DNA from: Desulfarculus baarsii DSM 2075
GTDB taxonomy: Bacteria > Desulfobacterota > Desulfarculia > Desulfarculales > Desulfarculaceae
NCBI RefSeq assembly: GCF_000143965.1
Contig: NC_014365.1
Coordinates: forward strand, 1,205,501-1,269,500
Direction of reading: 5' to 3'
DNA length: 64,000 nucleotides
The notes under the pieces are model-generated. The model saw only the letters and a list, made by a program, of their open reading frames with translations, had not been told where the DNA came from and searched no databases. Made by a program: the position numbers and the translations under genes. Positions 1 to 64,000 of this stretch are shown here, one piece after another; the stretch's first letter is position 1; every line of letters begins with the position of its first letter.

Positions 1-5
1 TTGGC

Positions 6-34
6 TTGACGCACAAGCCCTCGCCGCCTTGAAT
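6..34 (+). promoter_or_regulatory. Candidate sigma-70 promoter for DUF3842-cooT-metallohydrolase
   Basis: TTGACG at 6-11 and TTGAAT at 29-34 are 17 bp apart. The -35 is close to consensus; the -10 matches at four of six positions. It lies 45 bp before the DUF3842 start. The window edge hides what lies upstream, so an operon starting earlier is possible. Confidence 0.35.
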
Positions 35-78
35 GGCGGGCCAAACGGTTGTATTCTCCAACTTGAGACGGAGGAGTC

Positions 79-498
79 GTGCGCATCTGTGTCATAGACG
101 GCCAAGGCGGCGGCATCGGCAGCGTCATCATACGCCGGATCAAGGACGAATTCGGCGAAAATGTCGAGGTGCTGGCCCTGGGCACCAACGCCATCGCCAC
201 GGCCCAGATGATGAAAGCCAGGGCCAACCGCGGGGCCACCGGCGAAAACGCCATTATCGTCAGCATCCAGGAGGCGGACGTTGTCATCGGCCCGGTCAGC
301 ATCGTGTTGGCCAACGCCATGATGGGCGAGGTCTCTCCGGCCATCGCCCAGGCCGTGGCCACCTGCCGCGCCCGCAAGTTCCTCCTGCCGCTGACCCGCG
401 AAAACGTCGAGATCGTCAGCGTCAACCACGAACCGCTTCCCCACCAGGTCGATCAGATCATCCAGGTGGGGTTGAAGGAGATGATGAAAGATGTGTGA
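79..498 (+). CDS. DUF3842 family protein
   Basis: A 139-residue soluble protein that I recognise as DUF3842; no enzymatic function is known to me. The N-terminus has a strand followed by a glycine-rich loop (IDGQGGGIGS, residues 6-15), like a Rossmann-type nucleotide-binding loop. The start is the GTG at 79, preceded by GGAG. The stop overlaps the start of the next gene, a CooT-type nickel protein, so the two are almost surely translated together. That coupling is the main clue to a role in nickel handling or in regulating a nickel enzyme, and it is inference. There is no signal peptide or membrane segment. Confidence 0.75.
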   Translation: MRICVIDGQGGGIGSVIIRRIKDEFGENVEVLALGTNAIATAQMMKARANRGATGENAIIVSIQEADVVIGPVSIVLANAMMGEVSPAIAQAVATCRARKFLLPLTRENVEIVSVNHEPLPHQVDQIIQVGLKEMMKDV

Positions 499-685
499 AG
501 CCACCGCCTATATCGTCGATGCGGCCGGTGAGGAAAAGCTTCTGCTGGCCGATGTGGACGTCATCGAACCCGAGGATGGCGGCCAGGTCCGCCTGGTGTC
601 CATCTACGGCGAACAAAAAGTGATCAAGGGCCGGATCAAGTCCATGTCCCTGGTCAATCACCGCGTGGTTCTGGCCGAGGCCTGA
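491..685 (+). CDS. cooT: CooT family nickel-binding protein
   Basis: A small 64-residue protein beginning MCEA, the hallmark of CooT. In the studied CooT family the cysteine at position 2 binds Ni(II) at the dimer interface, and the protein is linked to carbon monoxide dehydrogenase maturation. Cys2 is the only cysteine here and is preserved. The body (residues 10-64) reads as a compact beta-rich SH3-like domain. The ATG overlaps the end of the DUF3842 gene by 8 bp, with a GGAG inside that gene as its ribosome binding site. No CODH or hydrogenase gene is in the window, so the client enzyme is unknown. Confidence 0.85.
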   Translation: MCEATAYIVDAAGEEKLLLADVDVIEPEDGGQVRLVSIYGEQKVIKGRIKSMSLVNHRVVLAEA

Positions 686-713
686 GACGCGCCGCACCAA
701 CAGGGAGGCTCCC

Positions 714-1358
714 ATGGCAGATCAAGCCGCCATCGAAAAAATCGTCGCGAACCTGCATTGGCTGGGGCACGATTGCTTCCGGCTGGACCGGCCGCAAGGG
801 CCAATCTACTGGGATCCCTATCGGATTGCCGGCGGCCCCACGGCTTCGCTGATCCTGATCACCCACGATCACTACGACCACTGCTCGCCCGAGGACGTAG
901 CCAAGATCCAGGGCCCCGAGACGGTCATCCTGGCCGAGGCCGACGCCGCCGAAAAACTCACCGGCAAGGTGGCCGCCATGGTCCCCGGCAAGACCGGCCG
1001 GGTCGGCGACGTGGACGTGGTCGCCGTGCCGGCCTACAATCTGGGCAAGGACTTCCACCCCAAAAACAACCTCTGGCTGGGCTACGTGATCAAGGTCGAC
1101 GGCGTGAGCATCTACCACGCCGGCGACAGCGACTATATCCCCGAGATGGACAAGCTCATCGTCGACATCGCGCTGCTGCCGGTCTCGGGCACGTATGTCA
1201 TGACCGCCGAGGAAGCGGCCCAGGCGGCCATGGCCATCGGGCCCAAGCTGGCCATTCCCATGCACTATGGCGCTATCGTCGGTGATGAAACCGATGCGCT
1301 GCGTTTCGCCAAGGAACTGGACGGCGTCATCCCCGTGCGGGTGCTGCCCAAGGAATAG
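714..1358 (+). CDS. Metallo-beta-lactamase fold metal-dependent hydrolase (UlaG-like)
   Basis: A 214-residue cytosolic MBL-fold hydrolase. The metal-binding signature HDHYDH starts near residue 50; a later GDSD (about residue 139) and the MHYG near residue 183 supply further ligands. The short length and missing accessory domains fit the L-ascorbate-6-phosphate lactonase-like / UPF0173 group, whose substrates are mostly unknown. An AGGGAGG ribosome binding site sits a few bases before the ATG. It follows cooT by 28 bp on the same strand and is probably cotranscribed with the nickel gene pair. The substrate cannot be named. Confidence 0.8.
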   Translation: MADQAAIEKIVANLHWLGHDCFRLDRPQGPIYWDPYRIAGGPTASLILITHDHYDHCSPEDVAKIQGPETVILAEADAAEKLTGKVAAMVPGKTGRVGDVDVVAVPAYNLGKDFHPKNNLWLGYVIKVDGVSIYHAGDSDYIPEMDKLIVDIALLPVSGTYVMTAEEAAQAAMAIGPKLAIPMHYGAIVGDETDALRFAKELDGVIPVRVLPKE

Positions 1359-1482
1359 GCATTGAGGCCACGCGAAGGCCTCGCTGGCGGGCCGGAACGG
1401 CCCGCCGCTCAAATCCCCGGCGCCGGCTCAACGCCACGCGGCCCGGCCGCGGCGGCCGCCCGCCACGAAAGCAAGGGGCCCC

Positions 1483-2346
1483 GTGAGCTGGTTTCTGTTG
1501 GCCCTGGGTTCGGCCCTGGGCATGGCCATCGCCGACTATTTCACCAAACGCCATCTTTCCGACCTACCCGTCAACCAGGCGGTGATGGCCCGTATTTTCG
1601 GGCTGCTGCCGGCGCCGGTGGTCATCTTGGCCGTCACGCCATGGCCGGCCGTCGGCGCTGATTTCGCCTGGCCGGTGCTGCTGGCCTTGCCCCTGGAGGT
1701 GGCCGCGCTATTTTTGTATCTGCGGGCCATGGCCATCGCGCCCCTGGGCCTGGTCCAGCCTTTTTTCGCCACCACGCCGCTGTTTGTGATGCTCACCGGC
1801 CTGCCGATCCTGGGCGAGCGGCCCACTTGGGCCGGCGCGGCCGGGGTGTTGGCCATGGCCGCCGGCGGCTACGTGGTCAACCTGCACCAGGTGCGCCACG
1901 GCTGGCTGGAGCCGATCAAGGCCATTGGCCGCCAGCGCGGCGTGTTGCTGGCCTTGGCGGCGGCGGCCATCTATTCGCTGACGGCGGTTTTGGGCAAGGC
2001 GGCCGTCAACGCCTCCAACCCTTGGTTCATGGCCGGGGTTTATCCGCTGCTGGTGGCCTTGGCCCTGGCCGCGGCGGCGCGGGCGCGGGGGCCCATCGGC
2101 TGGGCCTGGCTGCGGCGACCGTGGGGCCTGGCCGGGGTCAGTTGCGGCGTGGCGGTGATGATGGTCTGCCACTTCATGGCCATCGCCGTGGCCCCGGCGG
2201 CCTACATGCTGGCGGTCAAGCGGGGCGGCGCGATTTTGGCGGTGCTGTTGGGCGGGGTGTTGTTGGGCGAGGGCCACTTGGCCCAGCGCCTGGCGGCCTG
2301 CGCGTTGGTGGTGGCCGGCGGCGCGCTGATCGTCGCCTTTGGTTGA
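1483..2346 (+). CDS. EamA/DMT family transporter
   Basis: A 287-residue, very hydrophobic inner-membrane protein with about ten predicted helices arranged as two EamA repeats (roughly residues 1-135 and 150-287), the usual drug/metabolite transporter layout. The C-terminal half contains APAAYMLAVKR, typical of the second EamA repeat. The start is GTG, with AAGGGG a few bases upstream. A 124-bp gap separates it from the preceding hydrolase and its stop faces the K+ channel gene. The substrate is unknown; DMT members export amino acids, metabolites or drugs. Confidence 0.8.
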   Translation: MSWFLLALGSALGMAIADYFTKRHLSDLPVNQAVMARIFGLLPAPVVILAVTPWPAVGADFAWPVLLALPLEVAALFLYLRAMAIAPLGLVQPFFATTPLFVMLTGLPILGERPTWAGAAGVLAMAAGGYVVNLHQVRHGWLEPIKAIGRQRGVLLALAAAAIYSLTAVLGKAAVNASNPWFMAGVYPLLVALALAAAARARGPIGWAWLRRPWGLAGVSCGVAVMMVCHFMAIAVAPAAYMLAVKRGGAILAVLLGGVLLGEGHLAQRLAACALVVAGGALIVAFG

Positions 2347-2358
2347 GGCGGCCGGCCT

Positions 2359-3393
2359 TCAGTCCTCCACGGCGTCGGCCATCTGGCCCAGCCTGTTCAT
2401 CGATTGGCGGGGGCCCATGGTCACCAGGGTGTCGCCAACCTCGACGACGGTGCTGGCCGGCGGGTTGAAGACCATGCCGCCGCCGGGCTTTTTGATGGCC
2501 AGGACGATGACGTCGAGGTTTTTGCGGATGCCCGAATCCATCAGCGTCACGCCGACCAGCTCGGCCTTGGGCCCGACGGTCAGTTCTTCCATGCGCAGCG
2601 CCATGTCCGATGTGTGAAAGGTCAGGTCGACGAAGTCGGCCACCGTCGGCCGGATGACCATCTGGGCGATGCGCCGCGCCCCGATGAAATAGGGCGAGAC
2701 GACTTTGTCGGCCCCGGCCCGCTTGAGTTTCAGTTCGCTGCCCGGCTCGGTGGCCCGGGCGATGACCATCAGGTTGGGGTTCATGCCCTTGGCCGTCAGG
2801 GTGATGAAGACGTTGTCGGCGTCGGAGCTGACCGAGGCCACCAGGCCCCGCGCCCGGTCGATGCCGGCGGCCATGAGGCATTCGTCCTCGGTGGCCGAGC
2901 CGAAAATGAATTCCTGGTTGGCCTCGGTCAGGCGATCCCTGATCCTATCGCTACTGTCGACGATGACCGTCTTGACGCCGTTTTCGCGCAGCATCTGCGC
3001 CACTTGCGAACCGATGCGGCCGTAGCCGCAGACGATGAAGTGGCCGCGCATGGACCGGATGTGCTTTTGCACGCTTCGCCTCCCCAAGGCCTCGCGGATT
3101 TTGCCCTCGACCACCATCTGGGTCATGGTCGTCATCAGATACAGGATTATGCCCACGCCCACCAGCAGCAAGACCATGGTGAAGGTGCGGCCTTCGGGGC
3201 TGAGGGGGCGCACCTCGCCAAAGCCGACGGTGGTGACGGTGATGATGGTCATGTAGAGGGAGTCGAAAAGATCCCAGCCCTCGAGCCAATAGTAGCCCAG
3301 CGTGCCGCCGGCCAGCACGGCCAACGAGAGGGTGATGCCGATGAGGAGGCGCGTCTGCACTAAAAACCCGCCCACCGGGTGGCCGTGGCTCAT
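2359..3393 (-). CDS. Potassium channel protein with RCK (TrkA-N/TrkA-C) domains
   Basis: A 344-residue MthK-like K+ channel. Residues 14-36 and 72-92 are two transmembrane helices flanking a pore loop with the selectivity filter TTVGFGE (54-60). An RCK_N Rossmann domain starts at GHFIVCGYGRIG (about 117-128), and an RCK_C domain occupies the last 85 residues. Channels of this kind form gated tetramers in the inner membrane and respond to Ca2+ or nucleotides. Its ATG overlaps the stop of the upstream zinc-ribbon gene by four bases (ATGA), so the two are translationally coupled. It ends the hpt operon and faces the DMT transporter. Confidence 0.9.
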   Translation of the reverse strand: MSHGHPVGGFLVQTRLLIGITLSLAVLAGGTLGYYWLEGWDLFDSLYMTIITVTTVGFGEVRPLSPEGRTFTMVLLLVGVGIILYLMTTMTQMVVEGKIREALGRRSVQKHIRSMRGHFIVCGYGRIGSQVAQMLRENGVKTVIVDSSDRIRDRLTEANQEFIFGSATEDECLMAAGIDRARGLVASVSSDADNVFITLTAKGMNPNLMVIARATEPGSELKLKRAGADKVVSPYFIGARRIAQMVIRPTVADFVDLTFHTSDMALRMEELTVGPKAELVGVTLMDSGIRKNLDVIVLAIKKPGGGMVFNPPASTVVEVGDTLVTMGPRQSMNRLGQMADAVED

Positions 3394-4235
3394 TGCACTG
3401 GTTTGGTCGAGACCACTTCGGTCATGTACTCCGAGAGGTTGCTGGGCAGGTTGGCGAAGACGATCATGAACGGAACCGAGGCGTTGGGGGCGACCACGTG
3501 CTTGACGCCATCTTCGCCCACGGGCGAGGACAGTCGCCGGGCGATGTCCTGGATGGTCATATCGCGCAGTTGCTCCTGGGTCAGGGTTTGGCCGGCGTAG
3601 CTGGTGGCGGCCACGACCTTTTCGCCCTTGTCGTTGAGAAGGATAGCCCGCACCAGGATTTCGGCGCGGGTTTCGTCGCCGGCGTTGTCAACCCGCCCGC
3701 TGATGACGAAGATCTGGTTGGCGTGCTGATTGATGCGGTAGGAGCCGCGCACCTGGCTGAGGGCCATGTTGGCCGTGCCGGTGGGGTCGTTGTTTTTCTG
3801 GATGGCGCTTTCGGCCGGCGTGCCCATGAGCTGGCCCAGATAAGGCACCTGGGCCAGGCGCGAGACGATCTCGCCGCCCATGCCCATGCGGCCGAGGGTG
3901 ATCACACCGCCCACGGCCAGCAAGGCCACGATCAGGATGGCGGCGAAGAGCCAGAAGAAAATCTTGAAGGCCTTGCCGCGGCCACTGCCTTCGGCCGCGG
4001 GCCGGGCGTCCAGGTCCAGATCCAGGTCGTCGTCCATGTCGGCGTCGTCGGATGTGAAGAGGTCGGCGTCCAGTTCGGATGGATCGTCGGCCGCCTCGTC
4101 GGGCCGTGGCGCGCCCGGCGCGAAGACCTGGAAGACCTCGTCGCACTTGCTGCAGCGGACCCAAGCGCCCTCGGGCGGAATCTTGGATTCGTCAAGGTTG
4201 AACTTGGCTTGGCACTTCGGGCAAGTGACGATCAC
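3390..4235 (-). CDS. Zinc-ribbon (MJ0042-type) membrane protein with DUF3426 domain
   Basis: I place the start at the GTG at 4235 (AGGGG lies just upstream), giving 281 residues; the open frame extends further but that part overlaps hpt. The N-terminus is a zinc ribbon with CPKC and CSKC pairs (Cys5, Cys8, Cys28, Cys31), as in the MJ0042 family. A very acidic low-complexity linker follows (about 45-78), then one membrane helix (about 91-113) and a C-terminal DUF3426 domain predicted to lie outside the cytoplasm. The family is common in Deltaproteobacteria and has no established role. It sits between hpt (11 bp away) and the K+ channel (4-bp overlap). Confidence 0.8.
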   Translation of the reverse strand: MIVTCPKCQAKFNLDESKIPPEGAWVRCSKCDEVFQVFAPGAPRPDEAADDPSELDADLFTSDDADMDDDLDLDLDARPAAEGSGRGKAFKIFFWLFAAILIVALLAVGGVITLGRMGMGGEIVSRLAQVPYLGQLMGTPAESAIQKNNDPTGTANMALSQVRGSYRINQHANQIFVISGRVDNAGDETRAEILVRAILLNDKGEKVVAATSYAGQTLTQEQLRDMTIQDIARRLSSPVGEDGVKHVVAPNASVPFMIVFANLPSNLSEYMTEVVSTKPVQ

Positions 4236-4246
4236 GGCTTCAACCC

Positions 4247-4798
4247 CTACTTGCGGTCGCTTGGCTCGAATCTGACCTCGAACACGCCGGCCAGGTTGCG
4301 ATATTTTTCGTTGTAGTCCAAGCCGTAGCCCACCAGGAAGCCCTCGGGCACGTGGAAGCCGACGTAGTCGATCTCCACCGGGGTCTGCCGGCGTTCGGGC
4401 TTGTCGATGAAGGCGCAGACCTTGATCCGCTTGGGCCCCAACTGGGCCAGGTGGTCGATCAACCAGCGCATGGTCAGGCCCGTGTCGACGATGTCCTCGA
4501 CGATGATCACCGTGCGGCCTTTGAGCTCCACCTCGGGCGATTTTACCATGTGCACGCGGCCAGAGCTTTCGATGCCCGCGCCATAGGAGGCCAGGCGCAC
4601 GAAATCGATGTCGGCGTCGAGGTCGAGCTGGCGGGCCAGGTCGGTAAAAAACATGAAGCAACCCTTGAGCACGCCCAAGAGCACCGGTCGCTCGTCACCC
4701 AGGTCAGCCTTGAGGCTGTCGGCCAACTGGCCCACGCGGGCGCGGATTTGTTCCGGGCTGATCACCGGGTGCAGCGTGATGTTGTTCGAAAGCGTCAT
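4247..4798 (-). CDS. hpt: Hypoxanthine phosphoribosyltransferase
   Basis: A 183-residue purine-salvage enzyme that transfers phosphoribose from PRPP to hypoxanthine (and often guanine). The PRPP-binding signature VIIVEDIVDTGLT and the upstream LKGCFMFFTDL flexible-loop region are intact, and the length is normal for bacterial Hpt. It is the first gene of a minus-strand operon with the zinc-ribbon protein and the K+ channel. Upstream lies about 300 bp without a gene, containing an imperfect tandem repeat. Confidence 0.92.
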   Translation of the reverse strand: MTLSNNITLHPVISPEQIRARVGQLADSLKADLGDERPVLLGVLKGCFMFFTDLARQLDLDADIDFVRLASYGAGIESSGRVHMVKSPEVELKGRTVIIVEDIVDTGLTMRWLIDHLAQLGPKRIKVCAFIDKPERRQTPVEIDYVGFHVPEGFLVGYGLDYNEKYRNLAGVFEVRFEPSDRK

Positions 4799-4862
4799 TC
4801 AACCCGTCCGCTTGCCAGCCTCGTCAATGACCGGAAACCCACCGCGGTGGCCGGCCAGTTTA

Positions 4863-5030
4863 CTCGCCGTCAATGGTCCAGCATCTTCAGCCCGCCGTCC
4901 GCCTTCACGAGCATCCAGGCCATAGGGCTATCCGGCCGCCCCCTCGCCGTCAACGGCCCATAGAGCTCCTTCAGCCCGCCGACCGTCTTCACGAGCATCC
5001 AGGCCCTTTGCGGCCACCTCGCCCTTCACG
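4863..5030. repeat. Imperfect tandem repeat, period about 80 bp, in the hpt-sdhE gap
   Basis: Two copies start with ctcgccgtca at 4863 and 4943, and a partial third (ctcgcccttca) starts at 5018. The shared core cttcacgagcatccaggc occurs at 4903 and 4987. The core spacing is 84 bp (28 codons); a 4-base indel explains the 80-bp offset of the copy starts. On the minus strand one frame reads AWMLVK..GGLK twice and stops after LDH, so this may be the remnant of a repeat-coding gene or a 42-codon ORF (ATG within the first core). The rest of the 4799-5101 gap shows no gene. Confidence 0.6.
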
Positions 5031-5101
5031 GCAATAACCGCCTGGATTCAATGGCCATTCCACTACACGATAGACCAGGGGCGGGCATATGTCAAACAGA
5101 T

Positions 5102-5365
5102 TCAGCGTCGTAGCGCCGCTGCCCGGATGCGCGCCACCAGCGTCGGCTCCACGCCCGGCGGCGGAGGGGCAGCCTGGCTGATCACCGCCCAGAGGTCCAG
5201 ATCCTCCAGTCGGGCCAGGGTTTCGAGCTGATCGAGCTCGTTTTCGTTCAGACCGGCCAGTTCGCGTTCCAGAAAGGGTCGCATGGCCAGTTCGACCTCC
5301 AGAAAGCCGCGGCGGCCGGCCGCCATGCGCAGGCGTTTACGGCGCGGCTCCATTTCGTCGCTCAT
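5102..5365 (-). CDS. sdhE: Succinate dehydrogenase assembly factor SdhE (FAD assembly factor)
   Basis: An 87-residue protein starting at the ATG at 5365 (GGAG upstream); the in-frame extension upstream runs through a terminator and is not coding. Residues 19-23, RGFLE, match the RGxxE motif that SdhE uses to help attach FAD covalently to SdhA. The fold is a small helical bundle with conserved acidic stretches around ENELDQLE. It is the last gene of the sdh cluster. An intrinsic-terminator-like hairpin lies immediately before its ribosome binding site, so its expression may be reduced relative to sdhB. Confidence 0.85.
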   Translation of the reverse strand: MSDEMEPRRKRLRMAAGRRGFLEVELAMRPFLERELAGLNENELDQLETLARLEDLDLWAVISQAAPPPPGVEPTLVARIRAAALRR

Positions 5366-5374
5366 CGAGGCTCC

Positions 5375-5408
5375 AAAAGAGAAAGCCCCGCCCCGGTCAG
5401 GGCGGGGC
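5375..5408 (-). terminator. Intrinsic terminator between sdhB and sdhE
   Basis: On the minus strand a perfect 9-bp GC stem (arms at 5400-5408 and 5385-5393, 6-base loop) is followed by TTTCTCTTTT. It ends the sdhB message and lies 10 bp before the sdhE start, so it may act as a partial terminator or attenuator. Confidence 0.7.
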
Positions 5409-5430
5409 CGCGCGGGGCTGATTGTGGTTC

Positions 5431-5471
5431 GAGGCTGCTGCACGGGGCAGGATGCCCCGTGCAGCAGCCTC
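5431..5471. repeat. Perfect 19-bp inverted repeat downstream of sdhB
   Basis: Arms 5431-5449 and 5453-5471 are exact reverse complements (GAGGCTGCTGCACGGGGCA) around a 3-base loop. It starts just after the sdhB stop. No T-run follows, so it is more likely a 3'-end stabilising hairpin or protein site than a terminator by itself. Confidence 0.85.
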
Positions 5472-5474
5472 GGT

Positions 5475-6185
5475 TCAGAAGCGACGTTGCACCAAGAGTT
5501 TTTTCAGCGTGGCGATGGCCTGGGTCGGGTTGAGTGACTTGGGGCAGGCCTCGACGCAGTTGAGGATGGTGTGGCAACGCCAGACGCCGATGCGGTCTTC
5601 GAGCATGTCCAGGCGCTCGTCGGCCCCGTCGTCGCGGGAGTCCTCGACGAAGCGGGCGACGTTGAGCATGGCGCTGGGGCCCAGATATTCTGGGTTGGCC
5701 CAATAGGATGGGCACGAGGAACTGCAACAGGCGCAGAGGATGCATTCGTAGAGGCCGTCGAGCTTCTTGCGCTGGGCCGGCGATTGCAGCCGCTCGCGGT
5801 GGGGCGGCGGCGTCTTGCTGATGAGGTATGGCTTGACGGTGAAGTATTTGTTGAAGAAATCGTCCAGGTCGACCACCAGGTCCTTGACCAGCGGCAGGCT
5901 GGGCAGGGGCTGGATGACCAGGCGGCCTTTTTTGACCACCTCGGTGATGTGGGTCACGCAGGTGAGCATGTTGACGCCGTTGACGTTGACGCCATCGGAG
6001 CCGCAGACGCCCTCGCGGCAAGAGCGGCGATAGGCCAAGGTGCCGTCCTGCTCCCAGCGGATCTGGTTGAGCCCGTCGAGGATCATCATGCCCGGCCGCC
6101 GGATTTCCACGTCGAAGTCCTGGTAGTGGGGCTTTTTGTCCTTTTCGGGGTCGTAACGCAGAATGCTGAAGACTATCTTTTCCAT
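5475..6185 (-). CDS. sdhB: Succinate dehydrogenase iron-sulfur subunit
   Basis: A 236-residue electron-transfer subunit. The N-terminal ferredoxin domain has CREGVCGSD at residues 56-64 with Cys76 further on. The Asp at the third ligand position also occurs in E. coli SdhB, whereas FrdB usually has Cys. The C-terminal domain carries CILCACCSSSCP and a later CVEACPK for the [4Fe-4S] and [3Fe-4S] clusters. It passes electrons between the SdhA flavin and quinone at the SdhCD anchor. It lies 13 bp after sdhA. Confidence 0.93.
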   Translation of the reverse strand: MEKIVFSILRYDPEKDKKPHYQDFDVEIRRPGMMILDGLNQIRWEQDGTLAYRRSCREGVCGSDGVNVNGVNMLTCVTHITEVVKKGRLVIQPLPSLPLVKDLVVDLDDFFNKYFTVKPYLISKTPPPHRERLQSPAQRKKLDGLYECILCACCSSSCPSYWANPEYLGPSAMLNVARFVEDSRDDGADERLDMLEDRIGVWRCHTILNCVEACPKSLNPTQAIATLKKLLVQRRF

Positions 6186-6198
6186 CTTGACGCCCCCT

Positions 6199-7977
6199 TT
6201 AATATTTCCGCTCGGCCAGATCGATGGTCGGCACGCTCAGCGGCTGCATGCGCACGGGCTTGTACTCCAGGCGCGCCTGGCCGTCGGGCTCCAGCAGGGC
6301 CAGGGTGTGCTTGTGCCAGTTGGCGTCGTCGCGCTGGGGATAGTCGTCGCGGTAGTGGCCGCCGCGGCTTTCCTGGCGGGCCAGGGCCCCCTGGCAGATG
6401 GCCTGGCAGACGTCGAGCATGTGGCCCAGCTCCAGGGCCTCGATGAGGTCGAGGTTGTAGGCCGCGCCCTTGTCGGCCACGCCCACCTTGGCGTAGGCCG
6501 CGCGGTGGGCGGCCAGTTTGCCGCGCAGTTGCTCCAGGTCGTCGGCGGTGCGAAAGACGCCGCAGTGGCGCTCCATGTCGTCGCGCAGTTGCTCCATCAG
6601 CGGGCCCAGGCGCACGCCGCCGCCGCCGTTGACCAGGCGCTCGACTTCGGCCAGGCCTTGCTTGCCGGCGTTTTCGGGCAGATCGGGCCAGGTTTCGTTT
6701 TGCTGGGCGTATTGGGCCATGCGCCGGCCGCCCTCGCGGCCAAAGACCATCAGGTCCAGCAAGGAGTTGGTGCCCAGGCGGTTGGCCCCGTGCACGCTGG
6801 CGCAGGCCGCCTCGCCGGCGGCGTAGAAGCCGGGCACGACGGTCTCGGGGCCGTCCGCGCCGGGGACGACCACCTCGGCCCGGCGGTTGGTGGGGATGCC
6901 GCCCATGGAATAATGGGCCGTGGGCACCACGGGGATGGGCTCCTTGGTGCAATCGACGCCGGCGAAGACCTTGGTCAGCTCCCAGATGCCCGGCAGGCGC
7001 TCCATGATCGTTTCGGCGCCGATGTGGTGGATCTGCAACAGCACGTGGTCTTTCTTGGGGCCGCAGCCCCGGCCGCCGCGCAGCTCCTCGGCGATGCCCC
7101 GGCTGACCACGTCGCGGCAGGCCAGGTCTTTTTCGTGGGGCGCGCAGGTCTCCATGAAGCGCTGGCCCAGGGCGTTGAGCAAAAAGCCGCCCTCGCCGCG
7201 CACGCCCTCGGTGATCAGGTTGCCCGCGCCCAGGATGCCCGTGGGATGGAATTGCAGGAACTCCATGTCTTGCACGGCCAGGCCGGCCCGCAGGGCCAGG
7301 GACGCGCCGTCGCCGGAGCAGATGTGGGCGTTGCTGGTGGTGGTGAAGACCCGGGCGTAACCGCCGGTGGCAAATAGCGTGGCCTTGGCGTGGAACAGAT
7401 GGAAGCCGCCCTTGATCATGTCCCAACAGAGCGCGCCGCAGACATGGCCCTGGTTGGTTATAAGCTGCAACATGTAGTATTCGTTATAGAATTTCACGCC
7501 GCAACGCAGGCATTCCTCAAAGAGCGTGTGCAGCATGGCGTGCCCCGTGCGGTCGGCGGCGGCGCAGGAGCGATGCACGGCGGCCGTGCCATACTTGGAC
7601 GTGTGGCCGCCAAAGGCCCGCTGATAAATGCGGCCGTCGTCCATGCGCGAAAAGGGCAGGCCCATGTGCTCCAACTCGATGACCACGCTGGGCGCCTCGC
7701 GGCACATGAACTCGATGGCGTCCTGGTCGCCCAGCCAGTCCGAGCCCTTGACGGTGTCGAACATGTGATAATGCCACGAGTCTTGCTCGACGTTGCCCAG
7801 GCTGGCCCCGATGCCGCCCTGGGCGCTGACGGTGTGGCTGCGCGTGGGGAAGACTTGCGTGATGACGGCGGTGTCGACCTGTTTGCCGGCTTCCAGGGCC
7901 GCCCGCAGGCCCGCGCCGCCGGCGCCCGCCACCAGGGCGTCCACGCGGTGGACGATGATGTCGCTTTTGATGGCCAT
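6199..7977 (-). CDS. sdhA: Succinate dehydrogenase flavoprotein subunit
   Basis: A 592-residue catalytic subunit. An FAD-binding glycine motif (VAGAGGAGLRA, about 16-26) is followed by RSHTVSAQGG, in which His48 is the expected covalent FAD attachment site. Downstream motifs include HPTGI and the C-terminal capping and helical domains. It oxidises succinate to fumarate on the cytoplasmic face, or the reverse. The length is close to E. coli SdhA. The ATG at 7977 has GGAG upstream, and the gene follows sdhD within 3 bp. SdhE, encoded downstream, probably assists its flavinylation. Confidence 0.95.
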   Translation of the reverse strand: MAIKSDIIVHRVDALVAGAGGAGLRAALEAGKQVDTAVITQVFPTRSHTVSAQGGIGASLGNVEQDSWHYHMFDTVKGSDWLGDQDAIEFMCREAPSVVIELEHMGLPFSRMDDGRIYQRAFGGHTSKYGTAAVHRSCAAADRTGHAMLHTLFEECLRCGVKFYNEYYMLQLITNQGHVCGALCWDMIKGGFHLFHAKATLFATGGYARVFTTTSNAHICSGDGASLALRAGLAVQDMEFLQFHPTGILGAGNLITEGVRGEGGFLLNALGQRFMETCAPHEKDLACRDVVSRGIAEELRGGRGCGPKKDHVLLQIHHIGAETIMERLPGIWELTKVFAGVDCTKEPIPVVPTAHYSMGGIPTNRRAEVVVPGADGPETVVPGFYAAGEAACASVHGANRLGTNSLLDLMVFGREGGRRMAQYAQQNETWPDLPENAGKQGLAEVERLVNGGGGVRLGPLMEQLRDDMERHCGVFRTADDLEQLRGKLAAHRAAYAKVGVADKGAAYNLDLIEALELGHMLDVCQAICQGALARQESRGGHYRDDYPQRDDANWHKHTLALLEPDGQARLEYKPVRMQPLSVPTIDLAERKY

Positions 7978-7979
7978 GG

Positions 7980-8348
7980 CTACGCTCCCGGCTGATAGCT
8001 GAAGGTGATGATGGTCAGGGCCCCGAAGATCAAAAGGGCCAAGGCGACCAGCCAGCTAAGGCCCAGCAGGCACGAGCGCCACGTGCTGTTGTGGACGTAG
8101 TCGTCGATGACCAGCTTGACGCCGTTCATGGCGTGATAAAGGGCCAGAACCAGGAACAAAAGCTCCCAGGCCTTGTAGAGCGGCGAGGCCAGGCGCGGGG
8201 CCACCTTGTCGTAGGTGACCGGCCCGGGCTCGCCGGTGTAGTGGATCAAAATGAAATGCAGGCCCAGCAACGCCACCAGGGCCACGCCCGAAACGCGCTG
8301 GAAAAACCACTCGAAAGCGCCGGTGCGCCCCGATCCCAAGAATTTCAT
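7980..8348 (-). CDS. sdhD: Succinate dehydrogenase membrane anchor subunit D
   Basis: A 122-residue protein with three membrane helices. I choose the ATG at 8348, five bases after AGGAGG, rather than the GTG at 8351. WFFQRVSGVAL near the N-terminus matches the quinone-site R-x-S-G pattern, and YHAMNGVKLVIDDYV supplies a conserved His (possible haem ligand) and the Asp-Tyr pair of this family. It pairs with SdhC and anchors SdhAB. It resembles SdhC in layout and motifs, as if the two arose by duplication. Confidence 0.85.
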   Translation of the reverse strand: MKFLGSGRTGAFEWFFQRVSGVALVALLGLHFILIHYTGEPGPVTYDKVAPRLASPLYKAWELLFLVLALYHAMNGVKLVIDDYVHNSTWRSCLLGLSWLVALALLIFGALTIITFSYQPGA

Positions 8349-8357
8349 CACGGCCTC

Positions 8358-8735
8358 CTAGTGCAGGGCCAGCTTGATCATGGGGATGGCGCCGGCCAGC
8401 ACGATCACCGCGCACAGGCTCATCACGCCCAAGACCCACGGCGAGATTTTTTGCTTGTCGGCCGCCCGGCCGTAGTCCAACAGAATCACCCGCAGGCCGT
8501 TGACGCCGTGGTAGACCACCGCCGCCAACAGCGCCGCCTCGGCCAGATGAAACAGCGGCGACTGCACCACGGCCATGATCTCGTCGAAGGCCTGGCGACC
8601 CAGGGCGATGTGGTGGATGACGTAGACGTGCATGATCAGGTACAGCACGAGCGCCAGGCCCGATATGCGCTGGAACAGCCAGGCGATGTAGCCCGGATGC
8701 AGCCGATAGCGCACCTTTGGTGGATATGCTTTCAT
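8358..8735 (-). CDS. sdhC: Succinate dehydrogenase cytochrome b subunit C
   Basis: A 125-residue, three-helix membrane protein. WLFQRISGLALVLYL carries the R-x-S-G quinone-site motif, and YHGVNGLRVILLDYG has the His expected to bind haem b. The ATG follows AAGGAG. The two small anchors (SdhC plus SdhD) differ from the single large dihaem cytochrome b of many anaerobes' fumarate reductases, so this looks like the E. coli-type complex. It lies 63 bp after the fumarase beta gene on the same strand. Confidence 0.87.
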   Translation of the reverse strand: MKAYPPKVRYRLHPGYIAWLFQRISGLALVLYLIMHVYVIHHIALGRQAFDEIMAVVQSPLFHLAEAALLAAVVYHGVNGLRVILLDYGRAADKQKISPWVLGVMSLCAVIVLAGAIPMIKLALH

Positions 8736-8798
8736 AGGCTCTCCTTGCGAGATTGGGGGCGCTCCCGCGGATGCGCCTCGCGTGAAGCCAAATCGGCC

Positions 8799-9356
8799 CT
8801 ATTTTTTTTGATAGGCCGCGCGGCCTTCTTCGTAGAGGTCGCCGCCGTAAACGTCGTTTACCACAAAAAGGGGCATCTCCGCCACCTCCAGCCGGCGCAC
8901 GGCCTCGGGGCCCAGGTCGTCGTAGGCGATGACCTCGGCGGCCTTGATGCAGTGGGCCATCAGGGCCCCGGCCCCGCCGATGGCCGCCAGGTAGACGGCC
9001 TTGTGCTTTTGCATGGCCTGCTTGACCGCCGGGCCCCGGCCGCCCTTGCCGATCATGGCCTTGAGCCCGGCCTCGATGAGCGTGGGCGCGTAGGCGTCCA
9101 TGCGATAGCTGGTGGTGGGGCCGGCCGCGCCGATGACCCGGCCCGGTGGGGCCGGCGAGGGGCCGACGTAAAAAATCACCGCCCCGCGCGGGTCGAAGGG
9201 CGGGGCCTGGCCGGCGGCCATGGCCGCGACGATGCGCTTGTGGGCGGCGTCGCGACCGGTGTAGATCGTCCCGGAAAGCAGCACGCGGTCGCCGCTGCGC
9301 AGCCCTTCCACGTCGGCGTCGGACAATGGCGTGCTCAGGCGTTTGATCTGGCTCAC
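8799..9356 (-). CDS. Class I fumarate hydratase, beta (C-terminal) subunit
   Basis: A 185-residue protein matching the C-terminal half of class I iron-sulfur fumarases (FumB/TtdB type). The signature GAAGPTTSYRMDAY near the middle and GGAGALMAHCIKAAEV in the second half are characteristic. I choose the GTG at 9356, 8 bases after GGAGG; it overlaps the alpha-subunit stop by four bases (GTGA), so the subunits are coupled. With alpha it interconverts fumarate and malate, next to succinate dehydrogenase in the pathway. L-tartrate dehydratase is a related alternative, but the sdh context favours fumarase. Confidence 0.88.
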   Translation of the reverse strand: MSQIKRLSTPLSDADVEGLRSGDRVLLSGTIYTGRDAAHKRIVAAMAAGQAPPFDPRGAVIFYVGPSPAPPGRVIGAAGPTTSYRMDAYAPTLIEAGLKAMIGKGGRGPAVKQAMQKHKAVYLAAIGGAGALMAHCIKAAEVIAYDDLGPEAVRRLEVAEMPLFVVNDVYGGDLYEEGRAAYQKK

Positions 9357-10201
9357 AACACTGCCTCCTTGTGCCGCGCGGCGTGGCACTGCACGTTGAT
9401 GGCCACCGGCAGGCTGGCGATGTGACAGGGGGCGATGTCGACGAAGACGCCCAGACAGGTGGTCCCGCCGCCCAGGCCGGCCGGCCCGATGCCGGTGTCG
9501 TTGACCATGGCCAGCAACTCGGCCTCCAGGGCGGCGGCCTCGGGGTCGGGGTTTTGGGAGCCCAGGTGGCGCAGAAACACCCGCTTGGCCCGCACGGCCG
9601 CGTCATCGAACGTGCCGCCCACGGCCACGCCCAGGATGATCGGCGGACAGGGATTGGGCCCGGCGTGCAGGACAGCCTCCAGCACGGCCTTTTTGACGCC
9701 CTCCAGGCCCTGGGCCGGCGTGAGCAAAAGCACCCGGCTCATATTTTCGCTGCCGCCGCCCTTGGGCAAAAGGCTCAGGCGCACCTTGTCGCCGGGGACG
9801 ATGCGCGTGTGCACGACGCAGGGCGTGTTGTCGCCGGTGTTGGCCCGGCTGAAGGGATGACAGACGCTCTTGCGCAGGTAGTGCTCTTGATAGCCTTGAC
9901 GCACGCCGGCGTTTACGGCCTCGGCCAGATCGCCGCCGACCAGATGGACGTCCTGGCCCACGTCGACGAAAACCACGGCCAGGCCGCAATCCTGACAGAT
10001 GGGCAGGCGCTCCTCGGCGGCGAGCCGGGCGTTGTCGATGAGCACCTGCAAGACCTCGCGGCCCACGGGCGAGGGCTCGCTTTGCATGGCCGAGGCAAAG
10101 GCCCGGCTCACGTCGTCGGGCAGGATCAGGCCGGCCTCGCCGCAGAGCCGGGCCAGCTCGCGGCTGATTTGGCCGACGTCGATGACGCGCAAGTCTGACA
10201 A
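9353..10201 (-). CDS. Class I fumarate hydratase, alpha (N-terminal) subunit
   Basis: An iron-sulfur hydratase subunit. Cysteines expected to bind the oxygen-sensitive [4Fe-4S] cluster are seen in PICQDCGLAVVF, GPNPCPPIILG and GGGTTCLGVF. I place the start at the TTG at 10201, preceded by GAAAGG at good spacing, giving 282 residues; a GTG at 10252 would add 17 residues without a clear ribosome binding site. It is the first gene of the fum-sdh operon. The 230-bp divergent region upstream contains a candidate promoter and a FadR-like palindrome. Confidence 0.88.
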   Translation of the reverse strand: MSDLRVIDVGQISRELARLCGEAGLILPDDVSRAFASAMQSEPSPVGREVLQVLIDNARLAAEERLPICQDCGLAVVFVDVGQDVHLVGGDLAEAVNAGVRQGYQEHYLRKSVCHPFSRANTGDNTPCVVHTRIVPGDKVRLSLLPKGGGSENMSRVLLLTPAQGLEGVKKAVLEAVLHAGPNPCPPIILGVAVGGTFDDAAVRAKRVFLRHLGSQNPDPEAAALEAELLAMVNDTGIGPAGLGGGTTCLGVFVDIAPCHIASLPVAINVQCHAARHKEAVL

Positions 10202-10263
10202 GTTGGCGACCTTTCGTTGGGGTGGATGAACGCAGCCAATCGGGCTGAACACCGATTCGCTTT

Positions 10264-10292
10264 AACTTGCACCCAGATGCGCCGCAAGTCAA
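10264..10292 (-). promoter_or_regulatory. Possible promoter of the fum-sdh operon
   Basis: On the minus strand TTGACT (10292-10287) and CAAGTT (10269-10264) are 17 bp apart. The -35 is good and the -10 poor, as for a promoter that may need an activator. Confidence 0.3.
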
Positions 10293-10342
10293 GGGGCTAG
10301 ACGAGCTTTCGCGCCGGCTGCTTGGCCTTTGACGAGGCCATA

Positions 10343-10359
10343 ATCTGGTATGACCAGAT
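10343..10359. promoter_or_regulatory. Palindromic operator candidate, FadR/GntR type
   Basis: ATCTGGT-ATG-ACCAGAT is a perfect 7-bp inverted repeat with a 3-base centre and contains TGGTnnnACCA, the pattern bound by FadR-type GntR regulators. It lies between the divergent fum-sdh operon and the DUF493 gene, 24 bp upstream of the DUF493 -35 box. No GntR gene is in the window. Confidence 0.55.
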
Positions 10360-10383
10360 GGCGGGCCGGGTCGCCCGCCGACG

Positions 10384-10412
10384 TTGACACGCCCCACGCC
10401 GGCCGATAGAAT
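10384..10412 (+). promoter_or_regulatory. Sigma-70 promoter of the DUF493 gene
   Basis: TTGACA (10384-10389) and TAGAAT (10407-10412) with a 17-bp spacer. Transcription would begin near 10419, leaving a leader of about 17 bases. Confidence 0.7.
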
Positions 10413-10435
10413 GGTGTGACACGCAACACATTGGC

Positions 10436-10798
10436 ATGACAGATCATAATCCCAACCTGGCGGTGTGGGCAATGAGCGAATGCACCTGCGGCAAATGCGC
10501 GGCCCAGCCGGCGTTGTCGGCCGAGGCCGTGGCCCTGCTGGAGCGCCACCACAGTTTTCCGGGGCCCTACATGTTCAAGGTCATCGGCTTCGAGGCCCCC
10601 AGCTACGTCGACGACGTGCGTCGGGCGGTGGAAGGCGTCTTGGGCCCGTTGGGCGAGGAAGGTCAGATGCGTTGCCGGCCGTCCAGCGGCGGCAAGTACG
10701 TGGCGGTGACGCTGGAGGTGCTGGTGCGCGATTCCGGCCAGGTGTTGGCCGTTTACGCGGCCCTGCGCGGCGTGAGCGGGGTGGTGGCCCTGGTCTAG
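10436..10798 (+). CDS. DUF493 (YbeD-like) family protein
   Basis: A 120-residue protein. The C-terminal 85 residues match the DUF493/YbeD family, with HHSFPGPYMFKVIG at its start and a GKYVAVTLEVLV strand later. YbeD has an ACT-like regulatory fold, but its role is unsettled. The N-terminal part adds a CTCGKC cysteine cluster (about residues 16-21) that is not part of the core family. An alternative ATG at 10471 would remove the first 11 residues only. A strong sigma-70 promoter lies upstream. Confidence 0.75.
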   Translation: MTDHNPNLAVWAMSECTCGKCAAQPALSAEAVALLERHHSFPGPYMFKVIGFEAPSYVDDVRRAVEGVLGPLGEEGQMRCRPSSGGKYVAVTLEVLVRDSGQVLAVYAALRGVSGVVALV

Positions 10799-10804
10799 CG
10801 GCGC

Positions 10805-11053
10805 TCAGGCCAGGGAGGAGCCGGCCCAATATTGGCTGGGTCGGATCTCCCACGCGCCGTCGTCGTTTTGTTCGATCACGCCGTGGACGCTCAGTTCGGC
10901 CGCGGCGGCCTCCAGCTTGGCGGGGCTGGCGTTCCAATAGCTCATGACGTTTTGTCGCGTCAGCGCCGCGCCGCCCTCGGCCAGGGGGCACAGCAAAAGA
11001 TAAAGGCTGGTGGCCTCCACCGACAGGCCAAGCTCGAAAATACGTTGGTCCAT
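10805..11053 (-). CDS. Hypothetical small protein, possible winged helix
   Basis: An 82-residue protein of unknown family with GGAG ahead of its ATG. The sequence pattern (helix, helix with LTRQNVMSYWNAS, helix with KLEAAAAELSVHGVI, then strand EQNDDGAWEIRP) resembles a compact winged-helix domain, but I cannot assign it. It is convergent with the DUF493 gene (6 bp between stops) and divergent from the next gene. Confidence 0.55.
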   Translation of the reverse strand: MDQRIFELGLSVEATSLYLLLCPLAEGGAALTRQNVMSYWNASPAKLEAAAAELSVHGVIEQNDDGAWEIRPSQYWAGSSLA

Positions 11054-11167
11054 ATGCTTTGGCTCCGCTGGCCGGGTTGATCTTTGACGTTATTGGACCA
11101 TGGGAGCATAACACAACCACCGCGCCGCGTCATCCGGGCTGGACGGCGACGGCGAAAGGGGCTGGCC

Positions 11168-12349
11168 ATGTCTTTTCCGGTGCTGCTTTTTCCCGATACT
11201 GTCGCGCGGCCTTCGTTGTTGGGCCGGCTGACGCCCCTGTGCCAGCCGCTATGCGTGCTGGCCCCGCCCAGCCTGGACCAGGGCGGCGAGCCCGCCTATC
11301 CGGCCGCGTTGGTCCAGGTGGCGCGGCCGACGGCCTCCACCGGGGCCGACCAGGCCGCCGACGACCAGCCACGGCGCATGGCCGGCTTGCTGCGTCAGTG
11401 GGAGGGCTGGGCGCGCCAGCATCATGGCTCGGGCCTACTGGAGGCGGTCAAGACCGGCGTGCTGCCCCAACCGCCCGAGACCGTGCGCACGGTGATGAGC
11501 GAGCTGAAAAACTATGGTCAATCGGTCGTGGGCCAGGAACAACCGCCCGGCGTGGCCGCCGACCTGTTTTTACACCTGGCCCACATCCACGACCGCCAGG
11601 CCGCCGACATCGAGCAGGCCCTGGCCCAATATGAAAACGAGCGCCGCGAACTGGCCCGCTCCATGGGCCACGACCAACAAGGCCACGACCCGGCCGAGTT
11701 CGAGGGCCTCGACCCCGCCGCCCTGCCGCCGGTGGACTACAGCCAGGCCCTGGATCATCTGCTGCCGCGCCGCCTTTCGGCCTGGAGCGTGCTGGCCGAC
11801 GCGTTGGAGGACGACCAGCCCTGGCTGATCGGCGCCGACGCCCAGGCCGTCCAGACGCTCATCGAGCGGGCCAACGCCAGGTTCGCGCCCGGCGATGGCC
11901 TCAGATCGCCGGCCGGGGCCAGCGCGCCCTTCGGGTCTGGCGTGGCCGCGGCCGGTTCGGCCCGGGCCCAGGTGGCGGCCGGCCTGGATCTGCCGGACCT
12001 GGGCCAGTTGACGCCGGTTCAACTGGAGGCGCTGATCGACAAGCTGGGGCCGGAGCTGGCGGCGATCCAGGCCGAACTGAATGATTTGCTGCAATGGCTG
12101 GCCAGCGCTCCTTGGAACGCCCAGACTCAAGCCGAGGCCGCGCGGCGGCTGACGGCGCTGGGCGACCACTACGCGGCGCTGTTGGCGGCGGTCGGATTGC
12201 GGCCGGCCGGGGTCAATCGGCTTGACGTGGTGGTCTTTCCGGGGCTGGGCCGGGCCGATCTGCTCAAGCTGATGCGCGGCGAGACAATCGCCGAACCAGC
12301 CGCCGCCGGCGCGTTTGCGTTGCTGTGGTTGGCCCCGGCCGAGGCTTGA
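11168..12349 (+). CDS. Conserved hypothetical protein, 393 residues
   Basis: I do not recognise a family. The ATG at 11168 follows AAAGGGG; an upstream in-frame start lacks a ribosome binding site. There is no signal peptide or membrane helix. Residues 1-60 hold strands with FPDTVARPS, the centre is helical and charged (HLAHIHDRQAADIEQALAQY), and a helical pair near LDKLGPELAAIQAELNDLLQWL suggests a coiled coil. The C-terminus ends in hydrophobic strands (VVVFPGLGRADLL). Codon use looks like the neighbours. The patatin gene starts 81 bp downstream on the same strand. Confidence 0.65.
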   Translation: MSFPVLLFPDTVARPSLLGRLTPLCQPLCVLAPPSLDQGGEPAYPAALVQVARPTASTGADQAADDQPRRMAGLLRQWEGWARQHHGSGLLEAVKTGVLPQPPETVRTVMSELKNYGQSVVGQEQPPGVAADLFLHLAHIHDRQAADIEQALAQYENERRELARSMGHDQQGHDPAEFEGLDPAALPPVDYSQALDHLLPRRLSAWSVLADALEDDQPWLIGADAQAVQTLIERANARFAPGDGLRSPAGASAPFGSGVAAAGSARAQVAAGLDLPDLGQLTPVQLEALIDKLGPELAAIQAELNDLLQWLASAPWNAQTQAEAARRLTALGDHYAALLAAVGLRPAGVNRLDVVVFPGLGRADLLKLMRGETIAEPAAAGAFALLWLAPAEA

Positions 12350-12430
12350 CGGCGCGGCCTGGTTTGGCCATCATTGCCAAAAGCGCTGCGGCGCCGTGGC
12401 CATGATCAACATCTGAGAGGAGAGCGCGCC

Positions 12431-13294
12431 TTGTGGCGGCCAGGGGCTGAATTCAAGTCGATAGTCTTTGCCGGCGGCGGCAATCGCTGCTTTTGGCAGG
12501 TGGGTTTCTGGGAGACCGTGGCCCCGGCCCTGGGCCTGCGTCCGGCGGTGATCGCCGGGGTCAGCGCCGGGGCCTGCATGGCCGCCCTGCTGCTGGCCGG
12601 CCAAAAAGACCGCGCCACCGCTTACTTCCTGAAGGCCACGGCGGCCAACGCCAAGAACTTCTATCCGGGCCTTTTGCTCAAGGGCCAACGCCCGCTGCCC
12701 CACCCGGCCATCTTCGAGGCCACCATGCGCGCCGGGCTGGATCAGGCCGGCCTGGAGCGCCTGCGCTCGGGGCCCGAACTGCGCGTGCTTCTCGCCCGGC
12801 CGCCGCGCTGGACCGGTCCGGCCACGGCGGCGATGCTGGGCATCCTGGCCTACAGCCTGGAAAAGGCCCTCAAGGCCCCCTTGCATCCCCAATGGCCGTC
12901 GCGGCTGGGCTTCACGCCCGAAGTCGCCTTGGCCGGCCAGTGCCACGATGTCGAGGATCTGATCAACCTGATGACGGCCACCTGCTGCACGCCTCCGCTT
13001 TTGCCGCCGATGTATCGCGGCCAACAGCCGGTGCTCGATGGCGGGCTCATCGACAACGTGCCCCTGGCCGCCCTGGGCCCCGACGACGGCCCGGCCCTGA
13101 TCCTTTTGACCCGGCGCTACGACCCGCGCCTGTTGCGCGGCCACCAGGGCCGCGTCTACATTCAGCCCTCGCGGCCCATCCCCGTCAACAAGTGGGACTA
13201 CGCCAGCCCGGACCTGTCGCTGGCCACCCTGGAGTTGGGCCGCCAAGACGGCATGGCCTTCATCGAGGGTGGGCCGCAAGCCCTGCAAAACTGA
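12431..13294 (+). CDS. Patatin-like phospholipase family protein
   Basis: A 287-residue serine acyl hydrolase. I choose the TTG at 12431 because GAGAGGAGAG precedes it. The oxyanion glycine loop is FAGGGNRC (residues 13-20), the nucleophile elbow is GVSAG with Ser45, and the catalytic Asp203 lies in VLDGGLID, so the Ser-Asp dyad is intact. There is no signal peptide, so it probably acts on lipids from the cytoplasm. It converges with the crotonase gene downstream; a GC-rich hairpin (GGGCCGG/CCGGCCC) lies in the 35-bp gap. Confidence 0.8.
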   Translation: MWRPGAEFKSIVFAGGGNRCFWQVGFWETVAPALGLRPAVIAGVSAGACMAALLLAGQKDRATAYFLKATAANAKNFYPGLLLKGQRPLPHPAIFEATMRAGLDQAGLERLRSGPELRVLLARPPRWTGPATAAMLGILAYSLEKALKAPLHPQWPSRLGFTPEVALAGQCHDVEDLINLMTATCCTPPLLPPMYRGQQPVLDGGLIDNVPLAALGPDDGPALILLTRRYDPRLLRGHQGRVYIQPSRPIPVNKWDYASPDLSLATLELGRQDGMAFIEGGPQALQN

Positions 13295-13329
13295 AACGGG
13301 CCGGAGGACGCCCCCCGGCCCGACCGACG

Positions 13330-14130
13330 CTAGTTGCCCTTGAATTGGGGCGGGCGCTTTTCCATGAAGGCGGCGATGGCCTCCATCAGGTCTTCGCTGA
13401 TGATCTGGGCCGAGTTTTTCTGGGCCACGTATTGCAGGCCGGCCTGCACGCCAAAGTCGCGGGTGAAGTTCATCAGGTCTTTCGTGCCCTGGACGGTCAG
13501 CGGCGGGTTGGCGGCGATCTGCCGGGCCATTTTTTCGGCTTCGGCCAACAGTTGGGCCTGATCGTCATAGACGTGGGTGACAAAGCCCATGGCCAGGGCC
13601 TCCTGGGCGCTGAAGTCGCGGCTGGTCAAGGCCAACTCGCGGTAGTGGCCCTGGCCGACGATGGTGTGGAAGCGCTGCAGGGTGCCCAGATCGGCGATGA
13701 TGGCCATTTTGGTTTCGCGGATGCTGAAGTAGCTCTTGGCCTCGCAGAGGCGGATGTCGCAGGCGCTGAGCAGGTCGACGCCGCCGCCGATGCAGGCCCC
13801 GTGAACGGCGGCGATGACGGGCTTGCGGCATTTTTCGACCACGCTCATGCTCTCTTGCAGGTGCAGGATGTGCAGGCGCAGGCGTTCGCGCATGAGGGCG
13901 GTGGGCTTTTCGCGCAGGTTGGTGAAGTCGTTGAGGTCGATGCCCGAGGTGAAGTTTTTGCCGGCGGCTTTGATCACCACCACGCGCACGTCGTCGTCGG
14001 CGTCGAGCTTGGGCATTTCCTCCAAAAACATCTCGTACATGGCCATGCTCATGGCGTTGTAGCGGTCGGGCCGGTTGAGGGTCAGCCAGGCGATGTGCCC
14101 TTGTTTTTCGATCAAAAGCGGCTTGTCCAT
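13330..14130 (-). CDS. Crotonase family protein, likely dienoyl-CoA isomerase-like
   Basis: A 266-residue enoyl-CoA hydratase/isomerase superfamily enzyme. GACIGGGVDLLSACDIRL gives the oxyanion hole. ETKMAIIADLGTLQRF closely follows the ECH1 pattern, where Glu and, eight residues on, Asp are the two catalytic acids of delta(3,5)-delta(2,4)-dienoyl-CoA isomerase; both are present. That enzyme rearranges unsaturated fatty-acyl-CoA during beta-oxidation. A plain hydratase cannot be excluded. The ATG follows GAGGAAGG. It lies 52 bp after the CobD-like gene on the same strand. Confidence 0.8.
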   Translation of the reverse strand: MDKPLLIEKQGHIAWLTLNRPDRYNAMSMAMYEMFLEEMPKLDADDDVRVVVIKAAGKNFTSGIDLNDFTNLREKPTALMRERLRLHILHLQESMSVVEKCRKPVIAAVHGACIGGGVDLLSACDIRLCEAKSYFSIRETKMAIIADLGTLQRFHTIVGQGHYRELALTSRDFSAQEALAMGFVTHVYDDQAQLLAEAEKMARQIAANPPLTVQGTKDLMNFTRDFGVQAGLQYVAQKNSAQIISEDLMEAIAAFMEKRPPQFKGN

Positions 14131-14182
14131 GATCCTTCCTCGGGTTTTATGATTGCTTGCGGGCCTTTTCGGGCAAACTGCG

Positions 14183-15349
14183 TCAATGCTGGCCGGCCAA
14201 CGCGCCGCGCAGGGCCTCCAGCAGGCGGGGCAGGCAGCGTTTGGCGGTCACGGCCACGCGGAAGTGGCGGTCGCCGCAGCAGACAAAGCTGCTGGCGTCG
14301 CGGATGAGCACGCCCTGATAAAAGCAGTGCTCGGCCACCTGGGCCGCCGAGGGGCCGCCCTCGGGCAGGCGGCAGAGCAGGTAGTTGGCCTGGCTGGGCA
14401 AGACGTCCAGGCCAAGTTCGCCCAGGGCCTGGGCCTGTTGGGCGCGCAGGCGGTCGACGGTGGCGCGGGTCTTGTCGGCGAACTCGTCCTGATCCAGGCA
14501 GAACACGCCCGCCGCCTGGGCCAGGGTGTTGACCGACCACGGCTCGCCCAGGGGCACCATCTCAGCCAGGACGTCGCGGTCGGCCATGACGTAGCCCAGG
14601 CGCAGGCCGGCCAGGCAGTAGAATTTGGTCATCGAGCGCAAAACGATCAGGCGCGGGTATTCCAGGATGCGCGGCGGGGCCCAATCGCGCGAGTCGGCCG
14701 GGGCGAAGTCGATGAAGGCCTCGTCGATGATCAGCCAGGCGTTGCGCCGTTTGACCTGGCGATAGAGCGCCTCGATCACCTCCGGCGCGGTCAGCGCGCC
14801 CGAGGGCGTGGCCGGGTTGGTCAGCACCACCGCCGAGGGGTTGTGGGCCATGATTTTGTCAATGTGCCGGGTGGTGAGGGCGTAGCCTTCGCTTTCCTCT
14901 AGGTGATAATGATGAAAATGACGACCGGCGGCGGCCAGGGCCCGGGTGAACTCGCCGAAAACCGGGGCCAGCACGAGGATCTCGCGGAACTCCAGCGCGC
15001 GGGCCAACAGGCGGATCAGGGCCGTCGAGCCGTTGCCGGCCAGCACGTTGAAACGCCGCAGGCCGAACTTGGCGGCCAGGCGCTCGCGCAGTTCGAAGGC
15101 GCGGCGATCGGGGTAGTTGCACAGCCGATCCAGGGCCTCGATGATCACCTTTTGCAGGCCCGGCGGCGGTCCCAGGGGGTTGAGCGAGGCCGAAAGATCC
15201 AGCAGATCCTCCATGGGCCGGCCCAGGTGACGGGCTGCGCCCCAGATGTCGCCGCCGTGCAGGTGTTCTACGCCGAAAAGGCGCAGCAAGTCGTCTTGGT
15301 GTTGATCTTGGGTCACTGTCGAAAATCCCAATGCGGCCATGGGGGCCAT
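14183..15349 (-). CDS. Class I/II PLP aminotransferase, CobD/HisC-like
   Basis: A 388-residue fold-type I PLP enzyme. HLHGGDIW near residue 30 followed by DLSASLNPLGPP resembles CobD, the L-threonine-O-3-phosphate decarboxylase that makes the aminopropanol linker of cobalamin. RSMTKFYCLAGLRLGY contains the lysine expected to hold PLP. Histidinol-phosphate aminotransferase is the close alternative. No other cobalamin or histidine gene is nearby, so the assignment is by sequence only. The start is uncertain: the ATG at 15349 lacks a clear ribosome binding site, and an internal GTG 11 codons on is possible. Confidence 0.75.
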   Translation of the reverse strand: MAPMAALGFSTVTQDQHQDDLLRLFGVEHLHGGDIWGAARHLGRPMEDLLDLSASLNPLGPPPGLQKVIIEALDRLCNYPDRRAFELRERLAAKFGLRRFNVLAGNGSTALIRLLARALEFREILVLAPVFGEFTRALAAAGRHFHHYHLEESEGYALTTRHIDKIMAHNPSAVVLTNPATPSGALTAPEVIEALYRQVKRRNAWLIIDEAFIDFAPADSRDWAPPRILEYPRLIVLRSMTKFYCLAGLRLGYVMADRDVLAEMVPLGEPWSVNTLAQAAGVFCLDQDEFADKTRATVDRLRAQQAQALGELGLDVLPSQANYLLCRLPEGGPSAAQVAEHCFYQGVLIRDASSFVCCGDRHFRVAVTAKRCLPRLLEALRGALAGQH

Positions 15350-15421
15350 GGAGCGCCGGGCCGTGGAAGGGGCGCGCGGCGGGGCCGCGGGCCGGGGTTA
15401 ACGCGTGCGTGGGCTTAGGAA

Positions 15422-16921
15422 TTATGCCACGAACGGGCCATCGCCGCGAGGGCTTTTGTCCGAGGCGCGTTCGCCGCGATAGTCTTCCTTGCGCAGGCCC
15501 AGGCGGGTCATCTTCAGGTAGAGCGTCTTGGGGTTGACGCCGGCGGCCTTGGCCACCAGCCCGATGCGGCCGTTGTGCTTGGCCAGCAGGCCGGCCAGGT
15601 ATTGTCGCTGGCAATCATCGATGAACTGGCCCAGGTCGCGGCCGTCGAGCAGGGGGCCGATCTCGGCGGGCGGGGCGGCCACGGCCTCGGGCGCGGCGTC
15701 GGCTCTCGACGCTTCCGCCCGTTGCCCGGCGTGCTCCAGCTCCAGGCGGGCGATCTCGGACCCACGAGCCAGGATCACCGCCCGCTCCACGGCGTGCTCC
15801 AACTCGCGCACGTTGCCCGGCCAGTGGTGGGCCGCGATCTGCCGCGAGACTTGCGGCCCGAAGCGGCAGTCGGCCCGGCCGTATTTTTCGGCGAAACGAC
15901 GCAAAAAGGCCTCGGCCAGCGGCGCCTGGTCCAGGGGCCGATCTCGCAGGGGGGGGATGACCAGTTCGATGACGTGCAGGCGGTAGAACAAGTCCTCGCG
16001 GAAAACCCCGGAGGCCACGGCCTCGCGCAGGTTGCGGTTGGTGGCGGCGATGACCCGCACGTCGGCGCTTTGCTTTTTGGCCCCGCCCACCCGCTCGAAG
16101 GTGAACTCTTGCAAGAAACGCAGCAGCTTGGCCTGCATGTCCAGCGACATCTCGCCGACTTCGTCCAGAAATAGCGTGCCGCCGTCGGCCGCCTCCACCC
16201 GGCCGATCTTGCGGGCGATAGCGCCGGTGAACGAGCCCCGCTCGTGGCCGAACAGCTCGCTTTCGATCAGCGCCTCGGGGATGGCCGCGCAGTTGATCTC
16301 GACGTAGGGCCTTTCGCGACGAGGGCTGGCCTGATGGATGGCCCGGGCCAACAGGCTCTTGCCGGTGCCGGTCTCGCCGCCGATGAGTACGGTCACGTCG
16401 GTGGGGGCCACGGTGTCGGCCAGGGCGCAGAGCTGGCGCATCTTGGGGTCGAGGGCGGTCAGGCGGGCGCTTGCCGCGGGGCCTTGGTCGCGGGGCGGGC
16501 CGTTTTGGCGGCGCAGGCGGCGTTGCTCCAGGCAGCGGTTGAGGGCGTGGCGCACCTCGCCGATGGTGAAGGGCTTGCGCAGATAGTCGGCCACGCCCAG
16601 GCGGATGGCCCGGATGGTGTCCTCGATGTCGGAAAAGGCCGTCATAAGGATATATTGCGCGCCGGGGTGGCGGGCCTTCATCTGGCCGACGACGCTGAGG
16701 CCATCCATGTCTGGCATGCGCACGTCGGTGAGCACCACGTCGAAGGGCTTTTGCTCCATCAGGCGCAGGGCCTCGTCGGCCCGCGAGGCCACCTCCACCG
16801 CGAAGTGCTTGGCCAGCGAGTCGCGGATGACCTCCAAGGTCGACCACTCGTCGTCGAGCACCAGCACCGACGGCCGCCAGGCCTCCGTGGCGTCTTGGGG
16901 CGTGTTGGCGTATTGGCTCAA
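15422..16921 (-). CDS. Sigma-54-dependent response regulator, NtrC family
   Basis: I choose the TTG at 16921, preceded by GGGGGAAGG, giving 499 residues. Domains: receiver (about 17-130; acidic pair Asp23-Asp24, phospho-acceptor Asp66, Lys116); AAA+ domain with Walker A GETGTGKS (182-189) and the sigma-54 contact loop GSFTGA (229-234, a common variant of GAFTGA); and a C-terminal Fis-type helix-turn-helix with GLVAKAAGVNPKTLYLKMTR. It should activate sigma-54 promoters when phosphorylated. No histidine kinase is adjacent, so it is an orphan here. It is upstream of the CobD-like and crotonase genes. Confidence 0.9.
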   Translation of the reverse strand: MSQYANTPQDATEAWRPSVLVLDDEWSTLEVIRDSLAKHFAVEVASRADEALRLMEQKPFDVVLTDVRMPDMDGLSVVGQMKARHPGAQYILMTAFSDIEDTIRAIRLGVADYLRKPFTIGEVRHALNRCLEQRRLRRQNGPPRDQGPAASARLTALDPKMRQLCALADTVAPTDVTVLIGGETGTGKSLLARAIHQASPRRERPYVEINCAAIPEALIESELFGHERGSFTGAIARKIGRVEAADGGTLFLDEVGEMSLDMQAKLLRFLQEFTFERVGGAKKQSADVRVIAATNRNLREAVASGVFREDLFYRLHVIELVIPPLRDRPLDQAPLAEAFLRRFAEKYGRADCRFGPQVSRQIAAHHWPGNVRELEHAVERAVILARGSEIARLELEHAGQRAEASRADAAPEAVAAPPAEIGPLLDGRDLGQFIDDCQRQYLAGLLAKHNGRIGLVAKAAGVNPKTLYLKMTRLGLRKEDYRGERASDKSPRGDGPFVA

Positions 16922-17076
16922 GGCGCACCTTCCCCCGGGCGTGAATCGGTTGACCATGACCAGATTATGCAAGAAAACGCCTCGTTTGGCCAGGGCCGGC
17001 CGCGTGCGTTCCGCGATTTGCCCCTGGCCGTCGAGTTGTTATATTAATTGATAACGCACAGCAACGGGAGCAAGCC

Positions 17077-17436
17077 ATGCAATGCCAGAAATGCCACGCC
17101 CCCCTGGGCGCCGACGAGGCCTTTGAATTTGCCGGCCGCACCCTCTGCGAGGACTGCTACATGGACGCCCTCAGCCCCACCCGCGTCTGTGACCCCTGGG
17201 CCGTCTATCTGGGCAGCCGGCAGGTGGAGCAGATTCTGAGCCCGGCCCAAGAAAAGATCATGGGCCTGCTGCGCCAGCACAAGGCCCTGGCCCCCGAGGA
17301 TCTGCGCCGCCTCAGCGGGCTGACGGCCAAGGAATTGGAGCGCGAAATCGCTGCCCTGCGTCACATGGAGCTGCTGCGCGCCGCCCAGACCCCGGACGGC
17401 GGCAAGGTGCTAAAGCAATTCGGCGACCGCGATTGA
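17077..17436 (+). CDS. Hypothetical zinc-binding protein with a helical C-terminal domain
   Basis: A 119-residue protein. The first 30 residues form a four-cysteine zinc site (Cys3, Cys6, Cys24, Cys27: CQKC and CEDC) like half a LIM or treble-clef finger. Residues 50-119 look like a winged-helix domain (LAPEDLRRLSGLTAKELEREI, then a basic wing ending KVLKQF). The architecture suggests a small nucleic-acid-binding regulator, but no function is known to me. It is divergent from the sigma-54 regulator; the 155-bp gap is AT-rich near the start. Confidence 0.6.
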   Translation: MQCQKCHAPLGADEAFEFAGRTLCEDCYMDALSPTRVCDPWAVYLGSRQVEQILSPAQEKIMGLLRQHKALAPEDLRRLSGLTAKELEREIAALRHMELLRAAQTPDGGKVLKQFGDRD

Positions 17437-17441
17437 ATGGC

Positions 17442-17471
17442 TTGACACGGCCGCGATCATGTGAGTATTGC
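17442..17471 (+). promoter_or_regulatory. Candidate promoter of the 19-residue-repeat gene
   Basis: TTGACA (17442-17447) and TATTGC (17466-17471) with an 18-bp spacer, 37 bp before the start. The -35 is perfect and the -10 weak. Confidence 0.35.
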
Positions 17472-17508
17472 TGACTAGCGCCACCAGAGGTCAAGGAGTT
17501 TTAAAGGC

Positions 17509-18318
17509 ATGTTCGGAACGCCAGACCCCTCGGGAGTGGGCCTGAAACGGCCCAGGATCAAAAGCGGACGCTTTCCCCAGCAATACGCCTTTCGCGGCTG
17601 CGTGCGGGCCACGATCAGCGGCGGTGAGTTCACTGGGCTCTACGCCTTTTACGGGGCCAAGGAGGCCGAGGTGCACGGCGGGGTGTTCCAAGAGAACCTC
17701 TGCTTTTACGCCAGCGAAAAGACGCGCGTGGAGGGCGGTGAGTTCAACGGCAAGAACGCCTTTTACGGCGCGCAGGAATTGCGCGTGGAGGGCGGGACGT
17801 TCAACGGTGATTGGGCCCTGTGCGAGGCCCAGGGCGCGTTGATCAGCGGCGGCGTGTTCAGCGGGGCCGGGGCGCTCAGCGAGGCCCGCGAGGCCAAGGT
17901 GGCCGACGGCCGCTTCGTGGGGGCCGATTTCGGCATCACCAGTCGCGACGTGATCGTGCGCGGCGGCGTGTTCGAAGGCCCCGGCTTTTTGCGCGGCAGC
18001 CGGGGCGCGCTGGTGCTGGGCGGCGACATCGCCGGCGAAGGGGCCCTGGAGCGGGCCGAGGACGCCCGCGTGTTTCTGGACGGCCAGTTGCGCCATGTGC
18101 GCAATCCCCACAGCGGGATCATCGTCGCCCGGCGCATCGGCGTCGTCGACTTCGACGGCCCGCCGCCCGACGACCTGATCATCGTCGCCGAGGAGGTCGG
18201 CGAAGGGGCTCGGTTCGCCAGGCTCTTGCCGGCCGGCCTCATCGGCCCGCCGCCCGGCGACGCCGCCAAGGCCCGCAAGCAGTTGCTGGAGTTGGCGGCC
18301 AGGGCCATGCAGGCCTAG
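17509..18318 (+). CDS. Protein with nine tandem 19-residue beta-helix-like repeats
   Basis: A 269-residue protein with no family I can name with confidence. Residues 26-196 fall into nine contiguous repeats of exactly 19 residues (starts 26, 45, 64, 83, 102, 121, 140, 159, 178) with consensus xAFxGAxxxxVxGGxFxGx. Regular hydrophobic positions and GG turns suggest a right-handed beta-helix or solenoid, as in bactofilin-like or pectate-lyase-like folds. DUF3737 has a similar style. Repeats 6-9 are more diverged. The C-terminal 73 residues are non-repetitive and end in a helix. No signal peptide, so probably cytoplasmic. A MinD-like ATPase follows 31 bp downstream. Confidence 0.7.
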   Translation: MFGTPDPSGVGLKRPRIKSGRFPQQYAFRGCVRATISGGEFTGLYAFYGAKEAEVHGGVFQENLCFYASEKTRVEGGEFNGKNAFYGAQELRVEGGTFNGDWALCEAQGALISGGVFSGAGALSEAREAKVADGRFVGADFGITSRDVIVRGGVFEGPGFLRGSRGALVLGGDIAGEGALERAEDARVFLDGQLRHVRNPHSGIIVARRIGVVDFDGPPPDDLIIVAEEVGEGARFARLLPAGLIGPPPGDAAKARKQLLELAARAMQA

Positions 18319-18349
18319 TCGTGGCCGCGGCCCACGGCGGCGTGGCCCC

Positions 18350-19384
18350 ATGAGCGCCCGGTTGTCGGCCAAAAACGCCGCCGTGACCCTGCCGGTGGGC
18401 GGCGGCAAGGGCGGCATCGGCAAAAGCGCCCTGGTGGCCAACCTTGGCCTGGCCCTGGCCCGCCTGGAGCGCCGCGTGCTGGCCGTCGACGCCGACTTGG
18501 GCGGCTCGGACCTCCACGCCGTGTTGGGCCTGGCCAACGACCGCCCCGGCCTGGGCGAGCTGTTGACCGCCAAGGGGCACGCCGTGGCCGATTTTGTCCG
18601 CCCGGCCCTGGAGCCGCGTTTTTTCTTTTTGCCCGGCGACGCCATGATCGTGGCCACGGCCAACCCCAGTTTCCAGAAAAAACGCAAGATCCTCCACGCC
18701 ATCAAGGCCTGGCCGGCCGATTTCACCCTGCTCGACCTGGGCGCGGGGGCCTCGATCACGGTGATGGATTTTTTCCTCACCAGCCCCCTGTCGCTGGTGG
18801 TGATGCTGCCCGAGCAGCCGGCGGTGATGAACGCCTTCAATTTTTTGAAAAACGCCGTGTTTCGCGCCCTGGACCGCATCTTTCGCGATAACGCCGGGGC
18901 CCGCGCGGCATTGCGGGATTTTCAGACGCGGGGCCGGGGGCCGGGGGCCATGAAGATCGACGAATTGGTGGCGGCCATCGAAAAGGCCGTGCCCGGCCAA
19001 GGCGAACGGGCCAGGCGGGCCGTGGGCCGCTGGCGGCCAAAGCTGGTGCTCAACCGCGCGCGCCGGGTCGACGACTTCGCCTTTGCCCGTCAACTGACCC
19101 GATGGGCGGCCGAGGATTTGGGGCTTGCCATCGAGGTGCTGGGCTTTTTGCCCGAGGACGAAGCCGTGCGCCAGGCCGCCGGCCAAGGCTTGCCGGCTCT
19201 CGATCTGGACCCCCGCGCGCCCTTTTGCCGGGCCGTGGCCTTGCTGGCCCAGCGGATCGGCCAATGGGCCGGCCGGGCCGATGAGTGGCGGGCCCACGGG
19301 GCCTTTGACGACAGCTTTCAGCGCGCGGCCACCGACTTCGCGGGCCTGTTCCCGCCGCCGGGCCGCGTCGAGAGGCGGCCATGA
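18350..19384 (+). CDS. MinD/ParA-family P-loop ATPase
   Basis: A 344-residue ATPase. A deviant Walker A, GGKGGIGKS (residues 18-26), carries the signature lysine of the MinD/ParA/FlhG family, and VDADLGGSDLH is the A'/switch region. The sequence FTLLDLGAGASITVMDFF gives the second switch. Such ATPases dimerise on ATP and position other cell components on membrane or nucleoid. Its length exceeds MinD (about 270), with an insertion around residues 185-235. No minC, minE or flagellar gene is near. It starts 31 bp after the repeat protein and overlaps the next small membrane gene (ATGA). Confidence 0.82.
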   Translation: MSARLSAKNAAVTLPVGGGKGGIGKSALVANLGLALARLERRVLAVDADLGGSDLHAVLGLANDRPGLGELLTAKGHAVADFVRPALEPRFFFLPGDAMIVATANPSFQKKRKILHAIKAWPADFTLLDLGAGASITVMDFFLTSPLSLVVMLPEQPAVMNAFNFLKNAVFRALDRIFRDNAGARAALRDFQTRGRGPGAMKIDELVAAIEKAVPGQGERARRAVGRWRPKLVLNRARRVDDFAFARQLTRWAAEDLGLAIEVLGFLPEDEAVRQAAGQGLPALDLDPRAPFCRAVALLAQRIGQWAGRADEWRAHGAFDDSFQRAATDFAGLFPPPGRVERRP

Positions 19385-19629
19385 GCCAGATCATCGACCC
19401 CTACGAGCGGGCCAAAAGTCAGCGCCGGCGGCGCAACACCGCCTTCTTGCGTCGCCACTGGCGGGTGGCCGCGCCGCTGATCGTCGTCGCGGCGGTGGCG
19501 CTTTTCGTGCTGCCGTGGTTGTTTCTGCCGATGATCGTGGCCTTGTGCTGGCAGGCCATCGCCTGCATGGGCGTCTATCTGCTGGCCCGCTCGCAGACCA
19601 CGGCCTTTCACCCCGAAGATGAAGATTAG
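19381..19629 (+). CDS. Small two-helix membrane protein
   Basis: An 82-residue protein with a strongly basic N-terminus (residues 15-28, RRRRN and FLRRHWR), two membrane helices (about 30-46 and 49-69) and a short acidic tail. The basic start predicts a cytoplasmic N-terminus, and both ends inside. It overlaps the MinD-like gene by four bases (ATGA), so it is made together with the ATPase and could be its membrane receptor or anchor; that is inference. No family recognised. Confidence 0.65.
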   Translation: MSQIIDPYERAKSQRRRRNTAFLRRHWRVAAPLIVVAAVALFVLPWLFLPMIVALCWQAIACMGVYLLARSQTTAFHPEDED

Positions 19630-19664
19630 CCTCCGTCCGCCCGTTAGCCACGGCCAACAGCGGC

Positions 19665-20012
19665 CTAGAAGGTGATCACCCGCCAGCCCTGTTTGAGCAT
19701 GTCGGTGAGGGGTTGGCCCATGTACATCACCTGCACGCCGATGCGCTCCAGGCGTTCGCCCACGCCGTGGGATTCGGCGCAGGCCTTGCAGGCGTAGAGC
19801 TCCACGCCGGCGTCGGCCAGGGCGGTCAATTCGAGTTGGAGGTCGGCGTCAAAGGCCAGGGTCTTGGCCGACGGGCCCCAGACGATCAGGCGCACCTGAT
19901 GCCACCAGCCGCGCACCAGGCTGTTGCGGGCGTACATGAAGGCGGCCGAACGGGCCACTTCGGCGTCGGCCGAAGACCAGATCACCGCCAGCTTGTCCAG
20001 ACGATCGGGCAA
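19665..20012 (-). CDS. DsrE-family protein
   Basis: A 115-residue protein of the DsrE/DsrF-like fold. The start is the TTG at 20012 after GAGGTG. Features are an N-terminal strand LAVIWSSAD, a central VRLIVWGPSAKTLA, and LYACKACAESHGV with two cysteines at the position where DsrE-like proteins can carry sulfur. It is a stand-alone gene with no dsrF/H or tusABCD partners in the window. A persulfide carrier role is possible but unproven. It converges with the small membrane gene. Confidence 0.7.
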   Translation of the reverse strand: MPDRLDKLAVIWSSADAEVARSAAFMYARNSLVRGWWHQVRLIVWGPSAKTLAFDADLQLELTALADAGVELYACKACAESHGVGERLERIGVQVMYMGQPLTDMLKQGWRVITF

Positions 20013-20095
20013 GGCGTCACCTCGGCCATGTGGGGAAAGGGCAAATCAGGCAATCGATGCAAGCCGCTTTGGCCGCCAGCGCCGGCCGCGCGGCC

Positions 20096-20575
20096 TCAGA
20101 ACGGAATGTCGTCGTCGCTGGGTGGCGGCCCGCCGAAGCCGTCGTCGGGATGGCCGCCCTGCTGTTGGCCATAGCCGCCGCCGTAACCACCGCCCTGGCC
20201 GCCCTGTTGGCCGCCATAACCGCCACCCTGGCCGCCCTGCTGGCCACCGCCCAGGAACTGCACTTCGCGGGCGACGACCTCGGTCATCCAGCGTTTTTGA
20301 CCCGATTGGTCGTCCCACGAGCGGGTCTGCAGGCGGCCTTCAATATAAACCTGGCGGCCCTTGCTGAGGTATTGCCCGCAATTTTCCGCGCTTTTGCCGT
20401 AGACAACCACGCGGTGCCACTCGGTGCGCTCCTGCCAGTTGCCGTCCTGGCCCTTGAACGCCTCGGAGGTGGCGATGCGCAGGTTGCAGACGGCCGTGCC
20501 GTTTGCGGTATACTTCATTTCGGGATCGGCGCCCAGGTTGCCGAGAATGATCACTTTGTTGACGCCGCGGGCCAT
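20096..20575 (-). CDS. ssb: Single-stranded DNA-binding protein
   Basis: A 159-residue SSB. The N-terminal OB fold (residues 1-105; [27 protein letters not shown]) is followed by a Gly/Gln/Tyr-rich low-complexity linker with repeated GGQGGGYGG units and the acidic tip DDDIPF used to recruit repair and replication proteins. The linker repeats are also visible as a near-repeat of about 45 bp in the DNA (about 20160-20250). GGAGG precedes the ATG. It is divergent from plsC. Confidence 0.95.
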
Positions 20576-20649
20576 GCAATGCCTCCAAGCCTATATATAT
20601 GGAGGCATGACTGTAGCACATGGCGCGGCCACTGACAAGGAGGCTTGCG

Positions 20650-21441
20650 GTGGCGGCTTCGCCCTGGTTGGATTGGCGCAAGGCGGCCCGGTTTCTGTGG
20701 TCCATCTGGGCCCTGGGCCTGGGCGTGGGCTTGTTGCTGTTTTTCAGCGCGCTGGTTTTGGCTTTTTCCATCCTGGGCCTGGGCGAAAACTTCCTCGCCC
20801 ACGTCGGCCGCCTCTGGGCCCGGCTGACGGTGTGGCTCTGCGGCGTGCCGCCAAAGGTCCATGGCCAGCAAAATCTGGCCCCGGGCGAGCACTACGTCTT
20901 TGCCTGCAACCACTCCTCGTCGGTGGACATCCCGGTGCTCCAGGCCATTTTGCCCACCAATTTCCGTTGGATAGCCAAGGTCGAGCTTTTCCGATTTCCC
21001 ATCTTCGGCCCGGCCATGCGCGCGGTGGGCTATATCCCCATCAACCGCTCCTCCAGCCGTGAAGCCATCCGCAGCCTGCAAGAGGCCGCCGCGCGCATCG
21101 CCGGCGGGGCCAGCGTGGTGATCTTCCCCGAAGGCACCCGCACCAGCGACGGCGAGGTGTTGCCTTTCAAATCCGGCGCCTTCACCCTGGCCATCAAGAG
21201 CGGCCGGCCGGTGATTCCGGTCTTTATCCACCGCAGTTTCGAGGCCATGCCGCCCAAGAGCTACATTGTCTCACCGGGGCCGGTCCACGTCTATTTTGGC
21301 GCGCCGCTGGCCACCGACGGCCTGAAGACCGGCGACCGCGACGAGTTGGCCGAAAAGGTGCGTCAGGCCGTGATCGAACTGCAAGCCCAGGCCAGGGCCG
21401 AGCACCCCCTGCCGGCCGGCGCATGGTTCGTGGCCGGTTGA
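20650..21441 (+). CDS. plsC: 1-acyl-sn-glycerol-3-phosphate acyltransferase
   Basis: A 263-residue membrane acyltransferase that makes phosphatidic acid from lysophosphatidic acid. The start is the GTG at 20650, six bases after AAGGAGG; an upstream in-frame ATG lacks a ribosome binding site. One N-terminal membrane helix (about 15-42) is followed by the catalytic NHSSSVD (His88, Asp93) and the substrate motif FPEGTRT. It sits between ssb (divergent) and ftsK (68 bp downstream). Confidence 0.9.
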   Translation: MAASPWLDWRKAARFLWSIWALGLGVGLLLFFSALVLAFSILGLGENFLAHVGRLWARLTVWLCGVPPKVHGQQNLAPGEHYVFACNHSSSVDIPVLQAILPTNFRWIAKVELFRFPIFGPAMRAVGYIPINRSSSREAIRSLQEAAARIAGGASVVIFPEGTRTSDGEVLPFKSGAFTLAIKSGRPVIPVFIHRSFEAMPPKSYIVSPGPVHVYFGAPLATDGLKTGDRDELAEKVRQAVIELQAQARAEHPLPAGAWFVAG

Positions 21442-21508
21442 CAGCGGACCCGTGCTGGCCTAAAGTTCCCCAGATGATATTTGCTCATTATCATTGGGGA
21501 ATATTTGC

Positions 21509-23839
21509 ATGACCAAACGCGCTGGCAAATCCGTGGCCCTTGAAGGCAGGCGCGAGGCCGCGCTGTCGTGGCTGCGGCTGGCCGTGGCCCTGGCCCTGCT
21601 GGCCGTGGCCGCCGTGTTGCTGACGGCCCTGGCCGGCTATGATCCGGCCGACCCCTGGCGGCCCGACGAGGCGGGCGCGGCGCGCAACTGGCTGGGCCCG
21701 CTGGGCGCGGTGGTTGCCGGCGTCTTGTATGGCGGCGTTGGCCTGCTGGCCTGGCCAGCGGCGCTGGCCCTGCCCCTTGGCGGCTGGCTCTTTTGGAAAG
21801 GCCGCGGCCAAGTGGCGATGTTGCCGCTGTGCTGCGGCGGGCTGTGGGCCTTGGCCGGGGCCGGGGCCTTGCTGGGCCAGAGCGGTTTGACCATCGCCAT
21901 CCAGGGCCAAAGCCTGGCCGTGGGCGGCTTGGCCGGCCAGGCGGCGGCGAGCGGCCTGACCGCCTTGGCGGGCGCTGGCGGCGCTTGGGCGGCCGGCGGG
22001 ATGGCCTTGGCCGGCGGGGCGGCCCTGATCGGCCATGCGACCTGGCCGCTGCTGGGCCAGGCCCTGGCTTGGCGGCCAACGTCCGAGCCCGAAGCGGCCC
22101 CCCGCACCACGCCGCGGCCAGAACCAATTATCGCGCCCGACAAGCGGCCCGAACCAACGCCAGAACCAACGCCCACGCCAGCCGTCGAGCCCGCCAACGC
22201 GCCCGCGCTCGAACCCGCCAACGCGCCCGCGCTCGAACCCGCGCCGCCGCGCCCAAGGCCGCAAAAGCCGGCCGCACCGGCCGCCGGCCCCCGCGTGGTC
22301 GCCCCCGCGCCGCTTGAGCCGCCAAAACCAAGCACCGAGGCCGCGCCCTGCCGGAGCGAAAACGCCGCCCAACGCTTCGCGCTGCCGTCGGTTGAGCTGC
22401 TGCGCCTGCCCGGCGAACAGCACGCCCAGATCGATCACGACCAGCTCATGGAAAAATCGCGCCTGGTCGAATCCAAGCTGGCCGACTATCACGTGGCCGG
22501 CCACGTGGCCGAGGTGGCCCCTGGGCCGGTGGTCACGGTCTTCGAGTTCAAGCCGGCCCCCGGCGTCAAGATCAGCAAGGTCGCCGGCCTGGCCGACGAC
22601 CTGGCCATGAACCTGCGGGCCCAGTCGATCCGCATCGTCGCGCCCATCCCCGGCAAGGCGGCCATCGGCATCGAGATCCCCAGCGCCAAGCGGCAGAAGG
22701 TTTTTCTGCGCGAGCTGCTCGACAGCGACCACTACCGCCAGGCCCAAAGCCCCCTCACCGTGGCCCTGGGCAAGGATATCCTGGGCCGGCCGGTCATCGA
22801 GGATCTCTGCCGCATGCCCCACCTGCTCATCGCCGGGGCCACCGGCGCGGGCAAGAGCGTGTTCATCAACTCGCTGGTGCTGTCGATCCTCTACAAATCC
22901 ACGCCCGACCAGGTGCGCCTGATCATGGTCGACCCCAAGCGCATCGAGCTGTCGACCTACAACGACGTGCCCCATCTGCTGCACCCGATCATCACCAGCC
23001 CCAAGGAGGCCACCGCCGGCCTGCGCTGGGCCGTGGCCGAGATGGAGCGGCGCTACACCCTGCTGGCCGCCCACGGCGTGCGCAACATCGGCTCGTTCAA
23101 CGACAAGCTGCGCGCCGAGGGCCTGGCCGCCGAGCCCGACGGCCGTCTGGGCGGCCTGGCCCCCGACCCCGAGCGGCCGGCCCGCCTGACCCCGCTGCCC
23201 CACGTGCTGATCATCATCGACGAACTGGCCGACTTGATGATGGTCAGCTCCAAGGACGTGGAGGGCCTGATCACCCGTCTGGCCCAGATGGCCCGGGCCT
23301 CGGGCATACATTTGGTGCTGGCCACCCAGCGGCCCAGCGTGGACGTGATCACCGGCCTGATCAAGGCCAACTTCCCGGCGCGCATCTCTTTCCAGGTCTC
23401 CAGCCGCATCGACAGCCGCACCATCCTCGACCAGCAGGGGGCCGAGCACCTGCTGGGAGCCGGCGACATGCTCTTTTTGCACCCCTCCACGCCGGGGCTC
23501 AAACGCGTCCACGGCGCGTTCGTCTCCGATGGCGAGATAGAAGACGTGGTCGAGCACTGGAAAAACCAGGGCCGGCCCAACTACGATGAAAGCGTGGTCG
23601 CCGCCGCCGAGGGCGACGAAGACGCGGCCGCCGACGGCGACGACGACGTGGTCGACGAACTGTACCAAGACGCCGTGCGCCTGGTGCGTCAGAGCGGCCA
23701 GGCCTCGATCTCCTTCGTGCAGCGGCGGCTGCGCGTGGGCTACAACCGGGCCGCGCGCATGATCGAGCAGATGGAGCAAGACGGCGTGGTGGGCCCCTCC
23801 GACGGCAGCCGGCCCCGCGAGGTGCTGCTGCGCGACTGA
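21509..23839 (+). CDS. ftsK: DNA translocase FtsK/SpoIIIE
   Basis: A 776-residue chromosome-segregation motor acting at the division septum. The N-terminus has several membrane helices (about 10-180), then a Pro/Ala/Glu-rich linker (about 190-280) that includes two tandem copies of EPANAPAL encoded by a 24-bp repeat at 22187-22234. The motor domain has Walker A GATGAGKS (443-450) and the Walker B region VLIIIDELADLM. The winged-helix gamma domain at the C-terminus (about 710-776) reads KOPS-type sites. The ATG at 21509 has GGGGA upstream. Confidence 0.93.
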   Translation: MTKRAGKSVALEGRREAALSWLRLAVALALLAVAAVLLTALAGYDPADPWRPDEAGAARNWLGPLGAVVAGVLYGGVGLLAWPAALALPLGGWLFWKGRGQVAMLPLCCGGLWALAGAGALLGQSGLTIAIQGQSLAVGGLAGQAAASGLTALAGAGGAWAAGGMALAGGAALIGHATWPLLGQALAWRPTSEPEAAPRTTPRPEPIIAPDKRPEPTPEPTPTPAVEPANAPALEPANAPALEPAPPRPRPQKPAAPAAGPRVVAPAPLEPPKPSTEAAPCRSENAAQRFALPSVELLRLPGEQHAQIDHDQLMEKSRLVESKLADYHVAGHVAEVAPGPVVTVFEFKPAPGVKISKVAGLADDLAMNLRAQSIRIVAPIPGKAAIGIEIPSAKRQKVFLRELLDSDHYRQAQSPLTVALGKDILGRPVIEDLCRMPHLLIAGATGAGKSVFINSLVLSILYKSTPDQVRLIMVDPKRIELSTYNDVPHLLHPIITSPKEATAGLRWAVAEMERRYTLLAAHGVRNIGSFNDKLRAEGLAAEPDGRLGGLAPDPERPARLTPLPHVLIIIDELADLMMVSSKDVEGLITRLAQMARASGIHLVLATQRPSVDVITGLIKANFPARISFQVSSRIDSRTILDQQGAEHLLGAGDMLFLHPSTPGLKRVHGAFVSDGEIEDVVEHWKNQGRPNYDESVVAAAEGDEDAAADGDDDVVDELYQDAVRLVRQSGQASISFVQRRLRVGYNRAARMIEQMEQDGVVGPSDGSRPREVLLRD

Positions 23840-23942
23840 CCGGCCCGGCGCGGGCCAGGCCGCTTTTGCTTGACGGAGCCGGACGCCGGCGGCATCATCT
23901 GTTCAGATTCTCTGGACGCGACAAAACGACAAGGCCTTGATC

Positions 23943-24926
23943 ATGAACAGCCCAGCCCATGCCTACGCCGCCCCGCTTTTGTTGCGCGGGCCGATGATCC
24001 AATCCATCCTGGCCAGCAGCCGCCTGCGCGTGCGCAATGGCCACGCCATGGACCGCGGCGCCCGCGAGGTGATCGTCGACGCCGGCGGCGGCGTGCGCCT
24101 GCTGGGTTATCATTCGCCCCAGCCAGGCCGTTCGGCCAAGGGCCTGGTCATCTTGCTGCACGGCTGGGAAGGCTGCCAGGATTCGGTCTACATGCTGCGC
24201 ACGGGCCGCGCGCTCTACGACCAGGGCTACGACGTGTTTCGGCTAAACCTGCGTGACCACGGCGAAAGTCATCGCCTCAACCAGGGCCTGTTTCTGGGTA
24301 CGCTGATCGAGGAGTCGCACCAGGGCGTGCGGGCGGTGGCTGGCCTGGCCCAAGGCGGGCCGGTGTTTCTGGCCGGCTTTTCCATGGGCGGCAACTTCGC
24401 CCTGCGCATGAGCCTGCGCCACGGGCGGTCGCCCATCCCCGGGTTGCGCGGCGTGGCGGCCATCAGCCCCGGCGTCAACCCCGAGGTCTCGACCAGGCTC
24501 ATCGATAAAATAACGCTCATGCGCTTGTATTTTCTGAAAAAATGGAAGCGTTCGCTGCGCCTTAAGCAGGAGGCCTTTCCCCAGGTCTATGATTTCTCCG
24601 AGGTGCTGGCCTGCCGAACCGTCATGGGCATGACCGAGGCCATGCTGGCCCGATACACCGACTATCCCTCGACCAGCGCCTATTTCAGCGGTTACGCCCT
24701 GATGGGCGAGGCCCTGGGCGATCTGGCCGCGCCCACGGTCATCGTCACCGCCGCCGACGACCCGGTCATCCCGGCGGACGATTTCCGGGCCATGACCTTC
24801 AACGACCAGACCGAGCTGATCATCCACGACCACGGCGGCCATTCGGGCTTTGTCGAGGGCCTGGGCCTGGCCTCGTGGTACGAGCGCTGGTTGCCCCAAT
24901 GGTTCGCCAGCCTGGCCGGCAAATAA
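23943..24926 (+). CDS. YheT-family alpha/beta hydrolase
   Basis: A 327-residue hydrolase of the YheT/UPF0017 group. LLHGWEG gives the oxyanion region, GFSMGG contains the nucleophile Ser147, and DDPVIP and HGGHSGF supply the acid and base of the triad. The family includes esterases of uncertain substrate. There is no signal peptide. The ATG at 23943 has AAGG upstream. A strong hairpin terminator follows directly and separates it from the convergent 3-hydroxyacyl-CoA dehydrogenase gene. Confidence 0.82.
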   Translation: MNSPAHAYAAPLLLRGPMIQSILASSRLRVRNGHAMDRGAREVIVDAGGGVRLLGYHSPQPGRSAKGLVILLHGWEGCQDSVYMLRTGRALYDQGYDVFRLNLRDHGESHRLNQGLFLGTLIEESHQGVRAVAGLAQGGPVFLAGFSMGGNFALRMSLRHGRSPIPGLRGVAAISPGVNPEVSTRLIDKITLMRLYFLKKWKRSLRLKQEAFPQVYDFSEVLACRTVMGMTEAMLARYTDYPSTSAYFSGYALMGEALGDLAAPTVIVTAADDPVIPADDFRAMTFNDQTELIIHDHGGHSGFVEGLGLASWYERWLPQWFASLAGK

Positions 24927-24929
24927 AAA

Positions 24930-24953
24930 GAAGGGGCCCGTCGGGGCCCCTTC
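24930..24953. terminator. Bidirectional terminator
   Basis: A perfect 10-bp stem (GAAGGGGCCC / GGGCCCCTTC, loop GTCG) lies between convergent genes. The A-run just before it (24921-24928) gives a T-run for minus-strand transcripts; the plus-strand side lacks a clean T-run. Confidence 0.7.
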
Positions 24954-24973
24954 GGCGTTAACGCGCCTGGGCG

Positions 24974-25849
24974 CTATTTCTTTTTGCTGTAGTCGTACCA
25001 GCCCTTGCCGGTCTTCTCGCCGTATTCGCCGCGGAAGTAGCGCTCGCACAGGCTGGGCGGGGGCAGTTCGCTGGTGTCGCCGGTGCGGCGGAAGTTTTCC
25101 ATGCCCATGATGTAGGCCAGGTCGATGCCGGTCAGGTCTTGCAGGCGGAAGGGCCCCATGGGATGACCCGCGCCGTAGACGCAAGCCTTGTCGATGTCCT
25201 CATAGGAGGCCACGCCCATCTCCAACAGCCACTGGGCCTCTTTGGTGATGGCGAAGAAAATGCGGTTGAGCAGGAAGCCGTTGACCTCTTTTTTCAGGTG
25301 CACGGGCACCTTGTCCAGCTTGAGGCACAGGTCCATGGAGATCTTGGTGGTCTCGTCGGAGACGTGGGGGCCTTGGACCACCTCCACCAGCTTCATCACC
25401 AGGGCCGGGTTGAAGAAGTGCAGGTTGACGACTTTATCGGGCCGGCTGGTGGCGTCGGCAATGCGCGAGCTGACGATGGCCGAGCTGTTGCTGGCCAGGA
25501 TGGTGTGCTTGGGCGTGATGCGGTCCAGGTCGGCGAAGATGCGGCGCTTGAGATCGACGACCTCGATCACCGCCTCGATGACGTAGTCGGCGTCCTTGGC
25601 GGCGTCTTCCAGGCTGCTGGTGAAGGTGAGGTTGGCCCGGGCCTGTTTGGCCTGCTCCTCGGTGAGCTTGCCCTTGGCCACGCGGCCGGGCAAGTATTTG
25701 TCGACAAAGGCCTCGGCCTTTTGCAGGATCTCGGGCTTGACGTCGGTGCAGGTGGTTTTGTAGCCGGTGATGGCGCAGAGCGTGGCGATCTGGTGGCCCA
25801 TGTTGCCCGCGCCGACGACGCAGATGTTTTTCACGTCATCAATGGTCAT
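24974..25849 (-). CDS. 3-hydroxyacyl-CoA dehydrogenase (3-hydroxybutyryl-CoA dehydrogenase type)
   Basis: A 291-residue NAD-dependent dehydrogenase acting in beta-oxidation or butyryl-CoA metabolism. The start is the ATG at 25849, after GGAGG; the open frame upstream overlaps the next gene and is not coding. The NAD motif VVGAGNMGHQIA is at the N-terminus, LHFFNPALVMKLVEVV carries the catalytic His, and the C-terminal helical domain contains GHPMGPFRLQDLTGID. It is third in an operon after the two ADP-forming acyl-CoA ligase subunits. Confidence 0.92.
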   Translation of the reverse strand: MTIDDVKNICVVGAGNMGHQIATLCAITGYKTTCTDVKPEILQKAEAFVDKYLPGRVAKGKLTEEQAKQARANLTFTSSLEDAAKDADYVIEAVIEVVDLKRRIFADLDRITPKHTILASNSSAIVSSRIADATSRPDKVVNLHFFNPALVMKLVEVVQGPHVSDETTKISMDLCLKLDKVPVHLKKEVNGFLLNRIFFAITKEAQWLLEMGVASYEDIDKACVYGAGHPMGPFRLQDLTGIDLAYIMGMENFRRTGDTSELPPPSLCERYFRGEYGEKTGKGWYDYSKKK

Positions 25850-25883
25850 TTGTCTTTCCTCCGTTGGGCGAGTGTCCGGCCAC

Positions 25884-27377
25884 CTAGTTGGCGGCCGCCA
25901 TGGTTTCGGTTTCAGCGGCGATGCTGGCCGCGATTTTCTTGCGCATCCGCTCCCGGCGCACCAAGGCGGCCATGGCCCTGGCCGCCCGCTCCGGGCTGGA
26001 AATGATGGGCAGGCCCATGCGCCGCACCATCTGGACAAAGGCTTCGTCCTGGATGCGGAACGAGAAGCCCACGAAGGGCTTGCCGCTTTGCCGCACGGCC
26101 TCGACGATGGCCTGGCTCTGCTCGACGAACGAGTTTTCCACCTCGCGCTGGGCCTCTTCCGGGCTCAGGCCGGCGTTGACCTGCTGGCTGATCATGCGGC
26201 CCTTGGCAAAGAGAAAATACATCAGCAGGGCGTCGGTGTTTTCGTCGGCCAGCAGGATCTCGGGGATATACTTCAGATAGTCCATGGGGCTGCGGCTGAA
26301 GGTCAAGTCAACGGGATTGTTGACGTTTCCCGTGACTGGTATGTACGGCGCCAAGGCCTGGACCGTCGTGGGAGCCAGATCGGGCAGCTTCAGGCCGACG
26401 CGGCCACAGGTGTCGGCGCAGACCGCGCCCGGCCCGCCCGAGTGGGTCTGGATCACCACCCGGTCGCCCCGGGGCGGCGGGCACTGGCCCAGCACCGCGC
26501 AAAAATCAAAAAGCTCCTCGATGGACTGGGCCCGCACCACCCCGCATTGGCGGAAAACGCCGTCGTAAAGGGCGTCGGGGCCGGCCAACGAGCCGGTATG
26601 GCTCAGGCCGGCCTTGCCGCCGGTCTCGGTGCCGCCCACGTAGTAGGCCACCACCGGCTTTTTCTGGCTGACCCGGCGGCAGACCTCCACGAAGCGCCGC
26701 CCCCGGCTCAGGGCCTCGACGTACATGGCCACGACCTTGGTGTTGGGATCGTCGCCCAGGTGCTCCAGGCAGTCGACCAAATCCACGTTGGCCGAATTGC
26801 CCACGCTGAAACAGGTGCTGAAGCCCAGGCCCAGCGGCTCTAGATAGTCGAACATCTGGGTGACGAAGCTGCCGCTCTGCGAGGCCATGCCCACGAAGCC
26901 GGGACGGCCGTTGTAGCTGTGGAACATGGTGCTGAGCTTGTGGTGGGTGTTGACCACGCCCAGGCAGTTGGGCCCCACGAAACGGATGCCCCATTTCTCG
27001 GCCGTGTCCACCAACTGGCGCTCCAGCGCCGCGCCCTCGGGGCCGACCTCGCGAAAGCCGCCCGAGCAGATCACGGCCTGACGCACGCCCTTTTGGCCGC
27101 ACTGCTCCAAGGTCTCGGCCACCAGCTTGGTGGGCAGGACGATGACGGCCAGGTCGGGCGCCTCGGGCAGATCGAGCACGCTACGATAGGCCTTGTGGCC
27201 CAGGACAACGCTTTCGCTGCGGTGCACCGGGTAGATCGGCCCCTCGAAGCCCATCACCAGCAGGGAGTTGAGCATGTTGGTGCCCATGCTGACAAAGTTG
27301 TTGGACGCGCCGAAAAAGGCCACGCCGCGCGGGTTGACCAGGCGATGGATTTGGCTTTGCGCCGCTTGATCGCTCAT
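25884..27377 (-). CDS. ADP-forming acyl-CoA ligase, alpha (CoA-binding) subunit
   Basis: A 497-residue protein. An N-terminal CoA-binding domain (RGVAFFGASNN, about 16-26) is followed by succinyl-CoA-synthetase-like domains. AGLSHTGSLAG contains the His expected to be phosphorylated during catalysis. With the beta subunit encoded just upstream it would convert acyl-CoA, ADP and phosphate to acid, CoA and ATP, or run in reverse to activate acids cheaply. Here alpha and beta are separate genes, as in archaeal Acd enzymes, rather than fused. Its start is 4 bp after the beta stop. Confidence 0.85.
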   Translation of the reverse strand: MSDQAAQSQIHRLVNPRGVAFFGASNNFVSMGTNMLNSLLVMGFEGPIYPVHRSESVVLGHKAYRSVLDLPEAPDLAVIVLPTKLVAETLEQCGQKGVRQAVICSGGFREVGPEGAALERQLVDTAEKWGIRFVGPNCLGVVNTHHKLSTMFHSYNGRPGFVGMASQSGSFVTQMFDYLEPLGLGFSTCFSVGNSANVDLVDCLEHLGDDPNTKVVAMYVEALSRGRRFVEVCRRVSQKKPVVAYYVGGTETGGKAGLSHTGSLAGPDALYDGVFRQCGVVRAQSIEELFDFCAVLGQCPPPRGDRVVIQTHSGGPGAVCADTCGRVGLKLPDLAPTTVQALAPYIPVTGNVNNPVDLTFSRSPMDYLKYIPEILLADENTDALLMYFLFAKGRMISQQVNAGLSPEEAQREVENSFVEQSQAIVEAVRQSGKPFVGFSFRIQDEAFVQMVRRMGLPIISSPERAARAMAALVRRERMRKKIAASIAAETETMAAAN

Positions 27378-27380
27378 GAT

Positions 27381-28067
27381 TCAGGCCCTCCCCAGCACCA
27401 CCAGGGCGTCGACGGCCGCCAGGCGGCCATTGGCGTCGATGATCAACGGGTTGACGTCGATTTCGCTGACGGCGGGCAGATCCAGGCCGATGCGGCCCAG
27501 GCCGACCAACGCCGCGCAAAGGGCGTCCATGTCGGCCGGGGCCTGGCCGCGAAAAGCGCCCAGCATGGCCTTGCCGCGCAGTTGGTCGCACATGTCGCGG
27601 GCCTCGATGGCGTCGATGGGCGCGGCGCGAAAGGCCGTGTCGGCCAGGATCTCGGTGAGCACGCCGCCCAGGCCCAGCATCACGCAGGGGCCGAACTGGG
27701 CGTCGCGCTTGAGGCCCATGACCAGTTCGCGCGCGCCCGAAACCATCTCCTGCACCAGCACGCCGTCCAGGTCGGGCTCCAGGGCCATCAGTTCAGCGAA
27801 GGCGCGGGCGATGTCGGCGGGCTGGCGCAGGCCAAGGCGCACCGCGCCACGCTCGGTCTTGTGCAAGAGTTTGGCCGAACAGGCCTTCAGGGCCACCGGC
27901 CCGCCCAGGACCTGGGCGGCGGCGATGGCCTCGTCGGCCGATCCGGCCAGGATCTCGCGGGTGACGGGAACGCCGTAGGCGGCCAAGACCTTCTTTGAAT
28001 CATACTCGGATAATGCGGCCTGTCCTGAATCCGAAGCTGATTTAATCAACAGTTCGACTTCTTTCAC
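27381..28067 (-). CDS. ADP-forming acyl-CoA ligase, beta (ATP-grasp) subunit
   Basis: I place the start at the GTG at 28067 after GGGAG, giving 228 residues; a longer frame exists but lacks a ribosome binding site. The protein is an ATP-grasp domain: GPVALKACSAKLLHKTERGAV binds nucleotide, and VSEIDVNPLIID is the metal/ATP site near the C-terminus. It is the first gene of the operon with the alpha subunit and 3-hydroxyacyl-CoA dehydrogenase. A near-consensus promoter with an overlapping dyad lies 50-75 bp upstream. Confidence 0.85.
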   Translation of the reverse strand: MKEVELLIKSASDSGQAALSEYDSKKVLAAYGVPVTREILAGSADEAIAAAQVLGGPVALKACSAKLLHKTERGAVRLGLRQPADIARAFAELMALEPDLDGVLVQEMVSGARELVMGLKRDAQFGPCVMLGLGGVLTEILADTAFRAAPIDAIEARDMCDQLRGKAMLGAFRGQAPADMDALCAALVGLGRIGLDLPAVSEIDVNPLIIDANGRLAAVDALVVLGRA

Positions 28068-28113
28068 TGCGTCCGCTCCCACGCCATTACACTTTGGCTG
28101 TATTTTTACTGGC

Positions 28114-28144
28114 GATATTATAGAATCTCTATGCGAATATCCAA
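28114..28144 (-). promoter_or_regulatory. Promoter with overlapping operator-like dyad for the acyl-CoA ligase operon
   Basis: On the minus strand TTGGAT (28144-28139) and a perfect TATAAT (28122-28117) are 16 bp apart. A nested dyad spans both: outer arms GATATT (28114-28119) and AATATC (28136-28141), inner arms ATAGA and TCTAT around ATC (28120-28132). This is the classical placement for a repressor site. Confidence 0.55.
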
Positions 28145-28145
28145 C

Positions 28146-28245
28146 CAAAAATCGGCGGTTCGGTCAAGAGGCCAGACGACGGGCGGCGATATTTGACGGC
28201 CGCCGGTCGTGATGGCGAGGGATGGGGTCGTTTGGCCGATTTTTG
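28146..28245. repeat. Nested inverted repeats in the divergent 28.1-28.4 kb gap
   Basis: Outer arms CAAAAATCGGC (28146-28156) and GCCGATTTTTG (28235-28245) are perfect over 11 bp. Inside, ACGACGGGCGGC (28176-28187) and GCCGCCGGTCGT (28199-28210) match at 11 of 12 positions. It could be a structured RNA, a protein-binding region or a small palindromic element. The remaining 28246-28372 shows no other gene or clear signal. Confidence 0.6.
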
Positions 28246-28372
28246 TAGCCACGGCCTGGTAGAAGGGCCGATCGCCGACCGGGCGAGCGTGATTTCCGGC
28301 GTGGCCGGCATGACTATATGTTATCGTAGTGCTTTCTTGGGTCGACGCATGATTTTTCAGCGGGAGAAGAAC

Positions 28373-29167
28373 GTGGACAGCGGAAGAATGCGGGGCAAGG
28401 CAGGGGTGATTACCGGCGCGGCCAGCGGCATCGGCCGGGCGGCGGCGGTGCTTTTTGCCCAAAACGGGGCCAAGCTGGCCCTGGCCGACATGAACCAGGC
28501 CGAGCTGGAGCAAACCACGCGGCTGGTCGAGGAGGCCGGCGGCGAAGTGTTTTGCCAGGTGGTGGACGTGGCCGAGGAAGAGCAGGTGCGAGCCCTGATC
28601 GACGAGGCGGCCAAGCGTTTCGGCCAGCTGGATTTCATCTGCAATAACGCCGGGATCACCGGCAAGATGGCCACCCTGGAGACCGAAGACCCGGCCGACT
28701 GGCTGCGCGTCTACGCGGTCAACGTGCTGGGGGCGATGTTTGGCTGCAAGCACGCCGCGCCGCACCTGATCGCCCGGGGCGGCGGGGCCATCGTCAACAC
28801 CTCGTCGGTGGCCGGCGTGCGGGCCGGGGCTGGCGGCAACGCCTACAGCGCCAGCAAGGCCGCCCTGATCAACTTTACGCGCACCGCCGCCTGCGATCTG
28901 GGCCAGTTCAACGTGCGGGTCAACGCCGTCTGCCCGGGCCTGATCGAAACCGGCATGACCAAGCCCGTCTTCGACTACGCCCGCCAGGCCGGCAAGGAGG
29001 CCAAACTGGGCAGCCGCTGCGAGTTGCGGCGCTATGGCCGGCCCGAGGAAATCGCCACGGCCATGCTCTTTTTGGCCAGCGACGAATCCAGCTACATCAC
29101 CGGCCAGGCCCTGCCCGTCGACGGCGGCAACACCTGCTCGCTCAACCTGCCGGGCATGAAATATTAG
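28373..29167 (+). CDS. SDR-family oxidoreductase
   Basis: A 264-residue short-chain dehydrogenase. I choose the GTG at 28373, six bases after GGGAG; an ATG at 28349 is possible. TGAASGIGRA is the NAD(P)-binding TGxxxGxG motif, CNNAGI is the NNAG motif, and the catalytic Ser plus YSASK (Tyr and Lys) are present. The C-terminus ends LPVDGGNTCSLNLPG. It starts a plus-strand operon with enoyl-CoA hydratase, MaoC and CaiB genes, so a hydroxyacyl-CoA or related substrate is likely. Confidence 0.88.
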   Translation: MDSGRMRGKAGVITGAASGIGRAAAVLFAQNGAKLALADMNQAELEQTTRLVEEAGGEVFCQVVDVAEEEQVRALIDEAAKRFGQLDFICNNAGITGKMATLETEDPADWLRVYAVNVLGAMFGCKHAAPHLIARGGGAIVNTSSVAGVRAGAGGNAYSASKAALINFTRTAACDLGQFNVRVNAVCPGLIETGMTKPVFDYARQAGKEAKLGSRCELRRYGRPEEIATAMLFLASDESSYITGQALPVDGGNTCSLNLPGMKY

Positions 29168-29187
29168 TCATAAGGAGAGGTTGAACC

Positions 29188-29970
29188 ATGGCCTACGAAT
29201 TTGAAAAAATCAAAGCGACCCAGGACGGCGCGGTGCTGGTGGCCACCATCGACAGCCCGCCGGCCAACGCCCTGGGCCAGGGCGTGCTGCGCGACCTGAG
29301 CGCCCTGCTGGACCAGGCCCAGGCCGACGAGGCCGTGCGGGTGATCGTACTCTGCGGCCAGGGGCCCAAGCTCTTTTCGGCCGGGGCCGACATCAGCGAG
29401 TTCGCCGGGCTGCAAGCGGGCGTCGTGCCCAAATACAACGGCAATGAGATATTTTCGCGCATCGAGACATTTCCCAAGGTGGTCATCGCCGCCATGCAGG
29501 GCGCGGCCTTTGGCGGCGGCCTGGAGCTGTGCCTGTGCTGCCACCTGCGCGTGATGAGCGAAAAGGCCATCTGCGGCCTGCCCGAGGTCAAGCTGGGCTT
29601 CATGCCCGGCTGGGGCGGCACCCAGCGCCTGCCCCGGCTCATCGGCAAGACCAAGGCCATGGAGCTGATCCTCACCGGCGACTTCATCAGCGCCAACCAG
29701 GCCCTGGCCCTGGGTCTGGTGTGCGCCCTGGCCCCGGCCGAGGAGACCGTGGCCCACGCGGTCAAGCTGGCCCAAAAGCTGGCCGCCGGCGCGCCCCTGG
29801 CCCAGCGCGAGATCATCAAGGCCATCCACAACGGCTTGCAAACCACCGTGGCCGACGGCGTGAAAAACGTCGAGGGCGCCGGCGTGGCCACTCTTTTGGG
29901 CAGCCAGGACTTCAAGGAAGGGGCCAAGGCGTTTTTGGAAAAACGCAAGGCCCAGTTCGTGGGCCGCTAG
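29188..29970 (+). CDS. Enoyl-CoA hydratase/isomerase
   Basis: A 260-residue crotonase. SAGADISEFA and AAFGGGLELCLCCHLRV form the CoA and oxyanion sites, and LPEVKLGFMPGWGGTQRLPR carries the catalytic Glu of hydratases. It would hydrate trans-2-enoyl-CoA to 3-hydroxyacyl-CoA, feeding the 3-hydroxyacyl-CoA dehydrogenase encoded in the divergent operon. AAGGAGAGG precedes the ATG, 20 bp after the SDR stop. Confidence 0.92.
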   Translation: MAYEFEKIKATQDGAVLVATIDSPPANALGQGVLRDLSALLDQAQADEAVRVIVLCGQGPKLFSAGADISEFAGLQAGVVPKYNGNEIFSRIETFPKVVIAAMQGAAFGGGLELCLCCHLRVMSEKAICGLPEVKLGFMPGWGGTQRLPRLIGKTKAMELILTGDFISANQALALGLVCALAPAEETVAHAVKLAQKLAAGAPLAQREIIKAIHNGLQTTVADGVKNVEGAGVATLLGSQDFKEGAKAFLEKRKAQFVGR

Positions 29971-29988
29971 GGTCCGAGGGAGAACGCC

Positions 29989-30456
29989 ATGTCCGTGCAA
30001 GCGGCGCTGAAGGCCCAGCAGGCCAAACTGGGCCAGGTGACCCACGTGGGCCCCTGGCTGGAGATCACCCAAGAGCGCATCGACAAGTTCGCCGAGGCCA
30101 CCGGCGATTATCAATGGATTCACGTCGACCCGGAGCGGGCCCGGCGCGAATCGCCCATGGGCGCCACCATCGCCCACGGTTTTCTGACCCTGTCGCTGAT
30201 CCCCTTTCTCACCGGCCTGGGCGAGGGCCGCGCCGCCGACTGCGAGGGCATGAAAATGGCCCTCAACTACGGCCTCAACCGCGTGCGCTTTGTCAGCCCC
30301 GTGCCGGTGGGCTCGCGCCTGCGGGCGACGACCAAATTGATCGGCGTCGAGGAGGTGGCCGGCGGCTTGCAGATCACCAACGAAGTGACCATCGAGATCG
30401 ACGGCGGCAAAAAACCGGCCTGCGTGGCCGAGAGCCTGTCGCGGATCTATTTCTGA
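29989..30456 (+). CDS. MaoC-family hydratase
   Basis: A 155-residue hot-dog-fold hydratase. TGDYQWIHVDPERA followed by IAHGFLTLSL is the MaoC signature; the Asp and the His in these segments are the expected catalytic pair. Such enzymes are usually (R)-specific enoyl-CoA hydratases. Its presence beside a crotonase suggests handling of both 3-hydroxyacyl-CoA stereoisomers or a distinct substrate. GGGAG precedes the ATG, 18 bp after the enoyl-CoA hydratase. Confidence 0.88.
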   Translation: MSVQAALKAQQAKLGQVTHVGPWLEITQERIDKFAEATGDYQWIHVDPERARRESPMGATIAHGFLTLSLIPFLTGLGEGRAADCEGMKMALNYGLNRVRFVSPVPVGSRLRATTKLIGVEEVAGGLQITNEVTIEIDGGKKPACVAESLSRIYF

Positions 30457-30557
30457 TTGTCAGGCGATGAAACGACGCCCGTCCGGCGGCCCGAAGCGCG
30501 GGCCGTCGGGCGGCGCATGGTGGGTTCCAAGGCTTTTCGATAGCGGGGGAGACGATC

Positions 30558-31742
30558 ATGGGCGGACCACTGGACGGACTGCGGATTCTCGATTTCAGTT
30601 CGTTGTTGCCGGGGCCCTACGCCTCGATGTTTCTGGCCGACATGGGGGCTGGCGTGCTGCGGGTGGTCTCCAAGACGCGGCCCGACATGGCCGACATGGT
30701 GCCGCCGCTGCTGCCGGGGAGCAACATCTCGGCCTCGGCGGCCTTTCTGGGCCGGGGCAAGCGGGCCATCAGCCTGAACCTGAAGCATCCACGGGCGTTG
30801 GCGGTGGTCCAGCGCCTGATCGAGCGTTACGACATAATTTTGGAGCAGTTCCGGCCTGGGGTGATGGACAAGCTGGGCCTGGGCTACCAGGCGCTCTGCC
30901 GCTTGCAGCCGCGCCTGATCTATTGCTCGTTGACCGGCTATGGCCAGACCGGGCCGTTGAAAGACCGGGCCGGCCACGACGTCAACTATCTGGCCCGCTC
31001 GGGGCTGTTGTCCTACTCGGGCCGGCGCGACGGCGGCCCCACGCTGATGGGCATGCAGATCGCCGACGTGGCCGCCGGCTCGATGAACGCGGTGGTGGGC
31101 ATCCTGGCGGCGGTGATCGCCCGGCAGGCAAGCGGCCAAGGCCAGCACGTGGACGTCTCGATGACCGACGGGGCCATGGCCTTCAACGCCATGGCCGCGG
31201 CCGGGGCCCTGGCCGCCGACGCCGAGCCCGGCCGCGAGGGCACGATGCTAAACGGCGGCTCGCTCTACGATATCTATGAAACCAGCGACGGTGGGCACCT
31301 CAGCGTGGGTTCGCTGGAGCCCAAGTTTTTCGAGGCCCTGTGCCTGGCCATCGACCGGCCCGATTGCGTGGCCGGCTGGGTGGCGCCGCCCGATCTGCCC
31401 CGGGTCAAGGAGCAAATCCGCCAAATCTTCAAGGGCAAGACCATGGCCCAATGGGTGGAGATTTTTGAAAAAGTCGACGCCTGCGTGGAGCCGGTGCTGG
31501 GCCTGCGCGAGGCCTTTGACCAGCCCCTGGCCCAGGCCCGGCAGTGGGTGGTGGAGGTTCCGGCCCCCGATGGCCGCACGCTGCGCCAGCCCGGCCCGCC
31601 GATAAAATTCTCGGCCACGCCGGCGCGGCCCGGCCAGGCCTGGCTGGGCGGCCCGACGGACAACGCCGCCGTGTTGGCCCAGGCCGGCTTCGCGCCCGAG
31701 GAGATCGCCGAGTTGAGCGCCGAGCCGGGCCTGTTCGAGTAA
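30558..31742 (+). CDS. CaiB/BaiF family CoA-transferase
   Basis: A 394-residue class III CoA-transferase. The N-terminus GPLDGLRILDFSSLLPGPYA is typical, and GHDVNYLARSG contains the Asp that forms the acyl-CoA mixed anhydride. It moves CoA between an acyl-CoA and a free acid, so it may activate the operon's substrate. GGGGGAG precedes the ATG; it follows MaoC by about 100 bp on the same strand and ends the operon before lolA. The substrate is unknown. Confidence 0.87.
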   Translation: MGGPLDGLRILDFSSLLPGPYASMFLADMGAGVLRVVSKTRPDMADMVPPLLPGSNISASAAFLGRGKRAISLNLKHPRALAVVQRLIERYDIILEQFRPGVMDKLGLGYQALCRLQPRLIYCSLTGYGQTGPLKDRAGHDVNYLARSGLLSYSGRRDGGPTLMGMQIADVAAGSMNAVVGILAAVIARQASGQGQHVDVSMTDGAMAFNAMAAAGALAADAEPGREGTMLNGGSLYDIYETSDGGHLSVGSLEPKFFEALCLAIDRPDCVAGWVAPPDLPRVKEQIRQIFKGKTMAQWVEIFEKVDACVEPVLGLREAFDQPLAQARQWVVEVPAPDGRTLRQPGPPIKFSATPARPGQAWLGGPTDNAAVLAQAGFAPEEIAELSAEPGLFE

Positions 31743-31836
31743 GAAGGCCGGGCCGCGCAAACAAGCCCCGCGCCCCTGGCCAAAACGGGCCGGCCGTGGC
31801 ATAGTTTGGGCGTACCTCAAATTAGGATCAGCGCCC

Positions 31837-32541
31837 ATGAAAAAGCTCATTATCGCCTTCGTGGCCCTGGCGGCGCTATGCTGCCCGTCGGCCTGGGCCG
31901 CCGATGATCAGGCCATCCAACAGCGCCTGAGCCAGCGTTATGGCCAGGTGAATGGACTGGCGGCCGACTTCACGCGTGAAAGCCAATACGTGGCCGCCGC
32001 CGGCCAGGCCGCGCGCAAGGTGCGCAGCGTCGGCCAACTGGTCTGGGTGCGACCGCTGAATCTGCGCCTGACCGAGAGCGTGCCCAAGCCCCAGGAGGTC
32101 GTCTCCGACGGCCGGACGATGTGGCTGATCCAGCCCGATCGCCAGCGGGTGACCATTTACGAGGTCGGCGACAACACCCAGGCCCTGCGCGGCCTGCTGG
32201 CGGCGCTGAGCGGGCTTTCGGCCCTGGACGACTCGTTCAAGGTGGTCGAGGCCACCGCCGAGGAACAGGGCCCGGCGGGCTCGCTGACGGTGGCCATGGA
32301 GCCCAAGGAGCCCCGGGCCGACATGGGCCGGCTGGTGGTTTGGTTCGCCGAGGGCAATCTGGACCTGCTGGGCCTGCGCATTGTCAGCATGGTGGGCAAC
32401 ATCAACCAATACGGCTTCAGCAACCAGCGCTACAATCCCGACACGTCGGCGGGGCACTTCGCCTATCAGCCGCCCGAGGGTTGGCGGGTCTTCGACCAGC
32501 GGCCGGTGCAACGGCGCATGGAAAAGGGCCGTAGCGAATAG
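31837..32541 (+). CDS. lolA: Outer-membrane lipoprotein carrier protein LolA
   Basis: A 234-residue periplasmic chaperone that ferries lipoproteins from LolCDE to the outer membrane. A clear signal peptide ends near residue 21 (CCPSAWA before ADDQ). The mature part shows LolA features: NGLAADFTRESQYV, then GQLVWVRPLNLRL, and WLIQPDRQRVTIYE. The length and the C-terminal strand rich in aromatics fit. It ends 5 bp from the convergent E2-like gene. Confidence 0.85.
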   Translation: MKKLIIAFVALAALCCPSAWAADDQAIQQRLSQRYGQVNGLAADFTRESQYVAAAGQAARKVRSVGQLVWVRPLNLRLTESVPKPQEVVSDGRTMWLIQPDRQRVTIYEVGDNTQALRGLLAALSGLSALDDSFKVVEATAEEQGPAGSLTVAMEPKEPRADMGRLVVWFAEGNLDLLGLRIVSMVGNINQYGFSNQRYNPDTSAGHFAYQPPEGWRVFDQRPVQRRMEKGRSE

Positions 32542-32545
32542 ACCT

Positions 32546-33229
32546 TCATTCCAGCAGGTCGGCGATGGTGCGCAGCAGGCGGCCCACCGGACGGGCGTTG
32601 GCCAGTTGGTGGTTGTAGCACAGCGTCAGCGGCATGAGGCCGTCGACTGGCATGCCGGGATAGAGGGCCATGCTGTGGGCCGGGGTGTAGCAAAGGTCGT
32701 CGACGCCCGCCAGCCAGAGCATCGAGACGAAAAGCGGCGCGTTGTGACGGACGTATTGGGCCGGATAGACCCCGCTCAGGCGGCGTAGCACATAGTCGGC
32801 CTCGGGCCAGAGGCGGGCCATCAACGACGGCGGGGCCTCGTCCTGGCCCCGGCCGGCGCGCAGCAGCTCGATCACGCGCCCTTGGCTCATCTCGTGGGCG
32901 GCCTGGATCACCACGCCCGTGCACGATGTGTCGGCGTTTTCCAGAAAGGCGCAGACCTTGGGCGGCAGGCCGGCCCAGCGCAGCCTTCCCCAAAACGTAT
33001 AAAAATTCAGCCGCGGATGCAGCAAAAGCGCCGCCGAGGCCGCCCGGCAGACCGCCGCCAGCATCGGCCAGGGCTGATCTTGCGCGCGGGCCAGGGCCGG
33101 GCGCAAGCGGGCGTTGGCTCGCATGCACACGCCGTGGGCCGTCTCGGGAGCGCGCCACCAGGTGCGCCGGGGCAACTCGCCCTGGCCTGGGGCGATGGGC
33201 AGAGGTACAATTTTATGATAAGCGTTCAT
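32546..33229 (-). CDS. E2-acyltransferase-fold-like protein with altered active-site motif
   Basis: A 227-residue protein starting at the ATG at 33229. The C-terminus LCYNHQLANARPVGRLL aligns with the catalytic-domain end of 2-oxoacid dehydrogenase E2 / chloramphenicol acetyltransferase-fold proteins, where the motif is DHRxxDG. The His is kept, but the following Asp-Gly is replaced by Asn-Ala. No lipoyl or subunit-binding domain is present. It may be a catalytically changed or inactive relative. The 32-bp divergent gap to the next gene leaves little room for two promoters. Confidence 0.5.
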   Translation of the reverse strand: MNAYHKIVPLPIAPGQGELPRRTWWRAPETAHGVCMRANARLRPALARAQDQPWPMLAAVCRAASAALLLHPRLNFYTFWGRLRWAGLPPKVCAFLENADTSCTGVVIQAAHEMSQGRVIELLRAGRGQDEAPPSLMARLWPEADYVLRRLSGVYPAQYVRHNAPLFVSMLWLAGVDDLCYTPAHSMALYPGMPVDGLMPLTLCYNHQLANARPVGRLLRTIADLLE

Positions 33230-33261
33230 GGCGAGGCTAAATCTGCCACAAGGAGCGGCCC

Positions 33262-33942
33262 TTGGACACCACAAAAATCATCGGTCAAGCCAGATCCATG
33301 GCCCAGCGCTTTTCCGGCGGCCTCAAGCGCCAGTTGCGCCTGCCTGTTTTCGATTTCGACGATTTCCTCGACGTTTACGACTTGCCGGCCAACGGCCTGG
33401 GCCTGAGCCAATATCGTGATCACTGCCGTCGCACGTGGTACCTGATGCAGTTTCTGCGCCAAGCCGGCGTGGAGCCCCAGGCGGTGGCCGTGGGCGGCCA
33501 GGCCTTTGCCCGGTGGGCCCAGGCCACGGGCCAGGACCTCTCCGACGGTCACGGCCGGGCCCACGCCGTGGGCGATTTTGTCAACGATCCGGCCCACGCG
33601 CCGTCCCAATGCCAGCACGTCAGCCCCATGGCCTCGCTGGCGGTGGGCTCGGCCCTGGCCACCATCAGCCTGCTGGGCGAAAGCCCCGATCAGCCCGAGG
33701 TGGTCGGCGTGGCCCTGCACCTGCGTGACGGCCAGGTGCTGGAGGTCTTCAACGTCCTGACTTGCGATCACACGCCCGAGCAGGCCTGGGGCATGGTCAG
33801 CGGCTTTTTGGATGGCCGCAAGCCGCGCCGCGTTTTTCAGGACCAGACCGTGCGCCGGCCGGAGTTCTGCCCCGATTGCGGCGAGCTGCTGTGCAACGTG
33901 GCCTCGTCCCGCGACGTGGAGCAGGCCCTGGGCCCGGCCTGA
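33262..33942 (+). CDS. Hypothetical protein with C-terminal zinc-knuckle-like CxxC pair
   Basis: A 226-residue soluble protein that I do not recognise. The TTG start at 33262 has AAGGAG upstream. The centre is rich in His and Asp (DLSDGHGRAHAVGDFVNDPAH). The last 35 residues contain FCPDCGELLC, a possible half zinc site. No membrane or signal segment. It lies between the divergent E2-like gene and the downstream HEAT-repeat gene, 117 bp away. Confidence 0.55.
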   Translation: MDTTKIIGQARSMAQRFSGGLKRQLRLPVFDFDDFLDVYDLPANGLGLSQYRDHCRRTWYLMQFLRQAGVEPQAVAVGGQAFARWAQATGQDLSDGHGRAHAVGDFVNDPAHAPSQCQHVSPMASLAVGSALATISLLGESPDQPEVVGVALHLRDGQVLEVFNVLTCDHTPEQAWGMVSGFLDGRKPRRVFQDQTVRRPEFCPDCGELLCNVASSRDVEQALGPA

Positions 33943-33966
33943 TAATTGTTTTTGGCGTGATGGGCT

Positions 33967-33996
33967 TTGACAAACATGGCGTCGTTCGACGATCAT
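33967..33996 (+). promoter_or_regulatory. Possible promoter of the HEAT-repeat gene
   Basis: TTGACA (33967-33972) and GATCAT (33991-33996) with an 18-bp spacer, 63 bp before the start. The -35 is consensus; the -10 is moderate. Confidence 0.3.
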
Positions 33997-34059
33997 TTAC
34001 TGGTAACGTGAAGCTGACGACGGCCATGCGCCTCGGGGCCGCGGCGGGAGAGTTTGGCC

Positions 34060-35025
34060 ATGGCGGATAATCTGGAAAAAATCGTCCTCGACGCCCTCGA
34101 CGCCGAGGAACCCAACATCCTGCGGGCGGCCTGCCTGCTCAGCGGCTCCATGGGCCTCAAGGAGGCCGAGCGTGGCCTGATCAAGGCCCTGGGCCACAAG
34201 GCCTGGCAGATCCAGGCCGAGGCGGCCAAGTCGCTGGGCCTGCTGCTGCTGCCGGGGGCGTTGCCGTTTTTGCGGCGCTTGCTCAAGGCATCCGACGCCG
34301 ATCTGCGCCAGAAAGTCCTGGCCGCCGCCGCCGGGGCCAAGGAGCCGCCCTCCGAGGCCGGCGACGAGACCCACCCCGAGGTGCGTAAGGCCGCCGCCGT
34401 GGCTATCAGCCGCATCCAGCCCGGCGTGGCCCAGGAGGCCCTGCGGGCGGCCCTGGCCAGCGGTCAGGCCAACCTGATGGGCGCGGCCATGAGCGGCCTG
34501 GCCAACCTGGAAGTGACCGATATCGCCCAAAACGTCATCGAGCTGACGGCCAACGAAGACGTGGCCGTGCGCCGCGCCGCCGCGGCCTGCCTGGGCCGCC
34601 TGCGCGAGATCAAGGCCGTGCCGCGCCTGGTGCAGCTGCTGCAAGACTCCGACGCCGGCGTGCGCAAGGAAGCCGTCATCGCCCTCAACCACATCAAGAG
34701 CCGCGACGCCCTGGCCCCCCTGGCCGCCTGCCTGGACGACAACGACGCCGAGGTGCGCCGCGTGACGGCCATAGCCCTGGGCAACACCCGCCTGCGCCTG
34801 AACGAGATCGTCCAACCCCTGATCCACGCGCTCAGGGACCGCGACGCCTCGGTGCGCCAGGCCGCCTTGATGGCCCTGTCCAACATCAAGGCCCCCGAGG
34901 CCCTGGAGGCCGCCGCCAGCCTGCTGGCCGACACCCATGACGAGGTGCGCAAGCAGGCCGGGGCCACCACCGTGGTGCTGGCCTTCGCCAAGGAACGCCC
35001 CGAGTACGACCCCGGCCACATTTAG
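34060..35025 (+). CDS. HEAT-repeat protein
   Basis: A 321-residue all-helical solenoid. The ATG at 34060 has GGGAG upstream. From about residue 100 on, HEAT/PBS-lyase-like repeats of 31 residues are clear, each with a pattern like DxxVRxxAxxALGxxx: DVAVRRAAAACLGRLR, DAGVRKEAVIALNHIK, DAEVRRVTAIALGNTR, DASVRQAALMALSNIK, DEVRKQAGATTVVL. Such proteins usually serve as interaction scaffolds. No partner is evident from the neighbours. Confidence 0.8.
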   Translation: MADNLEKIVLDALDAEEPNILRAACLLSGSMGLKEAERGLIKALGHKAWQIQAEAAKSLGLLLLPGALPFLRRLLKASDADLRQKVLAAAAGAKEPPSEAGDETHPEVRKAAAVAISRIQPGVAQEALRAALASGQANLMGAAMSGLANLEVTDIAQNVIELTANEDVAVRRAAAACLGRLREIKAVPRLVQLLQDSDAGVRKEAVIALNHIKSRDALAPLAACLDDNDAEVRRVTAIALGNTRLRLNEIVQPLIHALRDRDASVRQAALMALSNIKAPEALEAAASLLADTHDEVRKQAGATTVVLAFAKERPEYDPGHI

Positions 35026-35378
35026 GCCGGCCCGCCGGCGCGCGGGGGGCGGCGGTCGTGCAAAGCGCTTTTTCGGCGTGGGCCCAGGTCGTTGGCCGCC
35101 AATCCGGCCCGACAGCGGCCCGGGGCGAATCTTTCATACGACGTATTAGTCATTCCTAATAAATTCATAAAATCCAAAAAAACAATCACCGCGTTCAATA
35201 ACCAGAGCCAAGCCGCTGCTATGTTCGCTCCATTGAGGCGTCAGGAGGCCGTTGGGCGGATGGGCGACGCCGTCGGCGCGTGGGGCGATCGCGCCGGCGC
35301 GACGCCGCGCCAAACGGTTCGGTATTGCCTGCGCGACGCCGCCATCGTGTTTTTTCGCCATGGGAAGGGAGCGAGGAA
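35026..35378. other. 353-bp gap upstream of the first TonB receptor
   Basis: An AT-rich patch (about 35130-35180) contrasts with the surroundings. It contains an inverted repeat TATTAG / CTAATA (35144-35161). A 52-codon ORF (ATG 35260, stop at 35418, AGGAGG 11 bases upstream) runs across the receptor start in another frame; it could be a leader but has no recognisable product. I see no clear promoter. Confidence 0.4.
35144..35161. promoter_or_regulatory. Inverted repeat upstream of TonB receptor 1
   Basis: TATTAG (35144-35149), six bases, CTAATA (35156-35161). It is the only clear dyad in the gap and lies about 220 bp before the receptor start. Possible regulator site for the adjacent PchR-like proteins or for Fur; it does not match the Fur consensus well. 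Confidence 0.35.
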
Positions 35379-37481
35379 GTGCCAAGGAAAACATGCGGAG
35401 CGATGTTGGTTGCGCTGATGCTTTGGGCCGCGGTGGGCGGCGGCCTGGCCGTGGCCGCCGAGGATGCGGCCGCGCCGGCGGATCAACAAGCGCACGAGTT
35501 GGAGGCGGTGATGGTCACCGCCGATAAAACCACCAGCAAGGACGTCAACGATCTGCCCATGAGCGTTTCGGTTATCGACGAGGAGGAGCTAGGCGACTAT
35601 CAGATCGACCAGGTCGATCAGCTCACCAATTTTCTGCCCAACGTCAATTATCTCAAAACAGGCAGTCATTGGACGGAGGTCAGCTTCCGCGGCATGGGGG
35701 CCATGAGCAACATGGTCTACACCAGCTATTCCAGCCTGGACGGCGTCTCCCTGCCCTACGTGGGCAGCGACGCCTTTTTCGACGTGCAGCGCATCGAAGT
35801 GGTGCGCGGCGGCGTGGGCTCGCTCTTTGGCCGCAACACCCACGCCGGCCACCTCAACATCATCACCAACGATCCCGGCGACACGCTCAACGCCCACGCC
35901 ACGGCCCGCTACGGCAGCTTCAACACCTATGAAGTCGACGGCGCGGTGGGCGGCCCGGTCAACGAGAAGGTGGGCTTCCGGCTGGCGGCCCGGTACTCCG
36001 GCACGGACGGCTGGATCGAAAATGATTATTATAATCGAGACGACACCAACGACGGCAGCCAAGCCTCCGGTCGGGCCAAGGTCGTTTTCAGCCCCAGCGA
36101 TGCCTGCGACGCCACCTTCTCGCTCAACCTCGACCGCTTCGACTCGGCCAACGACAACTACGCCAACGTCGACGGCGGCGGCACAATCCACACCCTCAAC
36201 AACCTCTTGGGCCATGACAACGGCTCCATGGTCTTGCCGAGCCTGGATCTGCGCAAGCGCTTCGGGGCCCTGGAGCTGACCTCCATCACCGCCTTTGTCG
36301 ACACCAAATACGACATGCTGCTGGACCAGGACATGAGCCCATTGGACGCCATCATCCTGGATTATCAAGAGGACTATCAGACCTTCTCCGAAGAGCTGCG
36401 TATCGCCACCACCGACCAGAACGCGGTCTGGCAAGGCATGGCCGGCCTCTATCTGATGCATCAAAAGGGAACCTACGACATGGACTTCCAGTTCGGCTCC
36501 CAGGGCGCGTATTTTGGAAGTATTCCCGGCATGTATCAAAAATCAGACTCCGAGCTGACCACCGACAACGCGGCCCTGTTCGGCCAGGTGCAATACCGTC
36601 CCTGGGAAAAGGTTGAATTCACCGCCGCCCTGAGGATGGACTGGGAGCGGGTCAAGGTGGATTGGAACACCGCCTACGGCCTGAACGGGACCACATACGG
36701 CACGGACAAATATGACGCCGACCAGGATTGGCTGGCCCTGTTGCCCCGGATCAGCGCCGCCTATCTGCTCGCCACCGATCAGCGCATCTACGCCACCATC
36801 TACCAGGGCTATCGCTCCGGGGCCTATAACGTGCTCAGCACCAGCCGCGATGTCATCGAGCACAGCGTTGACCCGGAATACACCACCACCTATGAGGCTG
36901 GCTACAAGGCCGCCCTGTTCGACAAGCGGCTGAGTTTGCGCGCGGCGATATTTTACGTGGACTGGCGCGACATTCAGCTCTCCGTGGTCAAGGACGGCCT
37001 GGTGGTCCTGCAAAACGCCGGCAAGGCCCACAGCTATGGCCTGGAGACCGAGGTTGGCTGGCAGGTTCTGCCCGGCCTGAACATCCTGGCCTCGCTGGGG
37101 CTCATTTCGGCCGAATTTGATGAATACAACGGTCACTCCAGCGGCGAGAATCTTTCGGGCAACGATATCCCCAACACGCCCAACTATAAATTCGCCCTGG
37201 GCGGCGTCTATCGCCACGCCAGCGGCCTGTTCGCCCAGGCCAGCGCGTCGTGGATCGGCAAGAAATATCTGGAAGAAACCAACGGTTACCAGCAAGACGC
37301 CTATGTCTTGATCGACGCCAAAACCGGTTACGAGGCCGAGCGCTGGGCGGCTTACATCTGGGGTCAAAACCTGGCCGACGAGTTGTACGTGGTGCGCGCC
37401 CTGGATTTCTACGGCATGGGCTACTACGGTCGCACCGGCCAGCCCCTGGCGGTGGGCGTCGAACTGCAATGGCGCTTCTAG
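35379..37481 (+). CDS. TonB-dependent outer-membrane receptor 1
   Basis: A 700-residue receptor. I choose the GTG at 35379 (AGGGAG upstream); a signal peptide (MLVALMLWAAVGGGLAVAA region) ends near residue 27. LEAVMVTADK is the TonB-box region, and the plug domain follows, with NDLPMSVSVID and VVRGGVGSLFGRNTHAGHLNIIT. The barrel ends in an aromatic residue (QWRF), as outer-membrane proteins do. The plug resembles siderophore receptors of the FyuA/FptA kind by general pattern; the ligand is unknown. A methyltransferase and an MFS gene follow on the same strand. Confidence 0.88.
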   Translation: MPRKTCGAMLVALMLWAAVGGGLAVAAEDAAAPADQQAHELEAVMVTADKTTSKDVNDLPMSVSVIDEEELGDYQIDQVDQLTNFLPNVNYLKTGSHWTEVSFRGMGAMSNMVYTSYSSLDGVSLPYVGSDAFFDVQRIEVVRGGVGSLFGRNTHAGHLNIITNDPGDTLNAHATARYGSFNTYEVDGAVGGPVNEKVGFRLAARYSGTDGWIENDYYNRDDTNDGSQASGRAKVVFSPSDACDATFSLNLDRFDSANDNYANVDGGGTIHTLNNLLGHDNGSMVLPSLDLRKRFGALELTSITAFVDTKYDMLLDQDMSPLDAIILDYQEDYQTFSEELRIATTDQNAVWQGMAGLYLMHQKGTYDMDFQFGSQGAYFGSIPGMYQKSDSELTTDNAALFGQVQYRPWEKVEFTAALRMDWERVKVDWNTAYGLNGTTYGTDKYDADQDWLALLPRISAAYLLATDQRIYATIYQGYRSGAYNVLSTSRDVIEHSVDPEYTTTYEAGYKAALFDKRLSLRAAIFYVDWRDIQLSVVKDGLVVLQNAGKAHSYGLETEVGWQVLPGLNILASLGLISAEFDEYNGHSSGENLSGNDIPNTPNYKFALGGVYRHASGLFAQASASWIGKKYLEETNGYQQDAYVLIDAKTGYEAERWAAYIWGQNLADELYVVRALDFYGMGYYGRTGQPLAVGVELQWRF

Positions 37482-37523
37482 CGGCGGTCCGCCGGGGCCG
37501 CGCCAAGGGAAAAGAGGGCGTTG

Positions 37524-38180
37524 ATGACTAGCATCTTGAGCAGGTTCATCGATTCGACGGCCAAACGGCCCCAGGGCAAGTGGGCGCGTCAATACTATGG
37601 CGAACCGAAAAGCCACATGAAGGCCTTTGCCCAGACCATGGAAGCCCTGGCCCCGCGGCCCGATGACGCGCACCTGGAGATCGGCTGCGGCGGCGGTTAT
37701 TTCTTGGGCATGATCCAACCCAAGGTGGCTCGGGTGGCGGCCATCGATCACAGCCCGGAGATGGTGGAGGTGGCCCGCCGGGCCAACCACGACGCCGTGG
37801 CCGCCGGCTTGGCCGAGATCGTCCAGGGCGACGCCGAGCGCCTGCCCTGGCCCGACGACAGCTTCACCTGCTCGGCCAACACCTCGATGTGGTTTTTTCT
37901 GGAGCATCCCGAGCGGGTGCTGGCCGAGCTGCGCCGGGTGCTCAAGCCCGGCGGCCGCCTGGTCATCACCACCATACGCCGTTCGTGGTTCAACCGCCTG
38001 GTCTGGGCCCTTTACGGCCTGCGCCTTTACAGCAACCGGCAGATGGCGCGGATGCTGGGCGACAGCGGCTTTTGCGAGATCGAAGTTGTCTCCAAGGGCC
38101 TCATGGGCCAGATCGTCACGGCCCGCAAGCCGGCCGCGTCGGTCCAGGGCCAGGACAAGGCCAACCATGCGCGCCCATAG
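37524..38180 (+). CDS. Class I SAM-dependent methyltransferase (UbiE-like)
   Basis: A 218-residue methyltransferase. AHLEIGCGGGYFLGM is the SAM-binding motif I, AIDHSPEMVEVARR gives the acidic residue of motif II, and LRRVLKPGGRLVITT is motif III. The substrate is not evident. It lies 42 bp after receptor 1 and overlaps the start of the MFS gene by 14 bp, so it is part of the uptake operon. That placement suggests it modifies the imported ligand or a product of it; inference. Confidence 0.82.
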   Translation: MTSILSRFIDSTAKRPQGKWARQYYGEPKSHMKAFAQTMEALAPRPDDAHLEIGCGGGYFLGMIQPKVARVAAIDHSPEMVEVARRANHDAVAAGLAEIVQGDAERLPWPDDSFTCSANTSMWFFLEHPERVLAELRRVLKPGGRLVITTIRRSWFNRLVWALYGLRLYSNRQMARMLGDSGFCEIEVVSKGLMGQIVTARKPAASVQGQDKANHARP

Positions 38181-39420
38181 AAAATATATTCTGCTTTCGG
38201 GCCTCTACATCGCCCAGACTCTGCCCGGCCATTTTTTTGGCAACGTCCTTCCGGTGATCATGCGCGGCCAGGGGGCCAGCCTGGCCAGCATCGGTTTTTT
38301 GCAGATCATCGCCTTGCCCTGGCTGCTCAAGTTTTTGTGGGCCCCGCTGGTGGACCGGGCCACCGCCCCCGGCGGGCGCTATGCCAGGGTCATCGTGGCC
38401 TTGCAACTGATGTTTTGCCTGTGCACGGCCGCCTTGGCCCTGGTGGGCCTGGAGCGCCAGCTGCCCCTGGCGCTGGGCCTGATGGCCCTTTCCTATGTTT
38501 TCGCCGCCACCCAGGATATCGCCACCGACGCCCTGGCGGTGCGTTTGTTGAATGACGAAGAAAGGGGGCCCGGCAACGCCGCCCAGACCGGCGGCAACAT
38601 GCTGGGGGCCCTGCTGGGCTCCGGCGGGGCGCTGATCGCCTATCAATACTTGGGCTGGGCCGGGGTCATGCTGGCGATGGCCCTGGCCCTGCTGTTGCCG
38701 CTGGCCCCCCTGGGTTGGCTGGCGTCAGCCATCCCGGCGCGGCCGGGCGCGGGCGGCGAGGCCGGCGCCACGGGCTGGTCGGGCTTTTTTCGCCAAAGGG
38801 GGGCCGGACGCTGGACGCTGATGATGCTGATCTCCTACGGCGGCAGCATGGCCTGCGTCATGATAACCAAGCCGTTGATGGTCGATCTGGGCTTTTCGGC
38901 GGCGCGCATCGGCCTGTTGACGGGCGTGCACGGCGTGGGCGTGGGCCTGCTGGGCGCGGTGGCCGCCGGCTGGCTGATCCCCAGGCTGGGCCGTCTGGCC
39001 GTGCTGCGCGGCGGTTGCCTGCTGGGCGCCGTGGCCGCCGTGGCCATGCTGCCCCTGGCCTGGGGCCAGACGGACACGGCCTATCTGCTGGCGGCCATTG
39101 GCCTGGGCGGCCTGGGGTTCGCCGCCACCATGACGGCCATCAACACCATCGCCATGGATTTCACCCGGCCGGGCCACGAAGGGGCCGACTACAGTTTGCA
39201 GATAGCCATCTCCATGATCGGCGGCGGCGTGCTGATGGGCTCCAGCGGCTGGCTGGCCCAGGAGATGGGCTATGACGGCGTGTTTTCGCTCTGCGGCGCG
39301 CTCTGCCTGGCGGCGGCGGGGCTGGTTTCGCCACTCTGCGGCCGCCAATTGGCGAGGCGCTCGGCGGGTGGGGTCGGGTTGCTCAGCCGCGCCGGGCGCG
39401 GAGATATTGGCCGGGCGTGA
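38167..39420 (+). CDS. MFS transporter, RhtX/FptX/AmpG-like
   Basis: A 417-residue, twelve-helix inner-membrane transporter starting at the ATG at 38167 inside the methyltransferase end. ASLASIGFLQIIALPWLLKF followed by LWAPLVDR is the pattern of the RhtX/FptX siderophore importers and the related AmpG permeases. With a TonB receptor and PchR-like regulators next door, ferric-siderophore (or other chelate) import across the inner membrane is likely. Its last 38 bp overlap the end of the convergent AraC gene. Confidence 0.82.
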   Translation: MRAHRKYILLSGLYIAQTLPGHFFGNVLPVIMRGQGASLASIGFLQIIALPWLLKFLWAPLVDRATAPGGRYARVIVALQLMFCLCTAALALVGLERQLPLALGLMALSYVFAATQDIATDALAVRLLNDEERGPGNAAQTGGNMLGALLGSGGALIAYQYLGWAGVMLAMALALLLPLAPLGWLASAIPARPGAGGEAGATGWSGFFRQRGAGRWTLMMLISYGGSMACVMITKPLMVDLGFSAARIGLLTGVHGVGVGLLGAVAAGWLIPRLGRLAVLRGGCLLGAVAAVAMLPLAWGQTDTAYLLAAIGLGGLGFAATMTAINTIAMDFTRPGHEGADYSLQIAISMIGGGVLMGSSGWLAQEMGYDGVFSLCGALCLAAAGLVSPLCGRQLARRSAGGVGLLSRAGRGDIGRA

Positions 39421-40387
39421 GCCCGAAGCGCCGCTTGAAGCAGCGGTTGAGGTGACTTTGATCGCAAAAGCCCGCCAGCAAGGCGGCCTCGGCGATGGAG
39501 CAGCCAGCGCCGAGCAACTCCCGCGCCCGGTCCAGGCGGGCCTGGCGCAACCACTCGAACACCGTCACGCCGTAGGCCTGCTTGAAGCAGATGTTGAGCT
39601 TGCCGTGACTCATGCCCGCCTCGCGGGCCATGTCGAGCAGCGACGGCTGATCGTGGAGGTTGGCGCCAAGCATTTCCAGCACCCGCCGCAAGCCGGCCCT
39701 GTCGGCCCGATCCATGGCCCGCGCCGGCCCGGCATGGCGGTGCGACTCGATGAACTGCTCCATCTGAAGTCCCAGCAATTCCAGTACCTTGGCCTCGGTG
39801 AACAGGCCGGCGCAAGGCGAGTCCCGGCGGATGGCCAGGATGTCGCGCAACACGGCGTTCATGGGGGCGGTTATAGTCGCGGGCAGCACGAAGCCGTTGG
39901 ATGATCTCGCGCCCTTGACCAGATCGCGCAGTTGGTCGGGCAGGGCCGGGGAGATGTCTTCGGCCAACTGGCCGAAAAGCCGGGGAGAGACGTCCACCGA
40001 CAGGCCCAGGACGTGGTCGCCCGCCTGGTAATGGCCCTGGGATATGGTGTGCGGCAGAAACAGCACCCCGCCGCGGCCGGCCAGGTTGGGCGAGTTGAAA
40101 AAACGCCTGCGCCCCTGGTCGATGACCGTGTGCACGCGGCCCTTTAGCATGTAGCCAAAGTGCAGGGCGGAGGCCTCGCGCGAAAAACGCAAGGTCATCT
40201 CGCCCGTGGGCCGGAAATCCTGGATGATCAACTCCAGGCCCTCCCGCAGCGGCACGTGCGTCAACGCGGCCGCGGCCATTTGGGTCTGGCCGTCGGTCGC
40301 GGCGAAGTTGACGCACGGCCAAGCCTCGGCGGGCGGCGTTGCCGCTGGCTCTTGCGCATCGCATGTGCATATCAAGTTAGACAACAT
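39383..40387 (-). CDS. AraC-family transcriptional regulator, PchR-like (1)
   Basis: A 334-residue regulator from the ATG at 40387; a TTG at 40408 would add seven residues, and neither has a clear ribosome binding site. The C-terminal double helix-turn-helix has GMSHGKLNICFKQAYGVTVF and AALLAGFCDQSHLNRCFKRR. The N-terminal domain (about 60-200) resembles the ligand-binding part of PchR/YbtA, regulators that sense a ferric siderophore and activate receptor genes. It is divergent from a second regulator of the same kind. Confidence 0.82.
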   Translation of the reverse strand: MLSNLICTCDAQEPAATPPAEAWPCVNFAATDGQTQMAAAALTHVPLREGLELIIQDFRPTGEMTLRFSREASALHFGYMLKGRVHTVIDQGRRRFFNSPNLAGRGGVLFLPHTISQGHYQAGDHVLGLSVDVSPRLFGQLAEDISPALPDQLRDLVKGARSSNGFVLPATITAPMNAVLRDILAIRRDSPCAGLFTEAKVLELLGLQMEQFIESHRHAGPARAMDRADRAGLRRVLEMLGANLHDQPSLLDMAREAGMSHGKLNICFKQAYGVTVFEWLRQARLDRARELLGAGCSIAEAALLAGFCDQSHLNRCFKRRFGLTPGQYLRARRG

Positions 40388-40410
40388 ATATTTTCTTGTA
40401 TAAGACAAAC
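40376..40410. promoter_or_regulatory. Direct repeats at the start of PchR-like regulator 1
   Basis: AGACAA occurs at 40379-40384 and 40403-40408, 24 bp apart, in an AT-rich island. Direct repeats roughly two helical turns apart are how AraC-type proteins bind. GTTAGAC (40376-40382) recurs at 41627-41633 upstream of the second methyltransferase. These may be autoregulatory sites. Confidence 0.3.
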
Positions 40411-40573
40411 AATTCGCCTATGTTTAGCCAAAAAAGCGCGGCCTGTCAAGCGCTCGCCGCGTTTGCGCCGGCCGTGACGCCACGGCGCGGCGGAGGGCGT
40501 CGCCGCCGATCGATCGGGCGGGCGATTTGGACAAAGGCGGCCGCTTGGGCCGCATCGGGCATGGTGGGCCAAA

Positions 40574-41560
40574 ATGGGCGGCGAAGCGAAGGGGCTTGTG
40601 CGGCGCGGCGAGGAGAGTTCGCTGGCCGGGTTGGAGGAGTCGGGCGTTCCGGCGGGCGTAGAGGGCCAACTGATGGAGGTCAAGCCTGGGCTGCGGGTGG
40701 CGGCGGTGGATTGCCGTCCCCAGGATGACCTGCGCATCGAGTTTGAGACCGGCGAGGCCCCGCTGGAGTTTTCCTATTATCTCGCCGGCCGGGCGCGCTA
40801 CCTGATCGACCATGAGCGCGGCGAGCACGCCTTTGTCAGCGAGGCCGGGCTCAACACCGTGGCGGCCTTCCCACGGTCGCGTGCGGTCATGGAGATCCCG
40901 GCGGGGGTCAACGCCCGCATGGTGGCCATTCACATCGAGGCCCATGTCATTGCCGACCATCTGGCCGAACGCCCCAACGCCGTCGTTCCCGAGTTGGCCC
41001 ACGCCGCGGAAAACGGCGTGTTTCCCTATTGCTTTCGGCCGTCGACGATGCCGCCGTCCATGGCGATCGTGGCCAACCAGATCCTGTCCTGCCCCTATCA
41101 CGGCGCCGTCCGGCGGCTGTTTTATGAAAGCAAGACGCTGGAGCTGATGGCCCTGCAACTGAGCCAACTGCTGGCCAGCCATCGGCCGACGGCGCATGCG
41201 CCGCTGAATCGCCAGGAAAGCGGTCGCATCCAGGCGGCCCGCAACATTCTCCTCGACGACCTGCAAAATCCGCCATCCTTGTTTCAGTTGGCCGGCGCGG
41301 TGGGCATGACCCACACCAAGCTCAACAAGGGGTTCAGGGATGTTTTCGGCACGACGGTTTTCGACTATCTGCGGCGGCAGCGCCTGGAGCAAAGCAGGCT
41401 GATGATCGACGCCGACGAGATGAACATGGCCGAAATCGCCTACGCCACCGGCTTCAGCAGCCCCAGCCATTTCGCCAAGGCCTTTCTGGCCTATTTCGGC
41501 GTCCAGCCCAGCGCCTACCTCAAGGAGGCAAAGGGCCGCCGCGGCGTCCGCCCGCGCTGA
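40574..41560 (+). CDS. AraC-family transcriptional regulator, PchR-like (2)
   Basis: A 328-residue regulator. The C-terminal HTH contains GMTHTKLNKGFRDVFGTTVF and IAYATGFSSPSHFAKAF, closely the PchR pattern (the GMTHTKLN stretch is typical). The N-terminal half is a sensor domain without a recognisable enzyme motif. It resembles regulator 1 throughout and is divergent from it, so the two probably arose by duplication and may each serve one receptor. The methyltransferase-receptor pair follows 176 bp downstream on the same strand. Confidence 0.83.
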   Translation: MGGEAKGLVRRGEESSLAGLEESGVPAGVEGQLMEVKPGLRVAAVDCRPQDDLRIEFETGEAPLEFSYYLAGRARYLIDHERGEHAFVSEAGLNTVAAFPRSRAVMEIPAGVNARMVAIHIEAHVIADHLAERPNAVVPELAHAAENGVFPYCFRPSTMPPSMAIVANQILSCPYHGAVRRLFYESKTLELMALQLSQLLASHRPTAHAPLNRQESGRIQAARNILLDDLQNPPSLFQLAGAVGMTHTKLNKGFRDVFGTTVFDYLRRQRLEQSRLMIDADEMNMAEIAYATGFSSPSHFAKAFLAYFGVQPSAYLKEAKGRRGVRPR

Positions 41561-41736
41561 CCCACCTTCCCGCCGCCTGGCTTTTCGCCGCGCCGTTCAG
41601 CAAATGACAGCAATATTTCAGCGGGTGTTAGACCGGCGCGGGGCATGCCTTGTAAATTGCCGGCCATGTCACGGGCGGGGCCCCGCGCGGCGCGGAGAGC
41701 CCGCCGTTCACGGCGATATCAGCGAAAGGCAACGTC

Positions 41737-42792
41737 ATGAAACACACGCCGGAGGTGGCCCTGAGCTACGGCCCCCTGCATCAACTGGCCATGGGCCCGC
41801 TCAAGGCGGCGCTGCTGAACTGCGCCATCAAGCTGAAGGTTTTCGACCTGCTGAGCCAGGCCCGCGCCGCCGGGGAGGTGGCGGCCGCGCTGGGCCTGCA
41901 CCCCGAAAACACCAGGCGCTTCCTGGACGCGCTGACCACCATCGACCTGCTGCGCAAACAGGGCGCGACGTATTGCAACCAGCCCATTGCCCAGGCCTTT
42001 TTGGTTTCGGGCTCTCTCAGCTCCGTGGCCGCCCTTTTGCTGCAGACGCAGAACGCCGGGCTCAACCCCTTGGACAAGCTGGAGCGGCTGCTGACCCATG
42101 GCCCGGACGCGGATGGCCAAGTGATGGATTTCGCCGACGAAAAGATCTGGACCAAGGAAGTCCAGTCGTCGGCCGGTTGGGTTTTCGGCGGCGTCGGGCC
42201 GCTCGTGGCCGAAATGGTGGCCGGCCTGCCCGGCTTCGCCTCGTTTGAAAAGATGCTCGACATGGGCTGCGGCCACGGCGCGTTCACCCTCTACATACTG
42301 GAAAAAAACCCCAAGCTGCACGGCGTGCTGTTGGATCGGCCGGCCGTGCTGGCGGCGGCCGCCGCGTTCGTCGACGCCTACCAGGCCGGCGACCGGGTGA
42401 GCTATCGGCCTGGCGATTACCTGGCCGAGGGCATCGGCGAGGGTTATGACCTGGTTTTCGCCAGCGCCACCCTGAACTTCGCCATCGGCAACCTGCCAGC
42501 CCTGCTGGGCAAGGTGTTGGATGCGCTGAAGCCCGGCGGCTGGTTCGTCAGTTTCCAAGACGGCATGACCAACCAACAGACCAAGCCGGAGACCATGCTC
42601 GGGGCCGTCATCCCCTCCATGATGATGGGACACGACTATTGCTTCCCGCAGGGCATGATCGCCAAGGCCGCCATCGACGTCGGGTTCCAATCGACCCGTT
42701 CTCGCACCGTCGACACGCCCATCGGCGCGATGGATATCGACATGTGCCAAAAGGGCGACCGCGGTTGCCCGCCAGAAACAAAGGAGAGCTGA
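41737..42792 (+). CDS. O-methyltransferase-like protein (dimerisation plus SAM domain)
   Basis: A 351-residue protein with an N-terminal winged-helix dimerisation domain (about 15-100; KLKVFDLLSQARAAGEVAAA) and a C-terminal class I SAM domain with LDMGCGHGAFTLYIL as motif I. This layout is that of hydroxyindole/multifunctional O-methyltransferases acting on small aromatic or polyketide molecules. A catalytic His-Asp pair is not obvious. It ends 2 bp before receptor 2, so the two form one transcript. Its role beside an outer-membrane receptor is not explained by known siderophore systems. Confidence 0.82.
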   Translation: MKHTPEVALSYGPLHQLAMGPLKAALLNCAIKLKVFDLLSQARAAGEVAAALGLHPENTRRFLDALTTIDLLRKQGATYCNQPIAQAFLVSGSLSSVAALLLQTQNAGLNPLDKLERLLTHGPDADGQVMDFADEKIWTKEVQSSAGWVFGGVGPLVAEMVAGLPGFASFEKMLDMGCGHGAFTLYILEKNPKLHGVLLDRPAVLAAAAAFVDAYQAGDRVSYRPGDYLAEGIGEGYDLVFASATLNFAIGNLPALLGKVLDALKPGGWFVSFQDGMTNQQTKPETMLGAVIPSMMMGHDYCFPQGMIAKAAIDVGFQSTRSRTVDTPIGAMDIDMCQKGDRGCPPETKES

Positions 42793-42794
42793 AG

Positions 42795-44894
42795 ATGTCC
42801 ATATCCTCCGTGCTCGGATCGGCTTTTGGGTTGTTGGCCATCATGGCCTCGGCGATCGCCTGGGCGGGCCCGGCCATGGCCCAGGAGGCCGCCATGGATC
42901 TGGAGCCCGTGGTGGTGACGGCCGAAAAGCGCCAAACCACCCTGCAAGACGTCCCCGCCAGCATCTCGGTCTTCTCGGAGGCCGACATCAAGGACGCCAG
43001 GATTCAGACCATCCAGGATTTATCGCGATTGACGCCCAACATGTACATCGCCAACTGGGGCATCCGGGGCACATCCTACGTGTTCGTGCGCGGCGTTGGC
43101 TCCATCAACAACGAGCCGGCCATCGGCTACTACGTCGACGACGTGGGCTACATGGACGCCCGCGCCTTTGACGCCAACCTGTTCGACATCGAGCGCATCG
43201 AGGTCTTGCGCGGCCCCCAGGGCGCCCTTTACGGCCGCAACTCGCTGGCCGGCGTCATCAACATCATCACCAAAAAGCCCGACAACCAAACCCGCGCGGG
43301 CGCCGAGCTGACCGCCGGCAATTACAACAACTATCAGGCCGGCGCGCACGTGGCCGCGCCCCTGGTCGAGGACAAGCTCTTTTTGCGGATGGCGGGGTAT
43401 TTCGAGACCAGGGACGGATATACCGAAAACGACTTCCTCGACCAGGACGTGGACCACCACCAGTCCTTCAACGGTCGGGCCCAGATGCGCTGGACGCCCA
43501 GCGACAAGCTCGACATATCGGCCAACATCGAAGGAGAGAGCGTCGACGACGGCGCCTTCCCCCTGGGCCGCCTGGCGGATTTGCAACGCAACCCCCACCA
43601 CGTGGCCTACGACCACGAGGGCAAATACAAGCGCGACGCCTTCGGGCCTTCCCTGCGTGTGGTCTACGACGCGCCGTGGTTCCAACTGACCTCCATCACG
43701 GCCTACCGCGACTTTGACGACTCGGCCGCCAACGACCAGGATTTCACCATCTATCCCCTGATCACCGCCTATGAAGACATCGCCGACCGCCAGTTCACCC
43801 AAGAGCTGCGTTTCGCCTCGCCCGAATCCGACAGCGCCTTGAAGTGGCTGGTGGGCCTCTACGGCTTCAACAAGGACAAAACGCACCACCTGAACCTGAA
43901 CTTCGCCCCGGACCTTTTGCTGCCGGGCATGTCGGTGGACCGCGACACCGACTCCGATTTGACCACCAACGGCATGGCCGTCTTCGGCCAGACCACCTAC
44001 ACCCTGTTCAAGAAGCTCGACCTGACCGTGGGGCTGCGCTACGACTACGAAAACAACGATATCCACCACGTCTTGTCCATGAGTTCCGGCGAGATGAACC
44101 TGGGCTCCAACAAGGTGGACGCCTCGGAAAACAACGGCGCGTGGCTCCCCAAATTCCAGGTGGCCTACCACTGGACGCCGCGCTTGATGACCTACGCCGG
44201 CGTGGCCAGGGGCTACAGGTCCGGGGGCTTCAACACCGCCTACGCCGATGAATCGGACATTCGTTTCGACCCCGAATACAGTTGGAACTATGAAGTGGGC
44301 CTGAAGACGGCTTGGTTCGAAAATCGGCTCATCGTCAACGCCGCCCTGTTCTACATCGACCTGCAAGACCAGCAGGTGGTGCAACTGCTGCCCTCGGCCG
44401 ACACCGCCATCCGCAACGCCGGTCAATCGCGCAGCATGGGCATGGAGCTGGAGCTCAGGGCCCTGCTTTGCCAGGGCCTGACCCTGGACGCCGGTTTCGG
44501 CTACACCGACGCCGAATACACCGACTACCGCGATCCCTTGGCCGGAGCCGACTACTCCGGCAACAAGGCCGTCCTGGCCCCGGAATACACCTACAACCTG
44601 GCCCTGGAATATCGGCGGGGGATCAGCGCGGCGTGGGACGCCTTCCTGCGCGCCGAGCTAAACGGCGTCGGGCCCTTTTATTGGAACGACGCCAACACCC
44701 TCAAGCAGGATCCCTACCAGTTGGTCAACCTGAGCCTGGGGTTCGAGAGGGAGGCCTTCGACCTGGTGTTGTGGGCCAGAAACCTCTTTGACGAAAACTA
44801 CGAGGCCGTGGCCTTCGAGTTTCCCGGCTCCGACCCCGTCGGTCAATCGGGCGACCCGCTCACCTTCGGGGCGACGGTGCGCGTGCGTTTCTGA
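42795..44894 (+). CDS. TonB-dependent outer-membrane receptor 2
   Basis: A 699-residue receptor. The ATG at 42795 follows AAGGAGAG; the frame extends upstream through the methyltransferase and is not coding there. A signal peptide ends near residue 29 (AGPAMA before QEAA). EPVVVTAEKR is the TonB box region, the plug holds DVPASISVFSEADI and EVLRGPQGALYGRNSLAGVI, and the barrel ends in RVRF. It is similar to receptor 1 in length and layout. The ligand is unknown; ferric siderophore is the default inference from the PchR-like regulators. Confidence 0.9.
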   Translation: MSISSVLGSAFGLLAIMASAIAWAGPAMAQEAAMDLEPVVVTAEKRQTTLQDVPASISVFSEADIKDARIQTIQDLSRLTPNMYIANWGIRGTSYVFVRGVGSINNEPAIGYYVDDVGYMDARAFDANLFDIERIEVLRGPQGALYGRNSLAGVINIITKKPDNQTRAGAELTAGNYNNYQAGAHVAAPLVEDKLFLRMAGYFETRDGYTENDFLDQDVDHHQSFNGRAQMRWTPSDKLDISANIEGESVDDGAFPLGRLADLQRNPHHVAYDHEGKYKRDAFGPSLRVVYDAPWFQLTSITAYRDFDDSAANDQDFTIYPLITAYEDIADRQFTQELRFASPESDSALKWLVGLYGFNKDKTHHLNLNFAPDLLLPGMSVDRDTDSDLTTNGMAVFGQTTYTLFKKLDLTVGLRYDYENNDIHHVLSMSSGEMNLGSNKVDASENNGAWLPKFQVAYHWTPRLMTYAGVARGYRSGGFNTAYADESDIRFDPEYSWNYEVGLKTAWFENRLIVNAALFYIDLQDQQVVQLLPSADTAIRNAGQSRSMGMELELRALLCQGLTLDAGFGYTDAEYTDYRDPLAGADYSGNKAVLAPEYTYNLALEYRRGISAAWDAFLRAELNGVGPFYWNDANTLKQDPYQLVNLSLGFEREAFDLVLWARNLFDENYEAVAFEFPGSDPVGQSGDPLTFGATVRVRF

Positions 44895-44924
44895 CGGCCC
44901 AGGCGTCCCTTGACGCGCATGAAC

Positions 44925-44955
44925 GGCCCGGTCGACGCCCCTGGTCGGCCGGGCC
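44925..44955 (+). terminator. Weak terminator-like hairpin after receptor 2
   Basis: Arms GGCCCGGTCGAC (44925-44936) and GTCGGCCGGGCC (44944-44955) pair at 11 of 12 positions around a 7-base loop. No T-run follows, so an intrinsic terminator is doubtful. Confidence 0.4.
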
Positions 44956-45015
44956 CCATGTTTCGGTATGACTGGCGCCGGCAACCGTTGCCCCGGTGGC
45001 GCGCAAGGCGTGATG

Positions 45016-45048
45016 ATGCTAAATAGCATTTAATATCAAAAAGATATT
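45016..45048. promoter_or_regulatory. Two adjacent AT-rich dyads
   Basis: ATGCTA-AA-TAGCAT (45016-45029) is followed by AATATC-AAAAA-GATATT (45032-45048). They sit 67 bp before the next start in an otherwise GC-rich gap and could be operator sites or promoter DNA. Confidence 0.35.
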
Positions 45049-45114
45049 CGCGCCAAATTCCGGCAAGCCCCTTGCAAGGCCGCCCCACCAGACTCTTTGG
45101 TGGGCGAGGGGGGC

Positions 45115-45489
45115 ATGGGCAAGGCGGCGGTCGTTTGTTTCGCGGCGATGTTGTCTAGTTATGGCTGCGCGGTCAGCGCGCCGCGTTCCGGCCGCGAGGC
45201 CGGGCCATTTTTGCGTGGTGGCGAGGCCGCCCAGGCGGCCCAATGGCTGCCGCTGGCCGTGGTCATTTTCGTGGCGGGCGTGGCCTTGGGCGTGGCGCTG
45301 GTGGTATGGGTCAGGCGTTGGCGACTGCGCCGCGCCCTACGGGCCGGCCAGGGCCGCGCGCCGGCCGGCGAACTGCAAAATCTGCAATTGTCACTGATGC
45401 TGTTGGAAAAGGCGGCTCAAGGCATCCGTTCGCGGCCCGCCGAAAAGGATCGCGCCGCCGCCGCGCCGCCGCGCCTGAAAATCCTCTAG
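45115..45489 (+). CDS. Small hypothetical membrane or exported protein
   Basis: A 124-residue protein from the ATG at 45115 (a GTG at 45100 is possible). The N-terminus looks like a signal sequence (AAVVCFAAMLSSYGCAV), but its cysteine lacks a standard lipobox. A membrane helix lies at about 43-65, followed by a basic stretch RRWRLRRALRAG and a helical tail. No family recognised. It converges with hemW. Confidence 0.45.
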   Translation: MGKAAVVCFAAMLSSYGCAVSAPRSGREAGPFLRGGEAAQAAQWLPLAVVIFVAGVALGVALVVWVRRWRLRRALRAGQGRAPAGELQNLQLSLMLLEKAAQGIRSRPAEKDRAAAAPPRLKIL

Positions 45490-45505
45490 GGTTGTCCGGC
45501 GTGGC

Positions 45506-46663
45506 TCAGGCGAACAGCGCCGCCGCCGCGTCGGCCATGGCCAAGCCGGCCGGCGTGGGCCGCAGCCGCTTGCCGTGCGCGGTGGCCCAACCGCGTTTGA
45601 CCACTTCGGCCAGGGCTGGGCCGTAGCGGCCAGTCGGGTCCGCGCCCAGGAGCCGCGCCACCGCCGCCAGGTCCACGCCTTCCACGGTGCGCAGGCCCAG
45701 CATGAACAGCTCCAGGGCGCGCTGTTGGGCCGTCAGGGCCTCCTCGAAGGCCAGGGGCTGGCGGCCGGCGGCCACCTCGGATACGTAGCGGCCCACGTCG
45801 GCGTGAAAAGCGAAGCGCCGACCAGCCAGATGGCCGTGGGCCCCCGGCCCCAGGGCCAGGTAGTCGTGGCCGCGCCAGGTGTCCTGGTTGTGGCGGCATT
45901 GGCGGCCGGGCCGGGCGAAATTGCTGACTTCGTAACGTTGCAACGGCGTGGCGGCGAGGCGTTTCAGTAGCGCGTGCTCCATGGCGGCCAGCGCATCGTC
46001 GTCGGGCAGTGGCGGTCGGCCCTTGACGTAGCGTCGGCCAAAGGGCGTTTGCGGACCCAGGGTCAGTTCGTAGAGCGAAAGGTGATCGGTCTCCAGGGCG
46101 ATGGCCGCTTCCACGTCGGCCACGGCCAGGGCCGCGTCCTGGCCGGGCAGGCCATAGATCAGGTCGACGCTCAGGTTTTTCAGGCCGGCGCGGCGGGCCT
46201 GTTCCACGACGCGGATGGTTTGCTCCGGGCCGTGGCGGCGGCCCAGGGCCTGGAGCAGGGCCGGTTGAAAGCTTTGCGCGCCCAGGCTCAGGCGGTTGAC
46301 GCCACAGGCGGCGATCAGGCGCAGCTTGGCCGGGCCGAGCGTGCCGGGGTTGGCCTCCAGGCTGATCTCGGGGTTGGCCTCCAGGCCGATCGTCCGTTCG
46401 ACGGCCTCCAGCAGGCCGCCCAAAAAGCGAACCGGCCACATGCTGGGCGTGCCGCCGCCCACATAGACCGTGGCCAGGCGGCGGCCTTCGGCCATCTCCG
46501 CCACGGCCGGCAGATGATCCAGCATGGCCCTCGCCAGGGCTTGGGCCGCGGCCGCGTCGAAGGGTTGGGCGAAAAAGTCGCAGTAGGGACAGCGGCCGGG
46601 GCAAAAGGGCAGGTGAACATAGAGCCCCAGGCCGGCCGCCGGTTCAGGGGGCGCTGGGCGCAT
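45506..46663 (-). CDS. hemW: Radical SAM protein HemW (coproporphyrinogen III oxidase-like)
   Basis: A 385-residue radical SAM protein. CPGRCPYCDF near residue 21 is the CxxxCxxC cluster motif followed by the aromatic and Asp-Phe typical of HemN/HemW. VYVGGGTPS is the SAM-binding GGGTP motif. HemW proteins bind and transfer haem rather than oxidise coproporphyrinogen, and are often misnamed HemN. The protein lacks the N-terminal extension of HemN, supporting HemW. Its start overlaps the upstream VWA-like gene by 20 bp. Confidence 0.87.
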   Translation of the reverse strand: MRPAPPEPAAGLGLYVHLPFCPGRCPYCDFFAQPFDAAAAQALARAMLDHLPAVAEMAEGRRLATVYVGGGTPSMWPVRFLGGLLEAVERTIGLEANPEISLEANPGTLGPAKLRLIAACGVNRLSLGAQSFQPALLQALGRRHGPEQTIRVVEQARRAGLKNLSVDLIYGLPGQDAALAVADVEAAIALETDHLSLYELTLGPQTPFGRRYVKGRPPLPDDDALAAMEHALLKRLAATPLQRYEVSNFARPGRQCRHNQDTWRGHDYLALGPGAHGHLAGRRFAFHADVGRYVSEVAAGRQPLAFEEALTAQQRALELFMLGLRTVEGVDLAAVARLLGADPTGRYGPALAEVVKRGWATAHGKRLRPTPAGLAMADAAAALFA

Positions 46664-48194
46664 CGATTCGCGTCAGTTGGCGGGCGGTGATGGCGACGTT
46701 GGCCCGGCCGCCGTGGGCCATGACGATTTCGTAGCGGCCAGGCTGGAGGGCGATGGTCTGGCCGGTGTGGCCGCGGCCCAGATTTCGGCCTTCAGTGTCG
46801 TGGACGGCGTAGGGCCTTGGCTCGCGTCCGGGTTCGAAAAACACCAGCAAGCCGCCCACGGCCGGCAGCTCCAGGATGCGCTCGCCGCCGGGCGGAGTGG
46901 CGGCCTTGGCGCGCAGGGGCGGGATGACCTGGGCGATCACTTCGTAGTCGCCCGGCGGCAGGGGCAGGGGGCTCTGAGTGCGGCCGGCCCAGCGGCGGGG
47001 GGCCTGGGCCGGGCCGATGGCCGTCAGCGGAGCGCGCCAGGGGCCGTCGGGGCCGGGCAGGTTGACCCTCAGCCGCCCCCACGGGCCCAGGGTGAGGGTC
47101 ATGGCCTGGCCGGCGGCCAGATCGGCTCGCCAACTGGTGGGCGGCTTGATCACCTGGATGATCATCTCGCCGGCCGCCGCCTGGATCGTGACCGGCAGGG
47201 CTTGGTTGGTGGCCAGCAGGCGGCCGCCGGGGGCCGAGGTGACGTTGACCAGCCAGGGCAGATCCTGGCCGTTTTCACCCTTGGCCTCGAGGGTCAGGCG
47301 GCCCGTGCCGCCGGCGCGGACGATGGTCTGGCCGCGGCTGGCCACGCGAGCGATCTGGGGCGGTTGGCCCGGGCCGATGGCCGAGTCCTTGGGCCAAACC
47401 AGGGCGTAGGAGCCGGGCGGCAGTTGGGCCGGGCGATTGGCCAGGGCCGGCCGGCCAAACTTTTCACCGCCGCCGGGGTGCATTATTTTATAGGTCAGCT
47501 CGATGGGGCGGTTGGCCGCGTCGTGGACGACGGCCAGCAGGCTGGCGGGGCTGAGGGCGGCCTGGGCGGCGCGGTGCAGCACCAGGCGGGCGCGGTTGGG
47601 CGCCTCCACCGCCAGCAGCTTGCCGCCGCCCAGCAGGGTGACGCGCATCAGGGCCGGGGCGAGCGCTTTGCCCGGCCCCATGGCCACGACATGGGTGAAA
47701 GGCCCGTCAGCGCCGGGTGGGTCGCCGGCCAAGATGGCTTGATCCAGCCCGCCGGCCTGGCCCGAGCAGATCAACACCACCGCTCCCGGCCGGCCGCCGG
47801 CGGCCCAGGCCAGGGCCCTCCGCATGGCCAGGGCCAGGTCGGGCCGGCCATGGGCCGGCGGCTTGACCAGCCGCGCGCGTTTCAGCGCTTGGGCCGTGGC
47901 CGGGGCGATCAACTGGGCGGCGTCATCGGGGCCGGCGGCCCAGACCGCGGCTTCGGCCGTCAGGGGCAACGCCGCCAATTCGCGGCCCAGGGCCTCGGTG
48001 GCCGCTTCCAGGCGGGTCTGGCCATGCCAGGGGCCGGCCATTTCCATCGAGGCCTCTAAAATGAAAGCCACGCGGGGTTTGGCCTCCGGCGCGTCTGCGG
48101 CCGTGGCCGCCGCCGGCCAGGCCAGCAGCAAAAGCGCCGTCAACAGCCATGGCGCGGAGTGGCGGAAGGGCTTTGGGAGGAACCGAAGCTGCAA
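46644..48194 (-). CDS. Exported protein with degenerate VWA-like domain
   Basis: I favour the TTG at 48194, preceded by GGAAGGGG, giving 516 residues with a good signal peptide (WLLTALLLLAWPAAATAA); an ATG at 48248 would add 18 residues. The mature start VAFILEASMEMAG resembles the first strand and metal-site loop of von Willebrand A domains (normally DxSxS), here altered to EASME, so metal binding is doubtful. GAVVLICSGQAGG fits a later strand. The C-terminal half holds several beta-sandwich-like segments with PPGSYALVWP and LPPGDYEVIAQVIPP. Function unknown; likely periplasmic. Confidence 0.6.
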   Translation of the reverse strand: MQLRFLPKPFRHSAPWLLTALLLLAWPAAATAADAPEAKPRVAFILEASMEMAGPWHGQTRLEAATEALGRELAALPLTAEAAVWAAGPDDAAQLIAPATAQALKRARLVKPPAHGRPDLALAMRRALAWAAGGRPGAVVLICSGQAGGLDQAILAGDPPGADGPFTHVVAMGPGKALAPALMRVTLLGGGKLLAVEAPNRARLVLHRAAQAALSPASLLAVVHDAANRPIELTYKIMHPGGGEKFGRPALANRPAQLPPGSYALVWPKDSAIGPGQPPQIARVASRGQTIVRAGGTGRLTLEAKGENGQDLPWLVNVTSAPGGRLLATNQALPVTIQAAAGEMIIQVIKPPTSWRADLAAGQAMTLTLGPWGRLRVNLPGPDGPWRAPLTAIGPAQAPRRWAGRTQSPLPLPPGDYEVIAQVIPPLRAKAATPPGGERILELPAVGGLLVFFEPGREPRPYAVHDTEGRNLGRGHTGQTIALQPGRYEIVMAHGGRANVAITARQLTRIDAPSAP

Positions 48195-48322
48195 AATCAC
48201 CCCTTCCGCATCTGGGTTTAACGCCTTGCCTGGCATAACAATAATCACCTTTGACCGGCCTTGGCAACAACGGCTCGCTAAAAAAAGGCCTTGACGCGGG
48301 CCATAAGGGTGGTTAGCTTCCT

Positions 48323-49453
48323 ATGCCCATGGACCTGGATAACGCCGCATTGAGCCGCGAGGAGCTGCTGGACTGGCTGGGCTTGCGCCTGATCCCCGGC
48401 GTGGGTGGGGTGACCTTTGCCCGGCTGCTGGACGCCTTTGGCCGGCCGGGCCGGGCCCTGGGCGCGCCGCTGGAGGCCTTGTCGGCCGTGCCGGGCCTGC
48501 GGCGGACGCTGGCCGAGGCCATCAGCCGCCGCGCCTGGAGCGAGGAGCCAAGCCTGCAACTGGAGCGCTTGGCCGAAGTGGGCGGCCGGGTGATCACCCT
48601 GGCCGACCCGGAATATCCGCCGCTTCTGGCCAACGCCTTCGCCCCGCCGCCGCTGTTGTTCGTTCGGGGCGACCTGGGGCCTTGCCGCGAGGGCGGGGTG
48701 GCCGTGGTCGGCTCGCGCAATATGACGACCTATGGCCAGCGCATGGCCGCCGAATTGGGCCGTGATTTGGCGAGGGCCGGCCTCAGCGTGATCTCCGGCC
48801 TGGCCAGGGGCGTCGACGGCCAGGCCCACCGGGCGGCGCTGGAGGCCGGCGGCCACACGGTGGGCGTGTTGGGCTGCGGGCTGGACGTGGCCTATCCGCC
48901 CGAACACGCCGGGCTCATCGAACGGATGGCCGGCCAGGGCGCGGTGGTCAGCGAGTTTCCCATGGGTTCGCCGCCGGCCCAGGCCAATTTTCCGGTGCGC
49001 AACCGCATCATCGCCGGGCTGAGCCGGGCGGTGGTGGTGGTCGAGGCGGGCCTGCGCAGCGGCGCGTTGATCACCGCCCGCCACGCCCTCGAGGAAAACC
49101 GCGAGGTCTTCGCCGTGCCCGGCCTGGCCGGCCTGGCCAGCAGCGCCGGCTGCAACGAGCTTTTGCGGCGCAACGCCGCCCAGCTTCTGGAATCGGCCCA
49201 GGACATCCTGGCCCCCGGGGCCCTGGGGCGGGCGCCATCGCCGGCCCGGCCCCGCGCCCTGCTGAGCCAGGACGACGGCCTGCTGCCCGAGGAACGCGCG
49301 CTCTTGGCCCTGGTCGGCCCCGAACCCACGCACGTCGACCAGTTGATCCGCCGTAGCGGACTGGACGCCCAAAGCGTGGCCCATCATTTGTTGAATCTGG
49401 AATTGGCCGAGCGGGTGCGACAGCTCGCCGGCAAAAGATACGAGTTGGCCTAG
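48323..49453 (+). CDS. dprA: DNA-processing protein DprA
   Basis: A 376-residue protein that loads RecA on incoming single-stranded DNA in natural transformation. A helical N-terminal domain (about 10-80) is followed by the Rossmann-like DprA core with VVGSRNMTTYGQRMA, SGLARGVDGQAHRAAL and GVLGCGLDVAYPPEH, and a C-terminal winged helix (about 315-376). No other competence genes are in the window. It is followed 2 bp later by topA, a common pairing. Confidence 0.93.
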   Translation: MPMDLDNAALSREELLDWLGLRLIPGVGGVTFARLLDAFGRPGRALGAPLEALSAVPGLRRTLAEAISRRAWSEEPSLQLERLAEVGGRVITLADPEYPPLLANAFAPPPLLFVRGDLGPCREGGVAVVGSRNMTTYGQRMAAELGRDLARAGLSVISGLARGVDGQAHRAALEAGGHTVGVLGCGLDVAYPPEHAGLIERMAGQGAVVSEFPMGSPPAQANFPVRNRIIAGLSRAVVVVEAGLRSGALITARHALEENREVFAVPGLAGLASSAGCNELLRRNAAQLLESAQDILAPGALGRAPSPARPRALLSQDDGLLPEERALLALVGPEPTHVDQLIRRSGLDAQSVAHHLLNLELAERVRQLAGKRYELA

Positions 49454-49455
49454 TA

Positions 49456-51876
49456 ATGCCCAAGAACCTGCTTATCGTCGAATCGCCAGCCAAGGCGCGC
49501 ACCATCGGCAAATACCTGGGCCCGGACTTCATCGTCAAGGCCTCGGTGGGTCACATCGTCGATCTGCCGCCCAGCGAGCTTGGCGTCGACCTGGAAAACG
49601 GCTTTCAGCCCCATTATCGGGTGATCAAGGGCAAGGACAAGGTCATCAAGGAGCTGCGCGCCGCCGCGGCCAAGGCCGGCGAGATATTTCTGGCCCCCGA
49701 CCCCGACCGCGAGGGCGAGGCCATCGCCATGCACATCGCCCAGCAACTGGGCCGGCCCCTGGAAAGCTATCACCGCGTGCTCTTTCACGAGCTGACCAAA
49801 AGCGCCATCGCCAAGGCCGTGGCCGCGCCGGCCAAGATCGACGTCGATCGCTACAACAGCCAGCAGGCCCGCCGCGTGCTCGACCGCCTGGTGGGCTATC
49901 AAATCTCGCCGCTGTTGTGGGACAAGGTCAAGCGCGGGCTCAGCGCCGGGCGGGTGCAGTCGGTGAGCCTGCGCCTGGTGGTCGAGCGCGAACGGGCCAT
50001 CCAGGCCTTCGAGCCCCAGGAGTATTGGACGGTCACGGCCATGCTCCAGGGCCAGCAACCGCCGCCCTTCGCCGCCCGCCTGGCCCGCCTGGCCGGCAAG
50101 AAGTTCGACCCGAAAAACGAAAAAGAGGCCATGGCCGGCGTGACGGCCATCCAAGGCCAGCGTTTCGTGGTCGAAAAGCTGACCAAGCGTCAGCGCAAGC
50201 AGCAACCCGCGCCGCCTTTCATCACCAGCACCCTCCAACAGGAGGCCTATCGCAAGCTGGGCTTCGCGCCCAAATACACCATGGGCTTGGCCCAGGCCCT
50301 CTACGAAGGCAAGCAGACCAGCGAAGGCCAGATGGGCCTGATCACCTACATGCGCACCGACTCCACCCGCCTGGCCGCCGAGGCCGTCGCCACCGTGCGG
50401 GCCCTGATCGCCGCGCGCTATGGCCAGGAATATCTGCCGGCCAAGCCCAACGCCTACAAATCCAAGGCCAACGCCCAGGAGGCCCACGAGGCCATCCGGC
50501 CCACCAACGCCGCCCTGACCCCCGAGTTGCTCGAGGCCTATCTCAGCCGCGACGAGCTGCGGCTCTATCAGCTCATCTGGAATCGCTTCGTGGCCTGCCA
50601 GATGGCCCCGGCCGTCTACGACCAGACCCAGGCCGAGATCGTCGCCGGCCAGGGCCTGTTGCGGGCCAGCGGCCAGGTGCTGCGTTTCCGGGGCTTCACG
50701 GCCGTCTATGTCGAGGACCGCGACGAGCACGGCGGCGACGAGGCCCGGGCCTCCGCCGAGGCCAAGGATCACGACCAGGCCCTGCCGCCTTTGCCGCCGC
50801 TGGACGAGGGCCAGGAGTTGGCCCTGCAAGGCGTCGAGCCCAAGCAGCATTTCACCCAGCCGCCGCCGCGCTTCACCGAGGCCTCGCTGGTGCGCGAGTT
50901 GGAAGAGCAGGGCATCGGCCGGCCCTCGACCTACGCCGCCATCTTGTCGACGATCCAGGAAAAAGACTACGTCAGCAAGGACCAGAAACGCCGCTTGATT
51001 CCCACCGAGTTGGGCTACCTGGTCAACGACCTGCTGGTGGAGTGTTTTCCGCAGATCATGGAGGTGGGCTTCACCGCCCAGCTCGAAGGGCTGCTGGACC
51101 AGGTCGAGGAAGGCCGCCAGGACTGGCGCGGCCTGCTGGCCGATTTTTATGGGCCCTTCCAGCAGGCCCTTGGCGCGGCCAAGACCCACATGCGCCAGAT
51201 CAAGGGCAAGGGCGTCGAGACCGACGTCAAATGCCCCCTCTGCGGCAAGCCCATGGCCATCCGTCTGGGCCGCAACGGCGAGTTTCTGGCTTGCAGCGGC
51301 TATCCCGAGTGCAAGAGCACCAGCGACTTCAGCCGCGACGAAAAGGGGGCCATCGTCCTGCAAGAGGCCGCGCCCGACCCCGGCGTGGCCTGCGACAAGT
51401 GCGGCGCGGCCATGGTCGTCAAAAAAGGGCGTTTCGGGCCGTTTCTGGCTTGTTCGGCCTATCCCCAGTGCAAAAACATCATGGCCCTGGGCGCCGACGG
51501 CAAGCCCGTGGCCAAACCCCAGCCCGAGGCCACCGGTGAAAAATGCCCCAAATGCGGCGGCGAGCTGGTGATCAAGCCCACCCGCTCGGGCGGGCGGTTC
51601 ATTTCCTGCGCCAATTACCCCAAGTGCAATTATTCCAAGGGCCTGTCCACCGGCGTCAAATGCCCCAAATGCGGCGGCGAACTGGTGGAGAAACGCAGCC
51701 GTCGCGGCAAGCCATTTTATGGCTGCGATAATTTCCCGACCTGCGACTACGCCTCGTGGGACCGGCCCATCGACGAGCCCTGCCCCCAGTGCGGGCATCC
51801 GTTTTTGGTCGAAAAAGTCGGCAAGAAAGAAACCGTCGTCCGCTGCCCCCAGCCCGACTGCAATTTCAAGAAATAG
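49456..51876 (+). CDS. topA: DNA topoisomerase I
   Basis: An 806-residue type IA topoisomerase relaxing negative supercoils. The Toprim domain starts NLLIVESPAKARTI; DPDREGEAIAMH is the acidic metal site; GLITYMRTDSTRL holds the active-site Tyr298. The C-terminus has five four-cysteine zinc ribbons starting near residues 593, 646, 697, 736 and 776, more than the three of E. coli TopA. It starts 2 bp after dprA. A terminator and a fresh promoter separate it from the next gene. Confidence 0.95.
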   Translation: MPKNLLIVESPAKARTIGKYLGPDFIVKASVGHIVDLPPSELGVDLENGFQPHYRVIKGKDKVIKELRAAAAKAGEIFLAPDPDREGEAIAMHIAQQLGRPLESYHRVLFHELTKSAIAKAVAAPAKIDVDRYNSQQARRVLDRLVGYQISPLLWDKVKRGLSAGRVQSVSLRLVVERERAIQAFEPQEYWTVTAMLQGQQPPPFAARLARLAGKKFDPKNEKEAMAGVTAIQGQRFVVEKLTKRQRKQQPAPPFITSTLQQEAYRKLGFAPKYTMGLAQALYEGKQTSEGQMGLITYMRTDSTRLAAEAVATVRALIAARYGQEYLPAKPNAYKSKANAQEAHEAIRPTNAALTPELLEAYLSRDELRLYQLIWNRFVACQMAPAVYDQTQAEIVAGQGLLRASGQVLRFRGFTAVYVEDRDEHGGDEARASAEAKDHDQALPPLPPLDEGQELALQGVEPKQHFTQPPPRFTEASLVRELEEQGIGRPSTYAAILSTIQEKDYVSKDQKRRLIPTELGYLVNDLLVECFPQIMEVGFTAQLEGLLDQVEEGRQDWRGLLADFYGPFQQALGAAKTHMRQIKGKGVETDVKCPLCGKPMAIRLGRNGEFLACSGYPECKSTSDFSRDEKGAIVLQEAAPDPGVACDKCGAAMVVKKGRFGPFLACSAYPQCKNIMALGADGKPVAKPQPEATGEKCPKCGGELVIKPTRSGGRFISCANYPKCNYSKGLSTGVKCPKCGGELVEKRSRRGKPFYGCDNFPTCDYASWDRPIDEPCPQCGHPFLVEKVGKKETVVRCPQPDCNFKK

Positions 51877-51901
51877 CCCGCCGCCAACGGATCGGCCGAT
51901 C

Positions 51902-51943
51902 AACCCGCCGGCCCGGCTTGCCCTGGCCGACGGGCGGGTTTTG
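51902..51943 (+). terminator. Intrinsic terminator of dprA-topA
   Basis: Arms AACCCGCC (51902-51909) and GGCGGGTT (51933-51940) with TTT following; the 23-base interior can pair further (GGCC with GGCC). Confidence 0.6.
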
Positions 51944-51972
51944 TTGACAGCGGACGGGGCTGTTTCTATACT
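51944..51972 (+). promoter_or_regulatory. Sigma-70 promoter of the acyl-CoA ligase gene
   Basis: TTGACA (51944-51949) and TATACT (51967-51972) with a 17-bp spacer, immediately after the topA terminator and 51 bp before the start codon. Confidence 0.75.
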
Positions 51973-52023
51973 GATCGCGCCGCGAAAAAACGTTATCAGC
52001 GCAAGAAGGGATGGGCGCGCATC

Positions 52024-53727
52024 ATGAACGAGCAAAAACGGTCCCAGTGCCAGGAGCGCTACAAGAATCTGCTGCCGAACCTGGCCGACTACGTCGAAAA
52101 ACACGCCCGCGAAAACGCCGCCGGCCTGGCCCTCATCGAGCACAACACCGGCGAGCATATCAGCTGGAAAGACTTCAACAAGTCCGTCAACGCCTTCGCG
52201 GCCAAGCTGCTGTCGATCGGCCTGCGCAAGGGCGACATCGTGGCCACGTCGCTGCCGCTTTTAAAAGAGCACGTCTACTTGATGTACGCCTGCCACCGCG
52301 TGGGCCTGATCATCGCCCCGCTGGACCTGCGCCTGAAGACCGGCGAGATTCAATACTGCCTGGACAAGATCAAACCCAAGGCCTATTTCTTTTTGGGCAA
52401 GACGCCCCTGGCCGACTTCCGGCCGATGATCCAGGAAGTGATGAAATCATCGCCCTACGTGGACCACTGGGTGCAGTTTCAAAAAGAGCCCGAGCTGGTC
52501 ATCCCCGGGGCGGTGGGCATCGGCCAGTTCGTGGCCGACATCAAGTGGGTGTTCATCAAGAGCCTGCTGACCGGGGCGGTGAAAAAGGCCCGGGCCAAGG
52601 TGGGCAAGCGCGACGCCTGCCTGATCATCTTCACCACCGGCTCCACCGGCTCGCCCAAGCCCGGCCTGATCTGCCACGAAAACATCCTCATCCAGAACAT
52701 CGGCCTGATCGTGGCCTTTGACATGGCCGAAAAAGACCGCATGCTGGTCAACCTGCCGCCATCCCACGTGGGCTGCGTCACCGAGCAGCTCGACACCACC
52801 ATCGTCGGCGGCGGAACCTGCGTGCTCCTGCACGTCTTCGACCCGGCCGCCAGCCTGCAGGCCATCCAGCAACACAAAGTCACCACCCTGGGCCAGATTC
52901 CGGCCCTCTTCAACCTGGAGTGGCGACTGCCCGATTACGCCAAGTACGATCTTTCGTCGCTACGCTTCGCCATCTACGGCGGCCAGTCGGTGCCCCGCGA
53001 GTTTCTGGAAAAGCTCCAGGCCATGGCCCCGACCATCGGCACCGGCCTGGGCCTGACCGAGACGGCCGGTTTCTGCACCTACACCGACATCGGGGCCAGC
53101 GTCGACAGCCTGGCCCAGGGCATCGGCTTCGACTCGCCGTTGTGCCCCATCGGCATCCGCGCGCCCATGACCACCGACGGCAAGGCCGGCGCCGAGAAAA
53201 AACCCGGCGAGATCGGCGAGATCTGCTTCTCGGGGCCGCAGGTGTTTCTGGGCTATCTGGGCGACCAGGCCAACACCGCCAAGACCATCAGCATTGATGG
53301 CGTGCTCTACACCGGCGACCTGGGCTACTACGACGACAAGGGCCTGCACTTCGCCGGCCGCTCCAAGATGGTCATCAAGCCCAAGGGCTATCAGGTCTTC
53401 CCCGAGGACGTGGAAAACCACATCGCCGGCAAATTCAAGGGCCTGGTGACGATGGTGGCGGCGGTGGGCGTCGAGCACGCGGTCTTTTCGGAGGGCATCG
53501 TGGTCTTCGTGGAAAAGGCCAGGGCCGACGTGAGCCTTTCGGCCAAGGACGTCATGGCCGCCTGCGAGGACATCTCGGCCTATTCGCGGCCCAGCCACGT
53601 GGAGGTGGTCGACCCCGAGGGCATCCCCCTCAACCGCGTGGCCAAGACCGACTATCTCAACCTCAAGGCCGCGGCCAAGCGGATCATCGACGAGCTGCGG
53701 GCCAAGGGCGGCTGGGACGCCGCCTGA
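52024..53727 (+). CDS. AMP-forming acyl-CoA synthetase / ligase
   Basis: A 567-residue ANL-superfamily enzyme that activates a carboxylic acid via an acyl-adenylate. Motifs: FTTGSTGSPKPG (P-loop, TTGSTGSPK 204-212), GTGLGLTETAGFC (A5-like), YTGDLGYYDDKG (Asp of the adenylate site) and GRSKMVIKPKGYQVFPEDVE (hinge). The C-terminal catalytic lysine region (NRVAKTDYLNLK) is present. Substrate unknown; sequence style fits fatty- or aryl-acid ligases. It stands alone between its own promoter and terminator. Confidence 0.87.
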   Translation: MNEQKRSQCQERYKNLLPNLADYVEKHARENAAGLALIEHNTGEHISWKDFNKSVNAFAAKLLSIGLRKGDIVATSLPLLKEHVYLMYACHRVGLIIAPLDLRLKTGEIQYCLDKIKPKAYFFLGKTPLADFRPMIQEVMKSSPYVDHWVQFQKEPELVIPGAVGIGQFVADIKWVFIKSLLTGAVKKARAKVGKRDACLIIFTTGSTGSPKPGLICHENILIQNIGLIVAFDMAEKDRMLVNLPPSHVGCVTEQLDTTIVGGGTCVLLHVFDPAASLQAIQQHKVTTLGQIPALFNLEWRLPDYAKYDLSSLRFAIYGGQSVPREFLEKLQAMAPTIGTGLGLTETAGFCTYTDIGASVDSLAQGIGFDSPLCPIGIRAPMTTDGKAGAEKKPGEIGEICFSGPQVFLGYLGDQANTAKTISIDGVLYTGDLGYYDDKGLHFAGRSKMVIKPKGYQVFPEDVENHIAGKFKGLVTMVAAVGVEHAVFSEGIVVFVEKARADVSLSAKDVMAACEDISAYSRPSHVEVVDPEGIPLNRVAKTDYLNLKAAAKRIIDELRAKGGWDAA

Positions 53728-53751
53728 GGCCCTTTGGCCATGAATCTTCGC

Positions 53752-53784
53752 GCCGGGGCCTGGTTTGGGGGCCCCGGCTTTTTT
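53752..53784 (+). terminator. Intrinsic terminator of the acyl-CoA ligase gene
   Basis: A perfect 9-bp GC stem (GCCGGGGCC / GGCCCCGGC, 9-base loop) followed by six T residues. Confidence 0.85.
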
Positions 53785-53799
53785 GGCGCGGGCAAGTTG

Positions 53800-53827
53800 T
53801 TGATTGAAAATTTTATTAGGATATACT
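53800..53827 (+). promoter_or_regulatory. Sigma-70 promoter of the metal ATPase gene
   Basis: TTGATT (53800-53805) and TATACT (53822-53827) with a 16-bp spacer in an AT-rich patch, 74 bp before the start. No clear metal-regulator dyad is seen next to it. Confidence 0.55.
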
Positions 53828-53901
53828 AACGAAAAACCGGCGGCAGAAGCCGCCACCCGCGCGATGAAGAATCATTGCACCCAAACGGAGAAGCAAGGCA
53901 A

Positions 53902-55806
53902 ATGATCGGACGTTACGCCAACTTGGGGGCCTATCGCCAGCTTGTCGGCTCGGGCGAGTTTTTGCGGGCCTTGGGCGGCGGGGCCTTGGCCCTGGCCGGC
54001 TTCGTGGTGGGTCAACACCCCGGCCCGTGGGCTCGCTGGACGGCGTTGGGGTTGATCGGGGCGTCCATCGCCGTCAACGGCGCGCCGATAATCTGGGGGG
54101 CGCTGCAAGGGCTGTGGGAGCGCCGGGTCAACGTGGACGAGCTGGTCAGCCTGGCCATCGTGGCCTGCCTGATTCAGGGCGAATACCTCAGCGCGGCGGT
54201 GGTCAGTTGCGTGATGGTGCTGGGCTCGTTGATCGAGCAGGCCACCGGCGACTCGGCGCGCAAGGCCATCCAGTCGCTTTTGGATCTTTCGCCGCACACG
54301 GCCCTGGTCTGGGCCGACGGCCAATTCCAGGCGCGGCCGGTGGAGCGGGTGGCGGTGGGCGACCGGCTGCTGCTGCGGCCCGGCGACCGCCTGGCCGTCG
54401 ACGCCGTGGTCAAAAAAGGCGCTTCGGCCGTGGATGAGTCATCCATGACCGGCGAGCCCATTCCCCGCGACAAGGCGCCTGGCGATGCGGTTTTCGCCGG
54501 CACGCTCAACCTGAACGGCGTGCTGGAGGTCGAGGCCACCCGCGTGGGCCAGGACAGCACCCTGGGCCGGGTGATCAAGCTGGTCAGCCAGGCCGAGGCC
54601 CACAAGCCCAAGGCCGTGCGCCTGATCGACCGCTACAGCCGTTGGTTCACGCCGCTGATCCTGGCCTGCGCCGGGGCGGCCTGGGCCATCACCGGCGAGG
54701 CCAACCGGGCGGTGACGGTGCTGATCGTCGGTTGCCCCTGCGCGCTGATTCTGGCCGCGCCGACGGCCATCGTGGCCACCATCGGCCGGGCGGCCAAGGC
54801 CGGGGTGCTGGTCAAGGGCGGGCAATACCTGGAGGCCGTGGCCACGGCCGATGTGGTGCTTTTCGACAAGACCGGCACCCTCACCGAGGGCAAGCCCCGC
54901 GTGCGCGAGGTCATCCCGGCCGCGGGCGTCGACCGCCTGGAGGTGCTGCGCCTGGCCGCCTGCGTCGAGCAGGACAGCAGCCATCCCCTGGCCCGGGCCG
55001 TGCTGAAGGCCGCCCAATACGCCAAGATCGTCATCGACCGGGCCGAGCAGACCTGCGCCAAGATCGGCGCGGGGGTCTGCGGGCTGGTGCAGGGCAATCT
55101 GGTGGAGGTGGGCGGGGCCTGCCTGGCCGGGGCCGGGGCTGGCGCGCCGGCCGAGCTGAGCGCCAAGCTGCTGGAGATCAAGGAGCAAGGGGCCACGCCG
55201 TTGTATGTCTACCAAGACCACCGGCCCGTGGGCCTGATCAGCGTGGCCGACCGGGTGCGGCCGGCGGCCAAGGGCGCGGTGGAGGAGCTCAAGGCCTTGG
55301 GCGTCGGCCAGGTGGGGCTGCTCTCGGGCGATCACCAGCGTTCGGCCGATATGGTGGCCGAAGCGGTGGGCCTTTCGCGGGCCTGGGCCGAGATGCTGCC
55401 CGAGGACAAGCTGGGCGTCATCGCCCAGATGCAGGCCCAGGGCCGGCGGGTGATCTTTGTCGGCGACGGCGTCAACGACGCACCGGCCCTGGCCGCCGCC
55501 GACGTGGGCGTGGCCATGGGCGCGGCCGGCGCGGACGTGGCCCTGGAGACCGCCGACGTGGCCCTGATGAACGACGACGTGGCCAAACTGCCTTTTTTGA
55601 TGCGCCTGAGCCGGCGGATGATCCGCATCATCAAGTGGAACATCGCCTTTGGCCTGGCCTTCAACGCCGCGGCCGTCCTGGCCAGCGCCGGGGGCTACCT
55701 CAGCCCGGTGCTGGGCGCGCTGGCCCACAACGTGGGCTCGGTGCTGGTGGTGCTGTGCTCGGCCAGTCTGGCCTTTTACGAACGGCCCCGGGCCATGGCC
55801 CGCTGA
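53902..55806 (+). CDS. Heavy-metal P1B-type ATPase without N-terminal metal-binding domain
   Basis: A 634-residue transporter. The ATG at 53902 has AAGG upstream. Motifs: SSMTGEP (actuator), GCPCALILA with the CPC metal site (278-280), DKTGTLTEG (phosphorylated Asp322), SSHPLARAV (HP locus) and GDGVNDAPAL. Six to eight membrane helices. CPC fits Cu+, Zn2+/Cd2+/Pb2+ exporters. The usual N-terminal HMA (GMxCxxC) domain is absent, giving a short N-terminus. No CopZ, chaperone or regulator gene is adjacent. Confidence 0.88.
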   Translation: MIGRYANLGAYRQLVGSGEFLRALGGGALALAGFVVGQHPGPWARWTALGLIGASIAVNGAPIIWGALQGLWERRVNVDELVSLAIVACLIQGEYLSAAVVSCVMVLGSLIEQATGDSARKAIQSLLDLSPHTALVWADGQFQARPVERVAVGDRLLLRPGDRLAVDAVVKKGASAVDESSMTGEPIPRDKAPGDAVFAGTLNLNGVLEVEATRVGQDSTLGRVIKLVSQAEAHKPKAVRLIDRYSRWFTPLILACAGAAWAITGEANRAVTVLIVGCPCALILAAPTAIVATIGRAAKAGVLVKGGQYLEAVATADVVLFDKTGTLTEGKPRVREVIPAAGVDRLEVLRLAACVEQDSSHPLARAVLKAAQYAKIVIDRAEQTCAKIGAGVCGLVQGNLVEVGGACLAGAGAGAPAELSAKLLEIKEQGATPLYVYQDHRPVGLISVADRVRPAAKGAVEELKALGVGQVGLLSGDHQRSADMVAEAVGLSRAWAEMLPEDKLGVIAQMQAQGRRVIFVGDGVNDAPALAAADVGVAMGAAGADVALETADVALMNDDVAKLPFLMRLSRRMIRIIKWNIAFGLAFNAAAVLASAGGYLSPVLGALAHNVGSVLVVLCSASLAFYERPRAMAR

Positions 55807-55884
55807 GGCGCGGCCAGGGCCTGGCGCACGGGCGCGCACGGTTTTGAAACCGGGAGCTTGGCCAAGCGCCGGTTGGTCAGGCCC

Positions 55885-57231
55885 CTAGGGCCACAAAAGC
55901 TCCAGCGCCTGGGCCAGCCGGCTGGCGGCGACCAGTTCGATGGAGTGATTGGCCGGGCTTTCTCCGCCGGCGGTGACGGCTCGGCCAAAGCCATGGCGGG
56001 CGGCCTCGGCCAGACGGGCCCGCAGGCGGCCCACGGCGCGCAGTTCGCCGGCCAGGCCCACCTCGCCAAAGCAGACCACATCCTGGGGCACGGGCCGGCC
56101 GCGCAACGAGCTGGCGATGGCCGCGGCCACGGCCAGATCGGCGGCCGGTTCGATCAGCTTGACGCCGCCGGCCACGTTAACGAAAATATCGCAGCCGGCC
56201 AGCTCCAGGCCGGCGTGGATGGCCAGCACGGCGGCCAGCATGGCCAGGCGGCCCTGGTCCACGCCCAGGGCCTGACGCCGTGGCGTGGCCAGGCCCGAGG
56301 GGCTGACCAGGGCCTGCACCTCCACCAGCAGGGGCCGCGTGCCGCCGAGGGCCGCGCAGACCACGCTGCCGGGCGCGTCGCCGGGACGGTGGGCCAGCAG
56401 GGCGGCCGAGGGATCGCCGACCGGGCGCAGGCCATTTTCGCCCATCTCGAAGACGCCGACCTCATCGGTGGCCCCGAAGCGATTTTTGACCGCGCGCAAC
56501 AGGCGCAGGCGCATGGCCGGCTCGGACTCGAAATGCAGCACCGTGTCGACCATGTGCTCCAGCACGCGGGGCCCGGCCAGCGCGCCGTCCTTGGTGACGT
56601 GGCCGACCATCAACAGCGGCGCGCCGCCGACCTTGGCCCGGGCGGTCAGCTCGGCGGCGCAGTGGCGCACCTGGCCCACGCTGCCTGGCGCGCCGGCCAA
56701 ATCGGCCGAGCGCAGGGCCTGGATGGAGTCGACGATGACCACGCCGTGGCCGCCGCGGGCGATTTGTTCCAACACCGGCTCCAGGGCCGTTTCGGCCAGC
56801 AAGTCCACGCCCTGGCCGCCCAGGCCCAGGCGCCGGGCGCGCAGGCCCACCTGGGCGGCCGATTCCTCGGCCGAGACGTAGAGCACCCGCCGCTGGGCCG
56901 TGGACAGGCTGGCGGCCAGTTGCAGCATCAGCGTCGATTTGCCGATGCCCGGTTCGCCGCCCACCACCACGGCCATGCCCGCCACCAGCCCGCCGCCCAG
57001 CACGCGGTCGAGTTCGCAAAGGCCCGATGGCAGGCGAGGTTCGGGGTGTTGGCCGGCTTGGGCCAGGGGCGTCAGGGGCGTTGGTTTGGCTGTTTGGCCA
57101 GCCGGCCGCGCCGGCTCCTGGCGCTCCTCGACCAGGGTGTCCCAGGCCTGGCACACGGGGCAGCGTCCCATCCACTTGGGCTGGGACGCGCCGCAGTTCT
57201 GGCAGACGTATATGGAGCGCGTTTTGGCCAA
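55885..57231 (-). CDS. radA: DNA repair protein RadA (Sms)
   Basis: A 448-residue RecA-like branch-migration ATPase. Zinc finger CQNCG...CPVCQ (about 10-28), Walker A GGEPGIGKST, the RadA-specific KNRFG motif (VKNRFGATDEVG) and a C-terminal Lon-protease-like domain (about 270-448). It acts in recombination and transformation, as dprA does elsewhere in the window. It is divergent from trxA. Confidence 0.95.
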   Translation of the reverse strand: MAKTRSIYVCQNCGASQPKWMGRCPVCQAWDTLVEERQEPARPAGQTAKPTPLTPLAQAGQHPEPRLPSGLCELDRVLGGGLVAGMAVVVGGEPGIGKSTLMLQLAASLSTAQRRVLYVSAEESAAQVGLRARRLGLGGQGVDLLAETALEPVLEQIARGGHGVVIVDSIQALRSADLAGAPGSVGQVRHCAAELTARAKVGGAPLLMVGHVTKDGALAGPRVLEHMVDTVLHFESEPAMRLRLLRAVKNRFGATDEVGVFEMGENGLRPVGDPSAALLAHRPGDAPGSVVCAALGGTRPLLVEVQALVSPSGLATPRRQALGVDQGRLAMLAAVLAIHAGLELAGCDIFVNVAGGVKLIEPAADLAVAAAIASSLRGRPVPQDVVCFGEVGLAGELRAVGRLRARLAEAARHGFGRAVTAGGESPANHSIELVAASRLAQALELLWP

Positions 57232-57330
57232 AAATCACCTCCGGCGGGTTTGGTCATGATAAACTTGAAGCCGGCTTCGGTCAACGGCGGCGAGTCGGCC
57301 CACCGGGCGGCGGCGATGGGTGGTATTGAT

Positions 57331-57359
57331 TTGACAAGCGCGTGATTGAACCATATAAC
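57331..57359 (+). promoter_or_regulatory. Sigma-70 promoter of trxA-trxB-bamD
   Basis: TTGACA (57331-57336) and TATAAC (57354-57359) with a 17-bp spacer, the best promoter in the window, 75 bp before trxA. Confidence 0.8.
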
Positions 57360-57434
57360 TGACAATGAGGAAACTACCAAATGGCGCGGCCCTGCCGCGC
57401 GTATTGTCGACAAGGCATTAAGGAGAATACGGCA

Positions 57435-57761
57435 ATGGCGGGCAACGTTGTCCAGGTGACCGACGATAGCTTCGAACAGGAAATCCTCAAGTCCGAACTG
57501 CCCACCCTGGTGGATTTCTGGGCCTCGTGGTGTGGCCCCTGCCGGGCCATCGCGCCGGTGGTCGAGGAGCTTTCCGAAGATTACGCCGGCAAGGTCAAGG
57601 TGGCCAAGCTCAACGTCGACGAGAGCCCCAAGACGCCGGGGCAGTACGGCATTCGGGCCATCCCCACGCTGATCATGTTCAAGGACGGCAAGCAGGTCGA
57701 CCAGATCACCGGCGCGGTGAGCAAGGCCCACATCGAAGAGGCGCTGAAAAAACTCCTCTAG
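57435..57761 (+). CDS. trxA: Thioredoxin
   Basis: A 108-residue disulfide reductase with the WCGPC active site (Cys33, Cys36), the cis-proline in RAIPTLIMF, and normal length. AAGGAG precedes the ATG. It reduces cytosolic protein disulfides, with electrons from the thioredoxin reductase encoded 19 bp downstream. Confidence 0.95.
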   Translation: MAGNVVQVTDDSFEQEILKSELPTLVDFWASWCGPCRAIAPVVEELSEDYAGKVKVAKLNVDESPKTPGQYGIRAIPTLIMFKDGKQVDQITGAVSKAHIEEALKKLL

Positions 57762-57780
57762 CCCGCTGGTGCTTACATCA

Positions 57781-58701
57781 ATGGAAACGCGCGATTTGGT
57801 CATCGTCGGCGGCGGCCCGGCCGGGCTCACCGCCGGCCTGTACGCGGCCAGGGCCCGCCTGGACGTGGTGCTTTATGAGCGCCTCAGCCCCGGCGGCCAG
57901 GTGCTCAGCACCGATTGGGTGGAAAACTGGCCAGGCGCGGTGGAGGGCGTGAGCGGCTTTGATCTGGCCGACAAGATGCGCGACCACGCCCTCAAGTTCG
58001 GCCTGGAGATCGTCTCGCGGGAGATCTCCGGCCTGAGCGCCGAGGGCGGCCGGCTGCTTTTGCATCATCACGGCGGCCAGGTCACGGCCAAGGCGGTGAT
58101 CCTGGCCATGGGCGCCTCGCCGGCCAACCTGGGCATCCCCGGCGAGGCCCGCCTGACCGGCAAGGGCGTGTCCTACTGCGGCACCTGCGATGGTCCGTTC
58201 TACCGCGATCAGACCGTGGTCTGCTTTGGCGGCGGCGACACCGCGGCCGAGGAGGCCATTTTCCTCACGCGCTTTGCCCGCAAGGTTTACCTGGCCCACC
58301 GCCGCGATCAACTGCGCGCCGCGGCCGTGTTGCAAGAGCGGGTGCTGGCCAACGAAAAAATCGAGGTGCTGTGGTCCCACGCGCCGGTGTCGATCAATGG
58401 CGAAAACGGCGTGCAAAGCGTGACCATGCGCAACCTGAAAACCGGCGAGCAGTTCGACCTGCCCTGCGACGGGGCCTTCGTCTTCGTGGGCACCCGCCCG
58501 TCCACCGGTTTTTGCGCCGGGGCGGTGGAACTCGATCAACAGGGCTTCATCAAGACCTTCGGCGACCAAAAAACCAGCATGCCCGGCGTCTTCGCCGCGG
58601 GCGACTGCTGCGGCAAACTGCTGCGCCAGATAGTCGTCGCCGCCGGTGAAGGCGCCACCGCCGCCTACGCCGCCCAGCGGTATTTGGAAGAACACGAATG
58701 A
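57781..58701 (+). CDS. trxB: Thioredoxin-disulfide reductase
   Basis: A 306-residue flavoenzyme. FAD motif VIVGGGPAGLTAGLYAA at the N-terminus, redox pair CGTC (Cys133, Cys136), a second nucleotide motif CFGGGDTAAEEA, and MPGVFAAGDCCGK near the end. The second motif lacks the classical HRRxxxR spacing only slightly (AHRRDQLRA), so NADPH is likely. A GTG at 57769 is an alternative start. It overlaps bamD by four bases (ATGA). Confidence 0.92.
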   Translation: METRDLVIVGGGPAGLTAGLYAARARLDVVLYERLSPGGQVLSTDWVENWPGAVEGVSGFDLADKMRDHALKFGLEIVSREISGLSAEGGRLLLHHHGGQVTAKAVILAMGASPANLGIPGEARLTGKGVSYCGTCDGPFYRDQTVVCFGGGDTAAEEAIFLTRFARKVYLAHRRDQLRAAAVLQERVLANEKIEVLWSHAPVSINGENGVQSVTMRNLKTGEQFDLPCDGAFVFVGTRPSTGFCAGAVELDQQGFIKTFGDQKTSMPGVFAAGDCCGKLLRQIVVAAGEGATAAYAAQRYLEEHE

Positions 58702-59540
58702 GCAAAGCACTCAGACTGATTATCGCCGCCGGCATGATCGCCGCCCTTGGCTTGGTCGGCGGTTGCAGCACGGTCAAGGGTTGGGTCGGCAACTTGGGCT
58801 TTGGCGGCGGCGGCGACGGGGCGGTGGAGGCCTTTGACACGCCGGCCCAGGTCCTGGCCACCGAGGCCGAACAAGCCTATCAAGAAGGCAACTACGAAGA
58901 AGCGGCCGAAACATTCCAGCAACTCAAGGACCGCTTCCCCTACAGCAAGTTCGCCCTGTTGGCCGACCTGCGCCTGGGCGACGCCTACTTCAAGGACGAG
59001 CGCTACGACGAGGCCATCCTGGCCTACGAGGACTTCATCCGCCTGCATCCCAAGAACGAAGGCGTGCCCTACGCCATGTATCAGATCGGCATGGTCTATC
59101 ACGAGCAGATGCTCACCCCCGACCGCGATCCCACCTTCGCGCGCAAGGCCATGGAGGCCTTCCAGAAGCTCATGCGCGAATACCCAAAGAACGAATGGTC
59201 GGTCAAGGCCGTGCCCCGCTTCCAGGAATCGGCCGCCCGCGCCGCCGCGCACGACCTGGCCGTGGGCAAGTTCTACTACAACACCGGCAAGTACCCCGCC
59301 GCCATCTATCGCTTCAAGCGGGTGATGACCCAATACCCCGACGTGGGCCTCTACGACGAGGCCATGAGCGCCCTGCAGCGCGCCCAGGCCGACTACGACG
59401 AGCAGTTGGCCGAGGAGGCCGAGGAGTACGCCGGCCTCAGCGAAGAGGAAAAGAAGGCCCTGGAAGACGAAAAGCGCCAAAAGGAAGACTCGTCCAAACC
59501 CTTTGCCGACGAGGGCCGCCGCGAGGATTCTAACTTCTAA
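58698..59540 (+). CDS. bamD: Outer-membrane assembly lipoprotein BamD
   Basis: A 280-residue lipoprotein of the BAM complex. The lipobox LVGGC puts the lipidated Cys at residue 23. Five TPR-like repeats follow (ATEAEQAYQEGNYEEAAETF, then KYPAAIYRFKRVMTQYPD). A low-complexity acidic tail (EEAEEYAGLSEEEKKALEDE) closes the protein. It starts inside the trxB stop. The operon thus joins thiol redox genes with outer-membrane assembly. Confidence 0.9.
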   Translation: MSKALRLIIAAGMIAALGLVGGCSTVKGWVGNLGFGGGGDGAVEAFDTPAQVLATEAEQAYQEGNYEEAAETFQQLKDRFPYSKFALLADLRLGDAYFKDERYDEAILAYEDFIRLHPKNEGVPYAMYQIGMVYHEQMLTPDRDPTFARKAMEAFQKLMREYPKNEWSVKAVPRFQESAARAAAHDLAVGKFYYNTGKYPAAIYRFKRVMTQYPDVGLYDEAMSALQRAQADYDEQLAEEAEEYAGLSEEEKKALEDEKRQKEDSSKPFADEGRREDSNF

Positions 59541-59565
59541 CGCGCTGGATTTCATGGCAAACCAC

Positions 59566-59598
59566 GGGGCCGCGCCGATTGCGCGGCCCCTTTTATTT
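59566..59598 (+). terminator. Intrinsic terminator of trxA-trxB-bamD
   Basis: A perfect 10-bp GC stem (GGGGCCGCGC / GCGCGGCCCC, 5-base loop) followed by TTTTATTT. Confidence 0.85.
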
Positions 59599-59611
59599 AA
59601 CGGAGGGCCGG

Positions 59612-60115
59612 ATGGAATCGTTGCATCACCCCGTCGTGGCCGAGCTGGCCCGCGGGGCCGACCACCTGGACGAAAAGGCCTTTCGCGGCCCGGCTGGCCA
59701 AAGCGACTTCGTGCGGGGCATATTGTTTGCCCCGCCGCCGGGTTGGCTGCGCGCGCTCTTCGCCCTGCGCGGCGTGCTGGCCAAAATCCTGGGCCTGCGT
59801 CACGAAACAACGGCGACAGAGGCCCAGACGCCACGGGCCATGCCCACGGAAGTCGGCCAGGGCCTGGACATGTGGACGGTGCGCGCCTTCGAGCCAGGCC
59901 GGCTGTGGGCGGCGGGCATCGCCGACAAGCACCTGAACGTGGTGCTGTCCGTGCTCAGCCAACCGGCCGGCGACGGCCTGTTCGAGCACCGCGTGCTGAC
60001 CATCGTCCACTACAACCACTGGACGGGGCCGCTCTACTTCAACCTGATCCGGCCCTTTCACCACCTGGTGGTCTGGCGCTGCGGGCGTCGCGCCGCCGCC
60101 GGCCTGGGCGCATAA
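59612..60115 (+). CDS. DUF2867 family protein
   Basis: A 167-residue protein from the ATG at 59612 (CGGAGGG upstream). It matches the DUF2867 pattern, with VLSVLSQ and VHYNHWTGPLYFNLIRPFHHLVV near the end. No enzyme motif or membrane helix is certain; the last 40 residues are aromatic and His-rich. Function unknown. It lies just after a terminator and converges with alaS. Confidence 0.7.
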   Translation: MESLHHPVVAELARGADHLDEKAFRGPAGQSDFVRGILFAPPPGWLRALFALRGVLAKILGLRHETTATEAQTPRAMPTEVGQGLDMWTVRAFEPGRLWAAGIADKHLNVVLSVLSQPAGDGLFEHRVLTIVHYNHWTGPLYFNLIRPFHHLVVWRCGRRAAAGLGA

Positions 60116-60146
60116 AAAAAACGGACGCCCATGGCCGGGCGTCCGT
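60114..60146 (-). terminator. Intrinsic terminator of alaS
   Basis: On the minus strand a perfect 10-bp stem (ACGGACGCCC / GGGCGTCCGT, 6-base loop) is followed by seven T residues. Confidence 0.85.
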
Positions 60147-60170
60147 CTGATTCGGGCAAAAAAGCTTGCT

Positions 60171-62825
60171 TCAGGCCTTGGCCTGCTCGGCCAGCATGGC
60201 CGAGGCCCGCTCCATGGCTTGATCCAGGGCGTCGGGGTTTTGGCCGCCGGCCTGGGCCATGTCCGGCCGGCCGCCGCCGCCGCCGCCCACCAGCGGGGCC
60301 AGTTCCTTGACGATGTTGCCGGCGTGGAAGCGGCCTTGCAGATCCTTGCTGACCCGGGCCAGCAGGAAGGCCTTGCCCTCGGCCGCCGCGCCCAGCACCA
60401 GCACGCCCGAGCCCAGGCGCTCGATGATCTCGTCGGAGAGGGCGCGCAGGGCCTTGGCCGAATCCACCTCGACCTTTTGCACCAACACCCGCGCGTCGCC
60501 GTGGTTGACCACGCCGGCCAGCAGATCGCGGCCGCCGCCGCCGCCGGCCAGCTTGGCCTTGAGTTGTTCGACCTCGCGCTCGCGCTCCTTGAGCGTGGCC
60601 ATCAGCTTGGCCACGCGTTCGGCCAATTCGGTGGGCCGGGCCTTGAGCAGGCCGGCGGCCTTGTGCAGTTCGTCTTCCATGGCCCGCACCGCCGCCAGGG
60701 CCGCCCGGCCGGTGAGAGCCTCCACGCGACGCACGCCGGCGGCCACCGATGACTCGGCCACCAGCTTGAACAGGCCGATGTCGCCGGTGCGTTTGACGTG
60801 GGTGCCGCCGCAGAGCTCTTTGGACAGGCCGGGGATCTCCACCACGCGCACGGTGTCGCCGTATTTTTCGCCGAACAGGGCCATGGCCCCGCTGCCCAGG
60901 GCCTCCTCGGCGGGCATCTCGGTGACGGTCACGGCGATGTTGGCCAGCACGCCCTCGTTGACCATGGCCTCGACCTGGCCCATCTGCTGGGGCGTCATGG
61001 CCTCGAAGTGGGAAAAGTCGAAGCGCAGGCGTTGGGGCGAGACCATCGAGCCGGCCTGCTTGACGTGATCGCCCAGCACCTGGCGCAGGGCCGCGTGCAG
61101 CAGGTGAGTGGCCGTGTGGTTGCTGGCCGTCTCGCCGCGCGGGCCGTGGTCCACCGTCAGGTTCAGGCGCTCGCCCACGGCCAGGTAGCCCTCGCTCACC
61201 GTGATCTCGTGGGCCACCATGTCGCCGCCGGGCTTGCTGGCCGTGCTGACCACGGCCTTGCCGGCCGGCCCCTCCGCGCGGCCCGAGTCGCCGGCCTGGC
61301 CGCCCGATTCGCCGTAAAACGGTGTTTGGTCGCAGACCAGCAAGGCCTTCTGACCCGCGCCGACGCGCTCGACCATCTGGCCGTCGACGATCAGGGCCAC
61401 CACCTGGCCCTGGCCCTCCAGCCCATCGTAGCCGGTGAAGGCAGTCTTGAAGCCCTTGGCGCGCAGCTCGGCCAGGGGGCCGCTGAGGCCCTCCTCGCCC
61501 GAGCCTTTCCACGAGGCGCGGCTGCGGGTCTTTTGCTGGCCCATGGCCGCCTCGAAGCCGGGCTCGTCCACGCCCAGGGCTTCTTCCTCGCAGATGGTGC
61601 GGGTCAGGTCCACGGGGAAGCCGTAGGTGTCGTAGAGCTTGAAGGCCACCTCGCCCGGCAGCGCCGTCTGGCCCTTGGCCTTGGCCTCCTCGATGGCCTC
61701 GGCCAGCAGCTTCAGGCCGGTGTCGAGGGTCTCGTTGAAGCGCTCCTCTTCGCTGGTCACCACCTTGTCCACGAAGGCGCGGGCGTCGCCCAGCGCCGGG
61801 TAGGCTCCCATCATCTCGTCGATGACCTTCATGGCCACCTGGTGCAAAAATGGTTTTTGCGCGCCCAGCTTGCGGCCGTGGCGGGCGGCGCGGCGCAGGA
61901 TGCGGCGCAACACGTAACCTCGGCCCTCGTTGCTGGGTAGGATCCCGTCGGCCACCAAAAAGGCGCAGGCCCTGGCGTGATCGGCGATGACCCGCAGGCT
62001 GATGTCGGCCTGGTCGCTCTGGCCGTAGGCCGTCTGGGTGATCTGGCAGGCCCGTTCGATGATCGGCGTGAACAGATCGCTGTCGTAATTGCTGCGCACG
62101 CCCTGGACTACGCCGGCGATGCGCTCCAGGCCCATGCCGGTGTCGATGCTAGGCTTGGGCAGGGGCGTGGTCTGGCCCGAGGCGTCACGGTTGTACTGCA
62201 TGAACACCAGGTTCCACAGCTCCAGATAGCGATTGCAGTCGCACCCCACGGCGCAGTCAGGCCGGCCGCAGCCCATCTCCGGGCCCATGTCGATGTGGAT
62301 CTCGGAACAGGGGCCACAGGGGCCGGTGTCGCCCATAGACCAGAAATTGTCTTTGTCGCCCAGGCGCACGATGCGTTCGGGACGCACGCCCACTTCGCTT
62401 TGCCACAGCTCGGCCGCCTCGTCGTCGGAGTGATGCACGCTGACCCAGAGTTTTTCGGGATCGAGGCCAAAGCCCACCGTCAGCAGCTCCCAGGCGAAGG
62501 TCACCGCGTCCTGCTTGAAGTAGTCGCCAAAGCTGAAGTTGCCCAGCATCTCGAAAAAGGTGTGGTGGCGCGGCGTGCGGCCGACGTTCTCCAGGTCGTT
62601 GTGCTTACCCGAGGCGCGGAAGCATTTCTGGCTGGTGGCCGCCCGCGTGTAGGGGCGCTGTTCCTGGCCCAGAAAAACCTGCTTGAACTGGACCATGCCC
62701 GCGTTGGTGAACAACAGCGAGGGGTCGTCCTTGGGGGCCAGGGGGCTGCTGGCCACGACCTGGTGGCCCTTGGAGGCGAAGTAGGCCAGGAATTTGCCGC
62801 GAAGCTCGTTGCCGCTGAGAGCCAT
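60171..62825 (-). CDS. alaS: Alanyl-tRNA synthetase
   Basis: An 884-residue class II synthetase. Catalytic domain (1-about 250) with RKCFRASGKHNDLENVG-like motif 2 region (SQKCFRASGKHNDLENVG), tRNA-recognition domain, editing domain with HTATHLLHAALR and CGGTH (zinc/editing site), and a glycine-rich C-terminal oligomerisation domain with LVGGGGGGRPDMAQAGG. Normal length. The ATG follows GAGG and lies 9 bp after recA, so recA and alaS form one operon. Confidence 0.96.
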   Translation of the reverse strand: MALSGNELRGKFLAYFASKGHQVVASSPLAPKDDPSLLFTNAGMVQFKQVFLGQEQRPYTRAATSQKCFRASGKHNDLENVGRTPRHHTFFEMLGNFSFGDYFKQDAVTFAWELLTVGFGLDPEKLWVSVHHSDDEAAELWQSEVGVRPERIVRLGDKDNFWSMGDTGPCGPCSEIHIDMGPEMGCGRPDCAVGCDCNRYLELWNLVFMQYNRDASGQTTPLPKPSIDTGMGLERIAGVVQGVRSNYDSDLFTPIIERACQITQTAYGQSDQADISLRVIADHARACAFLVADGILPSNEGRGYVLRRILRRAARHGRKLGAQKPFLHQVAMKVIDEMMGAYPALGDARAFVDKVVTSEEERFNETLDTGLKLLAEAIEEAKAKGQTALPGEVAFKLYDTYGFPVDLTRTICEEEALGVDEPGFEAAMGQQKTRSRASWKGSGEEGLSGPLAELRAKGFKTAFTGYDGLEGQGQVVALIVDGQMVERVGAGQKALLVCDQTPFYGESGGQAGDSGRAEGPAGKAVVSTASKPGGDMVAHEITVSEGYLAVGERLNLTVDHGPRGETASNHTATHLLHAALRQVLGDHVKQAGSMVSPQRLRFDFSHFEAMTPQQMGQVEAMVNEGVLANIAVTVTEMPAEEALGSGAMALFGEKYGDTVRVVEIPGLSKELCGGTHVKRTGDIGLFKLVAESSVAAGVRRVEALTGRAALAAVRAMEDELHKAAGLLKARPTELAERVAKLMATLKEREREVEQLKAKLAGGGGGRDLLAGVVNHGDARVLVQKVEVDSAKALRALSDEIIERLGSGVLVLGAAAEGKAFLLARVSKDLQGRFHAGNIVKELAPLVGGGGGGRPDMAQAGGQNPDALDQAMERASAMLAEQAKA

Positions 62826-62834
62826 GATCGTTCC

Positions 62835-63923
<1,089 letters not shown>

Positions 63924-64000
63924 GGCCATCTCCCGCCCCCGTGCCTCAGGCCAGGGGATATTCGTCGATCGGTTTATGAATGGCGCCTCGCGGCGTCAGC

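Follow-up and report, generated by a model that had tools for sequence, protein, structure and literature searches.

A/D ATPases dimerise on ATP, bind the nucleoid or the membrane, and are coupled to their cargos by very diverse partner proteins, which act through an N-terminus that is disordered and carries positive charge. For many members of the ParA/MinD superfamily, the orphans, neither partner nor cargo is known (PMC10241942). MinC binds MinD directly through a C-terminal β-helix (PMC6771821), and in Myxococcus the bactofilins are reported to have an organising role for ParABS (PMC5703909). The locus described here combines a MinD-like ATPase with a predicted cytoplasmic β-helix protein, and is compared below with each of these systems.

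Organisation of the locus

The window analysed is a stretch of 64,000 nucleotides from Desulfarculus baarsii DSM 2075 (NC_014365.1, positions 1,205,501 to 1,269,500), and all window coordinates refer to it. The features of the locus are the following.

14183..15349, minus strand: class I/II aminotransferase (HisC/CobD-like), in the same module as the sigma-54 regulator
15422..16972, minus strand: NtrC-type sigma-54 response regulator (REC-AAA-Fis), the divergent neighbour
17018..17045, plus strand: sigma-70-like promoter match TTGCCC-16-TATATT with TG before the -10, 5' of the zinc-ribbon gene; a consensus match only
17077..17436, plus strand: 119-residue protein with a zinc ribbon (LIM-like) and a probable winged helix, the upstream gene
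17509..18318, plus strand: 269-residue repeat protein, from the ORF call, its periodicity and a structure model
Parts of the repeat protein: basic N-terminal tail, residues 1–19; nine 19-residue coils, residues 20–190 (window 17566–18078); in the model, a three-strand cap, residues 186–233, and a C-terminal helix, residues 252–268
18350..19384, plus strand: 344-residue MinD/ParA-type ATPase, from Pfam, motifs and synteny
19381..19629, plus strand: 82-residue predicted two-helix membrane protein, from the ORF call

The repeat gene is separated from the ATPase gene by 31 bp, and the ATPase and membrane-protein genes overlap by 4 bp (ATGA). The ORF coordinates and the Pfam assignments agree with a preliminary description of this DNA, which had placed a MinD/ParA ATPase directly after the repeat gene and a membrane protein overlapping it by four bases. 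The same description had noted that no minC, minE or flagellar genes were near, and a Pfam scan of the flanking genes (window 8.1–24.9 kb) likewise showed none. An ftsK gene lies 2.1 kb 3' of the ATPase gene.

Periodicity and predicted fold of the repeat protein

The periodicity of the repeat protein was measured as the mean BLOSUM62 self-similarity of residues 25–200, which was 1.29 at a lag of 19 residues, 0.96 at a lag of 38 and 1.05 at a lag of 57. All other lags between 3 and 59 gave negative values, and the best value obtained from 2000 shuffles over all lags was 0.006. Nine ungapped units of 19 residues span residues 20–190, of which the ninth is degenerate; this is the exact nine-unit array that had been reported at residues 26–196, read in another phase. 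No tandem repeat is visible at the DNA level of the gene, and because the period is exact in the protein but invisible in the DNA the array is taken to be old. In the five homologues found (see below), every one of the 45 coils has glycine at position 1, and phenylalanine or leucine predominates at positions 3 and 9. None of the nine coils contains a gap, and no coil has been gained or lost among the five proteins.

A structure model, built with the window sequence and that of a single homologue, is a prediction rather than a solved structure; it gave a regular right-handed β-helix with a mean pLDDT of 90.6 and a pTM of 0.87, as expected from the β-solenoid proposed earlier. Residues 1–10 of the model are disordered (pLDDT 42), while the C-terminus is capped by three long strands and a helix. 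Comparison with Foldseek-ranked chains using VIA-align gave a Z score of 17.1 and an rmsd of 2.9 over 240 residues with a module of the mannuronan epimerase AlgE4, which tied with tailspikes and NosD; neither bactofilin nor MinC chains were among these rows, making the comparison neutral on both likenesses. At the level of the model these are fold matches only. Foldseek alone returned nothing at E ≤ 0.001 against the PDB and viral models, and PDB sequence searches with the β-helix protein gave no convincing relative.

On inspection the N-terminus of the protein is not signal-peptide-like, and the β-helix protein is therefore probably cytoplasmic. The disordered tip is followed in every homologue by a basic cluster at residues 10–33, and the most positively charged window of 21 residues starts at residue 10–13 in all five. 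The basic stretch is nevertheless a single inherited observation and not five independent ones.

The ATPase and its family

The ATPase contains CbiA/ParA Pfam domains, and its closest solved relatives are archaeal MinD and FleN/FlhG. It carries a deviant Walker A motif, GKGGIGKS (residues 19–26), together with the motifs VDADLGGSD and LLDLGAG. Residues K20, G21, G22, G24, D47, D49 and D129 are invariant in 11 aligned members, which gives the family the Walker signature of ParA/MinD proteins. The orthologue of genome G001 (L041:6274-7290) reads KGGTGRS: the Walker A lysine, retained by the other aligned family members, is replaced by arginine, which may reflect altered hydrolysis or an error in sequencing. 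Against the MinD model TIGR01968 the window ATPase scored 55.5 bits, below the equivalog cutoff of 212.9. It shares with FlhG/FleN the deviant Walker A motif and sequence similarity over residues ~9–167, but differs in having a family-specific C-terminal tail and in lying at no flagellar locus. In a tree of 59 ATPases the family was separated from five superfamily outgroups, presumed to be FlhG-like, with a support of 100/100. By these sequence comparisons the ATPase is a member of an unnamed MinD-like family, for which a profile search gave long matches of at least 200 bits in about 50 of 197 genomes of the phylum, approximately a quarter of the Desulfobacterota sampled.

A simple hydrophobic-moment scan revealed no amphipathic membrane-targeting candidate after the last helix of the ATPase. 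The structure model obtained for the ATPase from two sequences had a pLDDT of 38.6 and was not used. A role in a defence system was considered and found no support, the sole match being a weak local one of the ATPase P-loop. In several relatives (L035, L036, L037, L038, L039, L040 and L042) a TGTGCTA(A/G) stretch that is absent in the window genome lies shortly 5' of the ATPase start, and is possibly the ATPase's own promoter in these relatives.

Linkage of the β-helix gene to the ATPase

The β-helix gene was identified in the window genome, in 3 of the 19 other genomes of the family Desulfarculaceae and on one metagenome contig, giving five in all; no homologue outside the family turned up when 395 Desulfobacterota genomes were searched with a profile. 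The fifth locus (L048), recovered in a scan of genome contigs, is the 3.3 kb contig JAHJRN010000054.1, labelled Patescibacteria. Its proteins are 50–66% identical to those of the window, and the contig is most likely mis-binned Desulfarculaceae. In all five places the β-helix gene is immediately 5' of the ATPase gene and on the same strand, at a distance of 31–388 bp, and no β-helix homologue was detected in family genomes that do not have the ATPase. The ATPase itself is not dependent on the β-helix protein, since seven family genomes (G004, G005, G006, G009, G011, G013 and G016) keep the former without the latter.

Linkage of the membrane protein was examined in the same genomes. Homologues of the 82-residue protein occur in ten family genomes, about half of those available, and none is linked to the ATPase: the two genes are ~100 kb apart in G003 and on different contigs in G001, and the other eight genomes belong to a genus without the ATPase. 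As these homologues sit at unrelated places, the protein does not count as a third conserved component; it belongs to an orphan family in Desulfarculaceae and is a chance or species-specific neighbour of the ATPase. Members of this family (window 19381–19629; L089-L097) share the pattern WIDP..NEAWLQ.HWK...KFTTAFD within variable surroundings. The three-gene synteny by which the preliminary description had proposed to check its membrane-anchored positioning or scaffold system thus holds for the repeat gene and the ATPase but fails for the membrane protein, so that the three-part system is not supported, and a two-part pair of ATPase and β-helix protein is plausible.

An alternative account of the locus is the absence of any functional tie, with three genes sharing a transcript by chance and the β-helix gene inherited beside the ATPase in one family. 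Just five β-helix homologues are present in the data and all come from that family, and their adjacency to the ATPase is therefore possibly one of shared inheritance. The unlinked membrane protein, the small number of homologues and the seven genomes having the ATPase alone all agree with this account. It is, however, difficult to reconcile with the retention of the pair at 41–57% identity and between genera, and with the rearranged locus of G001, where the zinc-ribbon gene is on a separate contig and the β-helix gene is still beside the ATPase. On balance we regard it as rather unlikely, though it is the strongest of the competing explanations.

The divergent aminotransferase and regulator module

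In most family loci the ATPase is adjoined by the aminotransferase, NtrC-type regulator and zinc-ribbon genes, and in G002, G010 and G018 these three genes occur together without it. They constitute an independent divergent module conserved in Desulfarculaceae (window 14183–17436; L162, L163 and L164), and the pair of ATPase and β-helix genes is best seen as having been added to, or lost from, the locus of this module. The zinc-ribbon protein was rejected as a partner of the ATPase because genomes that have no ATPase also encode it, in most cases together with the response regulator. A second copy of the zinc-ribbon gene is present in the window genome (G000:C1:2807027-2807365).

The proximity of the sigma-54 regulator in most family loci, and the presence of FleN among the closest solved relatives of the ATPase, raise the possibility that the ATPase is a FleN/FlhG-like anti-activator acting on the divergent NtrC-type regulator, with the β-helix protein either modulating the ATPase or being incidental. 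This appears improbable. The persistence of the module without the ATPase in three genomes indicates that the regulator works without it, and the regulator carries a receiver domain of its own. Furthermore, G004 and G005 have the ATPase and no regulator in the region read, and other Desulfobacterota pair this ATPase family with other neighbours.

Comparison with bactofilins and MinC

The β-helix protein gave no match at E ≤ 1 to either the bactofilin (PF04519) or the MinC_C (PF03775) model. By the sequence tests run, the protein is neither a bactofilin nor a MinC. A Pfam similarity was seen to DUF3737 (PF12541), for which the window protein and its G001 homologue each scored 28.0 bits against a gathering score of 23.9, the other three homologues being under the cutoff. 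The match covers 85 of 275 columns in the window protein and 143 of 275 in the G001 protein, in different registers, and may reflect generic β-helix repeats. DUF3737 was not mentioned in the literature searched, and we know of no function for it.

The preliminary description had likened the repeat protein to polymerising bactofilins, and a bactofilin-like polymer placed in the cell by the ATPase would suit a glycine-rich, short-coil β-helix in the cytoplasm and has the precedent of the bactofilins and ParABS in Myxococcus, but is very unlikely given, besides the missing Pfam match, a profile comparison (hhalign) probability of 0.7% against seven bactofilins of the family, two true bactofilins encoded elsewhere in the window genome, and the predicted C-terminal cap and fixed coil number of the five homologues, which speak against simple end-to-end polymerisation.

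The likeness to MinC and MinD lies in the combination of a MinD-superfamily ATPase with a putative partner that is predicted to be a cytoplasmic right-handed β-helix. The proteins differ in that the β-helix protein has nine coils and a C-terminal cap where MinC has a short domain, and in that it has no MinC N-domain. The ATPase falls far under the MinD cutoff, and no MinC is encoded in the family genomes, MinC_C being absent from all 40 genomes searched, including that of D. baarsii. The pair may be described as loosely analogous to MinC and MinD.

Neighbours of the ATPase in other Desulfobacterota

The genes adjacent to the ATPase were compared at 54 loci. A protein with a J-domain and HTH_25 was encoded downstream at 18 loci (the label at L132 and L134 being assigned by sequence inspection), a PilZ or PilZ-like protein ending in an LWDxW-type motif upstream at nine and the β-helix protein at five, and none of these was present at the remaining 22. 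When these labels were mapped on the tree of 59 ATPases, the J-domain/HTH_25 label required 2 changes compared to a shuffled mean of 15.6, and the PilZ label 4 compared to 8.6. The β-helix label required 2 changes against a shuffled mean of 4.9, but the ATPases that bear it are closely related to one another. The kinds of neighbour track the phylogeny of the ATPase, and the pairing with the β-helix protein occurs in Desulfarculaceae only.

The proteins encoded 3' of the ATPase at L098, L100, L102, L106 and others consist of a J-domain-like N-terminus and a RodZ-type HTH_25, and at the 18 loci the J-domain-like part has no obvious HPD motif. The PilZ or PilZ-like proteins encoded just 5' of the ATPase at L107, L109, L110, L114, L117, L118, L120 and L121 carry a C-terminal LWDxW/LWDRY motif, which is a possible ATPase-docking motif; in L118, L120 and L121 a hydrophobic hairpin of two helices comes after it. 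A literature search pairing MinD-like ATPases with PilZ returned nothing on this ATPase family. In G003 (L036:7257-8273) and at L048 (2476-3297, identified by similarity) a PAS-GGDEF gene lies 7–8 bp 3' of the ATPase, in the place occupied by the membrane protein in the window.

Proposed role of the β-helix protein

We propose that the cytoplasmic β-helix protein is a lineage-specific partner of the adjacent MinD-like ATPase, an adaptor and probably a regulator of it, and consider the chances of this to be about even. The proposal builds on the repeat array, the predicted fold, the adjacency of the two genes at all five loci and the different recurrent neighbours of other clades of the ATPase family. 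A role as partner is favoured because of the nature of the N-termini by which partners engage A/D ATPases, the disordered tip of the β-helix protein and the basic stretch that follows it, and the precedent of MinC. The ATPase would form ATP-dependent dimers, to which the β-helix protein may bind via its conserved basic N-terminus, via the aromatic-rich face formed by repeat positions 7–11 of the first coils, or via both. Bound in this way it would link the ATPase dimer to a cargo, much as the β-helix domain of MinC binds MinD. Regulation of the ATPase and positioning by the pair would be further steps, the latter suggested by the known behaviour of the ATPase superfamily.

Our best guess, weakly held, is that the cargo is linked to c-di-GMP signalling, because PilZ proteins are the neighbours of a sister clade of the ATPase and a PAS-GGDEF gene comes directly 3' of the ATPase at two loci. 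In the most far-reaching form of the proposal the ATPase family would swap dedicated partners (PilZ, J-domain/HTH_25 and β-helix) from clade to clade, and the β-helix protein would be an independent counterpart of MinC that binds the ATPase and so places or gates a c-di-GMP-related cargo; we think this improbable as a whole.

The ATPase family described here has three exchangeable kinds of neighbour that track its phylogeny, one of which has the fold that MinD binds in MinC. If these neighbours are real partners they would form a natural series from which to learn how the same ATPase core is adapted to one cargo or another, and the small, well-folding β-helix protein would provide an easy test case.
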